From Oscillatoriophycideae cyanobacterium NC_groundwater_1537_Pr4_S-0.65um_50_18 (lineage in GTDB: Bacteria; Cyanobacteriota; Cyanobacteriia; Elainellales; Elainellaceae): a stretch of DNA of 64,000 bases. Position numbers and translations under genes: made by a program. This document shows positions 1-64,000 of the stretch, piece by piece. Location of the stretch: contig JACQYI010000006.1 in NCBI GenBank assembly GCA_016208305.1, forward strand, positions 496,001-560,000, read 5' to 3'. Each line of letters opens with the position of its first letter. Position 1 is the stretch's first letter. The notes under the pieces were generated by a model. That model saw only the letters and a list, made by a program, of their open reading frames with translations, made no database searches and was not told where the DNA came from.

Positions 1-308
1 TCTGGCGTGCGCAAATAGGGGGTGTAGCGCAGCTCTAGATAGGCCAAGTTTTCAAACACATAGGCACCACGAATCAGACGATAAATAAAGTAGGGCAGTG
101 TTTCTTGAGTCTGAACTTTTTCAACGATCGTATGCAATTCCAGATATTCATCTAGGGTTTTGCGGGGACGAGTGTAGAAATCCTCGAAAGCCTCATAGCT
201 ATCGAAAGGTTCGGCGACACCTGCCTGATTGCGCTGAAAGTAGCGCCATAGCACGCGAGGCACTACGGAACCCCCTAAATGACGATGCAATTCTGCGTAT
301 AGAGCCAC
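1..308 (-). CDS. Adenosine deaminase, N-terminal part (gene runs off the left edge)
   Basis: Adenosine deaminase converts adenosine or deoxyadenosine to the inosine form in cytosolic purine salvage. Only about the first 102 codons lie in the window. The translation begins with an AELHRHLGGS motif, the HxH metal-binding strand of the amidohydrolase/ADA family, and continues with FENLAYLELRYTP, typical of the second strand. No ATG is available: an in-frame stop lies just upstream, and GTG at 308 has AGAGG five bases before it, so GTG is taken as the start. The catalytic His/Asp residues of the C-terminal half are outside the window. A related adenine or AMP deaminase subfamily cannot be excluded. 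Confidence 0.75.
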   Translation of the reverse strand, partial: MALYAELHRHLGGSVVPRVLWRYFQRNQAGVAEPFDSYEAFEDFYTRPRKTLDEYLELHTIVEKVQTQETLPYFIYRLIRGAYVFENLAYLELRYTPYLRTP

Positions 309-826
309 AAAAACCTCTGTTGGTGAGTCAATTTTGGGTTAATTAAGTTACTACAAGTCAGCGACGCTGCTTCGCCGTGATGCTGCAATCATTTCGTTTC
401 AGCCAAGATATTTCAGCCGAAATAGTTTAAAAAGATGTTTCAGAGGAGATCTTCAGGAAGATCAGCAGCCGATCGACGAAGCGGAACTCCATGGGGTTTT
501 AAATTCTTTACAGCATATCAGTAGGTTAATTAGCCCTACTTCATATAAGTATAGACAAATTGCCTGTAAGCGAAGTTCGCCTCCCCTCAAAAGCGGGTTC
601 AAGCTTTGCAAAGCGATCGCTATGGCTAAAGAGTCTTTCTCACTCTGATTTCTTGCCTAAAGTTCACAAAGCTCTAGCTGCTTGCAGTCCTGAGTAGCTG
701 CGTAGCTGCCCGCGCAAGGGTCATGGTCTTGATTTTTTGAGCGCTATCCACGTCAAAAGTCTCCAACCCTCAGAAAGCATGGTTGAATAGGGCTAAAACT
801 CAAACTCTTGTAGGGTCGTAGCCATT
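309..826. other. Gene-free stretch between divergent genes
   Basis: About 520 bases separate the adenosine deaminase start (minus) from the secreted protein (plus). It contains one GCGATCGC-type octamer near 615 and several short AT-rich stretches. I see no convincing ORF, RNA gene or strong promoter. It presumably holds the divergent promoters. Confidence 0.4.
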
Positions 827-1519
827 ATGCTGATCCCGGCTATGAGAAGCCCAATTATGAAAAGCTCAATTATGAAAAATAAGCGTGTGAAAATCCAGTC
901 GTTAGGGCTGGCAGCGATCGTTGGACTGATAGGACTCGCCTACCCCTCCACAACTCTGGCACAATCTACGCCAGAGCCACTTACGCCCAATTCACTTTCG
1001 CCCAACTCACTCTGGTATAACTGCCTGACTCGTGAGGTGTGGACACCCGCAAAGCGAGCTTGGTGCCAAAAAGTTGAGATGCTAAGGAACGCTACCTACA
1101 CGATTCCGCAAAATCCATCCTACGTTACGCCAGAGATGATCCCAGTCAAGCTGACCAATGGCCGATACGAAGATGCAGCTCGGCAGTTCTCCCTAACTTT
1201 CGCAACGCAGCGAGGGACAATTTTATTCGGCGATTTAAATGGCGATCGCCTTGAGGATGCCGTCAGTTTGCTGACTCTGAATACAGGCGGTTCGGGTGTG
1301 TTCACTTATCTTGTCGCTTCAGTGAACCAAGATGGCGCGCTAAAACCCTCAATTCCGGTACTGTTGGGCGATCGCATCCAGTTTCAGTCAATGGCGATCG
1401 AGTCAGGCAAGATTAACGTCAGCATGGTGACTCAAGGCCCCAACGACCCCATGTGTTGCCCCACACTGGCTGTGACTCATAGCTTTACCTTGCAATATCA
1501 GCTTTTACCAGAGCCTTAA
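827..1519 (+). CDS. Secreted protein of unknown function, cyanobacterial family
   Basis: A 230-residue protein with an N-terminal export signal: basic MKNKR, a hydrophobic stretch, then a likely cleavage site after TTLA. The mature part has FGDLNGDRLEDAV, a calcium-loop-like DxNxD motif of the FG-GAP/VCBS type, followed by GGSGVF and LGDR and a GPNDPMCCPT motif with vicinal cysteines. This resembles a family of cyanobacterial exported proteins without known function. Four in-frame ATGs lie 15 bases apart (827, 842, 857, 872) in a short 5-codon repeat; the signal peptide fits best with a start at 872, but no start has a good ribosome binding site. It converges with the kinase gene, with a hairpin between them. 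Confidence 0.6.
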   Translation: MLIPAMRSPIMKSSIMKNKRVKIQSLGLAAIVGLIGLAYPSTTLAQSTPEPLTPNSLSPNSLWYNCLTREVWTPAKRAWCQKVEMLRNATYTIPQNPSYVTPEMIPVKLTNGRYEDAARQFSLTFATQRGTILFGDLNGDRLEDAVSLLTLNTGGSGVFTYLVASVNQDGALKPSIPVLLGDRIQFQSMAIESGKINVSMVTQGPNDPMCCPTLAVTHSFTLQYQLLPEP

Positions 1520-1540
1520 GATCTTCACAGAAAAGACTTG

Positions 1541-1593
1541 AAGAACTGTTTTGAGATCATGCGACTCCGCCACAGACTCTCAAAACAGTTCTT
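1541..1593. terminator. Inverted repeat between convergent genes
   Basis: A perfect 15-base inverted repeat (AAGAACTGTTTTGAG, 1541-1555, against 1579-1593) with a 23-base loop lies between two convergent stop codons. A short T-rich tail (GGTTTTAGTTT) follows on the plus strand. It probably acts as a bidirectional terminator. Confidence 0.6.
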
Positions 1594-1615
1594 GGTTTTA
1601 GTTTCGTCAGGAGCC

Positions 1616-3229
1616 TTAGCTTCTTTGAAAAACAGGCAGCATCACAGTAAACACTGAGCCTTCAGCAACTTTGCTCTTAACCGCAATTGAGCCACCGCAG
1701 CGCAAGAGAAGCTGTTGCACGATCGACAAACCTAAGCCCGATCCGCTGGAGTCTTCTCCCGCAGCAATGCGCACCCGGTAGAAGCGATCGAAAATTTTGG
1801 GCAGATCGGCTTGGGCAATGCCAATACCCGTATCGCGAAACTCAATTTGCACATAGTCACCCAGCTCTTTGGCGCGAACCCACACCTGCCCCGAACTGGC
1901 TGTAAATTTAATGCTGTTGTGCAGCAGGTGAATCACAATTTGCTTCAGCCAAGGGCTAAAGCAAGAAACAGCCGACAGATCTTCTGGAATGGTGTAGCCC
2001 AGCATAATGCCTTTTTCTTGTGCTAACGGCTGGTAGGTGCTTACAACACCCGGCACTATATCCGATAGTCGCAGAGATTCCATCGGAACTGACTCGACTG
2101 TGCTTTCAATCTGCACCAGATCCAAAACGCTGGTGATGAGAGAGCTTTGGCGATCGCACTCTTGGCTCAGCATATCCATATACCTTTGGCGCTGAGGTGG
2201 CTTGATACTGGGCGAGTTCAGCAACGAGAGCGCTGTTTTCATGCTAGTCAGCGGCGTGCGCAACTCTTGCCCCATAATTTTGATGAACTCATCTTTTTGC
2301 TGAATGGTGTTCAACAACTCCTCATTTTCCAGGCGCAGCGCAGAAACCCCTTCAGACTGCCGTCGATGCGTCGCACTGCTGCGCCAAATATCTTCCTGCC
2401 GCTGAATCTGCTTTACCAGAAGGTTGCCTAGCAAGATGGGGTTAAGCGTTGTGATGCCCCCCGTCTCCACTAGCTGCTCCCAAGAGATTAATAGCTTTGT
2501 CAGCTCATCGCTCGATTGGGTTTCGGGTTGACCAAAGCAAATGGCACGATTAATTCCGTCTAGCACCTGTTGCAGCGTAGTAGCTTCAAACGTACAGAGT
2601 CCCAAAAGCGGATGCTTTTGCTCTAAGACATCCTCGCTAGACAGCGGTAGTTTGGTCATCTTTTCCGATCGCCCTAGCTCAACTTTAGGCTGCCCCGATC
2701 GAGGGCGATGCGCTAAAACTAACCCATAAAACTCAGGTGCCGTAACCAGCAAAAAATATTCACGTTTGAGCTGACTTTCGGCGGCTAAAGGCAGAGTGTA
2801 GACCTGTGAGCCTTCTGGGGCTTCAGCGATCGGCTCTTTGTAGTTCTGAGCTAAGGCTTGTTCTAGAGCCAGGTCGGTTACTTCTAGATTATTTTCTGCC
2901 AACTCCCAAGGCAAAGCACTCGGAGATTTCGCTTTTGCTTTTTTGCCTTTGCCTTCCTCTTTCTCTAAATCTGGTTGCGTCTGCAAGTTGTACAGTCGGT
3001 AAGGCGCTGTAGCCGACTGACAAAAGCGCTGAATCTCGTTCTGCCAAACATCACCCTTGGGCAGCTTTAGCCAAATTGTTGCTGCAATGTTTTGTTCAAC
3101 TAATAAATCAAAAACTAGCCCCACCATCGACTTAAAAGTTGTTGGGCTAATTTTCAGGGGTTCGGAGGCAGGCGAAAACCCCGTGGCTAATTCATAAAGG
3201 GACGCATCAGGAGAACGAGAAAGGTTCAT
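1616..3229 (-). CDS. Histidine-kinase-like protein with Gln in place of the phospho-acceptor His
   Basis: A 537-residue cytosolic protein without membrane segments. Residues 1 to about 240 form a sensor region I cannot name, with a Lys-rich low-complexity stretch near 90-102. The HisKA-like helix starts near 310, and its H box reads MGQELRTPLT: Gln321 stands where kinases have the phosphorylated His (consensus SHELRTPL). The codon is CAA, at 2267-2269. The HATPase domain looks complete, with an N box (HNSIKFT), G1 (DTGIGI), F box (FDRFYRV) and G2 (GSGLGLSIVQQ). It may therefore bind ATP but not autophosphorylate in the usual way, acting as a pseudokinase or a partner of another kinase. No response regulator gene is adjacent. 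Confidence 0.8.
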   Translation of the reverse strand: MNLSRSPDASLYELATGFSPASEPLKISPTTFKSMVGLVFDLLVEQNIAATIWLKLPKGDVWQNEIQRFCQSATAPYRLYNLQTQPDLEKEEGKGKKAKAKSPSALPWELAENNLEVTDLALEQALAQNYKEPIAEAPEGSQVYTLPLAAESQLKREYFLLVTAPEFYGLVLAHRPRSGQPKVELGRSEKMTKLPLSSEDVLEQKHPLLGLCTFEATTLQQVLDGINRAICFGQPETQSSDELTKLLISWEQLVETGGITTLNPILLGNLLVKQIQRQEDIWRSSATHRRQSEGVSALRLENEELLNTIQQKDEFIKIMGQELRTPLTSMKTALSLLNSPSIKPPQRQRYMDMLSQECDRQSSLITSVLDLVQIESTVESVPMESLRLSDIVPGVVSTYQPLAQEKGIMLGYTIPEDLSAVSCFSPWLKQIVIHLLHNSIKFTASSGQVWVRAKELGDYVQIEFRDTGIGIAQADLPKIFDRFYRVRIAAGEDSSGSGLGLSIVQQLLLRCGGSIAVKSKVAEGSVFTVMLPVFQRS

Positions 3230-3419
3230 AAGAGTATATTTTCAGGGAAATGAATATGACGCTCAATGGTGGTGATAATGCCCCTAATTCTATCTAATAC
3301 CGTTTTTTCCGAAAATTATGAATCTGTCGGGAATTGGTTCATTTCGCTATGGTTTTTTGGAGAGCATCGGTAGGGGAAACATGCTCAAAAAATTAGCCTT
3401 GATGCTCCTGATGCTGAGG

Positions 3420-3491
3420 ATCGAAAATTAACCTGTAATAGTTTTTTTTAGAAGTGCCGCGCGGCACTTCTAAAAACTGTTGGGTTTTATT
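3420..3491. repeat. Dispersed intergenic repeat, copy A, with a perfect 22-base palindrome
   Basis: The core AGAAGTGCCGC/GCGGCACTTCT is a perfect 22-base palindrome (3450-3471), flanked by T and A runs that extend the stem. A 20-base segment at 3427-3446 recurs exactly, inverted, at 55656-55675, and flanking bases are similar too. It lies downstream of murE and upstream of the kinase start, so it may also end murE transcripts. Confidence 0.65.
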
Positions 3492-3564
3492 TCATCCATG
3501 ACCTTTAAGGAGAAATCGCCTCTATATCGACTCCATGTAGAATTGACTCCATGCAGAATCAACC

Positions 3565-5079
3565 CTACACAGACTGAGCAGCCTGCGTTAAGCGTTGAGC
3601 CAGGGCACTGCGAGCTTGCTCTCGATCGTCAAAGTGAACTTTTTCAGTACCTAGAATCTGATAGTCCTCATGACCTTTACCCGCAATAAGCACGCCATCA
3701 CCGGGTTTTGCTGACAAAATGGCTGTGCGAATAGCCTCAGCCCGATCGCCAATAACCGTTGGGTTAGCACTGGCAGGAATTCCCGCCAGGATATCTTGCA
3801 AAATGCGCTCAGGGTCTTCGGTGCGAGGGTTATCAGAGGTAACGATCGCCCAATCCGACTGATGAGCCGCAATACCGCCCATTAAAGGACGCTTCGTGCG
3901 ATCGCGATCGCCACCACAGCCAAACACGCAGATCATGCGACCTGAAATAAACGGTCGGGCGGCTTTCAGCATATTTTCCAGGCTATCGGGCGTATGGGCA
4001 TAGTCTACGATGACGCTGATGTCTTGATTGGCTTGAAGCTGCACTTGTTCCATTCTGCCGGGAACGCCCGTAAACTGAGGCAGCGCTTGCGCCAAAGTTG
4101 CCAAATCCACCCCCAGGTGCAGCGTTGCCCCTGCAGCCGCCAGCAAATTTGCGAGGTTAAACTGACCCACCAGAGGCGAGTGAAAGGCTGTGTCTCCTTG
4201 CGGACTGTGCAAAATACCGCGTACCCCTTCTGGTTCATAGACCAAATCGCTCATCCACAAATCAGCGCTCGAATTTTCAACGCTGTAAGACCAGACTTTT
4301 TCGGCAGGGAGGCGATCGATCAACCTGCGCCCGTAGGCATCATCCAGGTTCACAACAGCCAACCCCTTGAGGTAATCCGGGTGAAACAGCAAAGCCTTCG
4401 CTTCAAAGTAGTCTTCTAAATCTTTGTGATAGTCCAAGTGGTCTTGGGTCAAGTTGGTGAATACTGACACTGCAAAAGGACACCCCCAGACGCGCCCCTG
4501 TGCCAAAGCGTGGGAACTCACTTCCATGACAGCAAACCGACAGCCCGCATCCACCGCTTCGCTCAGGTGAGCCTGCAAATCTGGGGCAAAAGGGGTTGTG
4601 TGAACGGCAGTCTGTTGATGCCCTGCCCAACGGCTATAGAGCGTGCCAAACAGGGCAGTCGTCTGCTGCGTCTGATTCAGCAAGAATTCGATCAGATGGG
4701 TGGTAGTTGTTTTGCCATTTGTGCCCGTCACACCCACCAGCGACATCTTTTGCCCTGGATTATCGTAGAAGCTAGCAGCAACCTGGGCACAGGCGCGAGA
4801 CATATCGGCATAGGCCACGACACAAGCATTGTGGTCAGCAGCATCCGCCAAGGTTTTTTGTGCGGCCGAGGGCGATACCAAGGCTGCAATGGCTCCAGCA
4901 GCGATCGCACTTGCCCAAAACTCACCTCCGTCTACTCTGGTTCCGGGCATGCCGATAAACAGATCTCCAGGCTGACAGGCGTGAGAATTGGTTGCCAATC
5001 CCCTGACTTCTTGATCTAGCGCAGGATGCGGGGGCAGAGATATGGCAGGTAGCGTCGCCAGCAAATCTCTTAGTTTCAT
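3565..5079 (-). CDS. murE: UDP-N-acetylmuramoyl-tripeptide synthetase MurE
   Basis: MurE adds the third stem-peptide residue to UDP-MurNAc-L-Ala-D-Glu in cytosolic peptidoglycan precursor synthesis. The 504 residues match family length. Visible signatures are the Mur-ligase ATP loop VGVTGTNGKTTTTH (about 115-128), the EAK motif with the carbamylated lysine (Lys228), VDYAHTPDSLE (358-368) and FGCGGDRDRTKRP (386-398). The specificity motif DNPRTEDPE (416-424) is the one that marks meso-diaminopimelate rather than lysine ligases. A glutaredoxin-like gene lies 47 bases upstream on the same strand, so the two may be co-transcribed. Confidence 0.95.
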   Translation of the reverse strand: MKLRDLLATLPAISLPPHPALDQEVRGLATNSHACQPGDLFIGMPGTRVDGGEFWASAIAAGAIAALVSPSAAQKTLADAADHNACVVAYADMSRACAQVAASFYDNPGQKMSLVGVTGTNGKTTTTHLIEFLLNQTQQTTALFGTLYSRWAGHQQTAVHTTPFAPDLQAHLSEAVDAGCRFAVMEVSSHALAQGRVWGCPFAVSVFTNLTQDHLDYHKDLEDYFEAKALLFHPDYLKGLAVVNLDDAYGRRLIDRLPAEKVWSYSVENSSADLWMSDLVYEPEGVRGILHSPQGDTAFHSPLVGQFNLANLLAAAGATLHLGVDLATLAQALPQFTGVPGRMEQVQLQANQDISVIVDYAHTPDSLENMLKAARPFISGRMICVFGCGGDRDRTKRPLMGGIAAHQSDWAIVTSDNPRTEDPERILQDILAGIPASANPTVIGDRAEAIRTAILSAKPGDGVLIAGKGHEDYQILGTEKVHFDDREQARSALAQRLTQAAQSV

Positions 5080-5126
5080 GTCAACAACTCCTTATGCCTG
5101 TTTTGCTTCAGCCTTTAAGCTTGCGC

Positions 5127-5447
5127 TCATTTTGCCTCATTTTTTGAAGTTTCCACTAGGGATTTTTGTAAGACTTGCTCAATTTGTCGGACTGATGCGC
5201 GTGCAGAAATACGGGGCAGCGGAATTAAAGGGGTATGGGGCTTCTCTGTCTGGGCATCACTCTGCATGCTCATGGCTGGGACAAGGTATAAAACTGGAAT
5301 TTCATACTGGTAAGCCTGAAACCAATCCTCACGGGTCGTAATATCACGAATTTCTAGCTCTATTGGAGGGTTTTGAACTTGCTTTAGTTTGCTCTGTAAC
5401 CCTTCGCACAGATGGCAACCGGGTTTGCTGTAGAGGATAAGGTGCAT
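5127..5447 (-). CDS. Glutaredoxin-family thiol protein
   Basis: A 106-residue protein starting MHLILYSKPGCHLCEGL, the first strand and CxxC active site (CHLC, residues 11-14) of the thioredoxin-fold glutaredoxin-like family (DUF836 type). The middle has IELEIRDITTREDW and YQYEIPVLYL, which supplies the cis-proline strand (IPV). This family is thought to act in thiol-disulfide exchange, with substrates unknown. It is the upstream gene of a probable pair with murE. The C-terminal third (RASVRQIEQVLQKSL) is a helix as expected for the fold. Confidence 0.8.
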   Translation of the reverse strand: MHLILYSKPGCHLCEGLQSKLKQVQNPPIELEIRDITTREDWFQAYQYEIPVLYLVPAMSMQSDAQTEKPHTPLIPLPRISARASVRQIEQVLQKSLVETSKNEAK

Positions 5448-5546
5448 AGTTTCTTCAGAAAACTGCTTGAAAATGTCAACCTATGGAAGGTGAGCAGTTA
5501 ATTAAACTGCTGATGTGTAGGATTAACAGCACGACTCAGCCTTAAA

Positions 5547-5573
5547 AAAAATCCCCTATATAGGGGATTTTTG
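5547..5573. terminator. Bidirectional-looking terminator
   Basis: The palindrome AATCCCCTATATAGGGGATT is flanked by an A run on the left and a T run on the right, the classical form of a factor-independent terminator readable on both strands. On the minus strand it lies just downstream of the zinc-ribbon gene and upstream of the glutaredoxin gene. Confidence 0.85.
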
Positions 5574-5601
5574 TAGGATATCTAAAAACCTTAAAGCAGA
5601 A

Positions 5602-5793
5602 TCACACGCGATTGAGAAGTTCTGCCAAACTTTCTAACTGTACGGCTTTTGCTTTAGAACGCGCATGAGCGATCGCTGAACTCAAATTAGGCATTTCCCG
5701 ATGACAGTGGGAGCAAAACCAGTAGATGTGACCGTGACGAGCATGGCGCAGTAGAGGTTCTGAACAGCAAGGGCAGTCATTAAGCGTATTCAT
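5602..5793 (-). CDS. Small zinc-ribbon protein
   Basis: A 63-residue protein with two cysteine knuckles, CPCC (residues 8-11) and CSHC (28-31), plus WF aromatic residues, followed by a basic helix containing SKAKAV. The spacing is that of a small zinc ribbon. It resembles a conserved cyanobacterial family of unknown function. A terminator lies directly downstream and a 548-base gene-free stretch upstream, so it is probably transcribed alone. Confidence 0.65.
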   Translation of the reverse strand: MNTLNDCPCCSEPLLRHARHGHIYWFCSHCHREMPNLSSAIAHARSKAKAVQLESLAELLNRV

Positions 5794-6341
5794 ATATTTA
5801 TTGCACCAAAAGATTATGAAAATGTTTTGCAGTCACAAAAGTTGCACAGCAAGGCAAGCCTTGCGGCATAAAAGTGTAGATCGAAAAATCAAAATTTTGT
5901 AAGGTGGACTACACCGTCACTTTGAAGCCAATTTGCCAAAAACTCCGTGGAATCCATGAAGAATTTGAATGCTGAACTTGGGGTCTTTACAGTTCCGTAG
6001 CCATCACCTGTGAGGTATGCAGAAGGAGCAAGAGCGAATTGTTGAACTTAATCGTAAGGCGAAACATATAGAGCCTTTATCCATCCGAAGATTGATCCCT
6101 GTATTTTGCCTCTCGCAAACTAAACTCTGTGACTCGATCGCCGCAGACCTATCTCCCAGCAGCCTGCTTCTAATGCCCTCAGTGTAGAGAAGAAATAATT
6201 ACTGCCGACTAGAGAAAATTTATTTTTAACAATTGTTTTGAAATGCCTATATTTAAGTGATTAAAATTACATTTCAATGCCTAAGGTTACATTTCTGCAA
6301 TTAAGATAACGTTTCAATGCATTGCTGATTTCTAATGCCAC
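5794..6341. other. Gene-free stretch with short AT-rich direct repeats
   Basis: This 548-base stretch lies upstream of the zinc-ribbon gene and downstream of the GNAT gene. At 6256-6322 similar words recur: TTACATTTCAATGC, TTACATTTCTGCAATT and AACGTTTCAATGC, each following a TTAAG- or TTAAA-like stretch. No ORF or RNA gene is evident. The zinc-ribbon promoter must lie here. Confidence 0.4.
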
Positions 6342-6788
6342 CTATAGATGCTTTTTCATGGCAATGTGAGAAATTCCAGCCTCCTGAAACTCACTCCCAT
6401 AAGGCTCAAATCCTAACTTTTGGTAGAAGGCCTTTGCATAGGTCTGAGCATTGAGTCGAATCTCTGCAATACCTTGACTATGGGCAAAAGCGATCGCTGC
6501 CTGTAAAAGTTCTCTACCAATACCCTGCCCTCGATAAGCAGATAGAACTGCCATCCGCTCTAGCTTGACGCTGTGCCTCTCTAGACCGGGTGCGTCAAGA
6601 GAGCGAAGTCGAGCAGTCCCCACAGGCTGTCCTTGTCGGTAGGCCAAGAAATGGGGCGTCAGGTTATCTAATCCATCAAAATCTAGCTCTGGCTCGACAC
6701 CTTGCTCCTGCTGAAATACTTGGTGGCGAATCTTTTGAATGTCAATCTTCGCGTCCTCAAACGAAACAACCTCAATTCGATCGCTCAC
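6342..6788 (-). CDS. GNAT family N-acetyltransferase
   Basis: A 148-residue acetyl-CoA-dependent acyltransferase of the GNAT fold, close to the ElaA-like group. The acetyl-CoA pyrophosphate loop is visible in ERMAVLSAYRGQGIGRELL (RGQGIG), followed by AHSQGIAEIRLNAQ and the C-terminal FYQKLGFEPYG strand. GTG at 6788 is chosen because GGAGAAG lies four bases upstream and the family start (DRIEVVSFEDAK) follows at once; a longer frame opens to 6845 without a ribosome site. The acetylated substrate cannot be read from the sequence. Confidence 0.8.
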   Translation of the reverse strand: MSDRIEVVSFEDAKIDIQKIRHQVFQQEQGVEPELDFDGLDNLTPHFLAYRQGQPVGTARLRSLDAPGLERHSVKLERMAVLSAYRGQGIGRELLQAAIAFAHSQGIAEIRLNAQTYAKAFYQKLGFEPYGSEFQEAGISHIAMKKHL

Positions 6789-6950
6789 TTTGCTTCTCCA
6801 ACCCCTCTCTCTTGATCTTAAACAATTTACCCACACCACAGACACAGCGAATGCCGCACCCTAGGAGTACGGCATTCCTACCTAAAAGTCTTGAAAGTGT
6901 GCTTTGAGAACAAGCTATCGGTCGGTCAGTTATTAACTAACGTGCTTGGA

Positions 6951-7002
6951 CGGGTGGGTTGACGGGTAGAGAGAAACTCTTACCCACGCACTCACCACCC
7001 GC
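6951..7002 (-). terminator. Imperfect GC-rich hairpin downstream of the secreted protein gene
   Basis: CGGGTGG...GGGTAGAG on one side and CTCTTACCC...CCACCCG on the other form an imperfect long stem with an AGAAA loop. It begins about 20 bases after the stop codon of the gene at 7024-7575. No clear U tract follows, so the terminator role is tentative. Confidence 0.4.
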
Positions 7003-7023
7003 CAACGCTTACTAGACTGACCA

Positions 7024-7575
7024 CTAAAGCTGATCTGGATAGTTTGCTTTACAAGTAGACAAAATGCGTTGATCGTTTTCGCTGAGGCTCTCTAAGCGCT
7101 GAAATCCCTCTAGACCCACGGGTGCTGCTATAGCTTCATCGCCCGCCATCGCTACAGGAGCAGAACTCTCTAACGCCACATCGTAAGGATGTGCGCTCTT
7201 CTCGTAGCTATCTACAACCGTTAAAGCAACGCGATCGGCCTCAAGATTGCCATAAAAACAGTCAAAAGATGAGCGAGGCATATAGAACGCACCCAGCACC
7301 TTACCTTGACTCACTTCAAATACCATGTAGGCTGAACCCAGTTGCTCGGCCACCTGGGACTGTCCGTAGAGATAGGTGCCATCGGTAAGGGCTTGAGCTT
7401 CAGAAGATGAGGAGAGATCGTTCTGAGCTAACGTTGAAGTTTCGGCAGTGGCAGGAAAAGCGGTTAGTCCGGCGATCGCAAATCCAGCACCCAAGGCTAA
7501 GCTAGCCGCAGATTGTTTAATTTGCTTGGCCAGAGTGGACCACGGTCTTGAAGTGTTGATAGATGGGTAAAGCAC
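7024..7575 (-). CDS. Secreted or membrane-anchored protein of unknown function
   Basis: A 183-residue protein with a hydrophobic N-terminal segment (SAASLALGAGFAIAGLTAFPATA) that reads as a signal peptide cleaved after ATA. The mature part contains DGTYLYGQS, VFEVSQGKVLGAFY and SFDCFYG, then DSYEKSAHPYDVAL, with two cysteines that could pair. It resembles a cyanobacterial family without known function. GTG at 7575 is chosen because GGAGGAAA lies six bases upstream; the frame is open to 7605 but with no ribosome site. Confidence 0.6.
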   Translation of the reverse strand: MLYPSINTSRPWSTLAKQIKQSAASLALGAGFAIAGLTAFPATAETSTLAQNDLSSSSEAQALTDGTYLYGQSQVAEQLGSAYMVFEVSQGKVLGAFYMPRSSFDCFYGNLEADRVALTVVDSYEKSAHPYDVALESSAPVAMAGDEAIAAPVGLEGFQRLESLSENDQRILSTCKANYPDQL

Positions 7576-8070
7576 CGCAGTTTCCTCCGTTTGTATCAGG
7601 AACAACTAAAACTAGTGACTAATTTCACTTTACTGGGGAGGATGTATCCCCTAGCACATCCGCTTAGAAGACTTCACAAAAGCCGTTACAAACCGTTTCA
7701 ATCGCTGTATTTCAGCTTAAAATCAAGTTTTCTCGCAGACTTTTATAGCTACACTTCCTTTCAGCCAGATTCCAGACTGAATCTCAAAAAATTGGCCAAA
7801 TTCTATTCTTCTGTTCACGACTCTAGTAAATGACGCAACCTACTTTGAGTGACACAAACGAGCAACTGTTTCATGCCATAGAGCCTTGATATTTCTCACT
7901 CCTCTCCAAACCCAGTGATGCTTGTTCAGTCTGGCTTTGCAAAACGATTCGCTTGCTTCATTAGACTCAGCTTAAGTTGAAAAAGCTTGATCTACCTCCA
8001 CCTATTGTCTGAACTAAGCAATCAAATTTATGAGACTCAGGCGATCGCAACTTTTTTAAATATCAGCCGT

Positions 8071-8109
8071 TTGGGTTACTGTTATGCATAGAGCGTCACA
8101 GTAACCCAA
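8071..8109. repeat. Perfect 12-base inverted repeat
   Basis: TTGGGTTACTGT (8071-8082) pairs perfectly with ACAGTAACCCAA (8098-8109) around a 15-base loop. It is the first of two hairpins downstream of the sigma factor gene, and could help to end its transcript. Confidence 0.6.
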
Positions 8110-8134
8110 TTTTGACTCTGAGATCAGGTTAATT

Positions 8135-8196
8135 AACCCAACAAGATCTAGTGTTGAGTTTCATATTGCTAACCCAACATTAGATCTTGTTGGGTT
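8135..8196. repeat. Long 22-base inverted repeat overlapping a direct repeat
   Basis: The arm at 8135-8156 begins AACCCAACAAGATCTAGTG and pairs with 8175-8196, with one mismatch in 22. The same stretch can also be read as two direct copies of about 37 bases, each containing AGATCT, GTTGRGTTTCAYATTGCTAAC and CAAC. The sigma factor stop codon lies about 95 bases to the right, so on the minus strand this is 3-prime of it. Confidence 0.65.
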
Positions 8197-8289
8197 TCAC
8201 ATTGCTAACTCAACTAGTGAAAGAGCCTGTATTAGTCAACCCGTCAGAAACGGCTATGAAGGAGCTAACGCAGAGCGATCGGCAAACCG

Positions 8290-9288
8290 TTAGCTGGCTA
8301 AGTATGCTCGTACATTCGCTTTACGACGACGGAGGTGATCAAGCGCCTGCCGCTCTAGCTGACGAACACGTTCACGACTAATATTCATGCGTTGCCCCAC
8401 CTTGGCCAGAGATAGCTCATTGCCATCAGCTAGACCAAACCGTAAAACCAGCACTTCGCGCTGTTGAGGCGTCAGTTCGGCCAACATCCCTTCCAGGTCT
8501 TGCCGCAACGACTCTTGCGTTGCGTAGGTTTCTGGAGAAGCATTTTCATCCTCCAGCAGGTCTTGCAGTTCTGTGTCTTGGTTGTCACCAATCCGCAACT
8601 CCAGAGAGACAGGCTGCCGCGCCATCATGAGATACTCGCGAATTTGACTGGGCTCAAGTTCTAAAGCTTCCCCGATCTCTGCGGGATTGGGGCTACGCCC
8701 TAGCTGCTGCGTCAACTCGCGCTGAACCTTCTTGATTTTGTTCAGCTTTTCGGTGATGTGAATGGGCAGACGAATGGTACGCGCTTGTTGAGCGATCGCT
8801 CTGGTAATGGCTTGCCGAATCCACCAGTAGGCATAGGTAGAGAATTTGTAGCCTCGTACCGGATCAAACTTCTCAACGCCACGCTCTAGACCCAGAGTAC
8901 CTTCCTGAATCAGATCAAGAAACTCTAAGTTGCGCTTTTGATACTTCTTGGCGATCGCCACGACCAGCCTCAAGTTTGCGGCAATCATCTTTTGCTTAGC
9001 ACGCTGACCCAGGCGCAGAGCCTGTGTCAAGTCTGCTTCGCTCATTTGCACTTCTGCGGCCCATTCAGCAGGGTTTGGCTCACGATCTAGTCTTTCTGTG
9101 AGTCTGTCCTTCGCTTCCAAAAGCAACATCAACTGCTGAACCTGCTTCCCAAAAACAATTTCTTGCTCATGGGTTAGCAGAGGCACACGACCAATCTCGT
9201 GCAAATAGGTGCGCACCATGTCTGCAGTAAATGCTGGCTTGCTGGCTTTGCCCTTGTTGGCTTGAATGTCGATATTTACGCTGGGCAT
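8290..9288 (-). CDS. RNA polymerase sigma factor, RpoD-like group 2
   Basis: A sigma-70 family factor that directs RNA polymerase core to promoters. The 332 residues lack the long region 1.1 of the principal factor, as expected of group 2 alternative factors (SigB/C/D/E type in cyanobacteria). Region 1.2 reads VRTYLHEIGRVPLLTHEQE (about 26-44). Region 2 has LDLIQEGTLGLERGVEKFDP and FSTYAYWWIRQAITRAI. Region 3 begins with the IRLPIHITEKLNKIKKV helix. Region 4.2 is the HTH RMNISRERVRQLERQALDHL near the C-terminus. I cannot assign the exact paralogue. The 889-base upstream region, with a 16-base tandem repeat, suggests elaborate control. Confidence 0.9.
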   Translation of the reverse strand: MPSVNIDIQANKGKASKPAFTADMVRTYLHEIGRVPLLTHEQEIVFGKQVQQLMLLLEAKDRLTERLDREPNPAEWAAEVQMSEADLTQALRLGQRAKQKMIAANLRLVVAIAKKYQKRNLEFLDLIQEGTLGLERGVEKFDPVRGYKFSTYAYWWIRQAITRAIAQQARTIRLPIHITEKLNKIKKVQRELTQQLGRSPNPAEIGEALELEPSQIREYLMMARQPVSLELRIGDNQDTELQDLLEDENASPETYATQESLRQDLEGMLAELTPQQREVLVLRFGLADGNELSLAKVGQRMNISRERVRQLERQALDHLRRRKANVRAYLAS

Positions 9289-10177
9289 AGGACTACAGAG
9301 AACTCCTTATAAACAGGATTAATAGAAATACGACGTCCCGAAAACTTTAGTTTTTCAATAGCATGCAGTTTTGTAATCCCACATCTTCTTGTCCCACAGT
9401 AGTTAGGCAGTCAACTATTTAAATACAAACTAGCTGCGGACGGCACGCTAGAATAAGCGCTGTAGGCTGCAGCATTGAAAAGCCGAGACGATAACTAACG
9501 GCTAGAAATGAGGCAACAGCTGGGGTTGAAACAATCTATACCAGGTGAATATCTGTTCAGAACATGTCTTGCAGTTCGTGGCAATTCTTCTTTGTAGCGA
9601 ATATTCACCAAACCTCAAGATACGTCTACCCAAGCAGGGCTATGAAAAATCTATACTGAGAACTGTTAGGCTGATAACTTCTAGGCTAAGAGGCTTACTT
9701 TCAGACTGAGCTGTGCGGCTAAGAGGCTTATGCGCTGAGATACTCATGCGCCGAGATACTTATGCAGTAAGAGACTTGTGCAGTGAATGACGATCGCTCC
9801 CGGAGCCAACAGACCAACAGGTCTATGAAGAGTAGGGAGTGAAGAACTCAAAAGGCGAAATCGTTACGAGTTTACCTGATTGAAATTACAATTGTAATAC
9901 AAGTTTAGGGTTCCGTAAAGAGGGAGTCACTCGTCCGATCGGATGAACTTTGGGGAATTTTTCAACTCTTAAGAATGTCTTCCAAAGTTGGGTGTCTTTA
10001 AGCAGCTAAGACCTTTAGCACCCCATTTGGGTCAGTCAGTCTCTATGAGGTAGGCGAATTCCAGTGACTTCAGGTTGAATTGATGTAACTGTTAATATCA
10101 TGCAAGATTCTCTCAATGCAAAGGTACGGGAAACCTAGAGGGATAACCGAACCCAGAACTTTTGCAGTGCTTGTCGC
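9289..10177. other. Long gene-free stretch upstream of the sigma factor gene
   Basis: This 889-base stretch has no supported ORF. It contains the 16-base tandem repeat at 9718-9781, and the promoter and 5-prime leader of the sigma factor gene must lie here. On its right edge it is 3-prime of the HerA-like gene. A small RNA could be hidden here, but I see no terminator that defines one. Confidence 0.4.
9718..9781. repeat. Four tandem copies of a 16-base degenerate repeat
   Basis: Successive 16-base units read GCTAAGAGGCTTATGC, GCTGAGATACTCATGC, GCCGAGATACTTATGC and AGTAAGAGACTTGTGC, and a partial copy (AGTGAATGAC) follows. A related word GCTAAGAGGCTTA also occurs at 9684-9696. It lies about 430-490 bases upstream of the sigma factor start. 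Confidence 0.75.
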
Positions 10178-11929
10178 CTAGAATCCTAGATCAGCCTTAG
10201 CAGCTTCAGCTGCCCGAAATAGAGGCTCATTGGGCATTTCTTCCCAAGCCCGATCGCCGATTTCAGCATAGAAAGTCTCGTCGTAAGGGCGGGTGCGCAC
10301 GACAACAGGCATGGGTACCGCATGACCCAAGATGAGCGCTTGCTGCTTGGAATCGAGTTTTGCTAAGACCGAGCGCAAAGCCTGCCCCCCAGACACCCCC
10401 GTGAAAATGGCATCAATATCTTTCTCGTCGTTTAATAGCGCTGTGATCCGCGTACCAACCTGAGACATGACCTCGTTATCAATGCCAGAGGGGCGCTGAT
10501 CGACAACAAGGAGGGTCACGAAGTATTTGCGCATTTCACGGGCGATCGTACCAAAAATGGTCTGACGAACGGTGCTGGGATCAAGGAAGCGGTGGGCTTC
10601 TTCGATGGTAATGACGAGCTGATGGGGGCGATCGCTCGGATTTTTCGTCTGCAAAAATTTTTCAGCTTTGTGGACGTAGCTTCCGTGAATCCGGCGAGCA
10701 ATGACGTTCGTAGCCAGCATGTATGACAACATGTTTGACTGAGAGCCAAACTCGATCACAACATGCTTTCCAGCTTCTAAAGACTCTAGAATTTGTCCGA
10801 CGTAGTTTTTGGGGCAGGTGTTCCGCAGATATTTCAAATCGTCCAGACGGGTCAGCTTGCGCTGGAGCGCCATGATAGAAGACTTGCTGCCCATCTTGAC
10901 CTCGCAGAATTCCTGAATCTCCTCATTGCTCATAGACATGAGGCGTGTAATCCAGGTTTTGCCAAACTCATTGCGCAAAATAATCGCATTTTCTAGGCTG
11001 GCTTCCGAGAGGTTGAGTTCGCCTCGCACAAGCGCCAGATCTTCTACGTCAATCTGGTCATAGCTAATATAAAGCTCTTGGGCATCGCGCACGCCCCGCC
11101 GCTTGGTAGATTCAGGATCAAGCGTATAGACCTGAACGCGATCGGGAAACAACTGCCGTAAACCTTTCACTGTGCTGAATTGCTTACCTTCGCGGGTTGC
11201 CTCCCACCCATATTCTGAGTGCATATCAAAAATCAGATTGACGGCAGCCCGCTTACGAATAATGCCCGATAGCAACAGCCGAGTCAGGAACGATTTGCCC
11301 GTCCCCGATTTGCCAAAAACGCCATTACTGCGCTCAACGAAGCGATCGAGATCGATACAGATCGGCACATCCATATCAATCGGCTGACCGATGGCAAAGT
11401 TGCGGCGATTGGGGTCATCTTCCCAACCAAAAACAGCCCGAAAATCTCGATGAGCCGCATCATAAACCTGGCTAAAGTGGCTAGGAATCGTTTTGACAGG
11501 CTGCAATTCTACGGCATTCGTTTGAGCTTCGTAGGAGCCAAGCTTGCCGCCAGCAGATTTTTTCGTCTTGCTCTTGCCTGACTCCTTAGCCGCGTCTGAA
11601 CTACTCCCCTCAGTCGGCGTAAACATCAGCATGGGTGTAAGGTTAATCGTGCCGTAGGTTCCGGTTCCGGCAAGGACTTCCTGCAAAAATAGGTTGCTGG
11701 GATCGGGTGGATTAGAGAGAATGCGTGGACTGGATGTTCCCAAAGCCACATCCGTCAGCATGCAAAAGAAGCGCGATCGCACCCCTTGCACCACCAGAAA
11801 TTTACCCACCCGCATGTCTTCTACCAAAACATCGGCATGGAGACGTACTTCTAATCCTTGGCTCAGAGAACCTTGAATAACGGAACCTAGCGGCTGCTCT
11901 GGATTCATGCCCGAATGCTCATGCCCCAA
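10178..11929 (-). CDS. HerA-like hexameric ATPase (DUF87)
   Basis: A 583-residue member of the HerA/FtsK-like P-loop ATPases, which form rings that move DNA and in archaea work with the NurA nuclease in end resection. An N-terminal beta-barrel (HAS-barrel-like) part spans about 1-100. Walker A is FGKSGTGKSFLTRLL (near 210) with DMHSEYGWE just after. Walker B is LVITIEEAHRFLDPS. Then come VDQRPSGIDNEVMSQVGTRI and a C-terminal VVVRTRPYDETFY. No nurA-like gene is adjacent. Three copies of a 14-base LexA-box-like motif lie about 105-165 bases upstream of the start, described separately. Confidence 0.85.
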   Translation of the reverse strand: MGHEHSGMNPEQPLGSVIQGSLSQGLEVRLHADVLVEDMRVGKFLVVQGVRSRFFCMLTDVALGTSSPRILSNPPDPSNLFLQEVLAGTGTYGTINLTPMLMFTPTEGSSSDAAKESGKSKTKKSAGGKLGSYEAQTNAVELQPVKTIPSHFSQVYDAAHRDFRAVFGWEDDPNRRNFAIGQPIDMDVPICIDLDRFVERSNGVFGKSGTGKSFLTRLLLSGIIRKRAAVNLIFDMHSEYGWEATREGKQFSTVKGLRQLFPDRVQVYTLDPESTKRRGVRDAQELYISYDQIDVEDLALVRGELNLSEASLENAIILRNEFGKTWITRLMSMSNEEIQEFCEVKMGSKSSIMALQRKLTRLDDLKYLRNTCPKNYVGQILESLEAGKHVVIEFGSQSNMLSYMLATNVIARRIHGSYVHKAEKFLQTKNPSDRPHQLVITIEEAHRFLDPSTVRQTIFGTIAREMRKYFVTLLVVDQRPSGIDNEVMSQVGTRITALLNDEKDIDAIFTGVSGGQALRSVLAKLDSKQQALILGHAVPMPVVVRTRPYDETFYAEIGDRAWEEMPNEPLFRAAEAAKADLGF

Positions 11930-12413
11930 TAATGGTGTTCAGATCATCTTAATAATCTATTCAAGGTTGCAATTTGGAGATTGCAGTTTTCCTTGAAAGC
12001 AAAATTTTGAAGAGATCTATTCAATTTGAATCAATACGCGTGTTCTATTATGTATTAATACGCCCGTTCTATCAATCAATACATCTGTTCTTTAATAAAC
12101 CTTTGACACCAAGGCTTGGGTAAAAGCGTGAATGGGTGCATCTCGTCGTTAGGGGAGCAGATATTTTTAGGGATGAGATGGGATAATGGGAGGGTGAACA
12201 ACGGCGATCGCACCATCCCACCCTCCTATTCTCGTAACATTTAGAGGCTCCCCCAACTGCTAGATGCGCCCGGTTTAATCTGATTGACAAAAAATAGAAA
12301 GTCGATCGTTTTTTGGGGTTTTAGATCTTGAGCTTTTGAGGAAAATTTTGCAGGTTGAAAACCTCTGAATAGATCTTTTTGAGTCAGCTCAAAACAGATG
12401 CGGGAGGACAGAT
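11930..12413. other. Gene-free stretch upstream of the HerA-like gene
   Basis: This 484-base stretch lies between the HerA-like gene start and the end of the phosphodiesterase gene. It contains the triple repeat at 12033-12093. A short inverted repeat TTTTGAG-TCAG-CTCAAAA at 12377-12394 lies just after the phosphodiesterase stop and may help to end that operon. A 72-codon frame at 12072-12290 is not supported. Confidence 0.4.
12033..12093. promoter_or_regulatory. Three direct copies of an AATAC-N4-GTTCT motif
   Basis: The copies are AATACGCGTGTTCTAT (12033-12048), AATACGCCCGTTCTAT (12057-12072) and AATACATCTGTTCTTT (12078-12093). The published cyanobacterial LexA box is RGTACNNNDGTWCB. Copies one and three match it at all but one fixed position (A for G at position 2), and copy two differs at one more. 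They lie upstream of the HerA-like gene, in a place suited to an operator. The assignment to LexA is inference. Confidence 0.5.
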
Positions 12414-13115
12414 TTAGGGCGATCGCAGCTTCAGCGCCAAAGCTAGCTGATCGGTGATGATGCCCGCAACTTTAGAGTTAGCCAAAAGTGTTTTGATGGC
12501 CGTAGGCTGATTTACAGTCCATACCCAAAAAGGCAGTTCGGAAGGAACCCTTTGCCTCAGCCATTCTGTTTCTAAAATCTGCCAGTCGGGCGCTATAAAA
12601 TTCACGCCAATCGTTTGTAGCCGATCGCGCCATAGTTCAGGAGATAAATCATCCGCCTCGCGCGTTTCTTGTTCTACCAAAAAACCGATCGTTATTTCAG
12701 ACGCTAGGTGTCTAATGGCAGCAATGGCTTCTAGATGAAAGGAGGTGATCGCAAAGCTGTTGAGAGGTAAAGACTGGATCTGTTGGACGATCGCCGCTTC
12801 ATAGCCCGGTTCTTTTAACTCAATATCCATAAAAGTGTGTCCTTGGCAGCAGGCGATCGTGTCTTGCAAAGTCGGGATCTCAGGCGCAATGGCCTGCAAT
12901 TCTCGCCAGGTGACTTCTCGCATCAAATGCCCCTTCACCGCTGGATCATGATGAACGACGAGAACCTGATCTTGAGTCGATCGCACATCAAATTCCACAC
13001 CATCTGCTCCCAAGGCGATCGCCCGTTCAAAGGCAGCGATCGTATTTTCTTTGGCTTTGGCTCCACGATGGGCAATGATTTTGGGTCGGATCGAAGGCGT
13101 AAATTTAGGGTTCAC
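12414..13115 (-). CDS. Glycerophosphodiester phosphodiesterase
   Basis: This enzyme hydrolyses glycerophosphodiesters from phospholipid turnover to glycerol-3-phosphate and an alcohol. The 233 residues fit the UgpQ-type cytosolic family; no signal peptide is seen. The family signature is clear: IIAHRGAKAKENTIAAF (catalytic His and Arg, about 13-29), GADGVEFDVRSTQDQVLVV with metal-binding Glu/Asp, and the second catalytic His in HHDP. Near the C-terminus are FWVWTVNQP and GIITDQL. The first 11 bases overlap the end of the response regulator gene, so it is the last gene of a three-gene operon with the two-component system. Confidence 0.9.
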   Translation of the reverse strand: MNPKFTPSIRPKIIAHRGAKAKENTIAAFERAIALGADGVEFDVRSTQDQVLVVHHDPAVKGHLMREVTWRELQAIAPEIPTLQDTIACCQGHTFMDIELKEPGYEAAIVQQIQSLPLNSFAITSFHLEAIAAIRHLASEITIGFLVEQETREADDLSPELWRDRLQTIGVNFIAPDWQILETEWLRQRVPSELPFWVWTVNQPTAIKTLLANSKVAGIITDQLALALKLRSP

Positions 13116-13764
13116 GTTCCAGCACGGTCAATATTGAGTTGGCAAAAATAGCGGCTTGGGTGCGATCGCGTAACTCTAACCGCCCCAGCAGATTAGTAAC
13201 GTGATTTTTGACCGTTCCTTCAGAAATATAGAGCGTTTGAGCAATTTCTCGGTTGCTTGCACCCTGAGCAATTAGCTTCAAGACTTCGCGTTCGCGGGGG
13301 GTTAGCTCAGCAAAGCCAGGGGGCAAATCGGGCAAAGGTGGCGCAGCAACTGCGGGCTTGGATATGAGCCGCTGCAAAATGCCAGGGGCAAATTGGGTGT
13401 AGCCTTTGTCAACGGTGCGAATAGCTTGAGCCAACTCTTCTGAGGGCGTATCTTTGAGCAAATAACCCACTGCACCCTGTTGCAGAGCCGCTGTAACATA
13501 TTCATCTTCATCGAACGTCGTCAACATCAGCACTTTGATGGCTGGAAAGCGTTGGACGATCGCCTGGGTTGCCGCTACACCATCCATTACGGGCATCCGT
13601 ACATCCATTAACACAACATCGGGCTGTAGTGCCGCGACCTGCTGAAGGGCAACTTGGCCATTTTCGGCGTCGCCCACTACCTCTAAGTCAGGCTCTAGCT
13701 GCAATAGCGCTTTTAATCCTTGGCGAATGATTTTTTGATCATCTACCAGAAACACTCGAATCAT
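13105..13764 (-). CDS. NarL/LuxR-type response regulator
   Basis: A 219-residue DNA-binding response regulator. The receiver domain (1 to about 120) has the acidic pair Asp8/Asp9, phospho-acceptor Asp54 in DVVLMDVRMPVMDG, Thr in MLTTFDEDEY and Lys in YLLKDTPSEEL. The LuxR-type HTH (about 150-210) reads LTPREREVLKLIAQGASN and ISEGTVKNHVTNLLGRL. It overlaps the kinase gene by four bases (ATGA) and the phosphodiesterase gene by 11 bases, so all three should be co-translated. The divergent Spy-like gene is a natural candidate target. Confidence 0.95.
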   Translation of the reverse strand: MIRVFLVDDQKIIRQGLKALLQLEPDLEVVGDAENGQVALQQVAALQPDVVLMDVRMPVMDGVAATQAIVQRFPAIKVLMLTTFDEDEYVTAALQQGAVGYLLKDTPSEELAQAIRTVDKGYTQFAPGILQRLISKPAVAAPPLPDLPPGFAELTPREREVLKLIAQGASNREIAQTLYISEGTVKNHVTNLLGRLELRDRTQAAIFANSILTVLEREP

Positions 13765-15002
13765 ATAGCAGCAAGCAAAGGAATTTGAACGGTGATGCGG
13801 CAGCCTTTGCTGGGCTGTGTGTCAATTTGGAGATGTCCCCCTAAAGCGATCGTTCTTTCGTGCATGCCCTGTAGCCCAAATCCTGTTCGGTTAGCGGCAA
13901 GCTGAAAGCCACTCCCATTATCTTGAATCATCAGATATAACATTGCTGGCTGCAAGTCAGAGGTCACCCGTAGCTGAATTTCTACCTCTGTAGCTTTGGC
14001 ATGTTTACGAATATTGGTCAGCGCTTCTTGGATGATGCGATAAAGGGCCGTACTCATTTCAGGGGGGAGCGATCGCGAAAGCTGAATCTGACACTGCGGC
14101 TGAATGCCTGTGGTGCGCTGAAAGTCTTCTGTCAAGGTGGCGATCGCTTTAGATAAGACCTGTCCTTGCAATGGATCAGAACGCATAGCAGACACCGATC
14201 GCCGCACTTCTTGCAAAGCCGTCGAACCCAATTGCTTTGCTTCTCGCAAAAAGAGGTGTGACTGCTCTGGATCAGAATCCCATAGCTTCAAAGCGCCTTC
14301 CATCTGGAGGTTTAGCCCCGTTAACGCATGGCCTACAGAGTCATGGATCTCACGCGCAATTCGGGCACGCTCTTGCGCCATAGCCAAATTTTCAACGCGC
14401 AGGGCATATTGCCGTAGCTGATCATGGGCAACGGTTAGTTTTTCTCGGCTTTGTCGTTCGGTGATCAGCGCATTGACCAACAGCAAAATCAACACTAGAA
14501 CCAGCCCTAGCAGCAAAACAAAATTGAACAGCAGAGGTCGGTTATGCACTTGCCAGAGCGGGGGCGATCGCAACTCTGTTCGCCAGACAAAGCGAGACAG
14601 CATAACCACAAATAAGGTAAAAGCGCAGCTGAGAATGATTAACTGTCCCGATAGTTTGAAAATCAGGCAGCTCCGAATCATCAACACCACATAGAGGAAC
14701 GGAAACATGCGCGGATTATTACCTGCTGCCGCCATCACAATCAAGCTAATTTCTAGAGCGGTATAGACAATTTTGTAGGCAAGCTTCGGATCGGGTGATG
14801 GAGCGCGCTGTTTGCGAGGCAACCATAACCCCATAAGCGCAAAACCGAGCAAACTCAAGAGATTGAGTAAGGGGAATCGCTCAACGAATCGGGGCATGGG
14901 CGCAGGCAAAAATTCTCCTAAAAGGGCGATCGCCAGAAGTCCCCACTCTAGATACAGCAGAAACGGAAAGGGATGATTCTGAATCAGACGAGGGCGATTC
15001 AT
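13761..15002 (-). CDS. Membrane sensor histidine kinase, NarX/DesK-like (HPK7)
   Basis: A 413-residue kinase with about five to six hydrophobic segments in residues 10-180 and no sizeable extracytoplasmic domain, so sensing is probably within the membrane, as in DesK. A short coiled linker (TERQSREKLTVAHDQL) leads to the HisKA_3 motif REIHDSVGHALTGLNLQ with phospho-acceptor His220. The HATPase part shows IRKHAKATEVEI (N box), DNGSGFQL and GFGLQGMHER. It is the first gene of an operon with its response regulator. A three-copy 12-base repeat lies 66-101 bases upstream. Confidence 0.95.
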   Translation of the reverse strand: MNRPRLIQNHPFPFLLYLEWGLLAIALLGEFLPAPMPRFVERFPLLNLLSLLGFALMGLWLPRKQRAPSPDPKLAYKIVYTALEISLIVMAAAGNNPRMFPFLYVVLMIRSCLIFKLSGQLIILSCAFTLFVVMLSRFVWRTELRSPPLWQVHNRPLLFNFVLLLGLVLVLILLLVNALITERQSREKLTVAHDQLRQYALRVENLAMAQERARIAREIHDSVGHALTGLNLQMEGALKLWDSDPEQSHLFLREAKQLGSTALQEVRRSVSAMRSDPLQGQVLSKAIATLTEDFQRTTGIQPQCQIQLSRSLPPEMSTALYRIIQEALTNIRKHAKATEVEIQLRVTSDLQPAMLYLMIQDNGSGFQLAANRTGFGLQGMHERTIALGGHLQIDTQPSKGCRITVQIPLLAAI

Positions 15003-15067
15003 GGGCTGTCTAAGCAGGAAATTTTTCTGACCATCGCCCCCAGATGCCTTAGCGTTTTGGAAGAAGC

Positions 15068-15103
15068 AGGCTTGAAATCGGGCTTGAAATCGGGCTTGAA
15101 ATC
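15068..15103. repeat. Three tandem copies of a 12-base repeat
   Basis: The unit GGGCTTGAAATC occurs three times head to tail (the first copy begins with A instead of G). It lies 66-101 bases upstream of the sensor kinase start and could be an operator or a slippage product. Confidence 0.7.
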
Positions 15104-15138
15104 TTTACGTTGATTATAGTCTTCTGCTCTCAGTCAGC

Positions 15139-15172
15139 CGTCATGACTAAAGTCATGGGTCAGGTCGTGACG
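15139..15172. promoter_or_regulatory. Cluster of GTCATGAC-like words between the kinase and the Spy-like gene
   Basis: GTCATGAC at 15140-15147, GTCATGGG at 15152-15159 and GTCAGGTCGTGAC shortly after form a cluster of similar half-sites in the 284-base divergent region. A LuxR-type regulator often binds such short imperfect dyads. The role is inferred from position only. Confidence 0.4.
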
Positions 15173-15286
15173 ATTTGCTCAGGTACTTCAAGGATGAAAT
15201 TTCTACGATTGAACTATCGAAAGCTAGACCTGTGAAGCGCTCAAGCAGCTTTCGAGTTCACCCTATGACAACCTACCCCAACTGAT

Positions 15287-16033
15287 ATGAAATTCAACCT
15301 AAAAACGATCCTTGCGGCTGGTGCGATCGTCGGTGCGCTTGCCCTCCTTCCCATCATGGCCAATGCCCAATCTCATGCAGGCAGAATGCTCAGAATGAAT
15401 CAGGCTATGGAACGGCTCAACCTGAGCGACGAGCAAAAGTCTCAGATCGAGCAGCTGCGCGAAAATACTCGGACGCAAATGGAAAGCTTGCTGACGGCTG
15501 AGCAGAAGCAGCAGTTGCAAACGGCGATCGCCCAAGGGACTCCCTTACCCGAAGCCTTGGAATCCCTGAACCTGACAGAGGATCAACGCACGCAAGGACG
15601 CGAGATCATGCAGGCTTCCCACGAGCAGATGCAGAAAATTTTGACAGCCGAACAACAGCAGCAGATGCAGGAATTCCGTCAAAATCATCACGGAAGACGG
15701 GGTGCAATGAGACAACTCCCGCCTGAGATGGCTCAACGGCTCAACCTGACAGAAGATCAGCAAGCTCAGCTTCAGCAAATCCGGGAAAATACTCGGACGC
15801 AAATGGAAAACCTGCTGACGGCTGAGCAGCAGCAGCAGTTGCAAGCTGCGATCGCCCAAGGGAATGAAAGACCTGAAATCATGGGATCGCTCAATCTAAC
15901 TGAAGCACAGCGCACCCAGAGACACGACATCCTCAAGTCTGCCCATGAGCAAATGCAAGCCGTTTTGACGACTGAGCAACAGCAGCAGATGCAGGAATTC
16001 AGGCGCACCCCTAAATCAGAACAGCCTCAATAG
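15287..16033 (+). CDS. Spy/CpxP-like periplasmic repeat protein
   Basis: A 248-residue exported protein with a typical signal peptide cleaved after MANA (residue about 27). The mature part has four LNL-x-x-x-Q motifs at about residues 44, 94, 152 and 202, spaced 50 within each half; they match the LTxxQ motif of Spy/CpxP periplasmic chaperones. Residues 41-131 and about 148-239 are near-duplicates, so a two-repeat ancestor was duplicated. The protein is very rich in Gln, with runs EQQQQMQ and EQQQQLQ. It is divergent from a two-component operon, recalling the CpxP/CpxAR arrangement, though this kinase is of a different class. Confidence 0.75.
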   Translation: MKFNLKTILAAGAIVGALALLPIMANAQSHAGRMLRMNQAMERLNLSDEQKSQIEQLRENTRTQMESLLTAEQKQQLQTAIAQGTPLPEALESLNLTEDQRTQGREIMQASHEQMQKILTAEQQQQMQEFRQNHHGRRGAMRQLPPEMAQRLNLTEDQQAQLQQIRENTRTQMENLLTAEQQQQLQAAIAQGNERPEIMGSLNLTEAQRTQRHDILKSAHEQMQAVLTTEQQQQMQEFRRTPKSEQPQ

Positions 16034-16166
16034 AGGCTCTTTATCCTAGATGCTCTTTCCCTAAATTAAGTTAAGCGGCTCAGCGGCGTAAGTTAAGCGA
16101 GCTGCGTCGAGAGCGCTGAGGTGAAAGCCCGATCGCGACTCGGCAAAGGCTCTGCTGTCCTTCTGG

Positions 16167-16760
16167 ATGTGCGACCGCTTCCCATCAACAGCTCCCAATA
16201 CCAACCTCAAAATTATGCAGTCTCCTTTTTACCCCTCCTCGTCGGCTGAACCAGACCCATCTGCTCAAAACCTTAGAATTGCTCGATTTCTGGCAAGGCT
16301 CGATCGCCTCTCGGATGCCTTGGGTATGAGTGTGCCGCCTATTGTGGATATAGAGAGGCTACGATCGCTCCCTTCAGACACATTAGGCCGAGTCTGGGCA
16401 GATTCTCTCGATCGGCAGGGTCTCCAGCCTTTCACAACGGGGCCTCGTCGTAAGCAGCTTCATGATGGTGTTCACATTCTGACGGGCTATGGCACAGATG
16501 CGATCGGCGAGATTGAAGTTCAGGCGTTTTTGTTGGGCACCAAGTTTCATTTCGCCCATGTGATGTTGGGATTAGGGCTGTTACGTCAAGTCCGTCAACA
16601 GTCTCAGCGATCGAGCCTTTCTCTAGAGTCAATCAAGGTTAGGCTGCGGCAAGCCTATCAGCGCGGTCAGCAGACTCAATTTGATGTAGATACCTGGCAA
16701 CCTGAACTGATGTGGAGTTTGCCGCTCAATGAGGTGCGATCGCAGGTAGGTCTTTCATAG
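16167..16760 (+). CDS. Coq4-like protein
   Basis: A 197-residue soluble protein with the Coq4 metal motif HDGVHILTGYGTDAIGE (the HDxxH-x11-E pattern), followed by EVQAFLLGTKFHFAHVMLG. Eukaryotic Coq4 works in coenzyme Q synthesis. Cyanobacteria make plastoquinone rather than ubiquinone, so the role here is open; a quinone-related function is inference from the family. The true start may be ATG 16215 (residue 17), since the first 16 residues look unlike the family. No quinone synthesis gene is adjacent. Confidence 0.75.
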   Translation: MCDRFPSTAPNTNLKIMQSPFYPSSSAEPDPSAQNLRIARFLARLDRLSDALGMSVPPIVDIERLRSLPSDTLGRVWADSLDRQGLQPFTTGPRRKQLHDGVHILTGYGTDAIGEIEVQAFLLGTKFHFAHVMLGLGLLRQVRQQSQRSSLSLESIKVRLRQAYQRGQQTQFDVDTWQPELMWSLPLNEVRSQVGLS

Positions 16761-16894
16761 CTGTTGTGGCTACGGTCTGGACAGCTCAGCGGCCTAAACA
16801 GGGGGCGATCGCCCAGAAATTCTCTCTTGCAAGCCGTCCAGACTGCGCCCATTTACAGTAGCTTATAGAACAGTTCAATGATTCTGCTGCTGTT

Positions 16895-18439
16895 ATGCCT
16901 GCGATCGCTCCCAAATCCCCACAGCCCAAATCTTCCAGCCGATTCTCCCCCTGGTTTTGGCTGGGCATAGCGGCTATTTTTCTGCTTTCTCTAACCCTAC
17001 GCTTTTGGGGGCTAAGTCGCTTCAACACCCTAGTGTTTGATGAAGTCTATTACGCCCGATTTGCTAGCCACTTTCTCAAAGGCGAAATTATTTTTACGGG
17101 TCATCCACCCCTCAGCACATACATCATTGCGTTTGGCATCTGGCTAGGAGAGAAAATGCCTTGGGGTGATCACAGCCTCAAAAACGGGTTGGCAGGTTTA
17201 CTCATCTCTCCCTATAGCTATCGCTGGCTCAATGCACTCACCGGATCGTTTCTGCCGCTGGTCGTTGCGGCGATCGCGTATCAGCTTTGCCATCGTCGCA
17301 GCTATGCCCTACTTGCAGGGCTGCTGCTGTCAGCAGATGGCCTGTTTTTGGTTGAGTCGCGCTATGCCCTCAACAATGTTTACCTCTTGCTGTTTGGGCT
17401 GCTGGGGCACCTCTTTTTTCTCATCGCGTTGCGGGCACAAGGCGGACAAAGATGGTTCTGGCTCAGTGCGGCTGGAATTGGCTTTGGCGCTTCTGCTGCG
17501 ATTAAGTGGAACGGGCTAGGCTTTTTGTTGGGCGCAGGTTTGGTCTGGGCTGCTGGCTGGATCTTGCATTGGATTAGATCGAAAGCAACTTCAAGTGAGA
17601 CGAAGCGAGAGCAGGGCGATCGCCTTCCCATATCACCAACTCCGTTTCAAAACCTAACGCAGTTACACATAGGACATATTTTCATCTGTTTTGCGGCTAT
17701 TCCAGCGGCAGTTTATTACTTGTCCTGGCTGCCCTATATGCAAATAGATCCTTCGGGTGATGATTTCTTCACGTTGCAAGCTAAAACCTTTGACTATCAC
17801 AAACGGGTGGGAGGCGTGAATGCCCATCCCTACTGTTCTCTATGGTTTAGCTGGCCGTTAATGCTGCGCCCGATCGCCTATTTCTATAAAACCTCTAATA
17901 GCGTCAATCAACTTCCCTCGGTCGTTGGGCCGCCTCTCCCTCAAAATGCAGGCAGCGTCATCTATGACGTCCATGCGATGGGCAACCCATTTCTCTGGTG
18001 GTTTTCCACAATGGCGATCGTTTTGCTCTTTGGGCTATTTGCGCACCAGATATGGCAGTGGGTCACGGTTGGCGATCAGGTAGCAGCATCCGGTGCTGGA
18101 CTCCGTGATGCTGGATTCCGTGATGCTGGATTCAATACTGCCAGTTGGATAACGCTGTACCTGGCGCTCAACTGGTCTGCTAATCTGCTGCCCTGGCTCG
18201 AAGTCAGCCGCTGTGCTTTTCTGTATCACTACATGGAGTCGTTCATATTTGCGCTGTTAGGGCTGGCGCTGCTGCTCGATCGCTGGCTGCAAAGTCCGCT
18301 GCGTCCGCGTAGAAGAATGGGCTATGCCATTATTGCTTTGATATTGCTTGCCTTCATTTTCTGGATGCCCATTTATCTAGGACTACCGCTCTCCCCGATC
18401 GAAATTCAAATGCGCCGCTGGTTGCCCTCCTGGATCTAA
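16895..18439 (+). CDS. PMT-type (GT39) membrane glycosyltransferase
   Basis: A 514-residue polytopic protein with about ten hydrophobic segments. The N-terminal luminal-loop motif NTLVFDEVYYARFASHFLKG (acidic DE of GT-C enzymes, near residue 49) and TGHPPLSTYI are typical of dolichyl-phosphate-mannose protein mannosyltransferases. HAMGNPFLWWFS, WLPYMQIDPSG and the C-terminal HYMESFIFALLGLALLLDRW are also PMT-like. It would transfer a sugar from a polyprenyl phosphate donor to exported proteins. A 15-base tandem repeat at 18106-18135 encodes (D)AGFR-DAGF in a loop and looks like a recent slippage insertion. Confidence 0.85.
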   Translation: MPAIAPKSPQPKSSSRFSPWFWLGIAAIFLLSLTLRFWGLSRFNTLVFDEVYYARFASHFLKGEIIFTGHPPLSTYIIAFGIWLGEKMPWGDHSLKNGLAGLLISPYSYRWLNALTGSFLPLVVAAIAYQLCHRRSYALLAGLLLSADGLFLVESRYALNNVYLLLFGLLGHLFFLIALRAQGGQRWFWLSAAGIGFGASAAIKWNGLGFLLGAGLVWAAGWILHWIRSKATSSETKREQGDRLPISPTPFQNLTQLHIGHIFICFAAIPAAVYYLSWLPYMQIDPSGDDFFTLQAKTFDYHKRVGGVNAHPYCSLWFSWPLMLRPIAYFYKTSNSVNQLPSVVGPPLPQNAGSVIYDVHAMGNPFLWWFSTMAIVLLFGLFAHQIWQWVTVGDQVAASGAGLRDAGFRDAGFNTASWITLYLALNWSANLLPWLEVSRCAFLYHYMESFIFALLGLALLLDRWLQSPLRPRRRMGYAIIALILLAFIFWMPIYLGLPLSPIEIQMRRWLPSWI

Positions 18440-18497
18440 AAACCCAAGGCGATCGATTACCTAAGAATCTGGATAGTGCGTTGGGCAGATTTGTGAT

Positions 18498-19130
18498 CTA
18501 GCGCCGCTCAAACATGGCTCGATAGACAGGTTCTCCGCGCAGTAAAGTAGATTGCTCCCGTTCTGTCGGCACAGCAAGGGGGTTAACCTCTAGCCAGTCA
18601 AGGCTCTGCCGGACAAAGGCCGGATGCTCCTGAAAGCGATCGCACATTTCCTCTTCTACGGCCTTCACATCAGATTGAAGGAACACCAGACCACCAGGCG
18701 CTAGATGCAGCGCAAGTTCTTCCACCAGGTCAGGCTGCACGACTCGTCTCTTCTGGTGCCGTTTTTTAAACCAAGGGTCAGGAAATTGAATGCTAATCCG
18801 CTGCAAAGATCCAGCAGGTAAAGCGGTAAGAAGCGATCGCAGAGAATTGTTTACATTACAAAAAATGTAGTGCAGGTTCGTTAGTCCTAGCTCTTTCTGC
18901 CGGAGCTGTGCTTCTAAAACCAGTGGCTCCCGGATCTCTAACCCCAGGTAGTTCCAATTGGGCTGCTGCTGAGCAATTTTGAGTAGAAAAACGCCTTTGC
19001 CACAGCCAATATCCAGATGCAACGGCAATGATAAATCGCTATAGACCTGCGCCCAGTCTGGCGGAACTGCCGACTGCTGATACTTCTGACTTAATGGGTT
19101 GACATGCTGTCGCACACGAACGATCGCCAA
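18498..19130 (-). CDS. trmB: tRNA (guanine-N7-)-methyltransferase TrmB
   Basis: TrmB makes m7G46 in the variable loop of tRNAs using S-adenosylmethionine. The 210 residues match family length. The SAM loop is LHLDIGCGKGVFLLKIA (about 38-54), followed by NYLGLEIREPLVLEA. The signature RISIQFPDPWFKKRHQKRRVV (FPDPW-KKRH) near 130-150 and VPTEREQSTL near the C-terminus (substrate Thr/Glu) are present. It converges with the glycosyltransferase gene, with only 58 bases between the stops. Confidence 0.95.
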   Translation of the reverse strand: MAIVRVRQHVNPLSQKYQQSAVPPDWAQVYSDLSLPLHLDIGCGKGVFLLKIAQQQPNWNYLGLEIREPLVLEAQLRQKELGLTNLHYIFCNVNNSLRSLLTALPAGSLQRISIQFPDPWFKKRHQKRRVVQPDLVEELALHLAPGGLVFLQSDVKAVEEEMCDRFQEHPAFVRQSLDWLEVNPLAVPTEREQSTLLRGEPVYRAMFERR

Positions 19131-19452
19131 TTGCGTTTTCTCCTCTCTCGGTTATACCCATTCAAAAAATCTTTGCCGTGTTTCAGCCTGAAATCACTAC
19201 TCTACTCAAAACGGTCAAGACGGGATTTTTTTGTAGAACTTCGCGCCACGAAAACGGCCTGAGAATCATGGCTACGGCTATAAAACCAGCCCAAACTACA
19301 GCGATCGCCCATTGCTAAAATCGGCTAATCGTGAACCTGCGATTTGATCCTGCCCTATCCTATCCCCACCACATACAGAACTGAATCAAGGTGTAGCTTA
19401 GGAGATGTAGAGCATTTCTTGCCCAAATTTCGCCCTATCTCCCTGCTTTCCT
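19131..19452. other. Gene-free divergent region
   Basis: About 320 bases lie between trmB (minus) and the metallophosphoesterase (plus). It contains one GCGATCGC-type octamer near 19301. I see no ORF, RNA gene or clear promoter box. Confidence 0.4.
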
Positions 19453-20583
19453 ATGACGCTTAACCTTCGGTTCGCTATCTTGAGCGATCCCCATATTGCC
19501 CTTCCCCACACCATTTGGAATCACCCTAGTCGCTTTCATCTCGTTGAGTACAGTATTCCGGCGCTAGAGGTTGTTTTACAAGAGTTAGAGTCGCACGACC
19601 TCGATTTCTTACTGATCCCAGGCGATTTGACTCAACATGGCGAACCCGAAAACCATGTTTGGTTAGCCGATCGCCTCGCCCAGCTTCCTTATCCGGTCTG
19701 TGTTATTCCTGGAAATCACGATGTGGTAGAACAATTTCCTACCGATCGATCGATCGGGCTGGCCGATTTTCCGCTCTATTACGAAAAATTTGGCTATGTT
19801 AATGGCGATCGCCCCTACTACAGTCGAGAAATCCTGCCGGGTGTTCACATCATTGGCCTTAACTCCAACGGTTTTGATAGTCAAGGCAAACAGCTGCATG
19901 CAGGATATTTAGATCCAGAGCAGTTGTCCTGGCTCAACCATACCCTGACCAATTTACAGGGGGTCGTCTTCGTCATGGTGCATCATAACGTGATTGAGCA
20001 TCTCCCTAATCAATCTCATAATCCTTTGGGGCGTCGATACATGCTCGAAAACGCAGGTCTTTTGTTGCAGATGCTTCAAGAGTTTGGGGTTAGTCTGTTA
20101 TTTACAGGGCATCTCCATATTCAAGATGTGTCACGGCATCAGGCTAAGGGTTATCAGCCTATTTATGAAGTTACAACCGGATCGCTCGTTAGCTATCCTC
20201 ACCCCTATCGCATTCTTCGCTATCAGCAAGACAGTTCGTCCACAGATCAGGCCAGTCGGCTCCAGATAGAGTCACGGCGGGTTCTGACAGTGCCTGGACA
20301 GGCCGATTTACAGTATTTTTCGCGAGAGTGGATGGGCGATCGCTCGGTTCCTTTTGTCATCAAGCTTTTGACCCAGCCGCCGCTAAGCCTCTCCATAGCT
20401 CAAGCGGAAGAGCTGGTTCCTGCCCTACGCTATTTTTGGGCAGACATTGCGGACGGTGATGCTGAATTTAATTTCCCTAGCTTTCCTGAAGAAGTTAGCC
20501 AATACTTCACCCGGTTTGGCGCAATTGATCTGCGAGGCAAATCTCAAGCGATCGACAATACCCTCAGCTTGACGCTGAGATAG
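19453..20583 (+). CDS. Calcineurin-like metallophosphoesterase
   Basis: A 376-residue cytosolic enzyme with the full two-metal motif set: FAILSDPHI (Asp12, His14), LLIPGDLTQHGEPENH, VIPGNHDVV, MVHHNVIEH and LFTGHLHIQD. This places it in the binuclear metallophosphoesterase superfamily close to the cAMP phosphodiesterase CpdA/Icc group, but the substrate cannot be fixed. The C-terminal 130 residues are an accessory region without a recognisable domain. It ends about 50 bases before the str operon promoter. Confidence 0.85.
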   Translation: MTLNLRFAILSDPHIALPHTIWNHPSRFHLVEYSIPALEVVLQELESHDLDFLLIPGDLTQHGEPENHVWLADRLAQLPYPVCVIPGNHDVVEQFPTDRSIGLADFPLYYEKFGYVNGDRPYYSREILPGVHIIGLNSNGFDSQGKQLHAGYLDPEQLSWLNHTLTNLQGVVFVMVHHNVIEHLPNQSHNPLGRRYMLENAGLLLQMLQEFGVSLLFTGHLHIQDVSRHQAKGYQPIYEVTTGSLVSYPHPYRILRYQQDSSSTDQASRLQIESRRVLTVPGQADLQYFSREWMGDRSVPFVIKLLTQPPLSLSIAQAEELVPALRYFWADIADGDAEFNFPSFPEEVSQYFTRFGAIDLRGKSQAIDNTLSLTLR

Positions 20584-20633
20584 CCCCATTCCCCTAACTT
20601 TTAGCAAACTTATCTTTTCTTCGGAAACACAAA

Positions 20634-20663
20634 TTGACAGAAACCCAATAAAATCGGTATAGT
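20634..20663 (+). promoter_or_regulatory. Sigma-70-type promoter of the str operon
   Basis: TTGACA at 20634-20639 and TATAGT at 20658-20663 are separated by 18 bases, an almost consensus promoter, 75 bases upstream of the rpsL start. It fits the strong expression expected of ribosomal protein genes. Confidence 0.8.
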
Positions 20664-20737
20664 TGAAGACTGTGAAAAGTCGAGATCGATCAATTTCAGT
20701 AACCCGTCAAGACCAGAGGCGAAATTTGCTCTAAGTC

Positions 20738-21118
20738 ATGCCAACGATTCAGCAACTCATCCACAACGAACGTAACAAAGCCAAGAAGAAGACAAAATCT
20801 CCTGCTTTGAAGAGCTGTCCTCAGCGCCGGGGTGTCTGCACCCGGGTTTATACAACTACGCCTAAGAAGCCAAACTCCGCTCTACGTAAAGTGGCGCGGG
20901 TTCGTCTCACCTCAGGATTTGAGGTCACGGCTTACATTCCCGGCATCGGGCACAACCTACAAGAACACTCTGTCGTGATGATTCGCGGCGGTCGGGTTAA
21001 GGATTTGCCTGGTGTCAGATATCACATCATTCGCGGAACGCTAGACACGGCTGGAGTGAAGGATCGTAAGCAAGGGCGCTCCAAATATGGAGCTAAGCGT
21101 CCTAAAGCGGCAAAGTAA
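20738..21118 (+). CDS. rpsL: 30S ribosomal protein S12
   Basis: S12 sits at the decoding centre of the small subunit. The 126 residues are full length. The [12 protein letters not shown] loop carries the Lys pair at which streptomycin-resistance changes are known, here in the sensitive form. The D88-region signature [14 protein letters not shown] is also intact. It is the first gene of the str operon, 75 bases after the promoter. The 268-base gap to rpsG is long for this operon and holds no supported gene. Confidence 0.98.
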
Positions 21119-21386
21119 TTGGCAGGTTTCTGAGTTGGTTGCGCTATCGAATCGACTCAGAGATTACTTTGACATATCGCAATTTTTCGCATCTGATCGC
21201 ACTAGCGCTGAGATGCTGGAAGTACGAATTCGTCTCACTGAATCAGGTAGAGCGAGTCTGAACCACTGTCATGCTTGCTACTTTAGGAGCTTGTCAACTC
21301 AGGCTGTAGCTTACCCAGAATTCTTCCAATCCTGACCATTTCAACCCTAATAGCCTCATTAAAGCTTTATCCCCTAGAACTGACCT

Positions 21387-21857
21387 ATGTCTCGTCGTAC
21401 TGTTGTTCAAAAGCGTCCAATTCAGCCCGATCCGGTTCATAACAGCCGAGTGGTTACCATGATGGTGTCACGGCTTATGAAGAGCGGTAAAAAATCTATT
21501 GCTTACGGCATTATTTATGATGCCTTTAAGATGATCGAAGAGCGAACGGGTTCAGATCCCCTTGAGCTGTTTGAGCGAGCCGTCAAGAACGCAACTCCTC
21601 TAGTCGAAGTAAAGGCTCGTAGGGTTGGGGGTGCAACCTATCAGGTTCCTATGGAAGTCCGTTCTGATCGAGGCACTGCACTAGCACTACGTTGGCTTTC
21701 GCAGTTTGCACGTCAACGCTCTGGCAGAACGATGGCAGGCAAATTGGCAAATGAACTGATGGATGCAGCCAACGAAACTGGAAGTGCAATTCGTAAGCGT
21801 GAAGAAACCCATCGCATGGCTGAAGCAAATAAGGCCTTTGCTCACTACCGCTATTAG
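21387..21857 (+). CDS. rpsG: 30S ribosomal protein S7
   Basis: S7 initiates assembly of the 30S head and contacts the E site. The 156 residues match the bacterial family, beginning [10 protein letters not shown] and including [30 protein letters not shown] (RNA-binding beta ribbon) and [16 protein letters not shown] at the C-terminus. The second gene of the str operon. Its stop codon lies inside the first unit of an 11-base triplicate repeat (21851-21883). Confidence 0.98.
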
Positions 21858-21883
21858 AGCGCTATTAGAGCGCTATTGGAGCA
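21851..21883 (+). repeat. Three tandem 11-base copies spanning the rpsG stop codon
   Basis: CTATTAGAGCG occurs twice exactly and a third time as CTATTGGAGCA. The first copy includes the rpsG stop codon TAG, so the expansion has left the S7 sequence unchanged. Confidence 0.75.
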
Positions 21884-22021
21884 TTTGGATGGCGAGGTCG
21901 CCTGCGCTGTGAGTTCTCATCAAGTTTGTAAAAACAACACGTTAGCTATAAATAAAGTATAAAATCTTAACAGACGCAGCCTTTGCAAGGGGGCGCTGCG
22001 GCACAAGACAAGGAGGTCGCT

Positions 22022-24097
22022 GTGGCACGCACTATCCCGCTAGATCGGGTTCGTAATATTGGAATTGCCGCTCACATTGACGCGGGCAAAACAACGACGA
22101 CCGAGAGAATTCTGTTCTACTCTGGCGTTGTGCATAAAATCGGCGAGGTTCATGAGGGGACAGCAGTCACTGATTGGATGGAGCAAGAGCGGGAGCGCGG
22201 TATCACCATTACTGCTGCTGCGATTAGCACAAGCTGGAATGACCATCGCATCAACATCATTGACACGCCAGGTCACGTTGACTTCACCATTGAGGTGGAG
22301 CGATCCATGCGGGTTTTGGATGGGGTAATTGCGGTTTTCTGTTCGGTGGGAGGTGTGCAGCCTCAGTCTGAGACGGTTTGGCGGCAGGCAGATCGCTACA
22401 GCGTTCCTCGTATCGTCTTCATCAATAAGATGGATCGGACAGGTGCGAATTTCTATAGAGTCTATGAGCAAATTCGCGATCGCCTTCGCGCTAATGCTGT
22501 GCCCATTCAGCTACCTATTGGCAGTGAAGATGTCTTCAAAGGCATTGTCGATCTGGTCAAGATGAAGGCGTATATTTACGTCGATGAGTTGGGATCAAAG
22601 CCAGAGGAAATTGAAATTCCTGAGGACATGAAAGACCTAGCTCAGGAGTATCACGCCAAGCTGGTTGAATCGGTTGCCGAAACAGACGACGTGCTGATTG
22701 AGAAGTATCTCGGTGGTGAAGAACTCACCGAAGCTGAAATTCGTAAGGGTCTTCGCATTGGCACCGTTGCAGGCAAAATCGTACCGCTGATTTGTGGTTC
22801 AGCCTTCAAAAACAAGGGAGTTCAGCTTCTGCTAGATGCAGTGGTTGACTATTTGCCTTCACCTCTTGAAGTTCGTCCTATTCAAGGGCTGCTTCCAGAT
22901 GGCAGTACAGCAATTCGCCTTGCTAGCGATACTGAGCCAACTGCTGCGCTGGCCTTTAAAATCATGGCTGACCCCTATGGCCGCCTGACCTTTGTGCGCG
23001 TCTATTCTGGAGTGCTAACCAAGGGTAGCTATGTCTACAATGCCTCTAAGGATAAAAAAGAGCGGATTTCTCGCCTAATTATTCTCAAGGCAGACGATCG
23101 CCAAGAGGTTGATGAGCTTAGAGCAGGCGATTTGGGCGCTGCGTTAGGTCTAAAGGACACTTTTACAGGTGATACGCTTTGTGATGAGGGTTCGCCCATC
23201 ATCTTAGAATCGCTATTTGTTCCAGAGCCTGTCATTTCGGTTGCAGTTGAGCCGAAAACCAAGCAAGATATGGAAAAGCTTTCCAAAGCGCTACAGGCTC
23301 TGTCTGAAGAAGATCCAACCTTCCGCGTTAGCGTTGATTCAGAGACCAACCAGACGGTGATTGCCGGCATGGGTGAGCTTCATCTGGATATCCTTGTCGA
23401 TCGCATGAAGCGAGAGTACAAGGTAGAAGCTAACGTGGGTGCACCTCAGGTGGCCTACCGAGAGACAATTCGCAAATCTGTGCGCGCCGAAGGCAAGTTT
23501 GTTCGCCAGAGTGGTGGCAAAGGTCAGTACGGGCACGTCGTGATCCAACTTGAACCTGGTGAACCCGGCACAGGATTTGAATTTGTCTCTAAAATTGTGG
23601 GTGGCACCGTTCCCAAAGAGTATATTGCTCCGGCTGAACAGGGGATGAAGGAAGCTTGTGAGTCTGGCATCTTGGCAGGATATCCTGTTATTGATCTCAA
23701 GGTTACAATGGTGGACGGCTCTTATCATGATGTAGACTCTTCAGAAATGGCATTCAAAATTGCTGGTTCAATGGCAATTAAGGAAGCTGTGATGAAGGCT
23801 TCTCCAGTCTTGCTAGAGCCAACCATGAAGGTTGAAGTCGAAGTTCCTGAGGACTTCATCGGCAACGTAATCGGTGATTTGAACTCTCGCCGAGGGCAAA
23901 TTGAAGGCCAAGACACTGAGCAAGGCATTGCCAAGGTTACTGCTAAAGTACCCCTGGCAGAAATGTTTGGATATGCTACCGATATTCGGTCAAAGACCCA
24001 GGGTCGTGGCATATTCTCGATGGAGTTCAGCACCTATGACGAGGTACCTCGCAACGTCGCTGAAACCATCATTGCGAAGAGCAAAGGGAACGCATAG
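22022..24097 (+). CDS. fusA: Translation elongation factor G
   Basis: EF-G drives ribosome translocation with GTP hydrolysis. GTG at 22022 is chosen because GGAGG lies six bases upstream and the family start [17 protein letters not shown] follows; a longer frame reaches 21983. The resulting 691 residues are normal. GTPase motifs: [12 protein letters not shown] (G1), DTPGHVDFT (G3) and NKMDRTGA (G4). Domain IV has GGKGQYGHV and [16 protein letters not shown]. The third gene of the str operon, 25 bases before tuf. Confidence 0.97.
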
Positions 24098-24122
24098 TCA
24101 GTAAAGAGGAACGGATAGATAC

Positions 24123-25352
24123 ATGGCACGCGCAAAGTTTGAACGGACTAAACCTCACGTTAATATCGGCACCATTGGTCACGTTGACCATGGCAAAACA
24201 ACCCTGACTGCTGCAATTACAATGACTCTTGCAGCGCTGGGACAGGCTCAAGCGAAAAATTATGACCAGATCGATGCTGCGCCTGAAGAAAAAGCGCGGG
24301 GTATTACGATCAACACTGCTCACGTGGAATACGAAACCACTGAGCGTCACTATGCCCATGTGGACTGCCCCGGTCACGCTGACTATGTGAAAAACATGAT
24401 CACGGGTGCGGCGCAGATGGATGGTGCAATTCTAGTGGTTGCTGCCACCGATGGTGCCATGCCCCAGACTAAAGAGCACATTCTGTTGGCAAAGCAGGTT
24501 GGGGTTCCTAGCATTGTGGTTTTCTTGAACAAGATCGACCAAGTCGACGATGAGGAACTGCTTGAGCTGGTAGAACTTGAGCTGCGGGAACTTCTCAGCG
24601 ATTACGATTTCCCTGGCGATGATGTTCCTATCATTCGGGGTTCGGGATTAATGGCTTTGGAGCAAATGCAGAAGAACCCGAAGACCGTTAAGGGCGACAA
24701 CGAGTGGACTGATAAAATCTATGAGCTGATGGAAGCTGTAGATTCTTTCATTCCTACGCCTGAGCGTGACATCGATAAGCCTTTCTTGATGGCCGTAGAA
24801 GATGTCTTCACCATTACCGGTCGGGGTACCGTTGCTACGGGTCGGATTGAGCGTGGGAAAATCAAGGTGGGTGAAACGGTGGAAATCGTGGGTATCCGCG
24901 ACAGTCGCAGCACAACCGTCACTGGCATTGAGATGTTTAAGAAGAGTCTTGATGAAGGGATGGCGGGTGACAACGCAGGTCTGTTGCTTCGGGGTATCCA
25001 AAAGACTGACATTGAGCGGGGTATGGTGATTGCCAAGCCCGGTTCGATTAAGCCACACACCCAGTTTGAAGGTGAAGTGTATGTGCTTCAAGAGAAAGAA
25101 GGCGGTCGTAAGACGCCCTTTTTCCCAGGTTACAAGCCTCAGTTCTACGTCCGTACCACGGATGTAACAGGTACAATCGCCTCTTTCACAGCAGATGATG
25201 GGAGCGAAGCGGAAATGGTGATGCCGGGAGATCGGATCAAAATGACCGTTGAGCTGATTAACCCGATCGCAATTGAGCAAGGCATGCGTTTTGCTATCCG
25301 TGAGGGTGGTCGTACCATTGGAGCTGGCGTTGTTTCCAAGATCTTGAAATAG
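24123..25352 (+). CDS. tuf: Translation elongation factor Tu
   Basis: EF-Tu delivers aminoacyl-tRNA to the ribosome. The 409 residues are the usual cyanobacterial length, including the insertion near 180-190 ([16 protein letters not shown]). Motifs: [13 protein letters not shown] (G1), [13 protein letters not shown] (switch I), [20 protein letters not shown] (G3) and NKIDQVDD (G4). Domain 2 and 3 signatures [13 protein letters not shown] and [17 protein letters not shown] are present. Fourth gene of the str operon; a 15-base perfect hairpin separates it from rpsJ. Confidence 0.98.
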
Positions 25353-25366
25353 CTAGATCTCAGCCT

Positions 25367-25405
25367 GCAAGCGGCAGCTAGTCTCTAAAGCTAGCTGCCG
25401 CTTGC
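25367..25405 (+). terminator. Strong hairpin between tuf and rpsJ
   Basis: GCAAGCGGCAGCTAG (25367-25381) pairs perfectly with 25391-25405 around a nine-base loop. Only a weak T-rich tail (CTTCTTTTGTC) follows about ten bases later. It may attenuate read-through into rpsJ or protect the end of tuf mRNA. Confidence 0.65.
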
Positions 25406-25465
25406 CTTGATGCTTCTTTTGTCTTTCATATTCTGAACCTAGAAAACTCAACTCTGGTAACCTTA

Positions 25466-25783
25466 ATGGCAACTATTCAGCAGCAAAAAATTCGGATTCG
25501 CCTCAAAGCTTTCGATCGCCGTCTACTAGACACCTCCTGTGAAAAAATTGTAGACACTGCTAACCGCACTAATGCCACAGCCGTAGGCCCCATTCCTCTT
25601 CCTACAAAGCGCCGAATTTATTGTGTGCTGCGATCGCCTCACGTTGACAAAGACTCGCGGGAGCACTTCGAAACCCGCACCCACCGCCGTATTATTGACA
25701 TCTATCAGCCTTCTTCGAAAACCATTGATGCTTTGATGAAGCTAGATTTGCCCGCTGGCGTAGATATTGAAGTGAAGCTGTAA
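25466..25783 (+). CDS. rpsJ: 30S ribosomal protein S10
   Basis: S10 belongs to the 30S head and, as NusE, to antitermination complexes. The 105 residues are full length: [51 protein letters not shown] and the C-terminal [12 protein letters not shown]. Last gene of the str operon, as in other cyanobacteria; a terminator-like hairpin follows 53 bases later. Confidence 0.98.
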
Positions 25784-25835
25784 TAAATTTCAGATTTCTG
25801 GTCTCGGACAGATTAGCGCAATACGATAAACTATT

Positions 25836-25875
25836 AAGAGTGGCTTAACCTCGCAGGTTGGCTGCTCTATTTTTT
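25836..25875 (+). terminator. Terminator of the str operon
   Basis: GAG-GGC-AACCT and AGGTT-GGC-CTC form an imperfect stem closed by a short CGC loop, followed directly by ATTTTTTAG. It lies 53 bases after the rpsJ stop, in the right place to end the operon. Confidence 0.65.
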
Positions 25876-26060
25876 AGGAGAACGTTCTGCCTAATAATAG
25901 GCTTTGTTTTAGAAAAATCTTTTGAGAGAGTAGCATCACAAGAAGTTGAGTAATGCTTAACTCGCAGGCTAGAGATTCGAATAGAGTTTGTGATCAGGAT
26001 AATTTTTAAGGCAATATTACACGTAAGTACCAGCTTCTTTTCGCGGAAATTAGAGTTGCA

Positions 26061-26702
26061 ATGACATTTTCCTCATCTGTCGCCGTTCGTGAGCTTCCCC
26101 TTTTTCCACTGTCTGAAGTAGTCCTGTTTCCTGGTAGCCAGCTTCCCCTACAAATCTTTGAGCCTCGTTATCGCATCATGATGAATACCATCTTGCAAAG
26201 CGATGGCCGCTTCGGAGTCTTGATGGTTGATCCCGCACAAGGACGTATCGCCAATGTAGGTTGCTGTGCTGAAGTAGTACAGCATCAGCGGCTGCCTGAC
26301 GATCGCATGAAGATCTTGACGTTAGGACAGCAACGTTTTCGGGTTTTAGAGTATGTCCGTGAAAAGCCCTATTATGTAGGACTTGTTGAGTGGGTTGAAG
26401 ACCAGCCAACAGATCGAAATCTAAGCCAACTGGCGGGTGAAGTTGATCAACTCTTACGGGATGTTGTACATCTGTCAACTAAGCTCACGGGTCAGGAGAT
26501 TGTTTTGCCTGATGATGTGCCCGAACTGCCTGTAGAACTCTCTTACTGGGTTGCTGGTAATTTGCATGGTGTTGCCCTTGAGCAGCAAATTTTACTCGAA
26601 ATGCAGGATACTGCTGCGCGGTTAGAGCGCGAGTCTGAGATTCTCACCTCAACCCGTAATCACTTGGCAGCACGAACAGCTCTCAAAGGCGTATTTGAGT
26701 GA
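26061..26702 (+). CDS. LON substrate-binding-domain protein
   Basis: A 213-residue protein that looks like the N-terminal substrate-binding domain of Lon protease without protease or ATPase parts. It begins VRELPLFPLSEVVLFPGSQLPLQIFEPRY, the hallmark of the family, and continues with DGRFGVL and a C-terminal helical part. It probably binds unfolded or specific proteins; the exact role is unknown. It follows the str operon but has its own gap of 277 bases, including the terminator. It converges with pheA, 25 bases away. Confidence 0.85.
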   Translation: MTFSSSVAVRELPLFPLSEVVLFPGSQLPLQIFEPRYRIMMNTILQSDGRFGVLMVDPAQGRIANVGCCAEVVQHQRLPDDRMKILTLGQQRFRVLEYVREKPYYVGLVEWVEDQPTDRNLSQLAGEVDQLLRDVVHLSTKLTGQEIVLPDDVPELPVELSYWVAGNLHGVALEQQILLEMQDTAARLERESEILTSTRNHLAARTALKGVFE

Positions 26703-26727
26703 TACTCTGGGCGAGAGCTGACATAGA

Positions 26728-27606
26728 TCAACCTTCTGGGCGGGAGCTAGAAGTAGGTAAAGCCTCGCCTATCGGTAAAACATCGTAGCTGCCTAATATT
26801 TTGATGGTTTCTGTGCAGGTTCGCAGTTCTGCGAGAGCCGACTGAGCTTTGGCAGACTGTAAATCGGTTTCCAAATCAACAAAGAATAAATAATCGCCTA
26901 GCGATCGCTTAGTCGGTCGAGATTCAATGCGGCTCATATTGATTTGACGCTCGGCAAAGATTTGCAGCGGTTTCACCAGAGCGCCTGGCGTATTGGCAGG
27001 CAGGCTAAACGCCAGAGAAGTTTGGCTGCCATTTTCGGGCGGTTTCAGGCTCAACACCCAAAAGCGAGTGCAGTTATCAGGATGATCGTTGATCGGGTAA
27101 GCCAAAATAGGGAGGTCATAAAGCTGTGCTGCTCGCTGCGAAGAGATGGCTCCTGCTTGCGGGTTATCTCTCAGATACTGTAGGGCTTCTGTTGTTGAAT
27201 TGGTAGGCACAAGCGAAACAGAGGGCAAAAATCGCTCAAGCCACATCTGGCACTGCGCTAAAGCCTGTGGATGGGAGTAAACAACCTCGATCGCGTCTAT
27301 AGCTGTAGCCATAGATAGCAAAGCATGGGCAATTGGCAGAGTTAAAGCCTGCTGGATATGCAGATGATCCAACTGCCAGAGCGTATCGAGCGTAACTGTG
27401 ACACTGCCTTCAATAGAATTCTCAACGGGAACAACCGCTATCTGAGCTTTGCCGTCAGCAGTGGCGCGAATAGCCTGGGCAATGCTGGCATAGGGGTAGA
27501 GCGTCGAAATTTGGCCTGTTGCTGTCTGGAGCCACTTGGCATAGGCAAGAGCAGCACTTTCGGCATAAGTTCCAGCAGGGCCTAAATGAGCGATCGATAT
27601 TTCCAT
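26728..27606 (-). CDS. pheA: Prephenate dehydratase
   Basis: Converts prephenate to phenylpyruvate in phenylalanine synthesis. The 292 residues form a stand-alone dehydratase with no fused chorismate mutase. Signatures: HLGPAGTYAESAAL, VVPVENSIEGSV, YSHPQALAQC and the catalytic TRF triad (180-182). The C-terminal ACT domain begins near 196, and its ESRP phenylalanine-binding motif (228-231) is intact, so feedback inhibition by phenylalanine is expected. The family's GALV-type motif is present as GALVKPL near 208. Confidence 0.95.
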   Translation of the reverse strand: MEISIAHLGPAGTYAESAALAYAKWLQTATGQISTLYPYASIAQAIRATADGKAQIAVVPVENSIEGSVTVTLDTLWQLDHLHIQQALTLPIAHALLSMATAIDAIEVVYSHPQALAQCQMWLERFLPSVSLVPTNSTTEALQYLRDNPQAGAISSQRAAQLYDLPILAYPINDHPDNCTRFWVLSLKPPENGSQTSLAFSLPANTPGALVKPLQIFAERQINMSRIESRPTKRSLGDYLFFVDLETDLQSAKAQSALAELRTCTETIKILGSYDVLPIGEALPTSSSRPEG

Positions 27607-27898
27607 AGAGTTGAAGCTATTAATGAACCTTAGAGAACTGTGCCTTAGATTGAAACATTCCCTTATTTAGAGACCTGTAGTTTAGAGACCTGTAGAAGCG
27701 TCTTGAAACTTAAATTTTGTATTGTCAAGGTAGATTCCTTGGAAAAAATGTAAAATTTAGTTAACCGCTTCAGGGTAGCCCTTAAAAAGTAATGAATGTA
27801 TTAATTTTCTATTGCATCAGCAAGTCTCCTGCAACAGAAAACTGTTACTTGAATATCACGGCCCGCTTTAGCACCTAGATGATGATGGTAAGCCCAGT

Positions 27899-28492
27899 AT
27901 GTCCACCTGTTTTTCTGCTTCGCAATCTGTTGAACTGATTGTTCCAGAACAGCCCATCCCTATTCAACACTATTTACGGCAGCCCCAGCGCCTCATCCAA
28001 TCTCTAGTTGATTCGAGTCGGGTAGAGCAGCTAGGGACTGATTTATTTCGGCTCAAGATGCGCCCTCTGAGTTTCCTCACGCTCAGCATCCAGCCCACCG
28101 TAGATATGCGAGTTTGGTCAGAAGCTGATGGATCGATTCGATTAGAGTCTACTGCCTGTGAAATTCGCGGTATCGAGTATATCAATCAGCGCTTTGGCCT
28201 TAACCTTGTCGGACAGCTTACGCCTTCAGTCGAAAATGGCGTTACTTATCTCAAGGGCAAAGCAGATTTGCAGGTGCAAGTCGATATGCCCCCGCCCCTG
28301 TGGCTTACCCCTAAGCCAATCCTGGAAGCCACCGGCAATGGACTGCTGTACAGCGTATTGCTCACAATTAAACAGCGACTAATGCATCAGCTCTTATTAG
28401 ATTATCGCCAATGGGCCGTAACTCAAGTCCAAGATGCTGAACCGCTCATGGCTGATCCAGCCCTACTATCTTCCAATAGTCCGATCGCGTGA
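27899..28492 (+). CDS. DUF1997 family protein
   Basis: A 197-residue soluble protein of a family found in cyanobacteria and plastids, function unknown. Visible features are PIQHYLRQPQRLIQSLVDSSRVE, FRLKMRPLSFLTLSIQPTVDMRVW and RFGLNLVGQL, consistent with a lipid-binding-like beta fold of the START/SRPBCC type (inference). It converges with rnhB, 36 bases away, and its location near pheA and rne is familiar from other cyanobacteria. Confidence 0.75.
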   Translation: MSTCFSASQSVELIVPEQPIPIQHYLRQPQRLIQSLVDSSRVEQLGTDLFRLKMRPLSFLTLSIQPTVDMRVWSEADGSIRLESTACEIRGIEYINQRFGLNLVGQLTPSVENGVTYLKGKADLQVQVDMPPPLWLTPKPILEATGNGLLYSVLLTIKQRLMHQLLLDYRQWAVTQVQDAEPLMADPALLSSNSPIA

Positions 28493-28528
28493 TGGTTCGA
28501 TCGCCTAGAGATCACCAGATTTAAAGAC

Positions 28529-29182
28529 TCAAATCAGTTGAGCCGCTAGTTGACAAGAGCTAAATGATCGGCGGTGTTGCGCAGAGATTCCTATCTCCTG
28601 CAACGCTGCACAGTGTTTTGCAGTGCCATATCCTTTATTGGCTCTCAGGTCATAACCCGGGTAACGAACCGCAAGACGTGTGATGAGTTCATCTCGCCAC
28701 ACCTTAGCAATAATACTAGCAGCGGCAATAGGCACTAGTTTTTGGTCGCCTTTGACGATCGTTTTTTGGGGAATAAGCAAGCCTGGAATCTTTTGGTTAC
28801 CATCTACCAGGCAAAACTCTGGCTGAGGATATAGCCGTTTTATAGCGCGCCTCATGGCCAAGAAAGTTGCCTGGAGGATATTGAAGCGATCGATTTCTTT
28901 GACAGAAGCCATGCCAATCTCACAAGCGATCGCCATCCCTTTAATCTCTTGCGCTAAATGTTTGCGGCGTGCTGCTGACAAAGATTTGCTATCTGCAATG
29001 CCTGCCTTTATCAGATGAGCATGGGCGGTGAGGGGCAAGATCACGGCAGCAGCAACGACGGGGCCAAACAGAGCACCCCGGCCCACTTCATCAATTCCTG
29101 CCACTCCCAAACCTTGCCCTTGAATATAGAATGGCTCACTGCCAAACACATCCGACAGCGCTAGAAAGTCAAGCTGTTTCAT
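28529..29182 (-). CDS. rnhB: Ribonuclease HII
   Basis: RNase HII removes ribonucleotides from DNA and cleaves RNA-DNA hybrids. The start at ATG 29182 gives 217 residues; a TTG directly abutting the rne stop (29200) is also possible. The catalytic acidic residues are visible in GIDEVGRGALFGPV (Asp, Glu), CLVDGNQ and AKVWRDELI. KHLAQEIKG and AASIIAKVWRD are family-typical. It is immediately downstream of rne on the same strand, so the two are probably co-transcribed. Confidence 0.95.
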   Translation of the reverse strand: MKQLDFLALSDVFGSEPFYIQGQGLGVAGIDEVGRGALFGPVVAAAVILPLTAHAHLIKAGIADSKSLSAARRKHLAQEIKGMAIACEIGMASVKEIDRFNILQATFLAMRRAIKRLYPQPEFCLVDGNQKIPGLLIPQKTIVKGDQKLVPIAAASIIAKVWRDELITRLAVRYPGYDLRANKGYGTAKHCAALQEIGISAQHRRSFSSCQLAAQLI

Positions 29183-29200
29183 AAGACGGCTTAAACTCAA

Positions 29201-31357
29201 TTAGCCTGCGTCTGTACTAGAGTCACCCGATAGAGAAACAGACGACCGACGGCGACGGCGACGGCGTGGGGCATCAGCATCAGGCGCTTGTTCTAAAACA
29301 TTCTCTGAAGGGTTGCTATCGGCTTCAGCATCTCGATTGCTTGGCTCAGCGTAGGTTACAGCTAAAGGAAAATCGTCTCTGGATATCTCAGCAAGCGGTT
29401 CTGTTGCAAAATCTTCTGTATCCGAGAAGTCTTCATCCAGTTCTTCCGCATCGGGCACTTCTGACGTAGCAGCAGTCAGTGAAACGCTAGGAGAACGAAC
29501 GCTTTGTCCTGGTAATGTTACAGAAATAATGGCAGATTTGGGATCTTTGACTGTCTCTGTTGCCAAGACCATAGGCGAAATCCCCATGAGCGCATAGATT
29601 TCTTGCTCCTCAGGGGTCATCTCTACTGAAATCACTTGAGGCGGTTCAGCAGGAGGTTTCTCACGTCTCGCTGTCCGTCCACGCTCAGGTTTTTCAGGCC
29701 GAGCCTCCCTGACATTGCGCGGCGCAGGGGTAGGTTCTTCAATGACAGGTGCCGGATCGTCTTCTGCTTCAATGTCCGATTTAAGTGCTGGAACAGCACT
29801 CCCACGCATGACAGGTTCACCCACCTTAAGGCGCGTTCGGCGGCGACGACGACTATCTTTGCCCCGCTCTTGGTAGTTAGGATGATTGGTTAAATCTAGC
29901 TCCTGCAAATCAGCCGATGGATCAAGGTCGAGTGTTTCTGAGTCATATCCTGCGCGTTCGCTTCCTGCGCGTTCGCCCGATCTGTCGACAGATCGGTCAC
30001 TCGATCGATCGACAGATCGGTCAACTGGCCTTTCCCAATTCTCTCGCAGAGCCGGAACGCGAGATTCTGAAGGAGATGATGTCCGCAGGGCTTCTAGCGG
30101 CTCTGGTGTCTCATGGGCTAGCTCACCTGGAAGATGAACAATCAGCCCTGAACCGCTACAGGTTTGGCAAGGACGACCAAATAACTCATAGATATTTTGC
30201 CCTTGGCGTTTGCGCGTCAGTTCGACTAGCCCTAATTCAGTCAGTTGGGCAATTTGAGGCCGAGCTTTGTCCGATCGCAACGCTTTATTGAACTGCTCTA
30301 AGACTTGAAGCTGGTCACGGCGAGCATCCATGTCAATAAAGTCAACAATAATCACTCCGGCAATGTTGCGCAGTCGGAGCTGTCGAGCAATTTCGGTCGC
30401 AGCTTCAGAGTTAGTCCACAAGACCGTTTCGCGAGCTGTTGCAGACCTTGTGAAAGACCCTGAGTTAACATCTATGACAGTCAGCGCTTCGGTGCGTTCA
30501 ATCACAATGTAACCGCCAGAGGGTAGGTCTACACGGGGCTTAAGCGCCTCACGAATGGCAGCGTTGACTCGAAAATACTCTAGGATGGGCAGGCGATCGC
30601 GGTGATGATCAACCAAGACTCCTTGCGGCGTTTTACCCCCGCTCCAGTTGACCAAGTGCTGTTTAACGCGCTTCAGCCCTGTATGGGAGTCAACAACAAT
30701 GCGATTGACATCAGTGCTGTAGACATCTCGTAAAACGCGCTGAATGAAGTCATCATCTCGATTAAGCAGGCTAGGAGGGCGGGTCGTCATCGCCTCTTGC
30801 TGAATGTTCTCCCACTGCTTTTGCAAGGTTTCGAGGTCTTCAATAATAGCCTCTTCAGGCATACCTTCGGCTTCAGTTCGCACCAGCAACCCCATCCCGG
30901 CGGGCTTGATCAAGATGGCAAGTGCCCGCAGACGGTTGCGTTCAGCCTCACTACGGATGCGCCGAGACAGGTTGACCCCTCGACCAAAGGGCATTAAGAC
31001 TAGATAACGACCTGGTAAACTAATATTTCCGGTGAGCCTAGGGCCTTTATTCCCTGTCGGCTCCTTCATAATCTGTACGAGAACTTTCTGCTGAGGCGCT
31101 AGTAGCTCAGTAATGGAACCTGCCGACTTTCTTAATCGGACTGGGCCTAAGTCAGTGACATGGATAAATCCGTTGCGTTCGCTATCTCCAATATTGACAA
31201 AGGCAGCATCAATTCCCGGCAAAACGTTCTCAACAATTCCGAGGTAGATGTCGCTGACCTGATGATTACCTTTTGCAACGATGAGTTCTTGAATTTGATC
31301 TTCTGAAAAAACAGCCGCAATCCGGTGCTGCTCGGCGATAATAATTTGCTTCGACAT
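29201..31357 (-). CDS. rne: Ribonuclease E/G, cyanobacterial type
   Basis: RNase E is the main endonuclease of mRNA decay and rRNA maturation. Residues 1 to about 410 are the catalytic half: the S1-like RNA-binding part (35-110), catalytic Asp296 (VIDVNSGSF) and Asp339 (VDFIDMD), and the zinc-link CQTC (397-400) that joins the dimer. The rest is a disordered, basic linker with VDRSVDRSSDRSVDRS-like repeats (about 434-450). The tail ends with RRRRRRR, the arginine-rich motif reported to bind PNPase in cyanobacteria. The 609 bases upstream have no supported gene and probably include a long 5-prime leader. Confidence 0.95.
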   Translation of the reverse strand: MSKQIIIAEQHRIAAVFSEDQIQELIVAKGNHQVSDIYLGIVENVLPGIDAAFVNIGDSERNGFIHVTDLGPVRLRKSAGSITELLAPQQKVLVQIMKEPTGNKGPRLTGNISLPGRYLVLMPFGRGVNLSRRIRSEAERNRLRALAILIKPAGMGLLVRTEAEGMPEEAIIEDLETLQKQWENIQQEAMTTRPPSLLNRDDDFIQRVLRDVYSTDVNRIVVDSHTGLKRVKQHLVNWSGGKTPQGVLVDHHRDRLPILEYFRVNAAIREALKPRVDLPSGGYIVIERTEALTVIDVNSGSFTRSATARETVLWTNSEAATEIARQLRLRNIAGVIIVDFIDMDARRDQLQVLEQFNKALRSDKARPQIAQLTELGLVELTRKRQGQNIYELFGRPCQTCSGSGLIVHLPGELAHETPEPLEALRTSSPSESRVPALRENWERPVDRSVDRSSDRSVDRSGERAGSERAGYDSETLDLDPSADLQELDLTNHPNYQERGKDSRRRRRTRLKVGEPVMRGSAVPALKSDIEAEDDPAPVIEEPTPAPRNVREARPEKPERGRTARREKPPAEPPQVISVEMTPEEQEIYALMGISPMVLATETVKDPKSAIISVTLPGQSVRSPSVSLTAATSEVPDAEELDEDFSDTEDFATEPLAEISRDDFPLAVTYAEPSNRDAEADSNPSENVLEQAPDADAPRRRRRRRSSVSLSGDSSTDAG

Positions 31358-31966
31358 GCAATTTCCTCAAAAACGGTCAGTCCCAGGGGCAATGGCTTCA
31401 TCTGTGCCGTCTGTGCTGGACTTAAGCTTGGGTGGGTGAAAGTTTGACATGATGTGTAAAAGCCACAGAGCGAAACTATCTGAAGTGGATGCTTAGATAG
31501 ATCAAGCTCTGGATAAAAGCGATCTCATCGCCACCCCTAGCTGCATGTGCCAACCAGAAGGATGCGAGAGGAGACAGTTGAATGAACAACCCATCACTAA
31601 CATTTCGATAGGCATCTTCCACAGGAGACAGACACCCAGCGATCGAAAGTAAGTCAAAAGCTTTGCTGAAGCAGACCTGGATCAGCACATAGTGCCGATT
31701 TAACCACTGGCAACCTGAGAGACGCTAGTCTGCTACGGCTTCTCTATGATGAGAATTATAGCGTGGAGAATCAGGTCCGCCATTAGTATTGGTGAATATT
31801 TTGTAAAAGTTCCAAATTTGCTACCCCGCCACAAGGGACGGGGTAAGCAAATCTTCTTCTCGCAGCAATTTTCAAATAGCTTTCAAATAGCCAAATGATT
31901 CAGCTGGGACGACTCTCTCATGCTCTCACTGTAAACTTTCACTCCCCAGCAGAGAATGTATCCCTG
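31358..31966. other. Probable rne leader and promoter region
   Basis: This 609-base stretch lies upstream of rne and downstream of the aminotransferase gene. In Synechocystis, rne has a long 5-prime leader through which the enzyme controls its own message. A similar leader fits here, and the AT-rich parts near 31790-31830 could be cleavage sites (inference). A 70-codon frame at 31476-31688 has no support. Confidence 0.5.
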
Positions 31967-33100
31967 TTAGACCAAGCAATCCTTCAAGGTATGAACCACT
32001 TGCTCTTGTTGCATTGCCGAGAGTTCTGGGAACATGGGTAAACTGAGCACTTGCTGAGCCATTTGTTCGGAAACAGGCAAATCGCCAGATGCATAACCTA
32101 AATCGGCGTAGACGGGCTGAAGATGCAGAGGGTAAGGGTAGTAAACCATAGAGCCTACGCCCTGCTGCTGAAGCTGTTGGCGGACTCGATCGCGCAAGCC
32201 GCTACCTTGCTCAGATGCGTTAGGCAAAACCCGGATCGTGTACTGGTTCCAAACGCTCACGCCACCTGTAATTGCTTGAGGCGTTACCACTCCAGGCAAG
32301 GGTTGCAGCATTTGACAATAGCGATCGGCAATGGCTTGGCGTTGAGCATTCCAATCGTCCAGATGGCGCAGTTTAATACTCAAAATTGCAGCTTGCAGGG
32401 CATCTAGGCGGCTATTTACTCCAATCGCTTCGCAGGTATAGCGTTGCCGCTGCCCATGATCTCGCAGCATACGCAGCTTGGCAGCGATTGCGGCATCATT
32501 AGTGGTTGCTGCTCCACCATCGCCGCAGGCTCCCAAGTTTTTAGTAGGGTAAAAGCTAAAGCAGCCAATATGCCCAATGCTACCCAGTTTTGTGCCTTGC
32601 CAAGTCGCTCCTGTAGACTGGGCGCAATCTTCAATCACCCATAGGTTGTGAGAGTGCGCGATCGCCATCAGCCGAGTCATATCGATGGGCTGCCCAAACA
32701 GATGTACTGGAATAATGGCCTTCGTCCGCGGTGTGATAGCCGCCTCAATCTGGTCAAGATCTAAATTAAAGGTTTGGGCATCAATGTCTGTGAAAACAGG
32801 CTTAGCCCCTACAGCACTAATCACGCCTGCCGTTGAGATAAAGGTAAAAGGTGAGGTAATGACCTCGTCGCCAGCTCCAATATCGAGCGATCGCAGGGCT
32901 AAAAACAGGGCATCCGTTCCAGAATTACAGCCGACGCAGGAGCTTGTGCCAATGTACTGGGCAAACTGCTGCTCAAACTGCTCTACCGATGCGCCGCCAA
33001 TATAACGACCCGAAGCCAAGATAGCTAAGGCAGCAGCGCTAACCTCTTCACCAATCAGCTTAAATTGTTCGTTGAGATCGAAAGGGGGGATGAAATTCAC
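31967..33100 (-). CDS. DegT/DnrJ/EryC1/StrS aminotransferase
   Basis: A PLP-dependent sugar aminotransferase, probably making an amino sugar for a cell-surface glycan. Starting at GTG 33100, which matches the family start (NFIPPFDLNEQF), it has 377 residues. Signatures: GCNSGTDALFLALRSL, GDEVITSPFTFISTA, VIEDCAQSTGA (Asp binding the pyridine N) and SFYPTKNLGACGDGG, with the PLP lysine near residue 187. No other sugar-nucleotide genes are next to it. A longer TTG start at 33115 is possible. Confidence 0.85.
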   Translation of the reverse strand: MNFIPPFDLNEQFKLIGEEVSAAALAILASGRYIGGASVEQFEQQFAQYIGTSSCVGCNSGTDALFLALRSLDIGAGDEVITSPFTFISTAGVISAVGAKPVFTDIDAQTFNLDLDQIEAAITPRTKAIIPVHLFGQPIDMTRLMAIAHSHNLWVIEDCAQSTGATWQGTKLGSIGHIGCFSFYPTKNLGACGDGGAATTNDAAIAAKLRMLRDHGQRQRYTCEAIGVNSRLDALQAAILSIKLRHLDDWNAQRQAIADRYCQMLQPLPGVVTPQAITGGVSVWNQYTIRVLPNASEQGSGLRDRVRQQLQQQGVGSMVYYPYPLHLQPVYADLGYASGDLPVSEQMAQQVLSLPMFPELSAMQQEQVVHTLKDCLV

Positions 33101-33624
33101 TCTCTTACACCACAAAAGTCTTGCTTATTACGATCGAAACAGCATTATCTTCTCTCATCTCTCTAGAATGATGAAGCCCCACTAGAGTTTCTTCGTCAGA
33201 AGATCAACAGGGTGCCTGCAACTTTTGTCTCGTTTTGCCTGTCCTGATCTCTAGAAAAAGCCAGGGAAATTGAAGAGGGTAGTGGGCGATACTATCGAGC
33301 CATTGTCCGTTTTTGAGAATTTGAAGAACAGGTGTTTTGGAGAATTGTGTCTAGCAGCCTTTAAGATCGAGACTTAAGCTGGAGGCAAGTTGCCATCCTT
33401 AGAACTCTTGCTAGAGGATGATAGCCAGGGCTGGCAGAGCCTATGTCTGAGTCGTGTCAGCCCGATGCTTCAGCCCAATATTCAAATTTGCAGGGGTTCC
33501 ATTGTAAAGAAAAATTGCAAAGCGTAACGCGTTGGCGCAAAGAAATGGGACGTGGTATGTCTGCGCAAACTTCGCTACTCTGGTCATAGATTTTTTAAGA
33601 ATTGCGGTTAATGAGATCGGATTT
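33101..33624. other. Gene-free divergent region
   Basis: About 520 bases lie between the aminotransferase (minus) and the TonB-like gene (plus). It is AT-rich with several runs of TCTT. I see no supported ORF or strong promoter. A possible start at 33532 of the TonB-like gene would shorten it. Confidence 0.35.
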
Positions 33625-34740
33625 ATGCCAGCTTTAGAAACCAAGGCGCTTCCCTCAACACTTTATCGACTTTCGCAAAACTCCTCAGCGATCGCTGCAA
33701 TGGCTTCTCTAGGCGTACATGCCTTGATGTTTGCGCTGCTGCCTCTGTTGCCGAGCGCAGTTTTAGATACGGGAGAACCAGAAATTAAGCAATCGGTAGA
33801 AGTCGTAGAGTTAACGCCTACGGAAGAAAGCCGTCTACCCGAAATTTCTAATTCGCTGATAGAGCTACCGCCGATCGCGCAGCAACCTCTGCCATCTCAG
33901 TTCAATTATTCGCTCAATCCTCTGCCTGATCCATCAACGCTGGAACTGCCTCCTTATACGGGATACCCCTCGACCAGCACATCCTCTGATCCCATTCGCG
34001 ATTTTCTTCGGCAATACTCTACGGCTGAGCCACTACCTGTCTCACCCTATCCGCCTGCGCCACCGTCAACGCCCCCCGCTCCATCACAGCCTGCCATCCC
34101 TTCTTCGACCCCTACGGGAGACCGTCCTCAGCCCAGTCCTTCTGCCTCTCCAAATAGTCCGCAGGCCACACCCTCAACTCCTAGCTCGACAGCAGCAGCC
34201 CAACCTGAAACAAGCCAGCCTCAACCGCGATCGATTGACGAGATCCGTCAGGCACAGACCGACAGAATTCGCCAGCGCCGAGAAGAAATTTCCCAGCTAG
34301 CCACTGACGATACAGGCATTGGCAATGGAGCCATTTCCGCCAATCTGAGCACTTGGTCAGAGGTGGCAGGGGCTTGGCTTGACGGTGATGCACAGAAATT
34401 TAATCAAATTAATTTTAAGGAACCGATAGAAGTTGAGGCGGTTTACCCAGAAGCAGCCTGCCCCTTACAAGCCGATTTGCCAGCCGAGCAGTTGCCCTGG
34501 GTTGGGGTGCTCGTAGATGCGGATGGCAAAGTTGTCAATGAAACGGGAAAGCGGCCTCAAATTCTACGCGGCTCTAAATATCGAATCTTTAACCGACAGG
34601 CCATCGAAGATGCGATCGCGCATCGCTTTGAGGCAACAGGCGAGAAAGAAGCCTATGTGCTTCAGTTGAACTACGACTACAAGCCAGAAGCTTGCCCCGC
34701 GCAAACGCCTAGCCCACAGCCTCAGAACTCTCCAAGCTAG
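33625..34740 (+). CDS. TonB-like protein with a proline-rich linker
   Basis: A protein of about 371 residues from ATG 33625 (a longer frame opens at 33532). Near the N-terminus is one membrane helix (ASLGVHALMFALLPLLP). Next comes a long Pro/Ser/Thr-rich linker (about residues 100-200), then a helical segment DEIRQAQTDRIRQRREEI. The C-terminal domain has EVEAVYPEAACPLQADLP, GVLVDADGKV and EACPAQTP, resembling the C-terminal domains of cyanobacterial TonB-like proteins. It may transmit energy to outer-membrane transporters, but no ExbB/ExbD genes are adjacent. Confidence 0.6.
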   Translation: MPALETKALPSTLYRLSQNSSAIAAMASLGVHALMFALLPLLPSAVLDTGEPEIKQSVEVVELTPTEESRLPEISNSLIELPPIAQQPLPSQFNYSLNPLPDPSTLELPPYTGYPSTSTSSDPIRDFLRQYSTAEPLPVSPYPPAPPSTPPAPSQPAIPSSTPTGDRPQPSPSASPNSPQATPSTPSSTAAAQPETSQPQPRSIDEIRQAQTDRIRQRREEISQLATDDTGIGNGAISANLSTWSEVAGAWLDGDAQKFNQINFKEPIEVEAVYPEAACPLQADLPAEQLPWVGVLVDADGKVVNETGKRPQILRGSKYRIFNRQAIEDAIAHRFEATGEKEAYVLQLNYDYKPEACPAQTPSPQPQNSPS

Positions 34741-34744
34741 GTTC

Positions 34745-34788
34745 AGGCATAATTTTTTTGAGGCACTCACTTCAAAAAAATTGTGCCT
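34745..34788. repeat. Inverted repeat downstream of the TonB-like gene
   Basis: AGGCA-AATTTTTTTGA (34745-34761) and TCAAAAAAATT-TGCCT (34772-34788) form a 17-base arm pair with one mismatch. It starts right after the stop at 34740 and contains a T run inside the stem, so it may act as a terminator. Confidence 0.5.
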
Positions 34789-34826
34789 AATTAAAGGTCT
34801 TCATAAAAATAGCTTGCAGAACTTTT

Positions 34827-34861
34827 TTTGAGAGAGTGGGGCGGAGGCACACTCTCTCAAA
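34827..34861. repeat. Perfect 12-base inverted repeat between convergent genes
   Basis: TTTGAGAGAGTG (34827-34838) pairs with CACTCTCTCAAA (34850-34861). It lies 11 bases beyond the stop of the TPR gene at 34872. It probably ends the minus-strand transcript, though the T run is on the far side. Confidence 0.5.
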
Positions 34862-34871
34862 TTTGCCATCT

Positions 34872-35804
34872 CTAAGGCGCTTCTGGACTTGCCTCTGCCG
34901 GGGCAGGACTAGCGGCTGGAGACGCTGCACCGGGAGATGCCTCCGATGGAGCGGCTGACGGGACAACGCTGGCTGCAGGGCTAGGCAACTGACCCGTCGC
35001 AAGTTGATTGATCTGATCTTTGTATTGCGCAGGCGCTAAAGCTGATGCAGAGGTAAACAGCGGTTGAGCTTCTTCATTTTTGCCCTGATCTTGCAGAACA
35101 AGCGCTTTACCCAGAACTGGACGAAAATCTTCTTTGTTGGCCTGAACCGCTTTGTCATAGACTGCCAGGGCCTCATCATAGCGCTGCTGAGTGGCATACA
35201 CCTGCCCCAGCAGCAACTGCACCGAAATCACGTCCACTGTGCCAGGTTTGGCTTTATTCGCTTCATCGGCAGACTTCAAAGTATCTTGCAGCAGCCCGAT
35301 CGCAGCTTCAGGGCGCTCTTGCTGCATTAGCAAGTCAGTTAAGCCTTTGAGGGCATTCATATCGCCGCGATTGGTTTCTAGCACAGTGCGATAGGCTTGG
35401 GCTGCGCCTTCGCGATCGCCCACCTGCTGTTTGGCTTGCGCCAGCAGCACGCTGTAATTGGATTGATCAGGATTGAGCTTTGCCAGTTTCTCTAGCGGCG
35501 CAATAATAGTTGTAATTTTGCTTGGATCAGTCCGACTTTGAGCAATGCGCGTATCGACCAGACCTCGCAACGCAATTTGGTTGTCTGGCTCTCTTTGCAG
35601 AACTAGCTCATAGCCTTTAGCCTGAGCTTCTAAATCTTCTTTGGGTGAGGCGCTAGGACTGAGGCTGGGCGAAGGAGAGCTGGCAACTGAACCTTTATTC
35701 TGAAGCGCCTCTGTAAAAGGCACAATTACTGAAACTCCCACAAAAGCAAGAGTGGCAATTGATAAAACTGCAATGACCACCCAACGATTCCGCTGCTTAG
35801 ACAC
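34872..35804 (-). CDS. TPR-repeat protein with an N-terminal membrane anchor
   Basis: A 310-residue protein. A membrane helix at about 9-31 (VVIAVLSIATLAFVGVSVIVPF) anchors it, with the rest probably outside the cytoplasm. A Ser/Pro linker follows, then about four to five tetratricopeptide repeats (for instance YSVLLAQAKQQVGDREGAAQAY, LLLGQVYATQQRYDEALAVY). The C-terminal 35 residues are an Ala/Pro/Ser low-complexity tail. TPR proteins act as assembly or scaffold platforms; the partner is unknown. It is divergent from the gene at 36362. Confidence 0.75.
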   Translation of the reverse strand: MSKQRNRWVVIAVLSIATLAFVGVSVIVPFTEALQNKGSVASSPSPSLSPSASPKEDLEAQAKGYELVLQREPDNQIALRGLVDTRIAQSRTDPSKITTIIAPLEKLAKLNPDQSNYSVLLAQAKQQVGDREGAAQAYRTVLETNRGDMNALKGLTDLLMQQERPEAAIGLLQDTLKSADEANKAKPGTVDVISVQLLLGQVYATQQRYDEALAVYDKAVQANKEDFRPVLGKALVLQDQGKNEEAQPLFTSASALAPAQYKDQINQLATGQLPSPAASVVPSAAPSEASPGAASPAASPAPAEASPEAP

Positions 35805-36361
35805 AAGACGACCCCAAACTCAACTGCCGCTAACCTCAACCATTATTAACTACATCTGCCCAGACGCACCTTCCTTAACAAAATGCATACATGAATATCG
35901 GCGGGGGTGCCTGTGAACATAAACTCATTTGGGAATATTCCTATTTGCACAAATTGTTGCACAGCAGAACTGCACAAGGGTTCATAGTTTTCAAAAAACA
36001 TTCATACAAAAATATTTGTACAAGCAGTCTCTTGAGAGCTACACCCAACAGAGCCAGCCCTTATAAAGCAGGGGCAATTCAGTGTGTGGCTATGATGAAT
36101 CTCGGCCAAGTCCTACCCAGACATGCCTGATTGCAGCCATTGAGGGATGTATAAACAGATTGGATGAATCGTGTATGAGCCGTTACCCATAGCCTTTTTG
36201 CGAATCAATCACCGAGTAGCTTGAGCCTGAATGTTAGCCTAGTGTTTAATCCTGCATTAGGATTGGATGGTTACAGGAGCATATGATCTGGTGCTCCTGC
36301 TCAAGCTGCTGTGTTGGTTAGCGGTGAGCCTGAAGGGCAGCCGCGTTTTGAAGGAGGTTTT
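35805..36361. other. Gene-free divergent region
   Basis: This 557-base stretch separates the TPR gene (minus) from the gene at 36362 (plus). CAGGAGCA (36274-36281) and TGCTCCTG (36292-36299) form a small hairpin 60 bases before the plus-strand start and may sit in its leader. A 79-codon frame at 35891-36130 is not supported. No RNA gene is seen. Confidence 0.4.
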
Positions 36362-37807
36362 ATGAGTTCTGCCGAGAGCAAATCCCCTCGATCGCCCAAA
36401 ACGAGTTCATCCTCTAAGGCTCGCGCTGACGCTCATTATGATGCTCAGGTGAGTCCGTCCTCTAACGACCCTTTGTCAGTGGAACCGTCATCAGCAGAAC
36501 CATCGCCATCAGAACCCATGGATCAGCTTCCAGATTCACCGCCCATCGCTCCTCTTACCTCACCAGAAGTCATGTCATCTACAGCTCCCGATCCGGCAGA
36601 TACCGCAGTTAGCCTTTCAAAGCCTTCTCCTGCAAAGCCTCCTAGTAGACCTCCCGTTGAGCCATCAAACTTGCCAGAGGAGTCTCTGCCGGAAGCGACT
36701 TTGCCAGAGGAGTCTTTGCCGGAAGCGACTTTGCCCCAAGCCTCGCCAACAGAAGAGGCTGTACCTTTGTCGCCAGAGACTGTGGCACAAGAGCCGCAAA
36801 AATCTACGGTAATTCGTCAGCAGCCGATTCCACCTGCTAGTGAGCCGATGCAGTATCGGGCGATCGGGCTGGTGCGTGGCAAATACGCGCCTTCAGAGGA
36901 GCAGTTTACTCGAGGCTTCCTCCATACAGATGACGGGGTTGCCATTGATGCTGTGCTGCTAGGGCGGGTGATGAGCCTGGTGAAAAAGCATTTGGATTTA
37001 GAGCAATCTCACCTATGGGTAGTTTATCCGCGAACCCGTGAAAAAGAGTATGACCTGCATGTCCAAATTGTAGGAGTTTGGGAACCTGAGAATCTCAACC
37101 CTGCAGTGGCAGAGAGTGGCATTGAGGAGGACGCAGCAGACGATGAACTCATTGAGGAGGCGATCGCTCCCGGAGAGGCTAGCGCTTCTGTAGTCCCCTC
37201 TGACACAGAGGTTAAAGCATCCGTAGAGGCATCTCCCGAACCGCCTTCTGAATCCTCACTCGGAACGTCTTTAGAAGAAGATATTGACGATCGCTACTTC
37301 TCTGTACGAGGAGAAGTTGTTTTCTATTCTCCAGATACTGAACAGGTTCTGGTTAAGATTCGCCGAGTTCAACGCCAAGCAGACAAGCAGTCTAAAGCTT
37401 TCAAAGTAGTGCTTAAAGGCGCTCTAGAAGGTGGTAAATCGGTAGGCTATTTCTGGGACTTCAATGTGCAGCGGCAAGACAATATCTTGACGATTCAAGA
37501 TGCCACCTTGATCAAGATAGTGCCACCGCAGAAGGGAGAGGGCGGCAGCAGATTTTCAAAAGGGCCACGCCGAGGAGCACCCCCTGCCGGACGCAAGCGT
37601 TGGGATGGAGCCGCACCTCGACGTGAAGGCGCTGTACCTCGTCCTCGTGCCTCAGGAGAGCGTTCTGGGAGCGATCGCCCTGAGCGTCCGTTAGGAGAGC
37701 GTTCTGGGAGCGATCGTCCCTCTAGACCTGTTGTACCGCGTGAGCGAAAGGAACCCGCAACTAAGCCAGTGCTAAAGCGGCGTAATTCAGAATCTCCGGA
37801 GTCCTAA
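36362..37807 (+). CDS. Conserved cyanobacterial protein with a basic RG-rich tail, function unknown
   Basis: ATG 36362 is chosen for its GGAGG site seven bases upstream, giving 481 residues. Residues 1 to about 160 are Pro/Ser/Glu-rich and contain a 30-base tandem repeat encoding (LPEESLPEAT). A folded region begins near 172 (MQYRAIGLVRGKYAPSEEQF, HLWVVYPRTREKEYDLHVQI). After an acidic insert, a second half follows: RYFSVRGEVVFYSPDTEQVL, FKVVLKGALEGGKSVGYFWD. The tail (about 400-481) is strongly basic with RRGAPPAGRKRW and repeated GERSGSDRP, as in RNA-binding proteins. I recognise no domain name; a nucleic-acid-binding role is inference. Confidence 0.65.
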   Translation: MSSAESKSPRSPKTSSSSKARADAHYDAQVSPSSNDPLSVEPSSAEPSPSEPMDQLPDSPPIAPLTSPEVMSSTAPDPADTAVSLSKPSPAKPPSRPPVEPSNLPEESLPEATLPEESLPEATLPQASPTEEAVPLSPETVAQEPQKSTVIRQQPIPPASEPMQYRAIGLVRGKYAPSEEQFTRGFLHTDDGVAIDAVLLGRVMSLVKKHLDLEQSHLWVVYPRTREKEYDLHVQIVGVWEPENLNPAVAESGIEEDAADDELIEEAIAPGEASASVVPSDTEVKASVEASPEPPSESSLGTSLEEDIDDRYFSVRGEVVFYSPDTEQVLVKIRRVQRQADKQSKAFKVVLKGALEGGKSVGYFWDFNVQRQDNILTIQDATLIKIVPPQKGEGGSRFSKGPRRGAPPAGRKRWDGAAPRREGAVPRPRASGERSGSDRPERPLGERSGSDRPSRPVVPRERKEPATKPVLKRRNSESPES

Positions 37808-37816
37808 TTTAAGGGA

Positions 37817-37858
37817 TACAAAGAAACCCCTGATGCTGGCATCAGGGGTTTCTTTGTA
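37817..37858. terminator. Perfect 20-base hairpin shared by convergent operons
   Basis: The arm at 37817-37836 (TACAAAGAAACCCCTGATGC) pairs perfectly with 37839-37858 around a two-base loop. It lies 10 bases after the plus-strand stop and 37 bases after psbJ on the minus strand, so it can end both transcripts. Confidence 0.8.
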
Positions 37859-37894
37859 TAGAGCTTAAGAGCGCTCAAAATATATTGCTAGGAA

Positions 37895-38014
37895 CTAGAC
37901 CGAAGACCCTAGACCCGCGTAAGCCCCATAGAAAAAGAGACCTACGACCACGAGTACACCAATCCCTGCGACCGTACCAACCATCCAGAGGGGAATTCTA
38001 CCAGATTGAAACAT
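37895..38014 (-). CDS. psbJ: Photosystem II protein PsbJ
   Basis: A 39-residue single-helix subunit of the PSII core, near cytochrome b559. The translated minus strand reads [19 protein letters not shown], then a hydrophobic helix and [14 protein letters not shown] at the end, matching PsbJ over its whole length. It is the last gene of psbEFLJ. The 191-base gap from psbL is long compared with the 9 and 41 bases between the other genes. Confidence 0.97.
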
Positions 38015-38052
38015 TCTTTTCTTAACCTCCTAAACAAACGGAATTTAAATGG

Positions 38053-38181
38053 AGTTGGGCGATAAGACTTCGACGCTAGAAGCTTAATGGCTCAACTGTT
38101 CACCATTTAGTCATCTAGTGAGCTGGCTCTTGAAGACCTTCTTGCTACAAGGCTGTGGCTCTAGAAATGGCTCGCCCAACT
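38053..38181. repeat. Inverted repeat closing the psbL-psbJ spacer
   Basis: AGTTGGGCGA (38053-38062) is exactly complementary to TCGCCCAACT (38172-38181), enclosing about 109 bases between psbL and psbJ. It could fold the spacer into one large stem-loop. The enclosed part also contains smaller complementary words such as AGCCA/TGGCT. Confidence 0.5.
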
Positions 38182-38205
38182 TTCGCAATCGAGCTGAAAA
38201 ATAGA

Positions 38206-38334
38206 CTAGTTGAAGAAGTAGCTTGAAAACAAAATGCCAAGAACGAAAATGAGCAACAAACCCAAGTAGAGAGAAGTACGATTCAACTCTACGGGTTGGT
38301 TGTTAGGATTACGACTCCGGTCTAAAGGTGCCAC
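38206..38334 (-). CDS. psbL: Photosystem II protein PsbL
   Basis: PsbL is a single-helix PSII core subunit needed for electron transfer at the acceptor side. The translation has the family sequence [18 protein letters not shown], a hydrophobic helix and [10 protein letters not shown]. The start is GTG at 38334, supported by AGGAGA six bases upstream. This gives 42 residues, three more than the usual form, because the N-terminus reads (M)[10 protein letters not shown]. It starts 9 bases after the psbF stop. Confidence 0.95.
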
Positions 38335-38343
38335 AAGATTCTC

Positions 38344-38478
38344 CTAGCGCTGAATAAATTGCATGGACGCGATCGCTCCCAGAAAAAACACAGTGGGAAC
38401 AGCCAATGTGTGAACCGCCGCCCAGCGAACGGTAAAGATGGGATAGGAAACAGGTTGATTTGGGGAATTGCCAGTCAT
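38344..38478 (-). CDS. psbF: Cytochrome b559 beta subunit PsbF
   Basis: The small subunit of cytochrome b559 in the PSII core; with PsbE it binds one haem. The 44 residues read [19 protein letters not shown], then [19 protein letters not shown] and end QFIQR. His23 is the haem ligand in the conserved RWAAVH context. It lies 41 bases after psbE and 9 bases before psbL. Confidence 0.97.
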
Positions 38479-38519
38479 AGTTTTTTAGCTCGCTTACCTA
38501 TGTCTAATTGTCAAGAAAA

Positions 38520-38768
38520 CTACTTGCCAATAAAGTCTTCAATTTGCTGTTTAGCACTGTCCCGATCCATGACGATCGGCACTTCTTGACGCTCTTGAGT
38601 AAAGTACTCATTGGGGCGAGGCGTGCCAAAGATATCGTAAGCCAAACCCGTACTCACAAACAGCCAACCTGCGACAAACAGCGCTGGAATCGTGATGCTG
38701 TGAATGACCCAATAGCGGATGCTTGTGACAATGTCTGTAAATGGACGCTCTCCAGTAGTACCAGCCAT
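38520..38768 (-). CDS. psbE: Cytochrome b559 alpha subunit PsbE
   Basis: The larger subunit of cytochrome b559. The 82 residues are full length, with haem ligand His23 in [18 protein letters not shown], then [18 protein letters not shown] and the C-terminal Lys-rich end IEDFIGK. It is the first gene of psbEFLJ. A GAGGGGAG ribosome site is seven bases upstream, and a promoter is 40-75 bases upstream. Confidence 0.98.
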
Positions 38769-38810
38769 TCAATCTCCCCTCAAAAATCACAACTTGAACA
38801 TTTAACTTAC

Positions 38811-38839
38811 ATCATATGAGAATGAGTCAGGCATCACAA
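38811..38839 (-). promoter_or_regulatory. Sigma-70-type promoter of psbEFLJ
   Basis: On the minus strand, TTGTGA (38839-38834) and TATGAT (38816-38811) are separated by exactly 17 bases, about 45-70 bases upstream of psbE. Confidence 0.7.
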
Positions 38840-38932
38840 GCAATGGTAGATTTTTCTATTTCCTTCAACCGGATTTTTTGAAATCTAAATGCTTAAAATA
38901 CCTCATTTTTTGTGCTCATTCCTACTTGGAAA

Positions 38933-39982
38933 TTAGGCAGCATTATATTTCAATAATGTGCCTCTTTGCCCCAAGACAAATCCTTGTTCAGGAGTAACAA
39001 AAACAATCTTGTAAAGGTTCGAGGGAACGTTTTCAATTCCCTTATCTTTTTGCCAAGTTTGACCGCCATCAAAACTAACCAATAAGTTACCGCTGCCGCC
39101 AGAAACCCAGACTTCTTTAGGAGTACGGAAAGCCAGATCTAGAAGTCCCCAGCTTGTAGCAAATTCTGGTGTAATGGCTTCTCCCCACTTGCCAGAAGCC
39201 TTGTCCTCAACTTCTTTAATCTCAGTTTCGGCATCTGGAGAAACCGTATCGTCCTTAAAAGCACCAAATTGCACAACACCGCCTCTGGCCAACAGCCAAA
39301 GTTGTCCATCTTTGCCAAACCCCATGCTTTGCAACCGCCTAGAGCTATTCCGGTTGTAGGGCTGCCATGCCGTCTGTCCAGGCTCCCAGGTCGAGTAAAA
39401 GCTGCCTCGTGCTGAAACAGCAACATACTTACCATCGGGCGATCGCTCAATATCTCGCGACACACCTACAGCCTCTTGCACAAGGGCTTGCCAGGTTTTA
39501 CCATCGTCTTGCGTGCGATAGATAGCGCCCACATCAGTCGTCATTTCAGCCGACTGCCGACCCAGAGCCGTGACTAAATAGGGCGAACCTGGCAGCTTTT
39601 CGCTGAGGGGAATGCGTGACCAAGATTTGCCCGCATCGGTGGTGTGTAACAGAATGCTGGGGCGACCCACAACCCACCCTTCGTTTCCGGAAAAGCTCAC
39701 AGAATTAAAGGTATAGAGGCTGCCGCCCAAATCTAGCTTACGTTCTTCCCAAGTTTTCCCCCCATCCAGCGTTTCTAGCAGGGTCGAACCTTTACCGACG
39801 ATCCAGCCATGCTGCGTGTCGATAAAAGCCACATCAGACAAAGTTTCCTCTGTTGGGAGGGGGATAACCTCCCACGGGTTGGTGCTGATCGAAGGTAAAT
39901 AGCCTTTAGCGCAGCTACTACAGAGCAGAACTGCCGCCAGAACAAGAACAATTTGCCGGAGCGGCTTCAGAATCGGGTGCAT
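38933..39982 (-). CDS. ycf48: Photosystem II assembly factor Ycf48/HCF136
   Basis: Ycf48 is a thylakoid-lumen seven-bladed propeller that helps insert D1 into early PSII assembly complexes. The 349 residues are normal. Cys24 in LLCSSC after a hydrophobic stretch reads as a lipoprotein modification site. Propeller blades carry repeated motifs such as [33 protein letters not shown] and [13 protein letters not shown]. It lies between rubA and psbE on the same strand, the conserved cyanobacterial order. Confidence 0.95.
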
Positions 39983-40121
39983 GGGGTTTTGATCGATGAC
40001 TTAACTAAAATTTTGATAATCAGAATGTTGAACCAGTTGAACCCTTCGATCGATGGATCGAGAGGTCTAGGTAGACCGTTAAAACCACTTGCCCTTGAAT
40101 AAGAGGCATTGAGCGCACAGA

Positions 40122-40457
40122 CTAATTCAATCCATAAAGGCTAAGGAAAAACAGCACACCTAGCGCTAAAGCCCCAAAGATCAAAAGATTCTTTTGACCA
40201 GGAGTTAGCGTATTCACTCCAAAACCGTACTTTAGATTTTCCTTGAAGCCCGAAGGGCTATTAATGGAGCCAATATTGCTAAACCGAGGTTTACGGGCAT
40301 TGCAGACTGGGCATTTCCAATCTTCGGGCAACTCTTCAAAAGCTACGCCTGGGGCAATGCTTCTGGTGTTGTCTCCTTGGGTTGGTTCATAAACGTAGCC
40401 GCAGGCTCCGCACTCATAGCTATCTAGGGTTTTGGGATCGATCGCTTCTGTACTCAT
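40122..40457 (-). CDS. rubA: Membrane-anchored rubredoxin RubA
   Basis: A 111-residue rubredoxin with the iron centre formed by CGACGY (about 17-22) and CPVCNARK (about 49-56), with FEELPEDWKCPVC between. The C-terminal part is a membrane helix (LLIFGALALGVLFFLSLYGLN). RubA is needed for early PSII assembly in cyanobacteria, consistent with its place directly upstream of ycf48 and psbEFLJ. Confidence 0.95.
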   Translation of the reverse strand: MSTEAIDPKTLDSYECGACGYVYEPTQGDNTRSIAPGVAFEELPEDWKCPVCNARKPRFSNIGSINSPSGFKENLKYGFGVNTLTPGQKNLLIFGALALGVLFFLSLYGLN

Positions 40458-40615
40458 TGGCGGCTCCCATCTACGAGGAATCTCTTAAAAAGATCAAATA
40501 TTAGAAACTCTATTACGGATTATGACATAGAGTGTTCCCTCCTCAATCGAGGAGTGGTGCCATTTTGAATTTTAGATTTTTAAATTTAGTTTTTGGCAGG
40601 TCGAGCAGGCCAGCG

Positions 40616-41098
40616 CTAGAGCGGAGGTCGCTTGCTGCCATTAGCCTGGGGCGGTTTTTGAAAAGCGGCAATCAGGAGACAAAAGATGCCAATGTTGATA
40701 AAAACATCTGCCAAGTTAAACACCGCAAAGTGAATGATGCGAAAGTCTAGAAAGTCTACAACCTGGCCTGCGGTGAAGCGATCGATACCATTGCCCAGCG
40801 CTCCAGCCAAAACGCTGCCATAGCCCACCTGCTCCCAACGATTCATGCGCGTGCGCCAAGCCAGCAAAATTAACCCTGCACTGACAATGAGCGACAGCCA
40901 GCGCAACCATTCACCCTGCTCGCTAAAGAGGCTGAATGCTGCGCCTTTGTTGACCACATAGGTAAAGTGAAAGACCCCTGGAATCAGCGGCAGAGTCTCG
41001 CCCAGCTGAAAAGTTTGCACGATCGCAAATTTGCTGAGCTGATCCAAGATCAATCCCACCGCAGCCGCGATCCAAAATAGGCGATTCTTCAAATTCAT
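40616..41098 (-). CDS. lspA: Lipoprotein signal peptidase LspA
   Basis: LspA cleaves the signal peptide of prolipoproteins in the plasma membrane. The 160 residues have four membrane segments. The catalytic aspartates are in GNGIDRF and FNLADVFINIG, with VVDFLDF between. IPGVFHFTYVVNKGAAFS matches the conserved NxGxAFS region. It is downstream of bioY, 49 bases away, and upstream of rubA. Confidence 0.95.
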   Translation of the reverse strand: MNLKNRLFWIAAAVGLILDQLSKFAIVQTFQLGETLPLIPGVFHFTYVVNKGAAFSLFSEQGEWLRWLSLIVSAGLILLAWRTRMNRWEQVGYGSVLAGALGNGIDRFTAGQVVDFLDFRIIHFAVFNLADVFINIGIFCLLIAAFQKPPQANGSKRPPL

Positions 41099-41147
41099 AA
41101 GTTCATGGGGCGATCGGATGAACGACGCTATTTTTTAGCAGCCATTA

Positions 41148-41786
41148 CTAATAAAACATTAAACGGCGCAGACCAAAGGCAAGCACTGCTACAGCACAGA
41201 CTATAGCCAACTGTCCTGCTAAGGGATTGAGTGAATAGGTGACAATGGCTTGCAGCACAGACACCTGCCCTGCCCAATGAAAATAGTTTGCTGTGAACAA
41301 ATAGCCAATGCCCGTTAGATGGATGGTGAGTAACCCCGCCAAGCCGCTAAGGGCCATGTACTCTAGCCGCATAGGCAACCAAAACGCTAGCCAACCGCAT
41401 ACCCAGGCTCCTGGCACAAATCCAAGCAGATAGCCAAAGCTGGGACGATGGACGTAATCTAGCCCGCCACCATGAGTAAACACGTTAAACCAGGAAGACA
41501 GCCCCAACAATAAATAGGCTACCTGGGAGATCACGGCTGCATTCTTACCCCCCAAGCAGCTTACCAACAGCACCGCAGCAATTTGGCAGCTCACGCCTAA
41601 GGAATAGGCGGGCGCGCCTTGCCCCCAGAGGCTCATAGGGCTGGCAATAAAAGCCTCAAGCAGGGTGCCACCAATGGTCAAAATTAGACCTATGATCGCC
41701 CAGAGCAGTTGGGTTGGAGCTGTCACATTCAATCTAGGGGTAAGGGGTGAAGAAGGGGAGGGTGAAAAAGGCCGCAAATGCTTCAA
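41148..41786 (-). CDS. bioY: Biotin transporter BioY
   Basis: BioY is the membrane S component for biotin uptake and may work alone or with an ECF ATPase module, which is not in the window. The 212 residues have about six helices. Family motifs are VSCQIAAVLLVSCLGGKNAAV, THGGGLDY and PSFGYLLGFVPGAWVCGWL. It lies between rnz and lspA with gaps of 38 and 49 bases, so rnz-bioY-lspA is probably one transcript. Confidence 0.9.
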   Translation of the reverse strand: MKHLRPFSPSPSSPLTPRLNVTAPTQLLWAIIGLILTIGGTLLEAFIASPMSLWGQGAPAYSLGVSCQIAAVLLVSCLGGKNAAVISQVAYLLLGLSSWFNVFTHGGGLDYVHRPSFGYLLGFVPGAWVCGWLAFWLPMRLEYMALSGLAGLLTIHLTGIGYLFTANYFHWAGQVSVLQAIVTYSLNPLAGQLAIVCAVAVLAFGLRRLMFY

Positions 41787-41824
41787 TTTTCCAGCCTCCT
41801 GTTGTCTGACCCCAAATTATAGCC

Positions 41825-42781
41825 TCAGTAGGTAGCTGCAAGTTCTTGACTTTGACGACGCGGAATTTCGTAGGTCAAAAAATCATGCGCCATCAATGTG
41901 TTGGGAAAAATCGTTTGGGCTTCCTTCAAGAGGTCGTCCAGGGCGATCGCATTTCCCGGCGCATAGCGTGGGCTAAAGTGGGTCATGATAAGCTGCTTTG
42001 CCTTAGCCCCCAAGGCCGTCTGAGCCGCCATCGTCGAGGTAGAATGTAGCCGCTGGTAGGCAAGTTCAGCATCCTGGTGCGCAAAGGTGGCCTCATGAAT
42101 CAACACATCAGCATCTTGGGCCAGCTCAACAGCGTTATCGCAATAAATAGTGTCTGTGCAGTAAACAAACTTACGTCCAACTTGAGTTTCGCCGCATAGC
42201 TCACTGCCGTTAATCACCCGCCCATCCGCTAAAGTCACGATTTCTCCCCGCTTTAGCTTGCCGTACAGCGGACCTGAAGGAATACCCAATGCCGTAGCGC
42301 GCTCGACATCAAACCGTCCGGGCTTATCTTTTTCAGCAATGCGGTAGCCAAAAGCAGGTACCCGATGGGTGAGTGGCGCACAGGTCACGGTAAACTCGTC
42401 ATCTTCAAACACTACCCCTGGCTGAACCGTATGGACTTTAACCGGATAGTGAAAGTGCGTTTGGGAGTATCGCCCACAAGCTCTGAGGTATTCATCTAGC
42501 TTGGGCGGCCCATAGATATCAATCCGGCTAGGGTTTCCGGCCAGCCCGCAGCTTGCCAACAGGCCCATTAATCCATACACATGATCGCCATGCATATGGG
42601 TGACAAAAATTCGGGTGATCTGGCTGCTTTTGAGTTCGCTGCGCAAAATTTGATGCTGGGTGCCCTCACCACAGTCAAATAGCCAGATTTCAGACCGCTG
42701 GGGCAACCGCACCGCAATACTAGACACATTGCGCGATCGCGTTGGCACACCGGAGCTAGTTCCCAGAAACGTAATCTGCAA
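41825..42781 (-). CDS. rnz: Ribonuclease Z
   Basis: RNase Z trims the 3-prime ends of tRNA precursors. The 318 residues have the metallo-beta-lactamase zinc motif THMHGDH (His62, His64, Asp66, His67), then [15 protein letters not shown], the exosite-loop region, and HEATFAHQD and [10 protein letters not shown] with further metal ligands. [21 protein letters not shown] at the start is family-typical. First gene of the rnz-bioY-lspA group, divergent from the DUF362 gene. Confidence 0.95.
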
Positions 42782-42999
42782 GGTTGAACCTGACTCTCTA
42801 AGCTAACTTTATGTTCAGAAATGCTCTGTCAAATCTATGGTGACATATTCATCAAAGATTCGGTAAGAGATTCAATTTAGACGATCGCCATTCTAAATCA
42901 ACCTTTGGCACGCAGTGGCGATCCAGAATTGCCTGACTTTGCCCTACAGATGACAAAGATTTGGTAGAACCTATTTAATCCTTACCCAGACAACCTGAT

Positions 43000-43962
43000 A
43001 TGCAGTCTACAGTCAGCCTCCTGCGAGTCGAATCTTACGATCGCCCCCTTCTGAAAACTGCTCTAGAGGAGCTGTTAGCGCCCCTCGGCGGCATGACGGC
43101 ATTTGTCAAACCCGGCGATCGGGTTTTGCTCAAGCCTAATTTGCTCACAGGCGCACGCCCTACGAAGGAATGCACAACCCATTTTGAGGTCGTGTATTGC
43201 GTTGCGCAGCAGGTAATTGAGGCAGGCGGCAAGCCTTTCTTAGCCGATAGTCCTGCTTTTGGCACCGCCAGAGGCGTCGCTTTAGCCAATGGCTACCAAC
43301 CGATTTTGGATGAGTTAGGCGTTCCGGTGATTGAGATGAAGGGACAGCGCTATCAAGCAGCAGGCGAAGAGTTCAATCATCTGCTGCTCTCCAAAGAAGT
43401 GATGGAAGCCGATGTGGTCATTAACCTCCCTAAGGTTAAGTCTCACGTACAGCTGACGCTGACCCTGGGTGTAAAAAATCTGTTTGGCTGCGTTCCGGGC
43501 AAAATGAAAGCCTGGTGGCATATGGAGGCGGGTAAAGATCGCGATCGCTTTGGCGATATGCTGGTCGAAACCGCTAGGACGATCGCGCCTAACCTCACTA
43601 TCCTGGATGGCATTATTGGGCATGAAGGGAATGGCCCTAGCGGTGGCGAACCGCGTCCGCTCGGTGTTTTAGGCGCTGCGACAGATGTGTTTGCGCTCGA
43701 TCGCGCCCTTGTAGACATCCTTCAGGTTGATCCGGCTCAGGTGCCTACGATCGCAGCTTCCCAGCGACTCGGACTCTGCCCAAAATTAGACGAGGTCTCA
43801 TTTCCCCATCTCACCCCGGCTGAGTTGCAGATCGCAGATTGGAAATTGCCTACACAGATGAAGCCGATCGACTTTGGCGCACCTCGCGTGCTCAAATCGA
43901 CCTTCAAGCATCTCTATGTCCGGTTTATCAAAGAACCGTTGAATGCCTATGCTAAACAATAG
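43000..43962 (+). CDS. DUF362 family protein
   Basis: A 320-residue soluble protein of the DUF362 family, members of which often carry a C-terminal ferredoxin domain; this one does not. Motifs: VLLKPNLLTGARPTKECTTH, GKPFLADSPAFGTARGVA, VINLPKVKSHVQLTLTLGVKN and GCVPGKMKAWWHM. Cys-rich cluster motifs are absent. Function unknown. It converges with the DUF502 gene; a small GC-rich hairpin (44009-44025) lies between. Confidence 0.8.
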   Translation: MQSTVSLLRVESYDRPLLKTALEELLAPLGGMTAFVKPGDRVLLKPNLLTGARPTKECTTHFEVVYCVAQQVIEAGGKPFLADSPAFGTARGVALANGYQPILDELGVPVIEMKGQRYQAAGEEFNHLLLSKEVMEADVVINLPKVKSHVQLTLTLGVKNLFGCVPGKMKAWWHMEAGKDRDRFGDMLVETARTIAPNLTILDGIIGHEGNGPSGGEPRPLGVLGAATDVFALDRALVDILQVDPAQVPTIAASQRLGLCPKLDEVSFPHLTPAELQIADWKLPTQMKPIDFGAPRVLKSTFKHLYVRFIKEPLNAYAKQ

Positions 43963-44008
43963 GACTTAGTTTTATTGTTTAGAGATTTGGATACTGAGAG
44001 CTTGTGTG

Positions 44009-44025
44009 GGCGCGCTTCGCGCGCC
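44009..44025. repeat. GC-rich hairpin between convergent genes
   Basis: GGCGCGC-TTC-GCGCGCC is a perfect 7-base stem, 47 bases after the DUF362 stop and 62 bases from the DUF502 stop. No T run follows, so its terminator role is uncertain. Confidence 0.45.
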
Positions 44026-44086
44026 TACGAAAGCGTTCTTAATAAGCACCCCAGGATATGAGGGCTACAGCGACAAAAAGGTGAGC

Positions 44087-44797
44087 CTAGCGTTTAATTT
44101 CGGGCAATGGCTGATCCAATGCAGTTTCTAGCCGACGCGCCTCAAACGAACTCAAGGGCACAATTGGCATTGGGCGAGGACTCACAATACCGCCCGACAC
44201 CACAATCTTGAAAGCATCCTCAATCGACATCGACAAATTTACAACTTCACTTTCCGGCACGATCGCATACCAGCCTGTCGTGGGGTTAGGAGTGCTGGGG
44301 ATAAAAACACTCAGCATTGGCTCCGGCATATGAACTTGAATTTGAGGAGCAATGGCAGCCGTGACAAACGCGATCGCCCAAATGCCTTTACGCGGATACT
44401 CCACCATGACAACTTGCCGGAACTTGTCGTTGGAATCCTTCAGTAGGGTTTCGAGCAGCTGTTTCAAAGTTTTGTAAATCGCACCTGCCAGTGGGATGGC
44501 TTGCAGCACCCGTTCGCCAACATCTAGCAGCCAGCGTCCGCCAATGTTGCGCGCCATCAAGCCAATCAGCAAAATCGAGAACAAGGGAACCGTTAGACCG
44601 ATCGCCAAATTCATCAGATCGCCCACCAGGGGCGGTAGATCTTTAAACGGATTGAGCTGCTTGGGAATCTGTGTCAGAAAATCAATCACCCAGAAGGCGA
44701 TCGTGGTCGTCAGCCAAATGGTAGTGGCAAGGGGAATCACCACCAGCAGGCCAGCAATCAAATCATTTTTCAGGTCTTGCTTGAAGCGTTGAAGCAC
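44087..44797 (-). CDS. DUF502 family membrane protein
   Basis: A 236-residue membrane protein with two helices, about 12-40 (IAGLLVVIPLATTIWLTTTI) and 65-90. Family motifs: NDLIAGLLVVIPL, GLMARNIGGRW, QAIPLAGAIYKTLKQ and VFIPSTPNPTTGWYAIVPES. Function unknown; the family occurs in bacteria and plants. GTG at 44797 is chosen because AAGGA lies six bases upstream; a TTG at 44827 is possible but has no ribosome site. Confidence 0.85.
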   Translation of the reverse strand: MLQRFKQDLKNDLIAGLLVVIPLATTIWLTTTIAFWVIDFLTQIPKQLNPFKDLPPLVGDLMNLAIGLTVPLFSILLIGLMARNIGGRWLLDVGERVLQAIPLAGAIYKTLKQLLETLLKDSNDKFRQVVMVEYPRKGIWAIAFVTAAIAPQIQVHMPEPMLSVFIPSTPNPTTGWYAIVPESEVVNLSMSIEDAFKIVVSGGIVSPRPMPIVPLSSFEARRLETALDQPLPEIKR

Positions 44798-45067
44798 AAA
44801 TATCCTTCTCTCTGGGTAGCTGCTCAACGGATAACTCCGTCAAAACAGAGGGGCTTCTAGAGCGCTAATGATGACTTCACGAAAGCTTTCACGACTGCTG
44901 TTCTAGCTTAAACCGTTGTGGAAGAAAACTGTTCTGGATTGAACCGCCTACCTCGAATAGGCAAAAGCCGTCGCACCTGTCTTTCTAGTATGTGTCTATT
45001 AATATTTGTAATGGTTATGAAGAATTGTTGCAACCTTTATCTTTACAGTAATTTTTAACAGTAATTT

Positions 45068-45970
45068 TTACAGTCCCGATTTTTCTGCATTCGTAAAAAT
45101 CACTTCACGATCGATCGCCTCAGAAGCTTGAGGAATTAAGGCATCGAGCGAGGTGGGCGGCATGTGCCGCATTTCCCAAACTTTTAGCAAAATGAGATAT
45201 TCATAGAAAGCTTGTAACGTACACCACGCAAAGCCTGCCCGCCCATCTAACCAGCCACCCAGCAAAACATACATATAAAAGAAGCGCACCAACGGGCGAA
45301 ACGGTAGCCGCAAAGATAAATCTTTTAAAGCTCGGCGGCGATCGACTTCTGTTTTGCCGAACAGTAGATCACGCCAATTGACCTTGCCCTGATTGATTTG
45401 ACGCAGGGTTTCGATCGCCTCATCCGTCGAGTAGCGGTTGTGTTTCTCAATCCATCGGCTCAGCCCTTTGCCGCAGGTGTAGTGTGGATAAGTCTCTTTC
45501 AAGAAGTTGGTTTTGCCCTCACAAACCTCCCGCTCGGTGTGCCCATAGTCGGTAAACCAAACTTTGCCCTGTCGCAGTAGCCGCAGCTGATAGCGAGGAT
45601 ATTGGGTGCTGCGGCGAATCCACCGTCCCAAAAACATGACTCGCTCTGCTACGTAATAGCCAACATAGTCCTGCGTCTGAATAGCCACCAAGCATTCCTG
45701 AAACAACGCTGAAGTCATGCGCTCATCGGCTTCCAAAATGTACACCCACTCATGCCGGGGTGGAATCGCTTCCAGCATCCAAGTGCGCTGCTTGCCGTGG
45801 CTCTCAAACTTGTGTTGCACCACTCGCACTGGATAGCGCTTGGCAATTTCGATGGTGCGATCGCTGCTGCATGAATCGACTACCACCACATCATCCGAAA
45901 GTTTTGCCGACTCAATGCAAGCTGCAATATCTAATTCTTCGTTGTACGTCAGGATATAGATCGAGAACAT
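45068..45970 (-). CDS. Family 2 glycosyltransferase
   Basis: A 300-residue GT-A enzyme. The nucleotide-binding strand is FSIYILTYNEELDIAACIES, followed by VVVDSCSSDRTIEIAKRY and the metal-binding ILEADER motif (near residue 80). The arrangement is that of the WaaE/KdtX-like LPS or exopolysaccharide transferases. The C-terminal part (LRLPFRPLVRFFYMYVLLGG) has a hydrophobic stretch that may associate with the membrane. Its neighbour, across 170 bases, is an HpsJ-like gene on the same strand, which suggests a role in extracellular polysaccharide. Confidence 0.85.
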   Translation of the reverse strand: MFSIYILTYNEELDIAACIESAKLSDDVVVVDSCSSDRTIEIAKRYPVRVVQHKFESHGKQRTWMLEAIPPRHEWVYILEADERMTSALFQECLVAIQTQDYVGYYVAERVMFLGRWIRRSTQYPRYQLRLLRQGKVWFTDYGHTEREVCEGKTNFLKETYPHYTCGKGLSRWIEKHNRYSTDEAIETLRQINQGKVNWRDLLFGKTEVDRRRALKDLSLRLPFRPLVRFFYMYVLLGGWLDGRAGFAWCTLQAFYEYLILLKVWEMRHMPPTSLDALIPQASEAIDREVIFTNAEKSGL

Positions 45971-46141
45971 GTAGGTAGACGAGAGTTTGAGCTAACAAAA
46001 GAATGCCCTCCGCAAGCGAGGGGCTAACTCAGACTTCTAAAACTAGCCGATGTCGTCCTGGCTGTCGGCTTGCCAAGAGGCTTTGTGGGGACGCAGCGCC
46101 CCTGTAAAATACCCTCACCTCTTCCCTTTGCGGCTCTATCT

Positions 46142-46930
46142 TTAAGCTTCTTCTCTCAAGCTACGCAGCCCCATCCAGCCCATAACCATATAGCCAATTG
46201 CCAATAGCAAACTGCTAACGCTGACCCGCAAACCCGACTTTAGGCTTTCTGTGCGCAAGGTTTCCTCAGCTTTCTGCTTCTGATTCCGGATAGCAGTCTC
46301 GTTCGGGGTACGCAGGTCAGTTTCTCGCTGTTTTAGGAAAGGATCAACACCATTGGGATCGGCTTTGAACCGTCGCACCAGCGTTGCCTGCTCTTGGGTA
46401 AGCTGCCCAGCTTGCTCCAGTTGGTTGATTTGCTCATTGGAAGCGCCAATGAGCTGAGTAATTTGAGTGCGTTGCTTGTCAATTTCCGTCGCCAGCCCGG
46501 TGTTGAGCTGAGTCTCGGCATCTGTTGCTTGCTTGGCAATTTGAGTAAGGCCGTCGGCATATTCCAGGCGCACATTATTCAAATGCAGCGGAAACAGCAG
46601 GAGAAAAATCAATCCCATGAGGCTAGCAAAGGCAAAGGTGTAGAACCGAGGGCTTTGCCAATATGTTTTGCCGATCGCCCGATCGCCATCAGTGCTATCA
46701 ATCCAGAATCCGACTAACACCAACACCAGCCCGACCAAAGGCACCACGCCGCGATCGACCACCTGGGTAATGAAGTTGATTTGCCACGGACGCGCTGAGA
46801 ACTGGTACGGCATCGACAAAATCACGATGTCCAGTAGCGCAGCCAGAACAACGATGACACCTACGACTTTTAAGGTGCGAGAGGCGAGTAGAGACACTGA
46901 GGAGCTACCTAGAGCATTCTTCGGATTCAT
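46142..46930 (-). CDS. HpsJ-like membrane protein
   Basis: A 262-residue protein with three membrane helices in the first 110 residues, a long hydrophilic coiled-coil region (about 130-220, rich in Gln, Glu and Thr) and a last helix (LLLAIGYMVMGWMGL) near the end. The N-terminal LKVVGVIVVLAALLDIVIL and DRGVVPLVGLVLVLVGFWID match the HpsJ family, linked to hormogonium polysaccharide in filamentous cyanobacteria. Its exact role is unknown. It lies upstream of the glycosyltransferase on the same strand. Confidence 0.65.
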   Translation of the reverse strand: MNPKNALGSSSVSLLASRTLKVVGVIVVLAALLDIVILSMPYQFSARPWQINFITQVVDRGVVPLVGLVLVLVGFWIDSTDGDRAIGKTYWQSPRFYTFAFASLMGLIFLLLFPLHLNNVRLEYADGLTQIAKQATDAETQLNTGLATEIDKQRTQITQLIGASNEQINQLEQAGQLTQEQATLVRRFKADPNGVDPFLKQRETDLRTPNETAIRNQKQKAEETLRTESLKSGLRVSVSSLLLAIGYMVMGWMGLRSLREEA

Positions 46931-47591
46931 GGTTAATGTCGATGTCTGATGGGCTTAAAACTGGGATGCTTAAACTTCGATATTTGAACTGGGATGCTTA
47001 AACTTCGATATTTGAACTGGGATGTTTGAACTGGAATGCTTAAACTTGACTACTTAAAATTTGGATGGAGTAAAACTTACGTAGCGGCCAGCACTTTTCA
47101 AACTCTAATATCGCATTCATTGCGTTGCAGATTCGATCGCCGACGTCAAATGACTGACGCTCGACAGCATCAATTTAAGGTGATTCAGCCTCTCGTTATA
47201 GCATTAATCTTGTCGCGTGAATTCTTACAGACTGGGTTAGAGTTCCCGCATGGCAGCAGAGGAGTAACAAGCTGACATTTTCTTCACCTGCTTTTATTTT
47301 GTTAGGCAGTGAGCCTTTACTTCCTACGTGAGGACACCCGTATCTGGACACCCATATCTGGGCATCAACCTCTCAGATGGAATTCTGATTTTTATTGAGA
47401 AATATTTGCTGACCTTGTCTTAGCCCCAAAGTGTCTTAGCCCTACAGTGTCTTAACCCCACAGCTTGACCTACTTAGCAGGGAAGAGTGCCAAGAGAGGG
47501 ATCAGGTGATAATTTTGGGAAGTGCGACTCCTCAAACAGTTAATAGTGCTTTCCATCAGTGCCCGCCATCTCGTTAAGGAACTTCTCACTC
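46931..47591. other. Gene-free divergent region
   Basis: This 661-base stretch separates the HpsJ-like gene (minus) from pgl (plus). It contains the 28-base tandem repeat described separately. A repeated phrase around 47420-47460 (CTTAGCCCTACAGTGTCTTAACCCCACAG) is a further short repeat. No supported ORF is seen. Confidence 0.4.
46961..47030. repeat. Tandem 28-base repeat with decayed copies
   Basis: The 28-base unit beginning CTGGGATGCTTAAACTTCG occurs twice in exact tandem (46961-46988 and 46989-47016), followed by a 14-base short copy (47017-47030) and a further degenerate copy. It lies 31-100 bases upstream of the HpsJ-like gene start. It is too short and too few for a CRISPR array. Confidence 0.8.
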
Positions 47592-48320
47592 ATGAACAAA
47601 ACTATTGAAATATTGCCCAGCAAAGCAGCATTGATTGCGCGATCGCTCCAGCTTATTTTGGAAATCATCCCGTCAGCCATCGCTGAACGAGGAATTTTCA
47701 CGATCGCTCTATCGGGAGGAAGCACGCCCAAACCGCTGTATGAAGCGATCGCAGCGCAAGATCTGCCCTGGGACAAAATTCATGTGTTTTGGGGCGATGA
47801 GCGCTATGTACCCCCTACCCACACCGACAGTAATGAAGGCATGGCACGTCAAGCATGGCTGAGCAAAGTGCCCATTCCTGAGGCAAATATTCACCCCATG
47901 CCTACCGATGCGGCTGATCCGGCGATCGCTGCTCAGCAGTACGAACAGCAGCTCCAAGACTTTTTTCAGCTAAAGTCCGGAGAAATCCCTGCGCTTGATG
48001 TGGTGTTATTAGGAATGGGTGACGATGCCCATACTGCGTCCTTGTTTCCCCAAACGGACGCATTGCAGGTCTGCGATCATATTGTCACTGTGGGCAACAA
48101 AGATGGGCAGCCCCGCATTACCTTTACAATTCCCCTGATTAACCAGGCTCGCTGTGTAATGTTTATTGTGGCAGGTGCCAGCAAACAGCCTGCACTGGCA
48201 CAGGTTTTTGCCCCCAGTGCCGACGGCAACCTGTATCCTTCTCGCTTCATCCAACCCTTTGGTGAGCTGTGGTGGCTACTTGATCAAGACGCTGGACAAA
48301 ACCTGAAGCGAGCAGATTAA
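47592..48320 (+). CDS. pgl: 6-Phosphogluconolactonase
   Basis: Pgl hydrolyses 6-phosphogluconolactone in the oxidative pentose phosphate pathway. ATG 47592 gives 242 residues, a normal length; an earlier in-frame start at 47559 lacks family sequence. Motifs: IALSGGSTPKPLYEAIA (phosphate loop), IHVFWGDERYVPPTHTDSN (GDER with active-site residues), LLGMGDDAHTASLFP and TFTIPLINQARCVMF. It stands alone between divergent and unlinked genes. Confidence 0.93.
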   Translation: MNKTIEILPSKAALIARSLQLILEIIPSAIAERGIFTIALSGGSTPKPLYEAIAAQDLPWDKIHVFWGDERYVPPTHTDSNEGMARQAWLSKVPIPEANIHPMPTDAADPAIAAQQYEQQLQDFFQLKSGEIPALDVVLLGMGDDAHTASLFPQTDALQVCDHIVTVGNKDGQPRITFTIPLINQARCVMFIVAGASKQPALAQVFAPSADGNLYPSRFIQPFGELWWLLDQDAGQNLKRAD

Positions 48321-48462
48321 ATGATCTGCAATAGAAAAACGGTAGGGACATAGCGTTATTGCTATGCCCCTACTTAAACAGAGGCTCCAATCTCGTGTAA
48401 CCTACGCTATATATCGTTCACATGCAAACTGATAAATCTATGGTGAGCCAGGGAAGAGCGGC

Positions 48463-49251
48463 ATGATTGTTTGTCCTAATTGCAATCATCAAAATCCAGA
48501 TGCTGCGGTGCAGTGCGAAGCCTGCTACACGCCACTACCTGCCATGACTTCATGTCCGGGCTGCGGAGCCTCTGTCCAGACAGATGCCAGCTTTTGCGGT
48601 CAGTGCGGCTTTAATCTTCAAGCTCAAAGCGGTACTGCCGCTGAGCCACAGCCACCGACCCTCTCTCCTGACTTTGAAACTCCCGATTTTGATATTCCTG
48701 ACCTGGCACCTCTAGAGCCACTGCCGTCCTTAGAGCCGCTCGTTGAAATTCAGCCTTCCCCCTTGCCTGAAGGCGTTGCCCTCAATTTGCCTCAGCCTTT
48801 TGAAAGGCAGCCCGACCCTTCGCCCATGCCGGAGCCGCCTTCTCCTCCGCTGGGTGCCGTCATGCCGCCAACCGTGGCTCAGCCTCCTATTGTGGCTCCG
48901 GCATACAGCACGCAACTGCAAACCCAGATTGCTCGGTTGCTGCATGTCCAAACCAACACGCATGTAGAGCTGCCTACTACTTTGGCAGTCATTCATATCG
49001 GTAAGCCCAACGATCGCATTCCCCCGGATGTTGATGTCTCAGGGTTTCCTAGCTCCGAGATTGTCTCCCGCATCCATGCCGATATTCGCGTAGAGGGAGA
49101 TCTTTACTACATCGAGGATGTGGGCAGCTCTAATGGCACCTACATTAACAATGCTCCCCTTCCGAGCGGCAACCGTCATCGACTGCGGCCTGGCGATCGC
49201 ATTGCGCTGGGTAAAGGAGATAAAGTCACGTTTTTGTTTCAAATTTCCTAA
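48463..49251 (+). CDS. Zinc-ribbon and FHA-domain protein
   Basis: A 262-residue regulatory-type protein. It starts with a double zinc ribbon: CPNC...CEAC (4-20) and CPGC...CGQC (about 31-48). A Pro-rich linker of about 100 residues follows. The C-terminal FHA domain (about 165-262) has IHIGKPNDRIPPDVDV, SSEIVSRIHADIRVEG and DVGSSNGTYINNAPL, with the phosphothreonine-binding Arg, Ser, His and Asn residues. It probably reads a phosphothreonine on a partner, perhaps from a Ser/Thr kinase outside this window. Confidence 0.85.
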   Translation: MIVCPNCNHQNPDAAVQCEACYTPLPAMTSCPGCGASVQTDASFCGQCGFNLQAQSGTAAEPQPPTLSPDFETPDFDIPDLAPLEPLPSLEPLVEIQPSPLPEGVALNLPQPFERQPDPSPMPEPPSPPLGAVMPPTVAQPPIVAPAYSTQLQTQIARLLHVQTNTHVELPTTLAVIHIGKPNDRIPPDVDVSGFPSSEIVSRIHADIRVEGDLYYIEDVGSSNGTYINNAPLPSGNRHRLRPGDRIALGKGDKVTFLFQIS

Positions 49252-49306
49252 TCCCAGCAGCGACTTGAGCTAAGGTATAGAGTGCTTGTGCTTAGGAGCG
49301 ATCGCC

Positions 49307-50788
49307 TTGCCCAAACCTATTACTCAGGCTCAGCCACCTCTCGAATTCATTCCCCCGGCTTTTAGCCCGATCGTTCACAAGCTGGCAGAGATAGTGCTGC
49401 CTCTCTGGGCACGCTGGCGACTCAAAATTGTTGACATCCAGGTGAATAACCTGGAAACGCTGATCCAGTGCTATCAGAAGTTTCAGGCAGGCGATCTGCG
49501 GTTCATGCTGGCGTTTCGGCATCCCAGCACCAATGATCCCTTTTGCCTGTTTCACATGCTCGATCGGGAGATTCCCCGTATGGCACGACAGCGGGGCATC
49601 CCGCTCAAGTTGCCAGTTTATGCCCACTTTATGTACGATCGCGGCATTCCGCTCTGGGCAGGGCAGGGGGTAGGCTGGATGCTGCGCCACTTGGGTTGCA
49701 CACCAATTCGGCGAGGCAAGCTTGATCTCATAGGGCTGCGATCGGCAAGGGAGATCTATGCCTCAGGTCGGTTTCCTATTGCAGCAGCTCCAGAAGGCGC
49801 AACGAACGGGCATAACGAAGTGGTTAGCCCGATGGAGCCAGGGATTGCCCAGCTCAGCTTTTGGTGCGTCGAAGATCTGCTCAAGGCAAACCGTCAAGAA
49901 GCCGTTTGGATCGTGCCGATCGGCGTGCAATATCGCTATGTGTCGCCACCCTGGAAGGCGATCGAACAGTTGCTGAGTTCTCTTGAAGCTGACTGTGGTC
50001 TGCCTACCTACGATGTCTCTAACCTCGATCCCGCTCTGGCCGAGGTTGAAAAGCAAAGAGCCTATTTGTCTTCTATCTTGTCCGACCCGCAGGAACTTTT
50101 GCTGTACCAGCGGCTGCTACGGCTCAGTGAACATCTGCTGACCGCAATGGAGCAGTTTTACAGCAAGTTTTATCACCAAAACTTAAAGCCCCCTCAGACG
50201 GAAAGTCTTCCGCTTGAGCAGGTTGCCGAAGATATCGGCTCTGGCGATCCGCTCTCATTGCCTGCCAACAAGCTGATCGCAACTCGACTCCATAGGCTGC
50301 TCAATGGCGCTTTGACGGTATCAGAAGAGTATTTTGGCGTTCCTGGAAAGGGCAACTTTGCCGATCGCTGTCGGCGACTAGAGCAGTCTGGCTGGGATTG
50401 GATTTATCGCGAAGATCTGAAGGAGTTAGAAAATTTATCTCCGGTCGATCGCGGTTTGGCCAATCGCATTGCCGAGGAAGCCGCACAGCACCTGTGGCAT
50501 ATGCGATTAGTGGAGAGTTTCGTCAGCGTTACCGGACACTACATTTTAGAAAAGCCCTCTGTTGATCGCTTTGCCGAAACGTTGCTGTTGCTCTTTGATA
50601 CCGTTAATAAAATTAAGGGCAGAGCCTACGCACCCCGTCCGCGTCTGGGGCGGCAGCGGGCAGAGCTAACGGTAGGAGAACCGATTGTCGTGAGCGATCG
50701 CTGGGCAGATTACAAAACCAGTCGGCGATCGGCTGTGGCAACCTTGACACAGGACTTGCAAATAGAAATGGAAAATTTGATCCTCTGA
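49307..50788 (+). CDS. PlsC-like acyltransferase domain protein
   Basis: A 493-residue protein with an acyltransferase HX4D motif (RHPSTND, about 78-84), then GCTPIRRGK and AAPEGATNGHNEVV with the EGxxxG-type motif of 1-acylglycerol-3-phosphate acyltransferases. The C-terminal 230 residues are an extra helical region of unknown role. It may make or remodel phospholipids. TTG 49307 is preferred because TTAGGAG lies eight bases upstream; an earlier TTG at 49286 is less likely. Nearby genes give no context. Confidence 0.75.
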   Translation: MPKPITQAQPPLEFIPPAFSPIVHKLAEIVLPLWARWRLKIVDIQVNNLETLIQCYQKFQAGDLRFMLAFRHPSTNDPFCLFHMLDREIPRMARQRGIPLKLPVYAHFMYDRGIPLWAGQGVGWMLRHLGCTPIRRGKLDLIGLRSAREIYASGRFPIAAAPEGATNGHNEVVSPMEPGIAQLSFWCVEDLLKANRQEAVWIVPIGVQYRYVSPPWKAIEQLLSSLEADCGLPTYDVSNLDPALAEVEKQRAYLSSILSDPQELLLYQRLLRLSEHLLTAMEQFYSKFYHQNLKPPQTESLPLEQVAEDIGSGDPLSLPANKLIATRLHRLLNGALTVSEEYFGVPGKGNFADRCRRLEQSGWDWIYREDLKELENLSPVDRGLANRIAEEAAQHLWHMRLVESFVSVTGHYILEKPSVDRFAETLLLLFDTVNKIKGRAYAPRPRLGRQRAELTVGEPIVVSDRWADYKTSRRSAVATLTQDLQIEMENLIL

Positions 50789-50852
50789 TTCTCTAACCTG
50801 TTACCGCTTCGCCCTCAGGCTAAAATCAGACTTGCCCTTCGATCGCCTGCTC

Positions 50853-51734
50853 ATGACCCTCACCCGACCTCGTTTTTTTAGCCTCCGCAACCTCTCTCGA
50901 TATCCCCGCCTGTCGATTCAAATGATGATTGCAGGCACTGCAATCACGTTGATGTTTGTCTTAGCAGCCTTGCTAGCACCTTTGCTGCAATCTTGGGGTT
51001 GGCTACAGAATCCGCTAGAAGGTTTGTCAAATCCCATCCACGAAGCGCCTTCGGCAGCCCACTGGTTTGGCACCAGTCGGCAGGGCTACGATGTGTTTTC
51101 CCGGACGCTATTTGGCACCCAGGCGGCCTTACAGGTTGTTGTTTTGGCGACACTGCTGAGTCTGGTGGTGGGTGTGCCACTAGGAATGGTCAGCGGCTAC
51201 TTAGGCGGGCGGCTCGATCGCATTCTCTTATTCCTCATGGATACTATCTACACGTTGCCGGGGCTGCTGCTTTCGGTAACTCTGGCGTTTGTGGTGGGTC
51301 GGGGTGTAGGCAATGCCGCAATCGCCCTCAGCATTGCCTATGTACCGCAGTACTATCGGGTGGTGCGTAATCACACCATTAGCATCAAGACAGAACTCTT
51401 TATTGAAGCAGCGCGATCGATGGGGGCATCAACCTGGCGCGTTCTTTCCCGCTATCTCTTTTTCAACGTTATTCAAAGTGTGCCAGTACTCTTTACCCTC
51501 AATGCCGCCGATGCTGTGCTGATCCTCGGTGGGCTAGGCTTCTTAGGCTTGGGCTTACCCGAGCAAACCCCCGAATGGGGCACAGATTTGCGTCAGGCAC
51601 TGGATGCTCTGTCTACTGGGATTTGGTGGACGGCACTGTTTCCAGGGCTGGCACTCACAATGTTGGTGGTGGGACTGTCTTTGATGGGCGAAGGCTTGAA
51701 TGAGCTAATTAATCCGCTGTCTCGACAGGAGTAG
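50853..51734 (+). CDS. ABC transporter permease, OppC/DppC-like
   Basis: A permease of about 293 residues with six hydrophobic segments. The N-terminal extension contains HWFGTSRQGYDVFSRTLFGTQ, typical of OppC-type proteins. The EAA loop, which contacts the ATPase, is visible as ELFIEAARSMGASTWRVL. It would carry peptides or similar solutes. No ATP-binding, second permease or binding-protein gene is adjacent, so it must pair with components elsewhere. A TTG start at 50832 is an alternative. Confidence 0.85.
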   Translation: MTLTRPRFFSLRNLSRYPRLSIQMMIAGTAITLMFVLAALLAPLLQSWGWLQNPLEGLSNPIHEAPSAAHWFGTSRQGYDVFSRTLFGTQAALQVVVLATLLSLVVGVPLGMVSGYLGGRLDRILLFLMDTIYTLPGLLLSVTLAFVVGRGVGNAAIALSIAYVPQYYRVVRNHTISIKTELFIEAARSMGASTWRVLSRYLFFNVIQSVPVLFTLNAADAVLILGGLGFLGLGLPEQTPEWGTDLRQALDALSTGIWWTALFPGLALTMLVVGLSLMGEGLNELINPLSRQE

Positions 51735-51785
51735 TTCGCTACAAGATTAGCTCACTACAATCTCTACACTTCAAAATCGCAAGAG

Positions 51786-52733
51786 ATGGACATTACACTT
51801 CAGAACAAGACGCTTCAGGACAGGACACTTCAGCCAGCGCCACAAGAAGAAGTCATTGGTATTGACTTAGGCGGCACCGCTATTAAGATGGGACGGTTTG
51901 ACGTTCAAGGCAATTGTTTGCGATCGCTCACCTTGCCAACGCCGCAGCCTGCCTACCCGCCCTCTGTACTGGAAACCTTATTAGAAGCGATCGCCCAGAT
52001 CGACCCCAATCAGCAGAGCGTGGCGATCGGGGTTGGTACGCCGGGGCCAGCCGATGCTGCCGGACGCGTTGCCCGAATTGCCATTAATCTAGAGGGCTGG
52101 CGAGATATTCCTTTAGCAGATTGGCTCGAAGCTGAGACAGGCAAACCAACGATCGTCGCCAATGATGCAAACTGCGCTGGCATGGGAGAGTATTGGCTGG
52201 GAGCCGGGAAGCCTTTTCGGAATGTGATTATGCTAACGCTCGGCACAGGCGTTGGCGGCGCAGTGATTTTAGATGGCAAGCTGTTTGTCGGTCATGACGG
52301 CACAGCCGGAGAACTGGGGTTGATTACGCTCAACCCAGAAGGAGAACCCTGCAATAGCGGCAACCGAGGCTCATTAGAGCAATATGTCTCTGTACGCGCC
52401 ATCCGCAGAAGAAGCGGGCTAGAGCCACATGAATTGGCGGAAAAAGCCAGAGCTGGAAATGAGGAAGCGATCGCCTTCTGGCAAAACTACGGGCGCGATC
52501 TGGGAACCGGAATTGCTAGCTTACTCTACGTTCTTGCCCCTGAAGCAGTCATCATTGGGGGTGGCATTAGCGCCAGTGCTGAATTCTTTTTTCCCAGTCT
52601 GCAAGCCGAAATCGAACAGCGGGTTTTGCCTAGCTCTCGATCCGGATTGCGACTCTGCTTGGCTGAATTGGGCAATCAGGCTGGGATGGTGGGGGCAGCA
52701 AAATTGGCGTGGCAGCGGCATGAGGAAAAGTGA
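51786..52733 (+). CDS. ROK family sugar kinase with a reduced zinc motif
   Basis: A 315-residue member of the ROK family, closest to glucokinase-type sugar kinases. ATP and sugar motifs: GIDLGGTAIKMGRFD, GVGTPGPADAAG, NDANCAGMGEYWLGAG, LTLGTGVGGAVILDG and HDGTAGELG. The zinc motif CxCGxxGCxE is here CNSGNRGSLE, so two of the three zinc cysteines are Ser. The repeated LQNKTLQDRTLQ at the N-terminus is unusual. It follows the permease by 51 bases and could act on an imported sugar, but its substrate is unknown. Confidence 0.85.
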   Translation: MDITLQNKTLQDRTLQPAPQEEVIGIDLGGTAIKMGRFDVQGNCLRSLTLPTPQPAYPPSVLETLLEAIAQIDPNQQSVAIGVGTPGPADAAGRVARIAINLEGWRDIPLADWLEAETGKPTIVANDANCAGMGEYWLGAGKPFRNVIMLTLGTGVGGAVILDGKLFVGHDGTAGELGLITLNPEGEPCNSGNRGSLEQYVSVRAIRRRSGLEPHELAEKARAGNEEAIAFWQNYGRDLGTGIASLLYVLAPEAVIIGGGISASAEFFFPSLQAEIEQRVLPSSRSGLRLCLAELGNQAGMVGAAKLAWQRHEEK

Positions 52734-52949
52734 GGCTTCCCACTCTAGGAACTGTCACAAAACTGTGATTGCCTCTATATTCGGAGCGTTAGCATACAGA
52801 ATATAAAGTGAAACGTCAAGCTTCATAGTATATTTGCCCCATAGAAATTGTTCAGCAGCCTTGGGTGTAGAGGTTGAGGACAGGTAAAGCTTTAGAATTC
52901 AGCATTTATTATGTGCGCTGGAGCAGTGGCTCAGCGTTGAGGAGGAAGA

Positions 52950-53354
52950 ATGAAACGATTGAACTGGTTAATTTTCCCAAGTGTTTTAGCAACAACTTTT
53001 GCGATCGCTTCAGCTGCCGTAGGTAACCCCATTCAAACCCCCCTTGCCAGTGCCGTTACGGTCACAGGTAATTCGGGTGGCTCTCAGTCTAGCCAATGTG
53101 GATTTATCGCTGGTACACCCAGCCAGGTTGTTGTGGTGAACCAAACTACGCCCTTGCGGTTCAAGGTCGTCCAAGGTGCAGGACAACCCACGCTCAGAAT
53201 TACAGGGCCGGTGAATCAGTGCGCTATGGCAGAAGGGTCTTCTGGCGGCACGATCGAAATTCCTGGCGTTTGGCAGCCTGGCACCTACTCGGTGTTTGTG
53301 GGCGATCGCGCTCAAGGCAGCTATCCCTTTACGCTATCGATTAGCCCAGAATAG
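52950..53354 (+). CDS. Small secreted protein of unknown function
   Basis: A 134-residue protein with a signal peptide (MKRLNWLIFPSVLATTFAIA, likely cleaved near SAAVG). The mature part is rich in Gly, Ser and Gln and contains two Cys residues (CGFIAGTPSQVV and NQCAMAEGS) that may form a disulfide, with a C-terminal beta-type strand FTLSISPE. A GAGGAGGAAGA ribosome site supports the start. I recognise no family; a small beta-sandwich is a guess. Confidence 0.65.
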   Translation: MKRLNWLIFPSVLATTFAIASAAVGNPIQTPLASAVTVTGNSGGSQSSQCGFIAGTPSQVVVVNQTTPLRFKVVQGAGQPTLRITGPVNQCAMAEGSSGGTIEIPGVWQPGTYSVFVGDRAQGSYPFTLSISPE

Positions 53355-53393
53355 AGATTAGCCCAGAATAATTTTTGAATAGTCACCGCTAGG

Positions 53394-53437
53394 TTTAGGG
53401 GATTTTGTCTGGTACGCACTAGATAAAATCCCCTAAA
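53394..53437. terminator. Inverted repeat after the secreted protein gene
   Basis: TTTAGGGGATTTTGTCT (53394-53410) pairs with AGATAAAATCCCCTAAA (53421-53437) with one G-T pair. It is the first of two hairpins between convergent genes. Confidence 0.65.
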
Positions 53438-53453
53438 TTAGCGCTTTAAATCT

Positions 53454-53510
53454 AAACAGAGTCACTTCTAAAAGCCTTGCGGATCGAAGCTTTTGGAAAT
53501 GACTCTGTTT
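53454..53510. terminator. Long inverted repeat between convergent genes
   Basis: The arm 53454-53475 begins AAACAGAGTCACTTC and pairs with 53489-53510 over 22 bases with two mismatches, leaving a 13-base loop; a TTTTAAAC tail follows on the plus strand. It lies between the stops at 53354 and 53552 and can serve both strands. Confidence 0.7.
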
Positions 53511-53551
53511 TAAACTGACCTTAAAGAGCTATATCAGGCTATATAAAGCGA

Positions 53552-53935
53552 TTAGCCTTCTTCAATTTGTTTCACTGAAACATCGATCGCTTGAACATCG
53601 ACTGTGCCGGGTGGCGTAATTCGCTGAAACTGTCCCTTCTCAATCTGAAGCGGTTCTCCGCAGCTAGGACAGCGCATTTGTGTGCCATTAATGCCTGCCG
53701 ACTCATAGCTGCACACGGGGCATTGATCGACAACAAGGTTGCGTTTGAGCCACCAGCGAAAGCCCCAAAACCCAATTATGGGCGCAAGAATAAGCAACCC
53801 TAACAAGATAAAGACTGACTTGACAATCCAGCCTAGACCGATCGATCCCAACAGCCAGATCACTGCAAAAAGGACAAGCCAGAAGCGGATACCAGCAAGG
53901 TTAAATTGCCAGCCTCTGTAGCTATTCGGGTTCAC
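53552..53935 (-). CDS. Membrane protein with a C-terminal zinc ribbon
   Basis: A 127-residue protein. Two hydrophobic segments (about 13-35 and 40-60, WLVLFAVIWLLGSIGLGWIV and FILLGLLILAPIIGFWGF) are followed by a zinc ribbon CPVC...CPSC (about 73-92) with a basic RWWLKRN between. Such membrane zinc-ribbon proteins recur in cyanobacteria without known function. It precedes no gene of its own operon; an unrelated pair follows across 224 bases. Confidence 0.6.
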   Translation of the reverse strand: MNPNSYRGWQFNLAGIRFWLVLFAVIWLLGSIGLGWIVKSVFILLGLLILAPIIGFWGFRWWLKRNLVVDQCPVCSYESAGINGTQMRCPSCGEPLQIEKGQFQRITPPGTVDVQAIDVSVKQIEEG

Positions 53936-54159
53936 AGTGACCTCCTACCTTTGAGATGATTTAACGAACATTAAAGCAGTCGAATTCGTTTTCTCCAGCA
54001 TAAACGACAGACGGATGGGCCAACAGTCTTAATGCTCGACATTAGAGTAGGGATTGTCCCCCTTCGCGTTCGGATCACCCCTGTCTATCGACCTTGAAGG
54101 ATCAGGGCTGTGGCTACAGGTGCTAGGACGAGACATTTTTGTGGACGACCAGCCTTCGT

Positions 54160-54552
54160 TTAAGGCTGTTGATAGCTCGTCACATACACTTCTGCGGCAG
54201 TAGGTTCCTGACTAAACACCAAAATGCCTTCGACACTCGATCGCCCTGGAACAAAGTCGAACGTAGTAGACGCAATCTCCGGATCACCTGCCTTCTTAAG
54301 TTTGCCTTCTACGGTAACTTCTGCCCCTGTCTCTGAGCCAGCATTGGTCACTGTAATCGGCAAGTAATAAAGACCTGTTTCATTGCGAACTACGCCTTGA
54401 GAAACGTGAAATCGTGCGGGTTCATTTGAGGAGCTAAACCACAGGGCAAGCACAATTCCGATGACTCCAGCCAGCAGTGCGATCGAAATAGCCAGAGAAA
54501 CTCGTTCAGCCTTTGTGCGTGGGTTTGAACCCCCTTTCTTATTTTTTGTCAT
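54160..54552 (-). CDS. TIGR02588 family protein
   Basis: A 130-residue protein with one membrane helix near 23-40 (IALLAGVIGIVLALWF) and an outside beta domain with FHVSQGVVRNETGLYYLPITV, GSETGAEVTVEG and RSSVEGILVF. This is the TIGR02588 family, function unknown. It overlaps the end of the TIGR02587-type gene by four bases (ATGA), so the two are translationally coupled. Confidence 0.8.
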   Translation of the reverse strand: MTKNKKGGSNPRTKAERVSLAISIALLAGVIGIVLALWFSSSNEPARFHVSQGVVRNETGLYYLPITVTNAGSETGAEVTVEGKLKKAGDPEIASTTFDFVPGRSSVEGILVFSQEPTAAEVYVTSYQQP

Positions 54553-55457
54553 AAAGCCAACCTACCCGCAGCCCCACCGATCGTAGCGGGAAACCCTAAC
54601 ACCAGAGTGTAGCTCACCCATTGCGTCATCGGATCTCCCACATGAACCAATTGAAACAACCAAAGCATCGACAAAGCAACCAACAGAGAAATCAAATAGG
54701 AGGCAAAAGTTTCACTCATGGGGCTTTGAAAAAAACCAGGTTGCGATCGACGCGTGGCTTGCCCACCAAAGCTAGCCTGAAAGACAATGATGTAGGACAG
54801 CAGCAGTGAAACCGCGATGATGATCAGCAGCCAAGGTATAGAAATCATGCTGGAAATCATGGGGATTTCGTCTGTGGGAGCGATCGAGGCGCTAACAATA
54901 ATGGCTCCTAGCGCAGTAGCGCCAGCATCTGCAAGCGTGCCGTACCAAACTGCTTGAGCCTGATCGGATTCAACCAGAGCATTGCCATCATTCTTACTCT
55001 CACTCTTGCCCTCACTCTTGCTATTGTTGTTGTCCTCATCTGCTGCCAGGAGAACATTGTTAGCAATCCCAACCCCAAGACTAAAGGGCAATGCCTCTGT
55101 AATGATGCGCCCCATGATAGCCTCAAGCCCAGTCTCAAAGCGGATTACACCGATAAGAATAAGACTAAATGTGACACAGACAAGCGCGATCGCCAGAGCT
55201 TCTACAGCCTCGGTAAAAATTTGTATCCATGTTTTTAAACCTCCTTTGCGAAATCCGCCCTGTAGATTCAGCAAAATTAAAACAGCGTAGGCAATACCCA
55301 GCAACAGCAGCATCCGAGGGGGCTTTGTAAAGTTTCCTTTCCACCACACTTCCATCGTGTACAAAAAAGGCGCACCAAAGAGAAATGCCCCCGCAATAGC
55401 GCGCATGAGGTCGTCTAGCTCGGCTTTCCAGGGTGATCGGCGTTTAGCATTCGCCAT
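54549..55457 (-). CDS. TIGR02587 family membrane protein
   Basis: A membrane protein of 302 residues with about seven hydrophobic segments, among them AIAGAFLFGAPFLYTMEVWW, LLLLGIAYAVLILLNLQGG and WLLIIIAVSLLLSYIIVFQAS. A loop contains the low-complexity insert NNNSKSEGKSESKNDGN. It belongs to the TIGR02587 family, which is always found next to TIGR02588 in the cases I recall; function unknown. ATG 55457 is preferred, though the frame is open to 55547. Confidence 0.75.
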   Translation of the reverse strand: MANAKRRSPWKAELDDLMRAIAGAFLFGAPFLYTMEVWWKGNFTKPPRMLLLLGIAYAVLILLNLQGGFRKGGLKTWIQIFTEAVEALAIALVCVTFSLILIGVIRFETGLEAIMGRIITEALPFSLGVGIANNVLLAADEDNNNSKSEGKSESKNDGNALVESDQAQAVWYGTLADAGATALGAIIVSASIAPTDEIPMISSMISIPWLLIIIAVSLLLSYIIVFQASFGGQATRRSQPGFFQSPMSETFASYLISLLVALSMLWLFQLVHVGDPMTQWVSYTLVLGFPATIGGAAGRLAL

Positions 55458-55605
55458 TGCATTACTTAACTCATAAATATCAGTTGAAGAGACTTCTTGC
55501 GTGAATGCTGGTTTGAAGGCGTGAATCGTTGCGTAACAGAGACGCACAACAATTGACGTAAGAAGTCAGTCTTTGATCCTCTCACTTTTTTAGGATCATG
55601 GATTA

Positions 55606-55690
55606 AATAAACCCTAATAGTTTTTGGAAATAATTTTTGGAAGTGCTACGTTTCTAAAAACTATTACAGGTTAATAATTTGCGATTCTTA
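55606..55690. repeat. Dispersed intergenic repeat, copy B
   Basis: The 20-base segment AAAAACTATTACAGGTTAAT at 55656-55675 is the exact reverse complement of 3427-3446, and flanking bases are similar on both sides. The copy is itself an imperfect inverted repeat (AATAGTTTTT at 55616-55625 against AAAAACTATT at 55656-55665). It lies between the TIGR02587-type gene start and the dehydrogenase stop. Confidence 0.6.
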
Positions 55691-55796
55691 ACCTCAGTCG
55701 ATCGCAAATTAGGATTTCGTAGCAGATAGAATTTGCTGCCCCAAAACCCAGAAAATTAGCTTAGAAAAGTTAGCCTTTGAGAAGATGGAGAAAGCG

Positions 55797-56780
55797 CTAA
55801 TAGCCAACGGTCTGATCAACCAAATTGCGCAAACCGACGCCGTTTTGGTAACGCCAGAGATTGTCGAGGAACAGGGCGATCGTCCGTTGGGCTATGCGAG
55901 GAGAAAACCCGGAACAGTGGGGCGTAACCACCACATTGGGCAGCGACCAAAAGGGGCTATCGGCGGGCAACGGTTCTGTACAAAACGTGTCTAGCCCTGC
56001 CCCCGCAATCCAACCTTGCTGCAAGGCTGTGAGCAGCGCTGGCTCATCGATTATGGCTCCTCTGGCAATGTTAATCAGGTAAGAAGTGGGACGCATCAAC
56101 CGCAGCGTTGCAGCATCTATCATGCCTTGAGTCTCAGGCGTGAGGGGCGTGGCCAACACCAGATAGTCCGTTTCTGGCAGTAGCGATCGCCAGTCATCTG
56201 CGCCCACAATTTTTTCAAAATGGGGGAGAGGTTCGGGGTTGCGGCGAGAACCCCAGACCCGCATATCAAAGGCATGGGCACGTTTGGCAATTTCTTGACC
56301 AATACTGCCTGCCCCTACGATCAGCACCGTTGCTCCCTCAACTTCCTGTAGGGGCAAATCACCTGCCGCAGAATCGGATCGAAGCCAGGTTTTTTGCGCT
56401 TGTAGATGACTCAGTTTGGGCAAACTTTTGGCATGGCTGAGGATATAGGCCATGACAAATTCTGCGATCGGCACAGCGAATGTTCCGGCACCGTTAGTGA
56501 GTAATATCTTGCGCTCTAAATAGGCAGGAGTGAGGATGTGGTTGACTCCAGCACTGGGAGTTTGCTGCCATCGCAAGTGGGGAACCGCCGCTAACACCTT
56601 TTGCAGCGTCGCTGGCTTGAGATAAAACCAGTTGAGATAAACTTCGGCATCGCTCGGATCACCCTCAAAGTTGCCCTGACTGTCTACCCAGGCGATCTGA
56701 ATATCGGGATAGCGATCGGGCGAAAGCTGCGGCTCTAGTTCGGCAGCAAATTCGGCAGGTAAAAGCAGTTTCATCGGCAA
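55797..56780 (-). CDS. D-isomer-specific 2-hydroxyacid dehydrogenase
   Basis: A 327-residue NAD(P)-dependent oxidoreductase. The Rossmann motif is VLIVGAGSIGQEIAKRA (about 150-166), with an Arg-rich region (WGSRRNPEP) downstream that suggests NADPH preference. The catalytic Arg is in NIARGAIID, the Glu in FCTEPLPADSP and the His in VTPHCSG. The substrate cannot be fixed from the sequence; hydroxypyruvate or glyoxylate reductases are similar. The OYE-type gene lies 21 bases upstream, so the two may form an operon. Confidence 0.88.
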   Translation of the reverse strand: MPMKLLLPAEFAAELEPQLSPDRYPDIQIAWVDSQGNFEGDPSDAEVYLNWFYLKPATLQKVLAAVPHLRWQQTPSAGVNHILTPAYLERKILLTNGAGTFAVPIAEFVMAYILSHAKSLPKLSHLQAQKTWLRSDSAAGDLPLQEVEGATVLIVGAGSIGQEIAKRAHAFDMRVWGSRRNPEPLPHFEKIVGADDWRSLLPETDYLVLATPLTPETQGMIDAATLRLMRPTSYLINIARGAIIDEPALLTALQQGWIAGAGLDTFCTEPLPADSPFWSLPNVVVTPHCSGFSPRIAQRTIALFLDNLWRYQNGVGLRNLVDQTVGY

Positions 56781-56801
56781 GTGGTTTTAGAGAAAGGGCA
56801 A

Positions 56802-57866
56802 CTAGCGCCAGGCGCGATCGTATTGCTCAGGCCGGGGAATTTCTCGTCCTAGGCGCTGGGCGGCATGTTGAGGCCAGTAAGGATTGCGCAATAGCTCTCT
56901 GGCTAACAGCACGACATCGGCAGCACCTGTGCGAATCACATGATCGGCCTGTTCGGGTGCCGTGATCATGCCGACGGCTCCGGTGGCAATCTGGGCTTCG
57001 CGGCGAATACGCTCGGCAAAGGCCGTTTGATAGCCCGCCCCCACTGGAATTTGCACCCCCGAAATGATGCCGCCTGAAGAGCAGTCGATTAAATCTACGC
57101 CCAAAGACTTAAGCTTGTCGCACAACGCCACACTCTGCTCAATATCCCAGCCGCCCTCTGCCCAGTCAGTTGCCGAAATTCTCACCCAGAGCGGATAGGA
57201 TTCAGGTAGAACAGCGCGCACGGCTTCGACCGTTTCTCGCAGCAGTCGCGTCCGGTTTTCAAAGCTACCGCCGTATTCATCTTGCCGCTGGTTTGCCAGG
57301 GGTGAAAGAAACTGATGCAGCAAATAGCCGTGGGCTGCATGTAGCTCAATCAACTGAAACCCGGCCTCTAGGGCGCGTCGAGTTGCCTGCACAAAGGCAG
57401 TTGTAATTTGCCCAATCTCTTCGAGGCTGAGCGCTTTTGGTACGGGGCTATGGGAATCGAAGGCGATCGCACTGCAAGATACAGTTTGCCAACCGTTTTG
57501 GCTTTCATCAACGGCTCTGCCGCCTTCGCTGGGCTTTGCCGTACTGGCTTTTCTGCCTGCATGAGCCAACTGAATGCCCGATGCCGCACCAAATTGATGA
57601 ATGCTGGATGTGATTTTTGCCAGGAATTCGATGTGCGAGTCTGACCAGATGCCTAGATCGGCAGGGCTAATGCGGCCAATTGGCTCGATGGCTGCGGCTT
57701 CGGTAAAGACCAGACCGGCACCCCCGATCGCCCGACTGGTCAGGTGAATCAGATGCCAGTCGTTGGCATAGCCATTGTTGCTGGAGTACTGACACATGGG
57801 CGAAACGACAATGCGGTTGCGGAAAGTGACTTTGCCACTGCTGAAGGGTTCAAATAAATGTGCCAT
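56802..57866 (-). CDS. Old-yellow-enzyme family NADH:flavin oxidoreductase, YqjM-like
   Basis: A 354-residue FMN enzyme that reduces activated C=C bonds. SPMCQYSSNNG (Cys25) is the Cys motif of the thermophilic-like YqjM group. QLAHAGRKAST and ELHAAHGYLLHQFLSP carry the substrate His and the FMN-binding residues. GGSFENRTR and RELLRNPYW are family-typical. It lies 21 bases upstream of the dehydrogenase on the same strand. A TTTACTTAAA inverted repeat 78-111 bases upstream is a candidate operator. Confidence 0.92.
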   Translation of the reverse strand: MAHLFEPFSSGKVTFRNRIVVSPMCQYSSNNGYANDWHLIHLTSRAIGGAGLVFTEAAAIEPIGRISPADLGIWSDSHIEFLAKITSSIHQFGAASGIQLAHAGRKASTAKPSEGGRAVDESQNGWQTVSCSAIAFDSHSPVPKALSLEEIGQITTAFVQATRRALEAGFQLIELHAAHGYLLHQFLSPLANQRQDEYGGSFENRTRLLRETVEAVRAVLPESYPLWVRISATDWAEGGWDIEQSVALCDKLKSLGVDLIDCSSGGIISGVQIPVGAGYQTAFAERIRREAQIATGAVGMITAPEQADHVIRTGAADVVLLARELLRNPYWPQHAAQRLGREIPRPEQYDRAWR

Positions 57867-57943
57867 AGGGTAGTCTTGGGGATTTGAAGGCGATCGCTAA
57901 AATGAAGACGCTACTCGAAAAATTGCCTTACTTACAAAATCTA

Positions 57944-57977
57944 TTTACTTAAACAGTTGCTTAATTATTTAAGTAAA
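57944..57977. promoter_or_regulatory. Inverted repeat TTTACTTAAA-N14-TTTAAGTAAA
   Basis: TTTACTTAAA (57944-57953) and its exact complement TTTAAGTAAA (57968-57977) are separated by 14 bases, upstream of the OYE-type gene. A further TTACTTAC word lies at 57928-57935. The arrangement suits a dimeric repressor site; the regulator is unknown. Confidence 0.55.
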
Positions 57978-58015
57978 CGCTACTAAAGTCTTTCTAGAAA
58001 GTCAAGCCGCTGCTA

Positions 58016-58057
58016 CAGCATTGGCAGTTTAGCCCTTGAACCAAGCTGCCAATGCTG
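58016..58057. repeat. Perfect 12-base inverted repeat
   Basis: CAGCATTGGCAG (58016-58027) pairs with CTGCCAATGCTG (58046-58057) around an 18-base loop. It lies 64 bases after the stop of the small gene at 58122 on the minus strand and may help end its transcript. Confidence 0.6.
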
Positions 58058-58121
58058 AAGGTGGTGGAGGATGGAGATGCGATGAACCTCTCCATGCCTC
58101 TCACTCTGAGCGGTTTGGGGA

Positions 58122-58322
58122 TTACCGCACCAATATCGTCATGTATTTGCCGTTGCCAAAGGGTAAGGGAATAATGGGCGTGAACTTGGCGCGATCGTCC
58201 GTTAATCCCTTCACGTAGCATTCGTTGATCAAATGCATCACCTGCTCGCGGGTGCCAATGAGCCAGATCTGCGATCGATCGGCAGGATGGTCTGTCAGCA
58301 GTTCGTTGAACTCTGTCGTCAT
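58122..58322 (-). CDS. Small conserved cyanobacterial protein
   Basis: A 66-residue protein, MTTEFNELLTDHPADRSQ..., with a helix around VMHLINECYVKGL and a C-terminal strand KYMTILVR. An AAGG site lies about 11 bases before ATG 58322. It resembles a short cyanobacterial protein family of unknown function. It has no neighbours in operon. Confidence 0.6.
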   Translation of the reverse strand: MTTEFNELLTDHPADRSQIWLIGTREQVMHLINECYVKGLTDDRAKFTPIIPLPFGNGKYMTILVR

Positions 58323-58560
58323 GATGGTATTACCTTGCTAATGGCACTTTGTTTTTGCATTAGCAAGGCATTCGATGACTTAAAACCAACTACAGCTACT
58401 ACCCCAGACGGCAGGTTAGCGGTTGTGGGGGTGTTCCAAGCCCCCCGCAGCCGCGTCCATACCTTAAGCTCGTTTCACTGGCGTCTCACCAGTTTTCGGG
58501 AAAGCATAAAATAAACAGCACTATTCCAGTGATCCACTTTGAACGCTTCATTACTACCTC

Positions 58561-59916
58561 CTACGGAACCAGAACGAGTGAGTGCGCGCCTCGCGTCACC
58601 GGGACAGCGTAGCGAGTTTGTACGAGCATTGGCTGAGGGTTGAGCGGATCAACGGCAATGCGCCAGAAGTCGATCGAACCGCCTTGAATGCGATCGTCAA
58701 AATGGTCGTAGTTTGCCACTGCAAGATACTGGCTCGAAGCATGAAAGGCGGCGGCTTCGGGCAAAATGCCGTCAAAAGGGTAATCGGCAACATGATTTAG
58801 TTGACCCGTCTGGGGATCGAGAGTGATTAAGCTCAGAGAGGAAAACCAAGTGATGCGATTGTCGTCATAGGGCAAATAACTGCGTTCGAGATTCGTCGTC
58901 ACGACATAGCGGTCATTCGGGCTGATGGCTAACCCTTCTGGACTCACGCCCGTCATTGCCCGTGATACCAGTGCGTGTCTCGGTGAACCATCGTCCTGTA
59001 TTCCTGCCTCTAACTGCACGCTGACAACACTACCCCGTGGCGCTTCACTCCAGGTTCCCTCCACATCTGCTCCCCAATACAAACCATTCACCAACACATG
59101 ACGACCATCACTGGTGAATTGAGCTATGTAGGGAGCCTTCTCGATTTTGACGACATTGCCCCAGGGTTGAACTTGCAGGTCGCTTCCCACTTGAATAAAG
59201 GATAATTCTGCGGCGGTCTCATTCACCAAGGCCAGAACATTTCGCTGGGGATGCCACTGGGCATGAATCAAGCGTTGCCGGCTGGGAATGTTACTTACAG
59301 ACGGATACACAGGTTGTCCTAAACGTCCATTTTGAAAGGGAATCAAGGCAAGGGGAGTATTGGTGCCTGCGCCTTGCGGGTTGATGCTGACTGCAACCAA
59401 TGAGCCATCAAAATTGACGCTGACTGAATCTGGTCGCTCGGCGATCGCCAACTCTTGCACCTGAGTGGGTCGCGTTGGGTCGCTCAAATCAAAGACCGTA
59501 AGACGATTGCCATGCGTCAAATCAGCAAAGGTTTGAGTTTCTGCTGCGCCTTCCGGTCGTTGACGAAATGTTTCCACTACAAAGGCATAACGACCATCGG
59601 GGGTGACAGCCACGGCATTGGGCGGCCCGGCTACCGAGTTACTGGCCGGTGTTTCATAAGTCTGCAAGTCTCTGACATGACTTCCCAACGGAATAACACT
59701 CAGCGCATCTTCGCCTTCACGCGGCCCCAATTGCCCGTTTACATAGGCCGATGCCAGCATATCGGCATCGGAAATTGAAACCAGATAGCGTCCCTGAAAG
59801 TCCATCGGGGCAGCGCGTTCGCCTTGGCGTTGACTTGTCGAATCGAGGGTTTGGGCGATCGTTTCTGCGGGAAGCAGCGCCATTGCCAAGCTCAGTGCCA
59901 AGATTTTTTTGATCAT
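58561..59916 (-). CDS. Secreted beta-propeller protein (YVTN/lactonase-like)
   Basis: A 451-residue protein from ATG 59916; GGAG lies about ten bases upstream. A signal peptide (MIKKILALSLAMALLPAETIA) leads into a propeller with repeated blade motifs: VAVTPDGRYAFVVE, VSVNFDGSLVAVSI, AQFTSDGRHVLVNG and LAISPNDRYVVTTN. This places it near the YVTN/YncE or 6-phosphogluconolactonase-type propellers, but no catalytic assignment is possible. It is divergent from a TetR regulator, which may control it. Confidence 0.8.
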   Translation of the reverse strand: MIKKILALSLAMALLPAETIAQTLDSTSQRQGERAAPMDFQGRYLVSISDADMLASAYVNGQLGPREGEDALSVIPLGSHVRDLQTYETPASNSVAGPPNAVAVTPDGRYAFVVETFRQRPEGAAETQTFADLTHGNRLTVFDLSDPTRPTQVQELAIAERPDSVSVNFDGSLVAVSINPQGAGTNTPLALIPFQNGRLGQPVYPSVSNIPSRQRLIHAQWHPQRNVLALVNETAAELSFIQVGSDLQVQPWGNVVKIEKAPYIAQFTSDGRHVLVNGLYWGADVEGTWSEAPRGSVVSVQLEAGIQDDGSPRHALVSRAMTGVSPEGLAISPNDRYVVTTNLERSYLPYDDNRITWFSSLSLITLDPQTGQLNHVADYPFDGILPEAAAFHASSQYLAVANYDHFDDRIQGGSIDFWRIAVDPLNPQPMLVQTRYAVPVTRGAHSLVLVP

Positions 59917-60274
59917 GATGATAGTCTCCAAACCGGGTAAGAAACGAATGTGCGCGATCAAATCCGATCGTGTGCATGGCAAACGACATGAGAAATTGGC
60001 GATCTTGGGCGATCGCGCTGATTCAGGCTGCGAACAATATTAAACAAGCACCTCGAACAGTGCGTTGCAAAAACACCCTCCGCCAAGTTCAGCTTTCGTT
60101 GAATCTTCAGCGTTTGCTTAAGGGAAGTGGCTCAGCTCACCCTTAAGGTAAGTGACTTAGCTCATCTTATAATTTAGTATGTAGAGCTAGCCTTGGTTTG
60201 TCAAGGTAAGTTGATTGACTTAGTTTATAATTGCGATAGAGTTTCATTGGTACTGTTGGGGGTTTGCGCACCAA
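59917..60274. other. Divergent control region of the propeller and TetR genes
   Basis: This 358-base region separates the propeller gene (minus) from the TetR gene (plus). It contains three related copies of an AAGTGACTTAGCTCA-like word and two TATAAT boxes; see the separate entry. I see no ORF. Confidence 0.5.
60125..60229. promoter_or_regulatory. Three related repeats upstream of the TetR gene
   Basis: Related words occur at 60125-60145 (AAGTGGCTCAGCTCACC...), 60150-60171 (AAGTGACTTAGCTCATC...) and 60208-60229 (AAGTTGATTGACTTAG...). The last two end in TATAAT boxes (60168-60173 and 60226-60231). They are candidate TetR operators, by position only. Confidence 0.45.
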
Positions 60275-60895
60275 ATGCCGATCGAGGAATATCGCAAGAG
60301 CGTTGCTGACCAGAAGCGGCAAGCCATTCTAGATGCTGCTGTTCAGAACTTTCTAGCGACGGGGTATGAGCGCACGACGCTAGAAATGGTGGCAAAAAGC
60401 GCGGGCGTTTCAACGGCAACTGTGTATAAGCATTTCTCTACCAAACGCGCTTTGTTTGGCGGCATCATGGAGCGCATTTGGGAAACTGAGGTGGATCTGG
60501 CAAATTCAGTCGATCAAGGAACTGACTCAGTGGCAATTCTGATGGCGATTGCTCAGGAGTATGCTCAACTGCTGCGGCAGCCGCAGGTGGAAGCTTTATT
60601 TCGCGTCATCATTGCCGAAGCGCCTCGCTTTCCTGAATTGGGAGAAGAATTGTATCATCGAGGCAAAGAACCGTATCTCAAAAGACTCCACGCCTATTTG
60701 CAGAAAGAAAGCGAATTGGAGCGATTTCAAATTGCCGATATTCCCTTAGCAGCACGGCAATTTCTCGGCATGATCAACGATGTCATTTTCTGGCCTCGAT
60801 TTCTAATCGTAGATTTGAAAATTAGTGATAGCGATATTGAGCATGTCATTACTAGCGCTGTAGAAACATTCTTGGCACGTTACGCAAAAAAATAG
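60275..60895 (+). CDS. TetR/AcrR family transcriptional regulator
   Basis: A 206-residue repressor-type protein. The N-terminal HTH reads AILDAAVQNFLATGYERTTLEMVAKSAGVSTATVYKHFSTKRALFG, the TetR signature (about 17-60). The C-terminal half is a helical ligand domain. It is divergent from the propeller gene, with three related repeats between, so autoregulation and control of that gene are plausible. Confidence 0.92.
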   Translation: MPIEEYRKSVADQKRQAILDAAVQNFLATGYERTTLEMVAKSAGVSTATVYKHFSTKRALFGGIMERIWETEVDLANSVDQGTDSVAILMAIAQEYAQLLRQPQVEALFRVIIAEAPRFPELGEELYHRGKEPYLKRLHAYLQKESELERFQIADIPLAARQFLGMINDVIFWPRFLIVDLKISDSDIEHVITSAVETFLARYAKK

Positions 60896-61152
60896 TATTT
60901 GAGCTCATGTAGCGATCGCACTCCAACAATGCATTGGTGCGAACTTGTCTACCGTGTTTGGCCTTCGACCTTAAATCATTTCATAATGGTGCGCTGGGAC
61001 TTTTAAGCGGGTGTAGATCATCACTTAGTATTCTAAAATTCCTTAATGCCAATCTCAGGGTGCGTTAAGGTAGTAAGCAGTTGACGCTTCGCAAAAAAGC
61101 GATCGCCAGAGCCGAGTGGCAGCGTACTTCTCAATATTTTGGGGTAACATTC

Positions 61153-61524
61153 ATGACTCCCAATACTACACAACGTCACCCATTTAGGCGCGATCGCTAT
61201 TCTCCTCGTCCTACAATTTTCAGTCAGAAATTAGTCTCTCAGATCGCAACTCTGCTTTTGCTATCCGCGGTAATTCTGTTGGGTACAGAACGTTCCACCT
61301 TAGCCACCTTAGGAAATTTAGGCATACCCACCGCTTCTGAACGTTTTTTAGAAGCAGGCAGAAGAAATCTGGAGCGCGAGATTCAAAATTTACAACGTCC
61401 CGATGCGCCTTCAGCAGAGGTTTTGCGGGTGAAAGAAGTGCCGCAAGATCGGCTCGATCTTGAAGATCCACGTCTTCGGTTGCCAGCTCAGCGACCCGAT
61501 CGGCAGAGCAGAAATGTCCGCTAA
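61153..61524 (+). CDS. Small exported or membrane-anchored protein, function unknown
   Basis: From ATG 61153 the protein has 123 residues. A basic N-terminus (MTPNTTQRHPFRRDRYSPRP) leads to a hydrophobic segment (ATLLLLSAVILLGT) that is a signal anchor or signal peptide. The rest is charged and Arg/Pro-rich (LEREIQNLQRPDAPSAEVLR). I do not recognise a family. An earlier TTG at 61081 is open but has no support. Confidence 0.5.
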   Translation: MTPNTTQRHPFRRDRYSPRPTIFSQKLVSQIATLLLLSAVILLGTERSTLATLGNLGIPTASERFLEAGRRNLEREIQNLQRPDAPSAEVLRVKEVPQDRLDLEDPRLRLPAQRPDRQSRNVR

Positions 61525-61612
61525 TTCTTTTCCCCCTTTTCAAGGGGCAGGGGAGATCAACAAGTACCTAAAATCGACAGCCGACCCTTTTCAAACACCC
61601 GCTTAGCCTGTC

Positions 61613-62725
61613 TTATCCTCGCTGCCATAGACGAATCATTTCATTCAGCGTATTGCGATCGGGCGGAGGATTAACGCCAGGTGGGTTGACCTGAGCACCC
61701 GGAATATTTTGACTCCAGGGGCTATTGGGAATCGATCGCAAATCGATCGCAGGATTGACCGAGCGGAAGCCATGTTGCACAAACACCGCCTGCTGTTCGG
61801 GTTGCTGCAAAAACGCTAAAAACGTTTGGGCCGCATCGGCTGTCCCTTGGCTGATATTGCGCCGAGGAATCGCCGCCGTTGAAACTGTTTCGATCGTCGG
61901 ATCGATATAGTAAATCTGGTAAGGATTGCCCTGTGTGGTTGTAGATTGCTGCCAGCGATACAGCGCCACGCTTTCATAAACAACCGCAACATCGGCTTCA
62001 TTCGAGCCGCGCGTGATAAACTCTTGCAGCAGCGTGTCCGTCGAGCGGGGTGGATTGTAGACTGACTGTTTTGCCAGCTTAAACAGAGCCGCGATCGCCG
62101 GACTGCCCAACGTAGCTGCATCAAGGTTGCCCGCCTGAGATTGTGCCCACAAGCCCATCGCCAGTTGGCCACTGTTCGATCGCGCTGGGTCAGTCAAAAC
62201 GAGGTCAATGCTGCCCCAGGTTTTATCACCCCCGATCGCTGCCCAGTTGCCTTTTTGCAGAGCCGATGCGAGTTGCTGCCAGTCAAAGCGGCCGTTCGGA
62301 AACAAAATTTTGCCCCGGTCTGCCCAGGCAATTCCCACTAGAATCGATTTGGCGATCGGCTGGGGTGCGCCATAGAAGGGAGTCTCGCTATTTTGGGCGC
62401 GCCAGCGGTCTTCTAGCTCCGTCAGCAGCTCGGCATTGGCAGGAATCAGCAGCGCTGGATCAAAGTCGTTTTTGTCATCAACATAGTTATTGACCACATC
62501 TTGAGAGCCTTGAAACTTTAGCTCTAGCTGAATGTCAGGATGGGCCTGCTCAAACTGAGTTTCTAGCGCTTGCAGCGGCTCCTGAAGTTCTGTGCCGCTG
62601 ACGATGACGACGGTCTGAGTCGCACCGGGCAAGGGCGCATAGGCCAGAGCGATCGCCACCAGCATCACTGCCCCTGAGAGCAAGGCTCGGCGGGTGAGCC
62701 GAGCGTGCGTTTTTTGTTTTTTCAT
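61613..62725 (-). CDS. Extracellular solute-binding-like protein
   Basis: A 370-residue exported protein. A twin basic motif (ARLTRRALLSGAVML) and a hydrophobic stretch form the signal. The mature part reads like a family 1/11 solute-binding protein: TVVIVSGTELQEPLQALETQFEQ, LELKFQGSQDVVNNYV, TDPARSNSGQLAMGLWA. No transporter membrane genes are adjacent. It overlaps the coiled-coil gene by four bases (ATGA), in one operon with a VWA protein, so its role is probably in that system rather than in uptake. Confidence 0.75.
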   Translation of the reverse strand: MKKQKTHARLTRRALLSGAVMLVAIALAYAPLPGATQTVVIVSGTELQEPLQALETQFEQAHPDIQLELKFQGSQDVVNNYVDDKNDFDPALLIPANAELLTELEDRWRAQNSETPFYGAPQPIAKSILVGIAWADRGKILFPNGRFDWQQLASALQKGNWAAIGGDKTWGSIDLVLTDPARSNSGQLAMGLWAQSQAGNLDAATLGSPAIAALFKLAKQSVYNPPRSTDTLLQEFITRGSNEADVAVVYESVALYRWQQSTTTQGNPYQIYYIDPTIETVSTAAIPRRNISQGTADAAQTFLAFLQQPEQQAVFVQHGFRSVNPAIDLRSIPNSPWSQNIPGAQVNPPGVNPPPDRNTLNEMIRLWQRG

Positions 62726-63453
62726 GCAGAGGATTGGCTGACCAGCAAATCGACATTTTCTTGAAAAATGCTGAGTTCGTCACTGAGCGATCGCAGTTCT
62801 AGGGTTTGCTGCACATCGGCTAGGTTGGTCGATCGCAGCTTATTTTGCATGGCTTGCAGCACACCAGCCGAATCTAGAATGAGCGTAGACAGACTGGCAA
62901 CCTGTGCCTGACGCGTATCTTCTCCGGTTTGAACCAGATGAATATTATGCTGAAGGCTCTCCACCAGATAGTCAAGCTGCTCTTTCACCAACCCTGAACT
63001 TGTAGACAGCCGGGTTTGCACTTCTGCCAACTGTCTGCGTAAGTCTTCCACCGACAGCAGCGAATTGCTGCCCTGCATCCGTTGGGTGAGTGTATCAATC
63101 TTGGGGGGAAGCTCGGTCGCCCGATCGCAAGCCATCTGCACCGATGCCAGCAGATCCATTTGCAGAGAGTCGGTCAGCAGTCGAGAGGCCTCTGCCCGCA
63201 GCTCAGTTGCCTTTTCGGCTAGCAGCCTTGCCTGCTGACGCACCGCCATCAGTTCGCGCTCTAGCAGCGGATCTTCTAGATTGAGCGATTCAGGCTCTTG
63301 GCTTTTGCGTAAAGCGGCTCCAGCTAGGGCGATCGCCCCCGCCCCAGGCAAAATCACCCAATTGGGAAGTTTGGCCATCCGAACGCCGACCACCAGGGCG
63401 ATCGCGCTGATCAGCATAGGCACAGGATAGTAGAAAGGATTCGCGAGCTTCAT
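62722..63453 (-). CDS. Coiled-coil membrane protein of the VWA operon
   Basis: A 243-residue protein with two N-terminal hydrophobic segments (about 7-23 and 32-48, PMLISAIALVVGVRM and VILPGAGAIALAGAAL), followed by long helical coiled-coil stretches such as LERELMAVRQQARLLAEKATELRAEA. It is rich in Leu, Gln and Ala. I recognise no family. It overlaps the solute-binding gene by four bases and lies four bases downstream of the VWA gene, which makes a tight three-gene operon. Confidence 0.65.
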   Translation of the reverse strand: MKLANPFYYPVPMLISAIALVVGVRMAKLPNWVILPGAGAIALAGAALRKSQEPESLNLEDPLLERELMAVRQQARLLAEKATELRAEASRLLTDSLQMDLLASVQMACDRATELPPKIDTLTQRMQGSNSLLSVEDLRRQLAEVQTRLSTSSGLVKEQLDYLVESLQHNIHLVQTGEDTRQAQVASLSTLILDSAGVLQAMQNKLRSTNLADVQQTLELRSLSDELSIFQENVDLLVSQSSA

Positions 63454-63457
63454 CGGT

Positions 63458-64000
63458 TTAGAACTCCAATTGCAAGTTTTGCATTACCCGTGAAATGCTT
63501 TCGGGATCGCCCTTAGAATAGTAGCCACCCGTCGCTTGGGCAATTTTTTCGAGAGCACCCGCATCAAATTCACCTTCATTGCCATAGCCTACGGTAAAGA
63601 AGGAAATGCGCTGATCGCTCTCAACGCCGCTCTTAGCCAAATCGGTCGCCAGCTGATCCAGACTCATCCCAGAGTCGGTGTCTTGCCCATCTGTGAGCAC
63701 CAGCACCGCATTGATCGCATCAGGACGCAGGTTTTTTCGCAGCCAGTTGCGGGCGTAAAACGCAGCATCATAAAGACTGGTACCGCCTTCAACGCTGAGG
63801 CTGCTGATGAATTCTATGCCTTTCGTCTGGCCTTCAGGAGAGCCATCCACTAAAACAGGAGAACGGATGGCGCTATCAAAATCAATCAGGGCAATGCGAT
63901 CCTGGGAGGTCAGGGCGGTGATGTAGTTTTGCAGCGTAGACTGTACGGCAGGCATTTTATCGCCTTGCATCGACCCGGAAGAATCAACGACGATCGCCAC
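63458..64000 (-). CDS. VWA-domain protein, C-terminal part (gene runs off the right edge)
   Basis: The last 180 residues of a protein with a von Willebrand A domain. AIVVDSSGSMQGDKM has the MIDAS motif DxSGS, followed by the MIDAS Thr in VEGGTSLYDAAFY and the Asp in VLVLTDGQDTDSG. Such domains bind ligands or partner proteins through a metal. The N-terminal part lies outside the window, so other domains cannot be seen. It is followed at once by the coiled-coil and solute-binding genes. Confidence 0.9.
   Translation of the reverse strand: MAIVVDSSGSMQGDKMPAVQSTLQNYITALTSQDRIALIDFDSAIRSPVLVDGSPEGQTKGIEFISSLSVEGGTSLYDAAFYARNWLRKNLRPDAINAVLVLTDGQDTDSGMSLDQLATDLAKSGVESDQRISFFTVGYGNEGEFDAGALEKIAQATGGYYSKGDPESISRVMQNLQLEF

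Follow-up and report, generated by a model that had tools for sequence, protein, structure and literature searches.

A cyanobacterial DICT kinase family without the phospho-acceptor histidine and an ATP-dead, histidine-bearing paralogue as candidate halves of one kinase

Analysis of a 64 kb stretch of cyanobacterial DNA (the window) revealed a histidine kinase-like protein that, judged by its sequence, belongs to an old cyanobacterial class of DICT kinases predicted to be unable to take phosphate on the usual residue. It has a mirror-image paralogue, encoded outside the window, in which the phospho-acceptor His is kept and the ATP site is lost. The first protein, here termed Q-HK, is encoded on the minus strand by a 537 aa open reading frame at 1616..3229. 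Pfam matches, all exceeding the cut-offs, identify a DICT sensory domain (residues 9-175, 2705..3205, E 5.5e-24), a HisKA (DHp) domain (residues 311-376, 2102..2299, E 1.7e-12) and a HATPase_c (CA) domain (residues 427-533, 1631..1951, E 5.5e-26), each on the minus strand. As the initial annotation had stated, the phospho-acceptor position is occupied by glutamine: the minus-strand codon at 2267..2269 is CAA (the plus strand reads TTG), and the encoded Gln321 falls exactly on the HisKA acceptor position of the Pfam match (surrounding residues IMGQELRTPLTSMKTAL). The H+4 position of the same helix is Thr325 (2255..2257, minus strand). The boxes of the ATP site are intact, comprising, all on the minus strand, the N-box Asn438 (1916..1918), the G1 box D466-T-G-I-G470 (1820..1834; DTGIGI at residues 466-471), the F box at residues 480-484 (1778..1792; F480, F483 and Y484) and, from the orthologue alignment, the G2 box GSGLGL at residues 496-501 (1727..1744). 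When 29 Q-HK members were scanned with Pfam, HisKA and HATPase_c were both matched in 29/29 and DICT in 27/29, with no PAS among the families listed for these members.

Replacement of the acceptor histidine is a property of the family. In an alignment of 135 orthologues from 134 cyanobacterial genomes the acceptor residue was Gln in 121, Arg in seven, Leu in four, His in two and Glu in one, so that His is absent from 133/135. The glutamine is encoded by CAA in 68 orthologues and by CAG in 53, and the use of both codons indicates that synonymous changes have occurred while Gln was retained. Within the genome itself the acceptor is His in 31/31 other HisKA loci, where the H box was located by pattern, and in 28/28 closest paralogues, two sets that overlap. 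The suggestion of a conserved glutamine class, offered from recall in the initial annotation, thus proved right, and its view that the glutamine is no sequencing error is borne out by the close homologues, just 2/135 of which have His. Sequencing error or a pseudogene is refuted: the same residue is found in the two same-genus orthologues (L002, L003) and in named records (L031-L037), the frame is open and both glutamine codons are used. The presence of Leu at the acceptor position in four orthologues of the window's own family (L012, L013, L021, L022) speaks against a catalytic part for Gln itself. Histidine occurs only in L023 (genome G059, codon CAT) and L097 (genome G342, codon CAC); same-genus relatives of G059 (L046, L047) carry Gln, and the two histidines are possible natural reversions. 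Three short forms of Q-HK (L133, L144, L145) have open frames of 256-276 aa, apparently without the DICT domain.

The gene was found, one copy per genome, in 47/60 relatives by protein search (E <= 1e-40), and a match was present in 154/388 genomes of the class (E <= 1e-50). A profile search gave 157/388, namely those 154 and genomes G221, G250 and G299, with the threshold placed in the gap of a bimodal score distribution (no orthologue scored worse than 3e-87 and no other kinase better than 7e-65).

The ATP site of Q-HK is conserved as would be expected of a working kinase. Across the 135 orthologues N438 and D466 are both invariant, and the G1 glycines are nearly so (G468 134/135, G470 132/135). 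In the F box F480 and F483 are found in 135/135 and Y484 in 132/135, and in the G2 box G496 is present in 134, G498 in 135, L499 in 135, G500 in 134 and L501 in 135. The DHp helix is nearly frozen (K331 134/135, A333 135/135, Q361 135/135), with the H+1 glutamate, Glu322, kept in 130/135. Conservation is weaker at the H+4 position (Thr in 110, Ser in six, Asn in three and other residues in 16 of 135), which in HisKA kinases has to be Thr for phosphatase activity (PMC5727384). The intactness of the N, G1, F and G2 boxes noted for the single protein therefore extends to the family, and the proposal that the protein binds ATP without autophosphorylating in the normal way is well supported at the sequence level. 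The further suggestion of a degenerate sensor fits poorly with so strongly constrained a catalytic domain, and an orphan degenerate protein was rejected for the same conservation of the ATP site. An AlphaFold2 model of Q-HK was of low confidence (mean pLDDT 60.8, 8 sequences), and its structural matches show no more than a histidine kinase core.

Clustering of the genes neighbouring Q-HK revealed a second kinase-like protein beside it. Among 23 such neighbours that were aligned, the rows covering the H box have His and lack DxGxG and GxGLGL motifs. This was examined in one paralogue from each of 80 genomes, of which 40 have Q-HK and 40 lack it (83 profile matches less three second copies), retrieved with a profile that was built from such His-bearing, ATP-dead sequences and so favours them. 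The H box has the acceptor His in 80/80, the H+1 Glu in 79/80 and the H+4 Thr in 80/80. The ATP motifs are gone, with the G1 Asp and the F-box Phe each in 0/80, the second G2 Gly in 2/80 and the third in 0/80, and no lineage examined has a live catalytic domain in this protein. In Pfam scans HisKA was above and HATPase_c below the cut-off in 5/5 paralogues, whilst DICT was matched in 1/11 (E 0.046) and HPTransfase in 1/11, at E 0.061 only. In-frame stops had been reported for three paralogues and were rejected, the frames being 544-581 aa long. In the present genome the paralogue is single-copy (G000:C41:887173-888552, locus L243), the next match to its profile falling from 5e-182 to 1e-17, a clear separation in spite of the bias of the profile. 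A profile search (E <= 1e-30) found it in 377/388 genomes of the class, including genomes of 1.6-1.8 Mb. It is apparently near-universal in cyanobacteria and, as far as its sequence tells, unable to act as a kinase alone.

The two proteins are related beyond the common kinase core. Their profiles align over residues 139-537 with a probability of 99.7%, and the N-terminal parts alone align with a probability of 94.4% and a score of 58, against 9.8-14.7 in 15 column-shuffled controls. The shared sensor half covers residues 139-281 approximately and extends past the Pfam DICT match; the paralogue too is a DICT-type kinase, one that Pfam alone misses. Particular helix residues are likewise shared: Thr332 is present in 21/23 Q-HK proteins and 22/25 paralogues, against 0/28 among the ordinary kinases of the genome, Cys358 in 22/23, 24/25 and 5/28, and Gln361 in 23/23, 25/25 and 7/28, respectively, and the E-C-Q triple at 357, 358 and 361 occurs in 0/28 ordinary kinases. 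DHp helices, which carry these residues, form the dimer and contact the response regulator. In a tree of the core each family forms one clade with a support of 100. This tree neither establishes nor rejects the two families as sisters (p-AU 0.54), the topology uniting them being better by 1.0 log unit, and together with the shared helix residues it is compatible with a single duplication giving rise to both.

The paralogue is present in 156/157 genomes with Q-HK, the exception being an assembly of 1060 contigs (G273). It is also present in 221/231 genomes without Q-HK, so co-occurrence says little, and genomic position says more about the link. Amongst 121 genomes with coordinates for both genes, the two lie on one contig in 56, and they are less than 500 nt apart in 14, less than 2 kb in 17 and less than 30 kb in 40. 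All 17 pairs within 2 kb are convergent, and they are spread over nine families; in the present genome the genes are on different contigs. Directly upstream of Q-HK on the same strand, across a gap of 335 nt, lies a putative murE-like open reading frame (3565..5079), and neighbour clustering places relatives of it upstream of Q-HK in 67 of 140 loci, a number that includes some second copies of a genome. In two genomes without Q-HK (G340, G380) the paralogue converges on the murE gene at distances of 149 and 1121 nt, and nothing of Q-HK is left in the interval, which points to its loss from an older arrangement with Q-HK between murE and the paralogue. To account for the presence and absence of Q-HK, the tree of the 80 paralogues needs 10 or more changes. 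Paralogue residues that track Q-HK presence could be sought in 5 supported independent pairs only, a comparison with no power.

Other genes of the region were also noted. The window has the murE-like gene and a small gene, presumably thioredoxin-like, upstream of Q-HK at 3565-5447, and the order murE, small protein, presumed PAPS-reductase-like gene recurs in 67, 38 and 20 of the 140 loci, respectively. At 13105-15002 a LuxR-type response regulator gene adjoins, with an overlap of a few bases, that of a second kinase with the H box REIHDSVGH, by eye an ordinary two-component pair. Ribosomal proteins S12 and S7 and elongation factors G and Tu are encoded, by eye, in the usual order at 20738-25352, and no tRNA gene was found in the 64 kb.

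Considered together, one protein has an ATP site without an acceptor and the other an acceptor without an ATP site, the arrangement of a split kinase. As Q-HK keeps ATP and the paralogue keeps His, the simplest use of both would be a mixed dimer. Our preferred reading, held tentatively, is that Q-HK is the ATP-loaded half of such a dimer and phosphorylates the paralogue in trans. Q-HK would pair through its DHp helices with the ATP-dead, His-bearing paralogue, the catalytic domain of Q-HK would phosphorylate the paralogue's His, and the phosphorylated His would then serve a response regulator, which the paralogue, via its conserved Thr, would probably also dephosphorylate. We infer all four elements, namely the mixed dimer, trans phosphorylation, the direction in which phosphate flows and a response regulator at the end of the path; no response regulator was named among the paralogue's neighbours. 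A division of labour is seen in the phosphatase Thr, relaxed in Q-HK (110/135) and invariant in the paralogue. An EnvZ-type trans geometry is assumed, and some histidine kinases act in cis. In EnvZ, the H243A mutant and a G2-box mutant are each dead and autophosphorylate when mixed (PMC4734776). Such His-less and ATP-less partners correspond to the two natural genes described here, although the EnvZ pair consists of man-made mutants of one gene, whereas Q-HK and the paralogue are diverged and separately conserved, and phosphorylation between them is a prediction.

Several observations stand against trans phosphorylation by Q-HK. The paralogue, with its His and its dead ATP site, is found in the 40 Q-HK-free genomes examined; G340 and G380 keep murE and the paralogue with Q-HK gone; and the two genes are convergent, not co-transcribed and, in the present genome, on different contigs. 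The core tree, too, does not establish the two families as sisters. As the paralogue persists in most cyanobacteria without Q-HK, it must have a role that does not need Q-HK. That role would be, for example, phosphotransfer or phosphatase activity, with Q-HK an optional ATP source. Nor can the loss of the paralogue's ATP site be timed to the origin of Q-HK, the site being dead in every lineage examined. A fuller version of the proposal, which we regard as possible but doubtful, is a natural two-subunit HisKA kinase that arose by complementary decay of DICT paralogues, one with ATP and no His, the other with His and Thr and no ATP. In this version the Gln subunit would be optional and lost repeatedly, supplying ATP as a "plug-in" that makes a kinase of the His subunit, itself a near-universal phosphotransferase and phosphatase hub.

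The main rival is allostery of the kind seen in DivL, which would make Q-HK the possible allosteric partner foreseen in the initial annotation. The DHp/CA surface of a Q-HK dimer would bind a (phosphorylated) response regulator or a kinase and alter the partner's activity, any ATP binding being structural or regulatory. We consider this unlikely, though to be taken seriously. The almost frozen DHp helix is what would be expected of a binding surface, and the structures that best match the low-confidence Q-HK model include DivL (4q20), which also matches the family profile. Caulobacter DivL, which has Tyr for His, is described as lacking kinase and phosphatase activity, sensing DivK~P and binding a nucleotide analogue weakly, at 57 uM (PMC4211667). 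Against such weak binding, the near-invariant ATP site of Q-HK suggests that nucleotide is used. Both proteins have a HisKA/HATPase core in which the acceptor His is replaced family-wide, by Tyr in DivL and by Gln in Q-HK; they differ in that Q-HK carries DICT where DivL carries PAS and in belonging to different phyla, DivL being alphaproteobacterial. Q-HK, moreover, has a complementary ATP-dead paralogue, and we know of no such His-bearing protein next to DivL; the existence of this paralogue suggests a donor role for Q-HK and not degeneration.

Inhibition offers a further reading. RetS of Pseudomonas, a histidine kinase-like protein, is described as an inhibitor of another kinase, GacS, and Q-HK could similarly pair with the paralogue or another kinase and hold it inactive. 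The DHp residues and sensor half common to Q-HK and the paralogue, and the ability of the paralogue to do without Q-HK, fit this reading. RetS structures match the profiles of both proteins at the sequence level. An inhibitor of this kind would leave the fully conserved ATP site of Q-HK unexplained, and we judge it improbable. Less probable again is a dedicated response regulator phosphatase using Glu322 and Thr325 (perhaps Gln321) with ATP as cofactor. Most members do have the ELRT motif (E 130/135, T 110/135), but the Thr, which such a phosphatase should retain, is replaced by residues other than T, S or N in 16/135, and Gln321 is replaced by Leu or Arg in 11/135. In addition, HK853 H260A had diminished phosphatase activity (PMC5727384), so that His helps that reaction too. 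A normal kinase with another phospho-acceptor inside Q-HK is very improbable: the natural His versions L023 and L097 show that the fold tolerates His, but no other His column is conserved in the 135 orthologues, the best being H437 (93/135) and H174 (86/135).

Pseudo-histidine kinases and split kinases are already known. Spo0B and ChpT have a DHp His beside a catalytic-like domain without ATP motifs. The paralogue resembles both in these features; it differs in carrying a DICT-type sensor half and does not have a Pfam HPTransfase match of the required strength. Kinase activity and phospho-His are on two proteins in CheA4/CheA3 of Rhodobacter sphaeroides and in Hik36/Hik43 of Synechocystis, each pair being a split CheA. 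The latter pair was rejected on that ground as the known version of Q-HK and its paralogue. Split CheA has a separate HPt domain and CheW coupling, whereas Q-HK and its paralogue are HisKA-type and both keep the two domains, each minus one function; Pfam scans found no CheA domain order with HPt in either protein. In the literature searched, with limited coverage of subscription papers, neither a HisKA pair whose losses complement each other nor these DICT kinases were found described.

If true, phosphorylation of the paralogue by Q-HK would mirror in nature the classic experiment in which two mutants complement each other, and would illustrate a route from a homodimeric kinase to a mixed one. 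The paralogue, present in 377 of the 388 cyanobacterial genomes examined, would then have a function assigned to it; generic annotation would label it a histidine kinase, although by its sequence it cannot be one alone. Should trans phosphorylation prove wrong, neither Q-HK nor the paralogue should even then be counted as a self-sufficient kinase.
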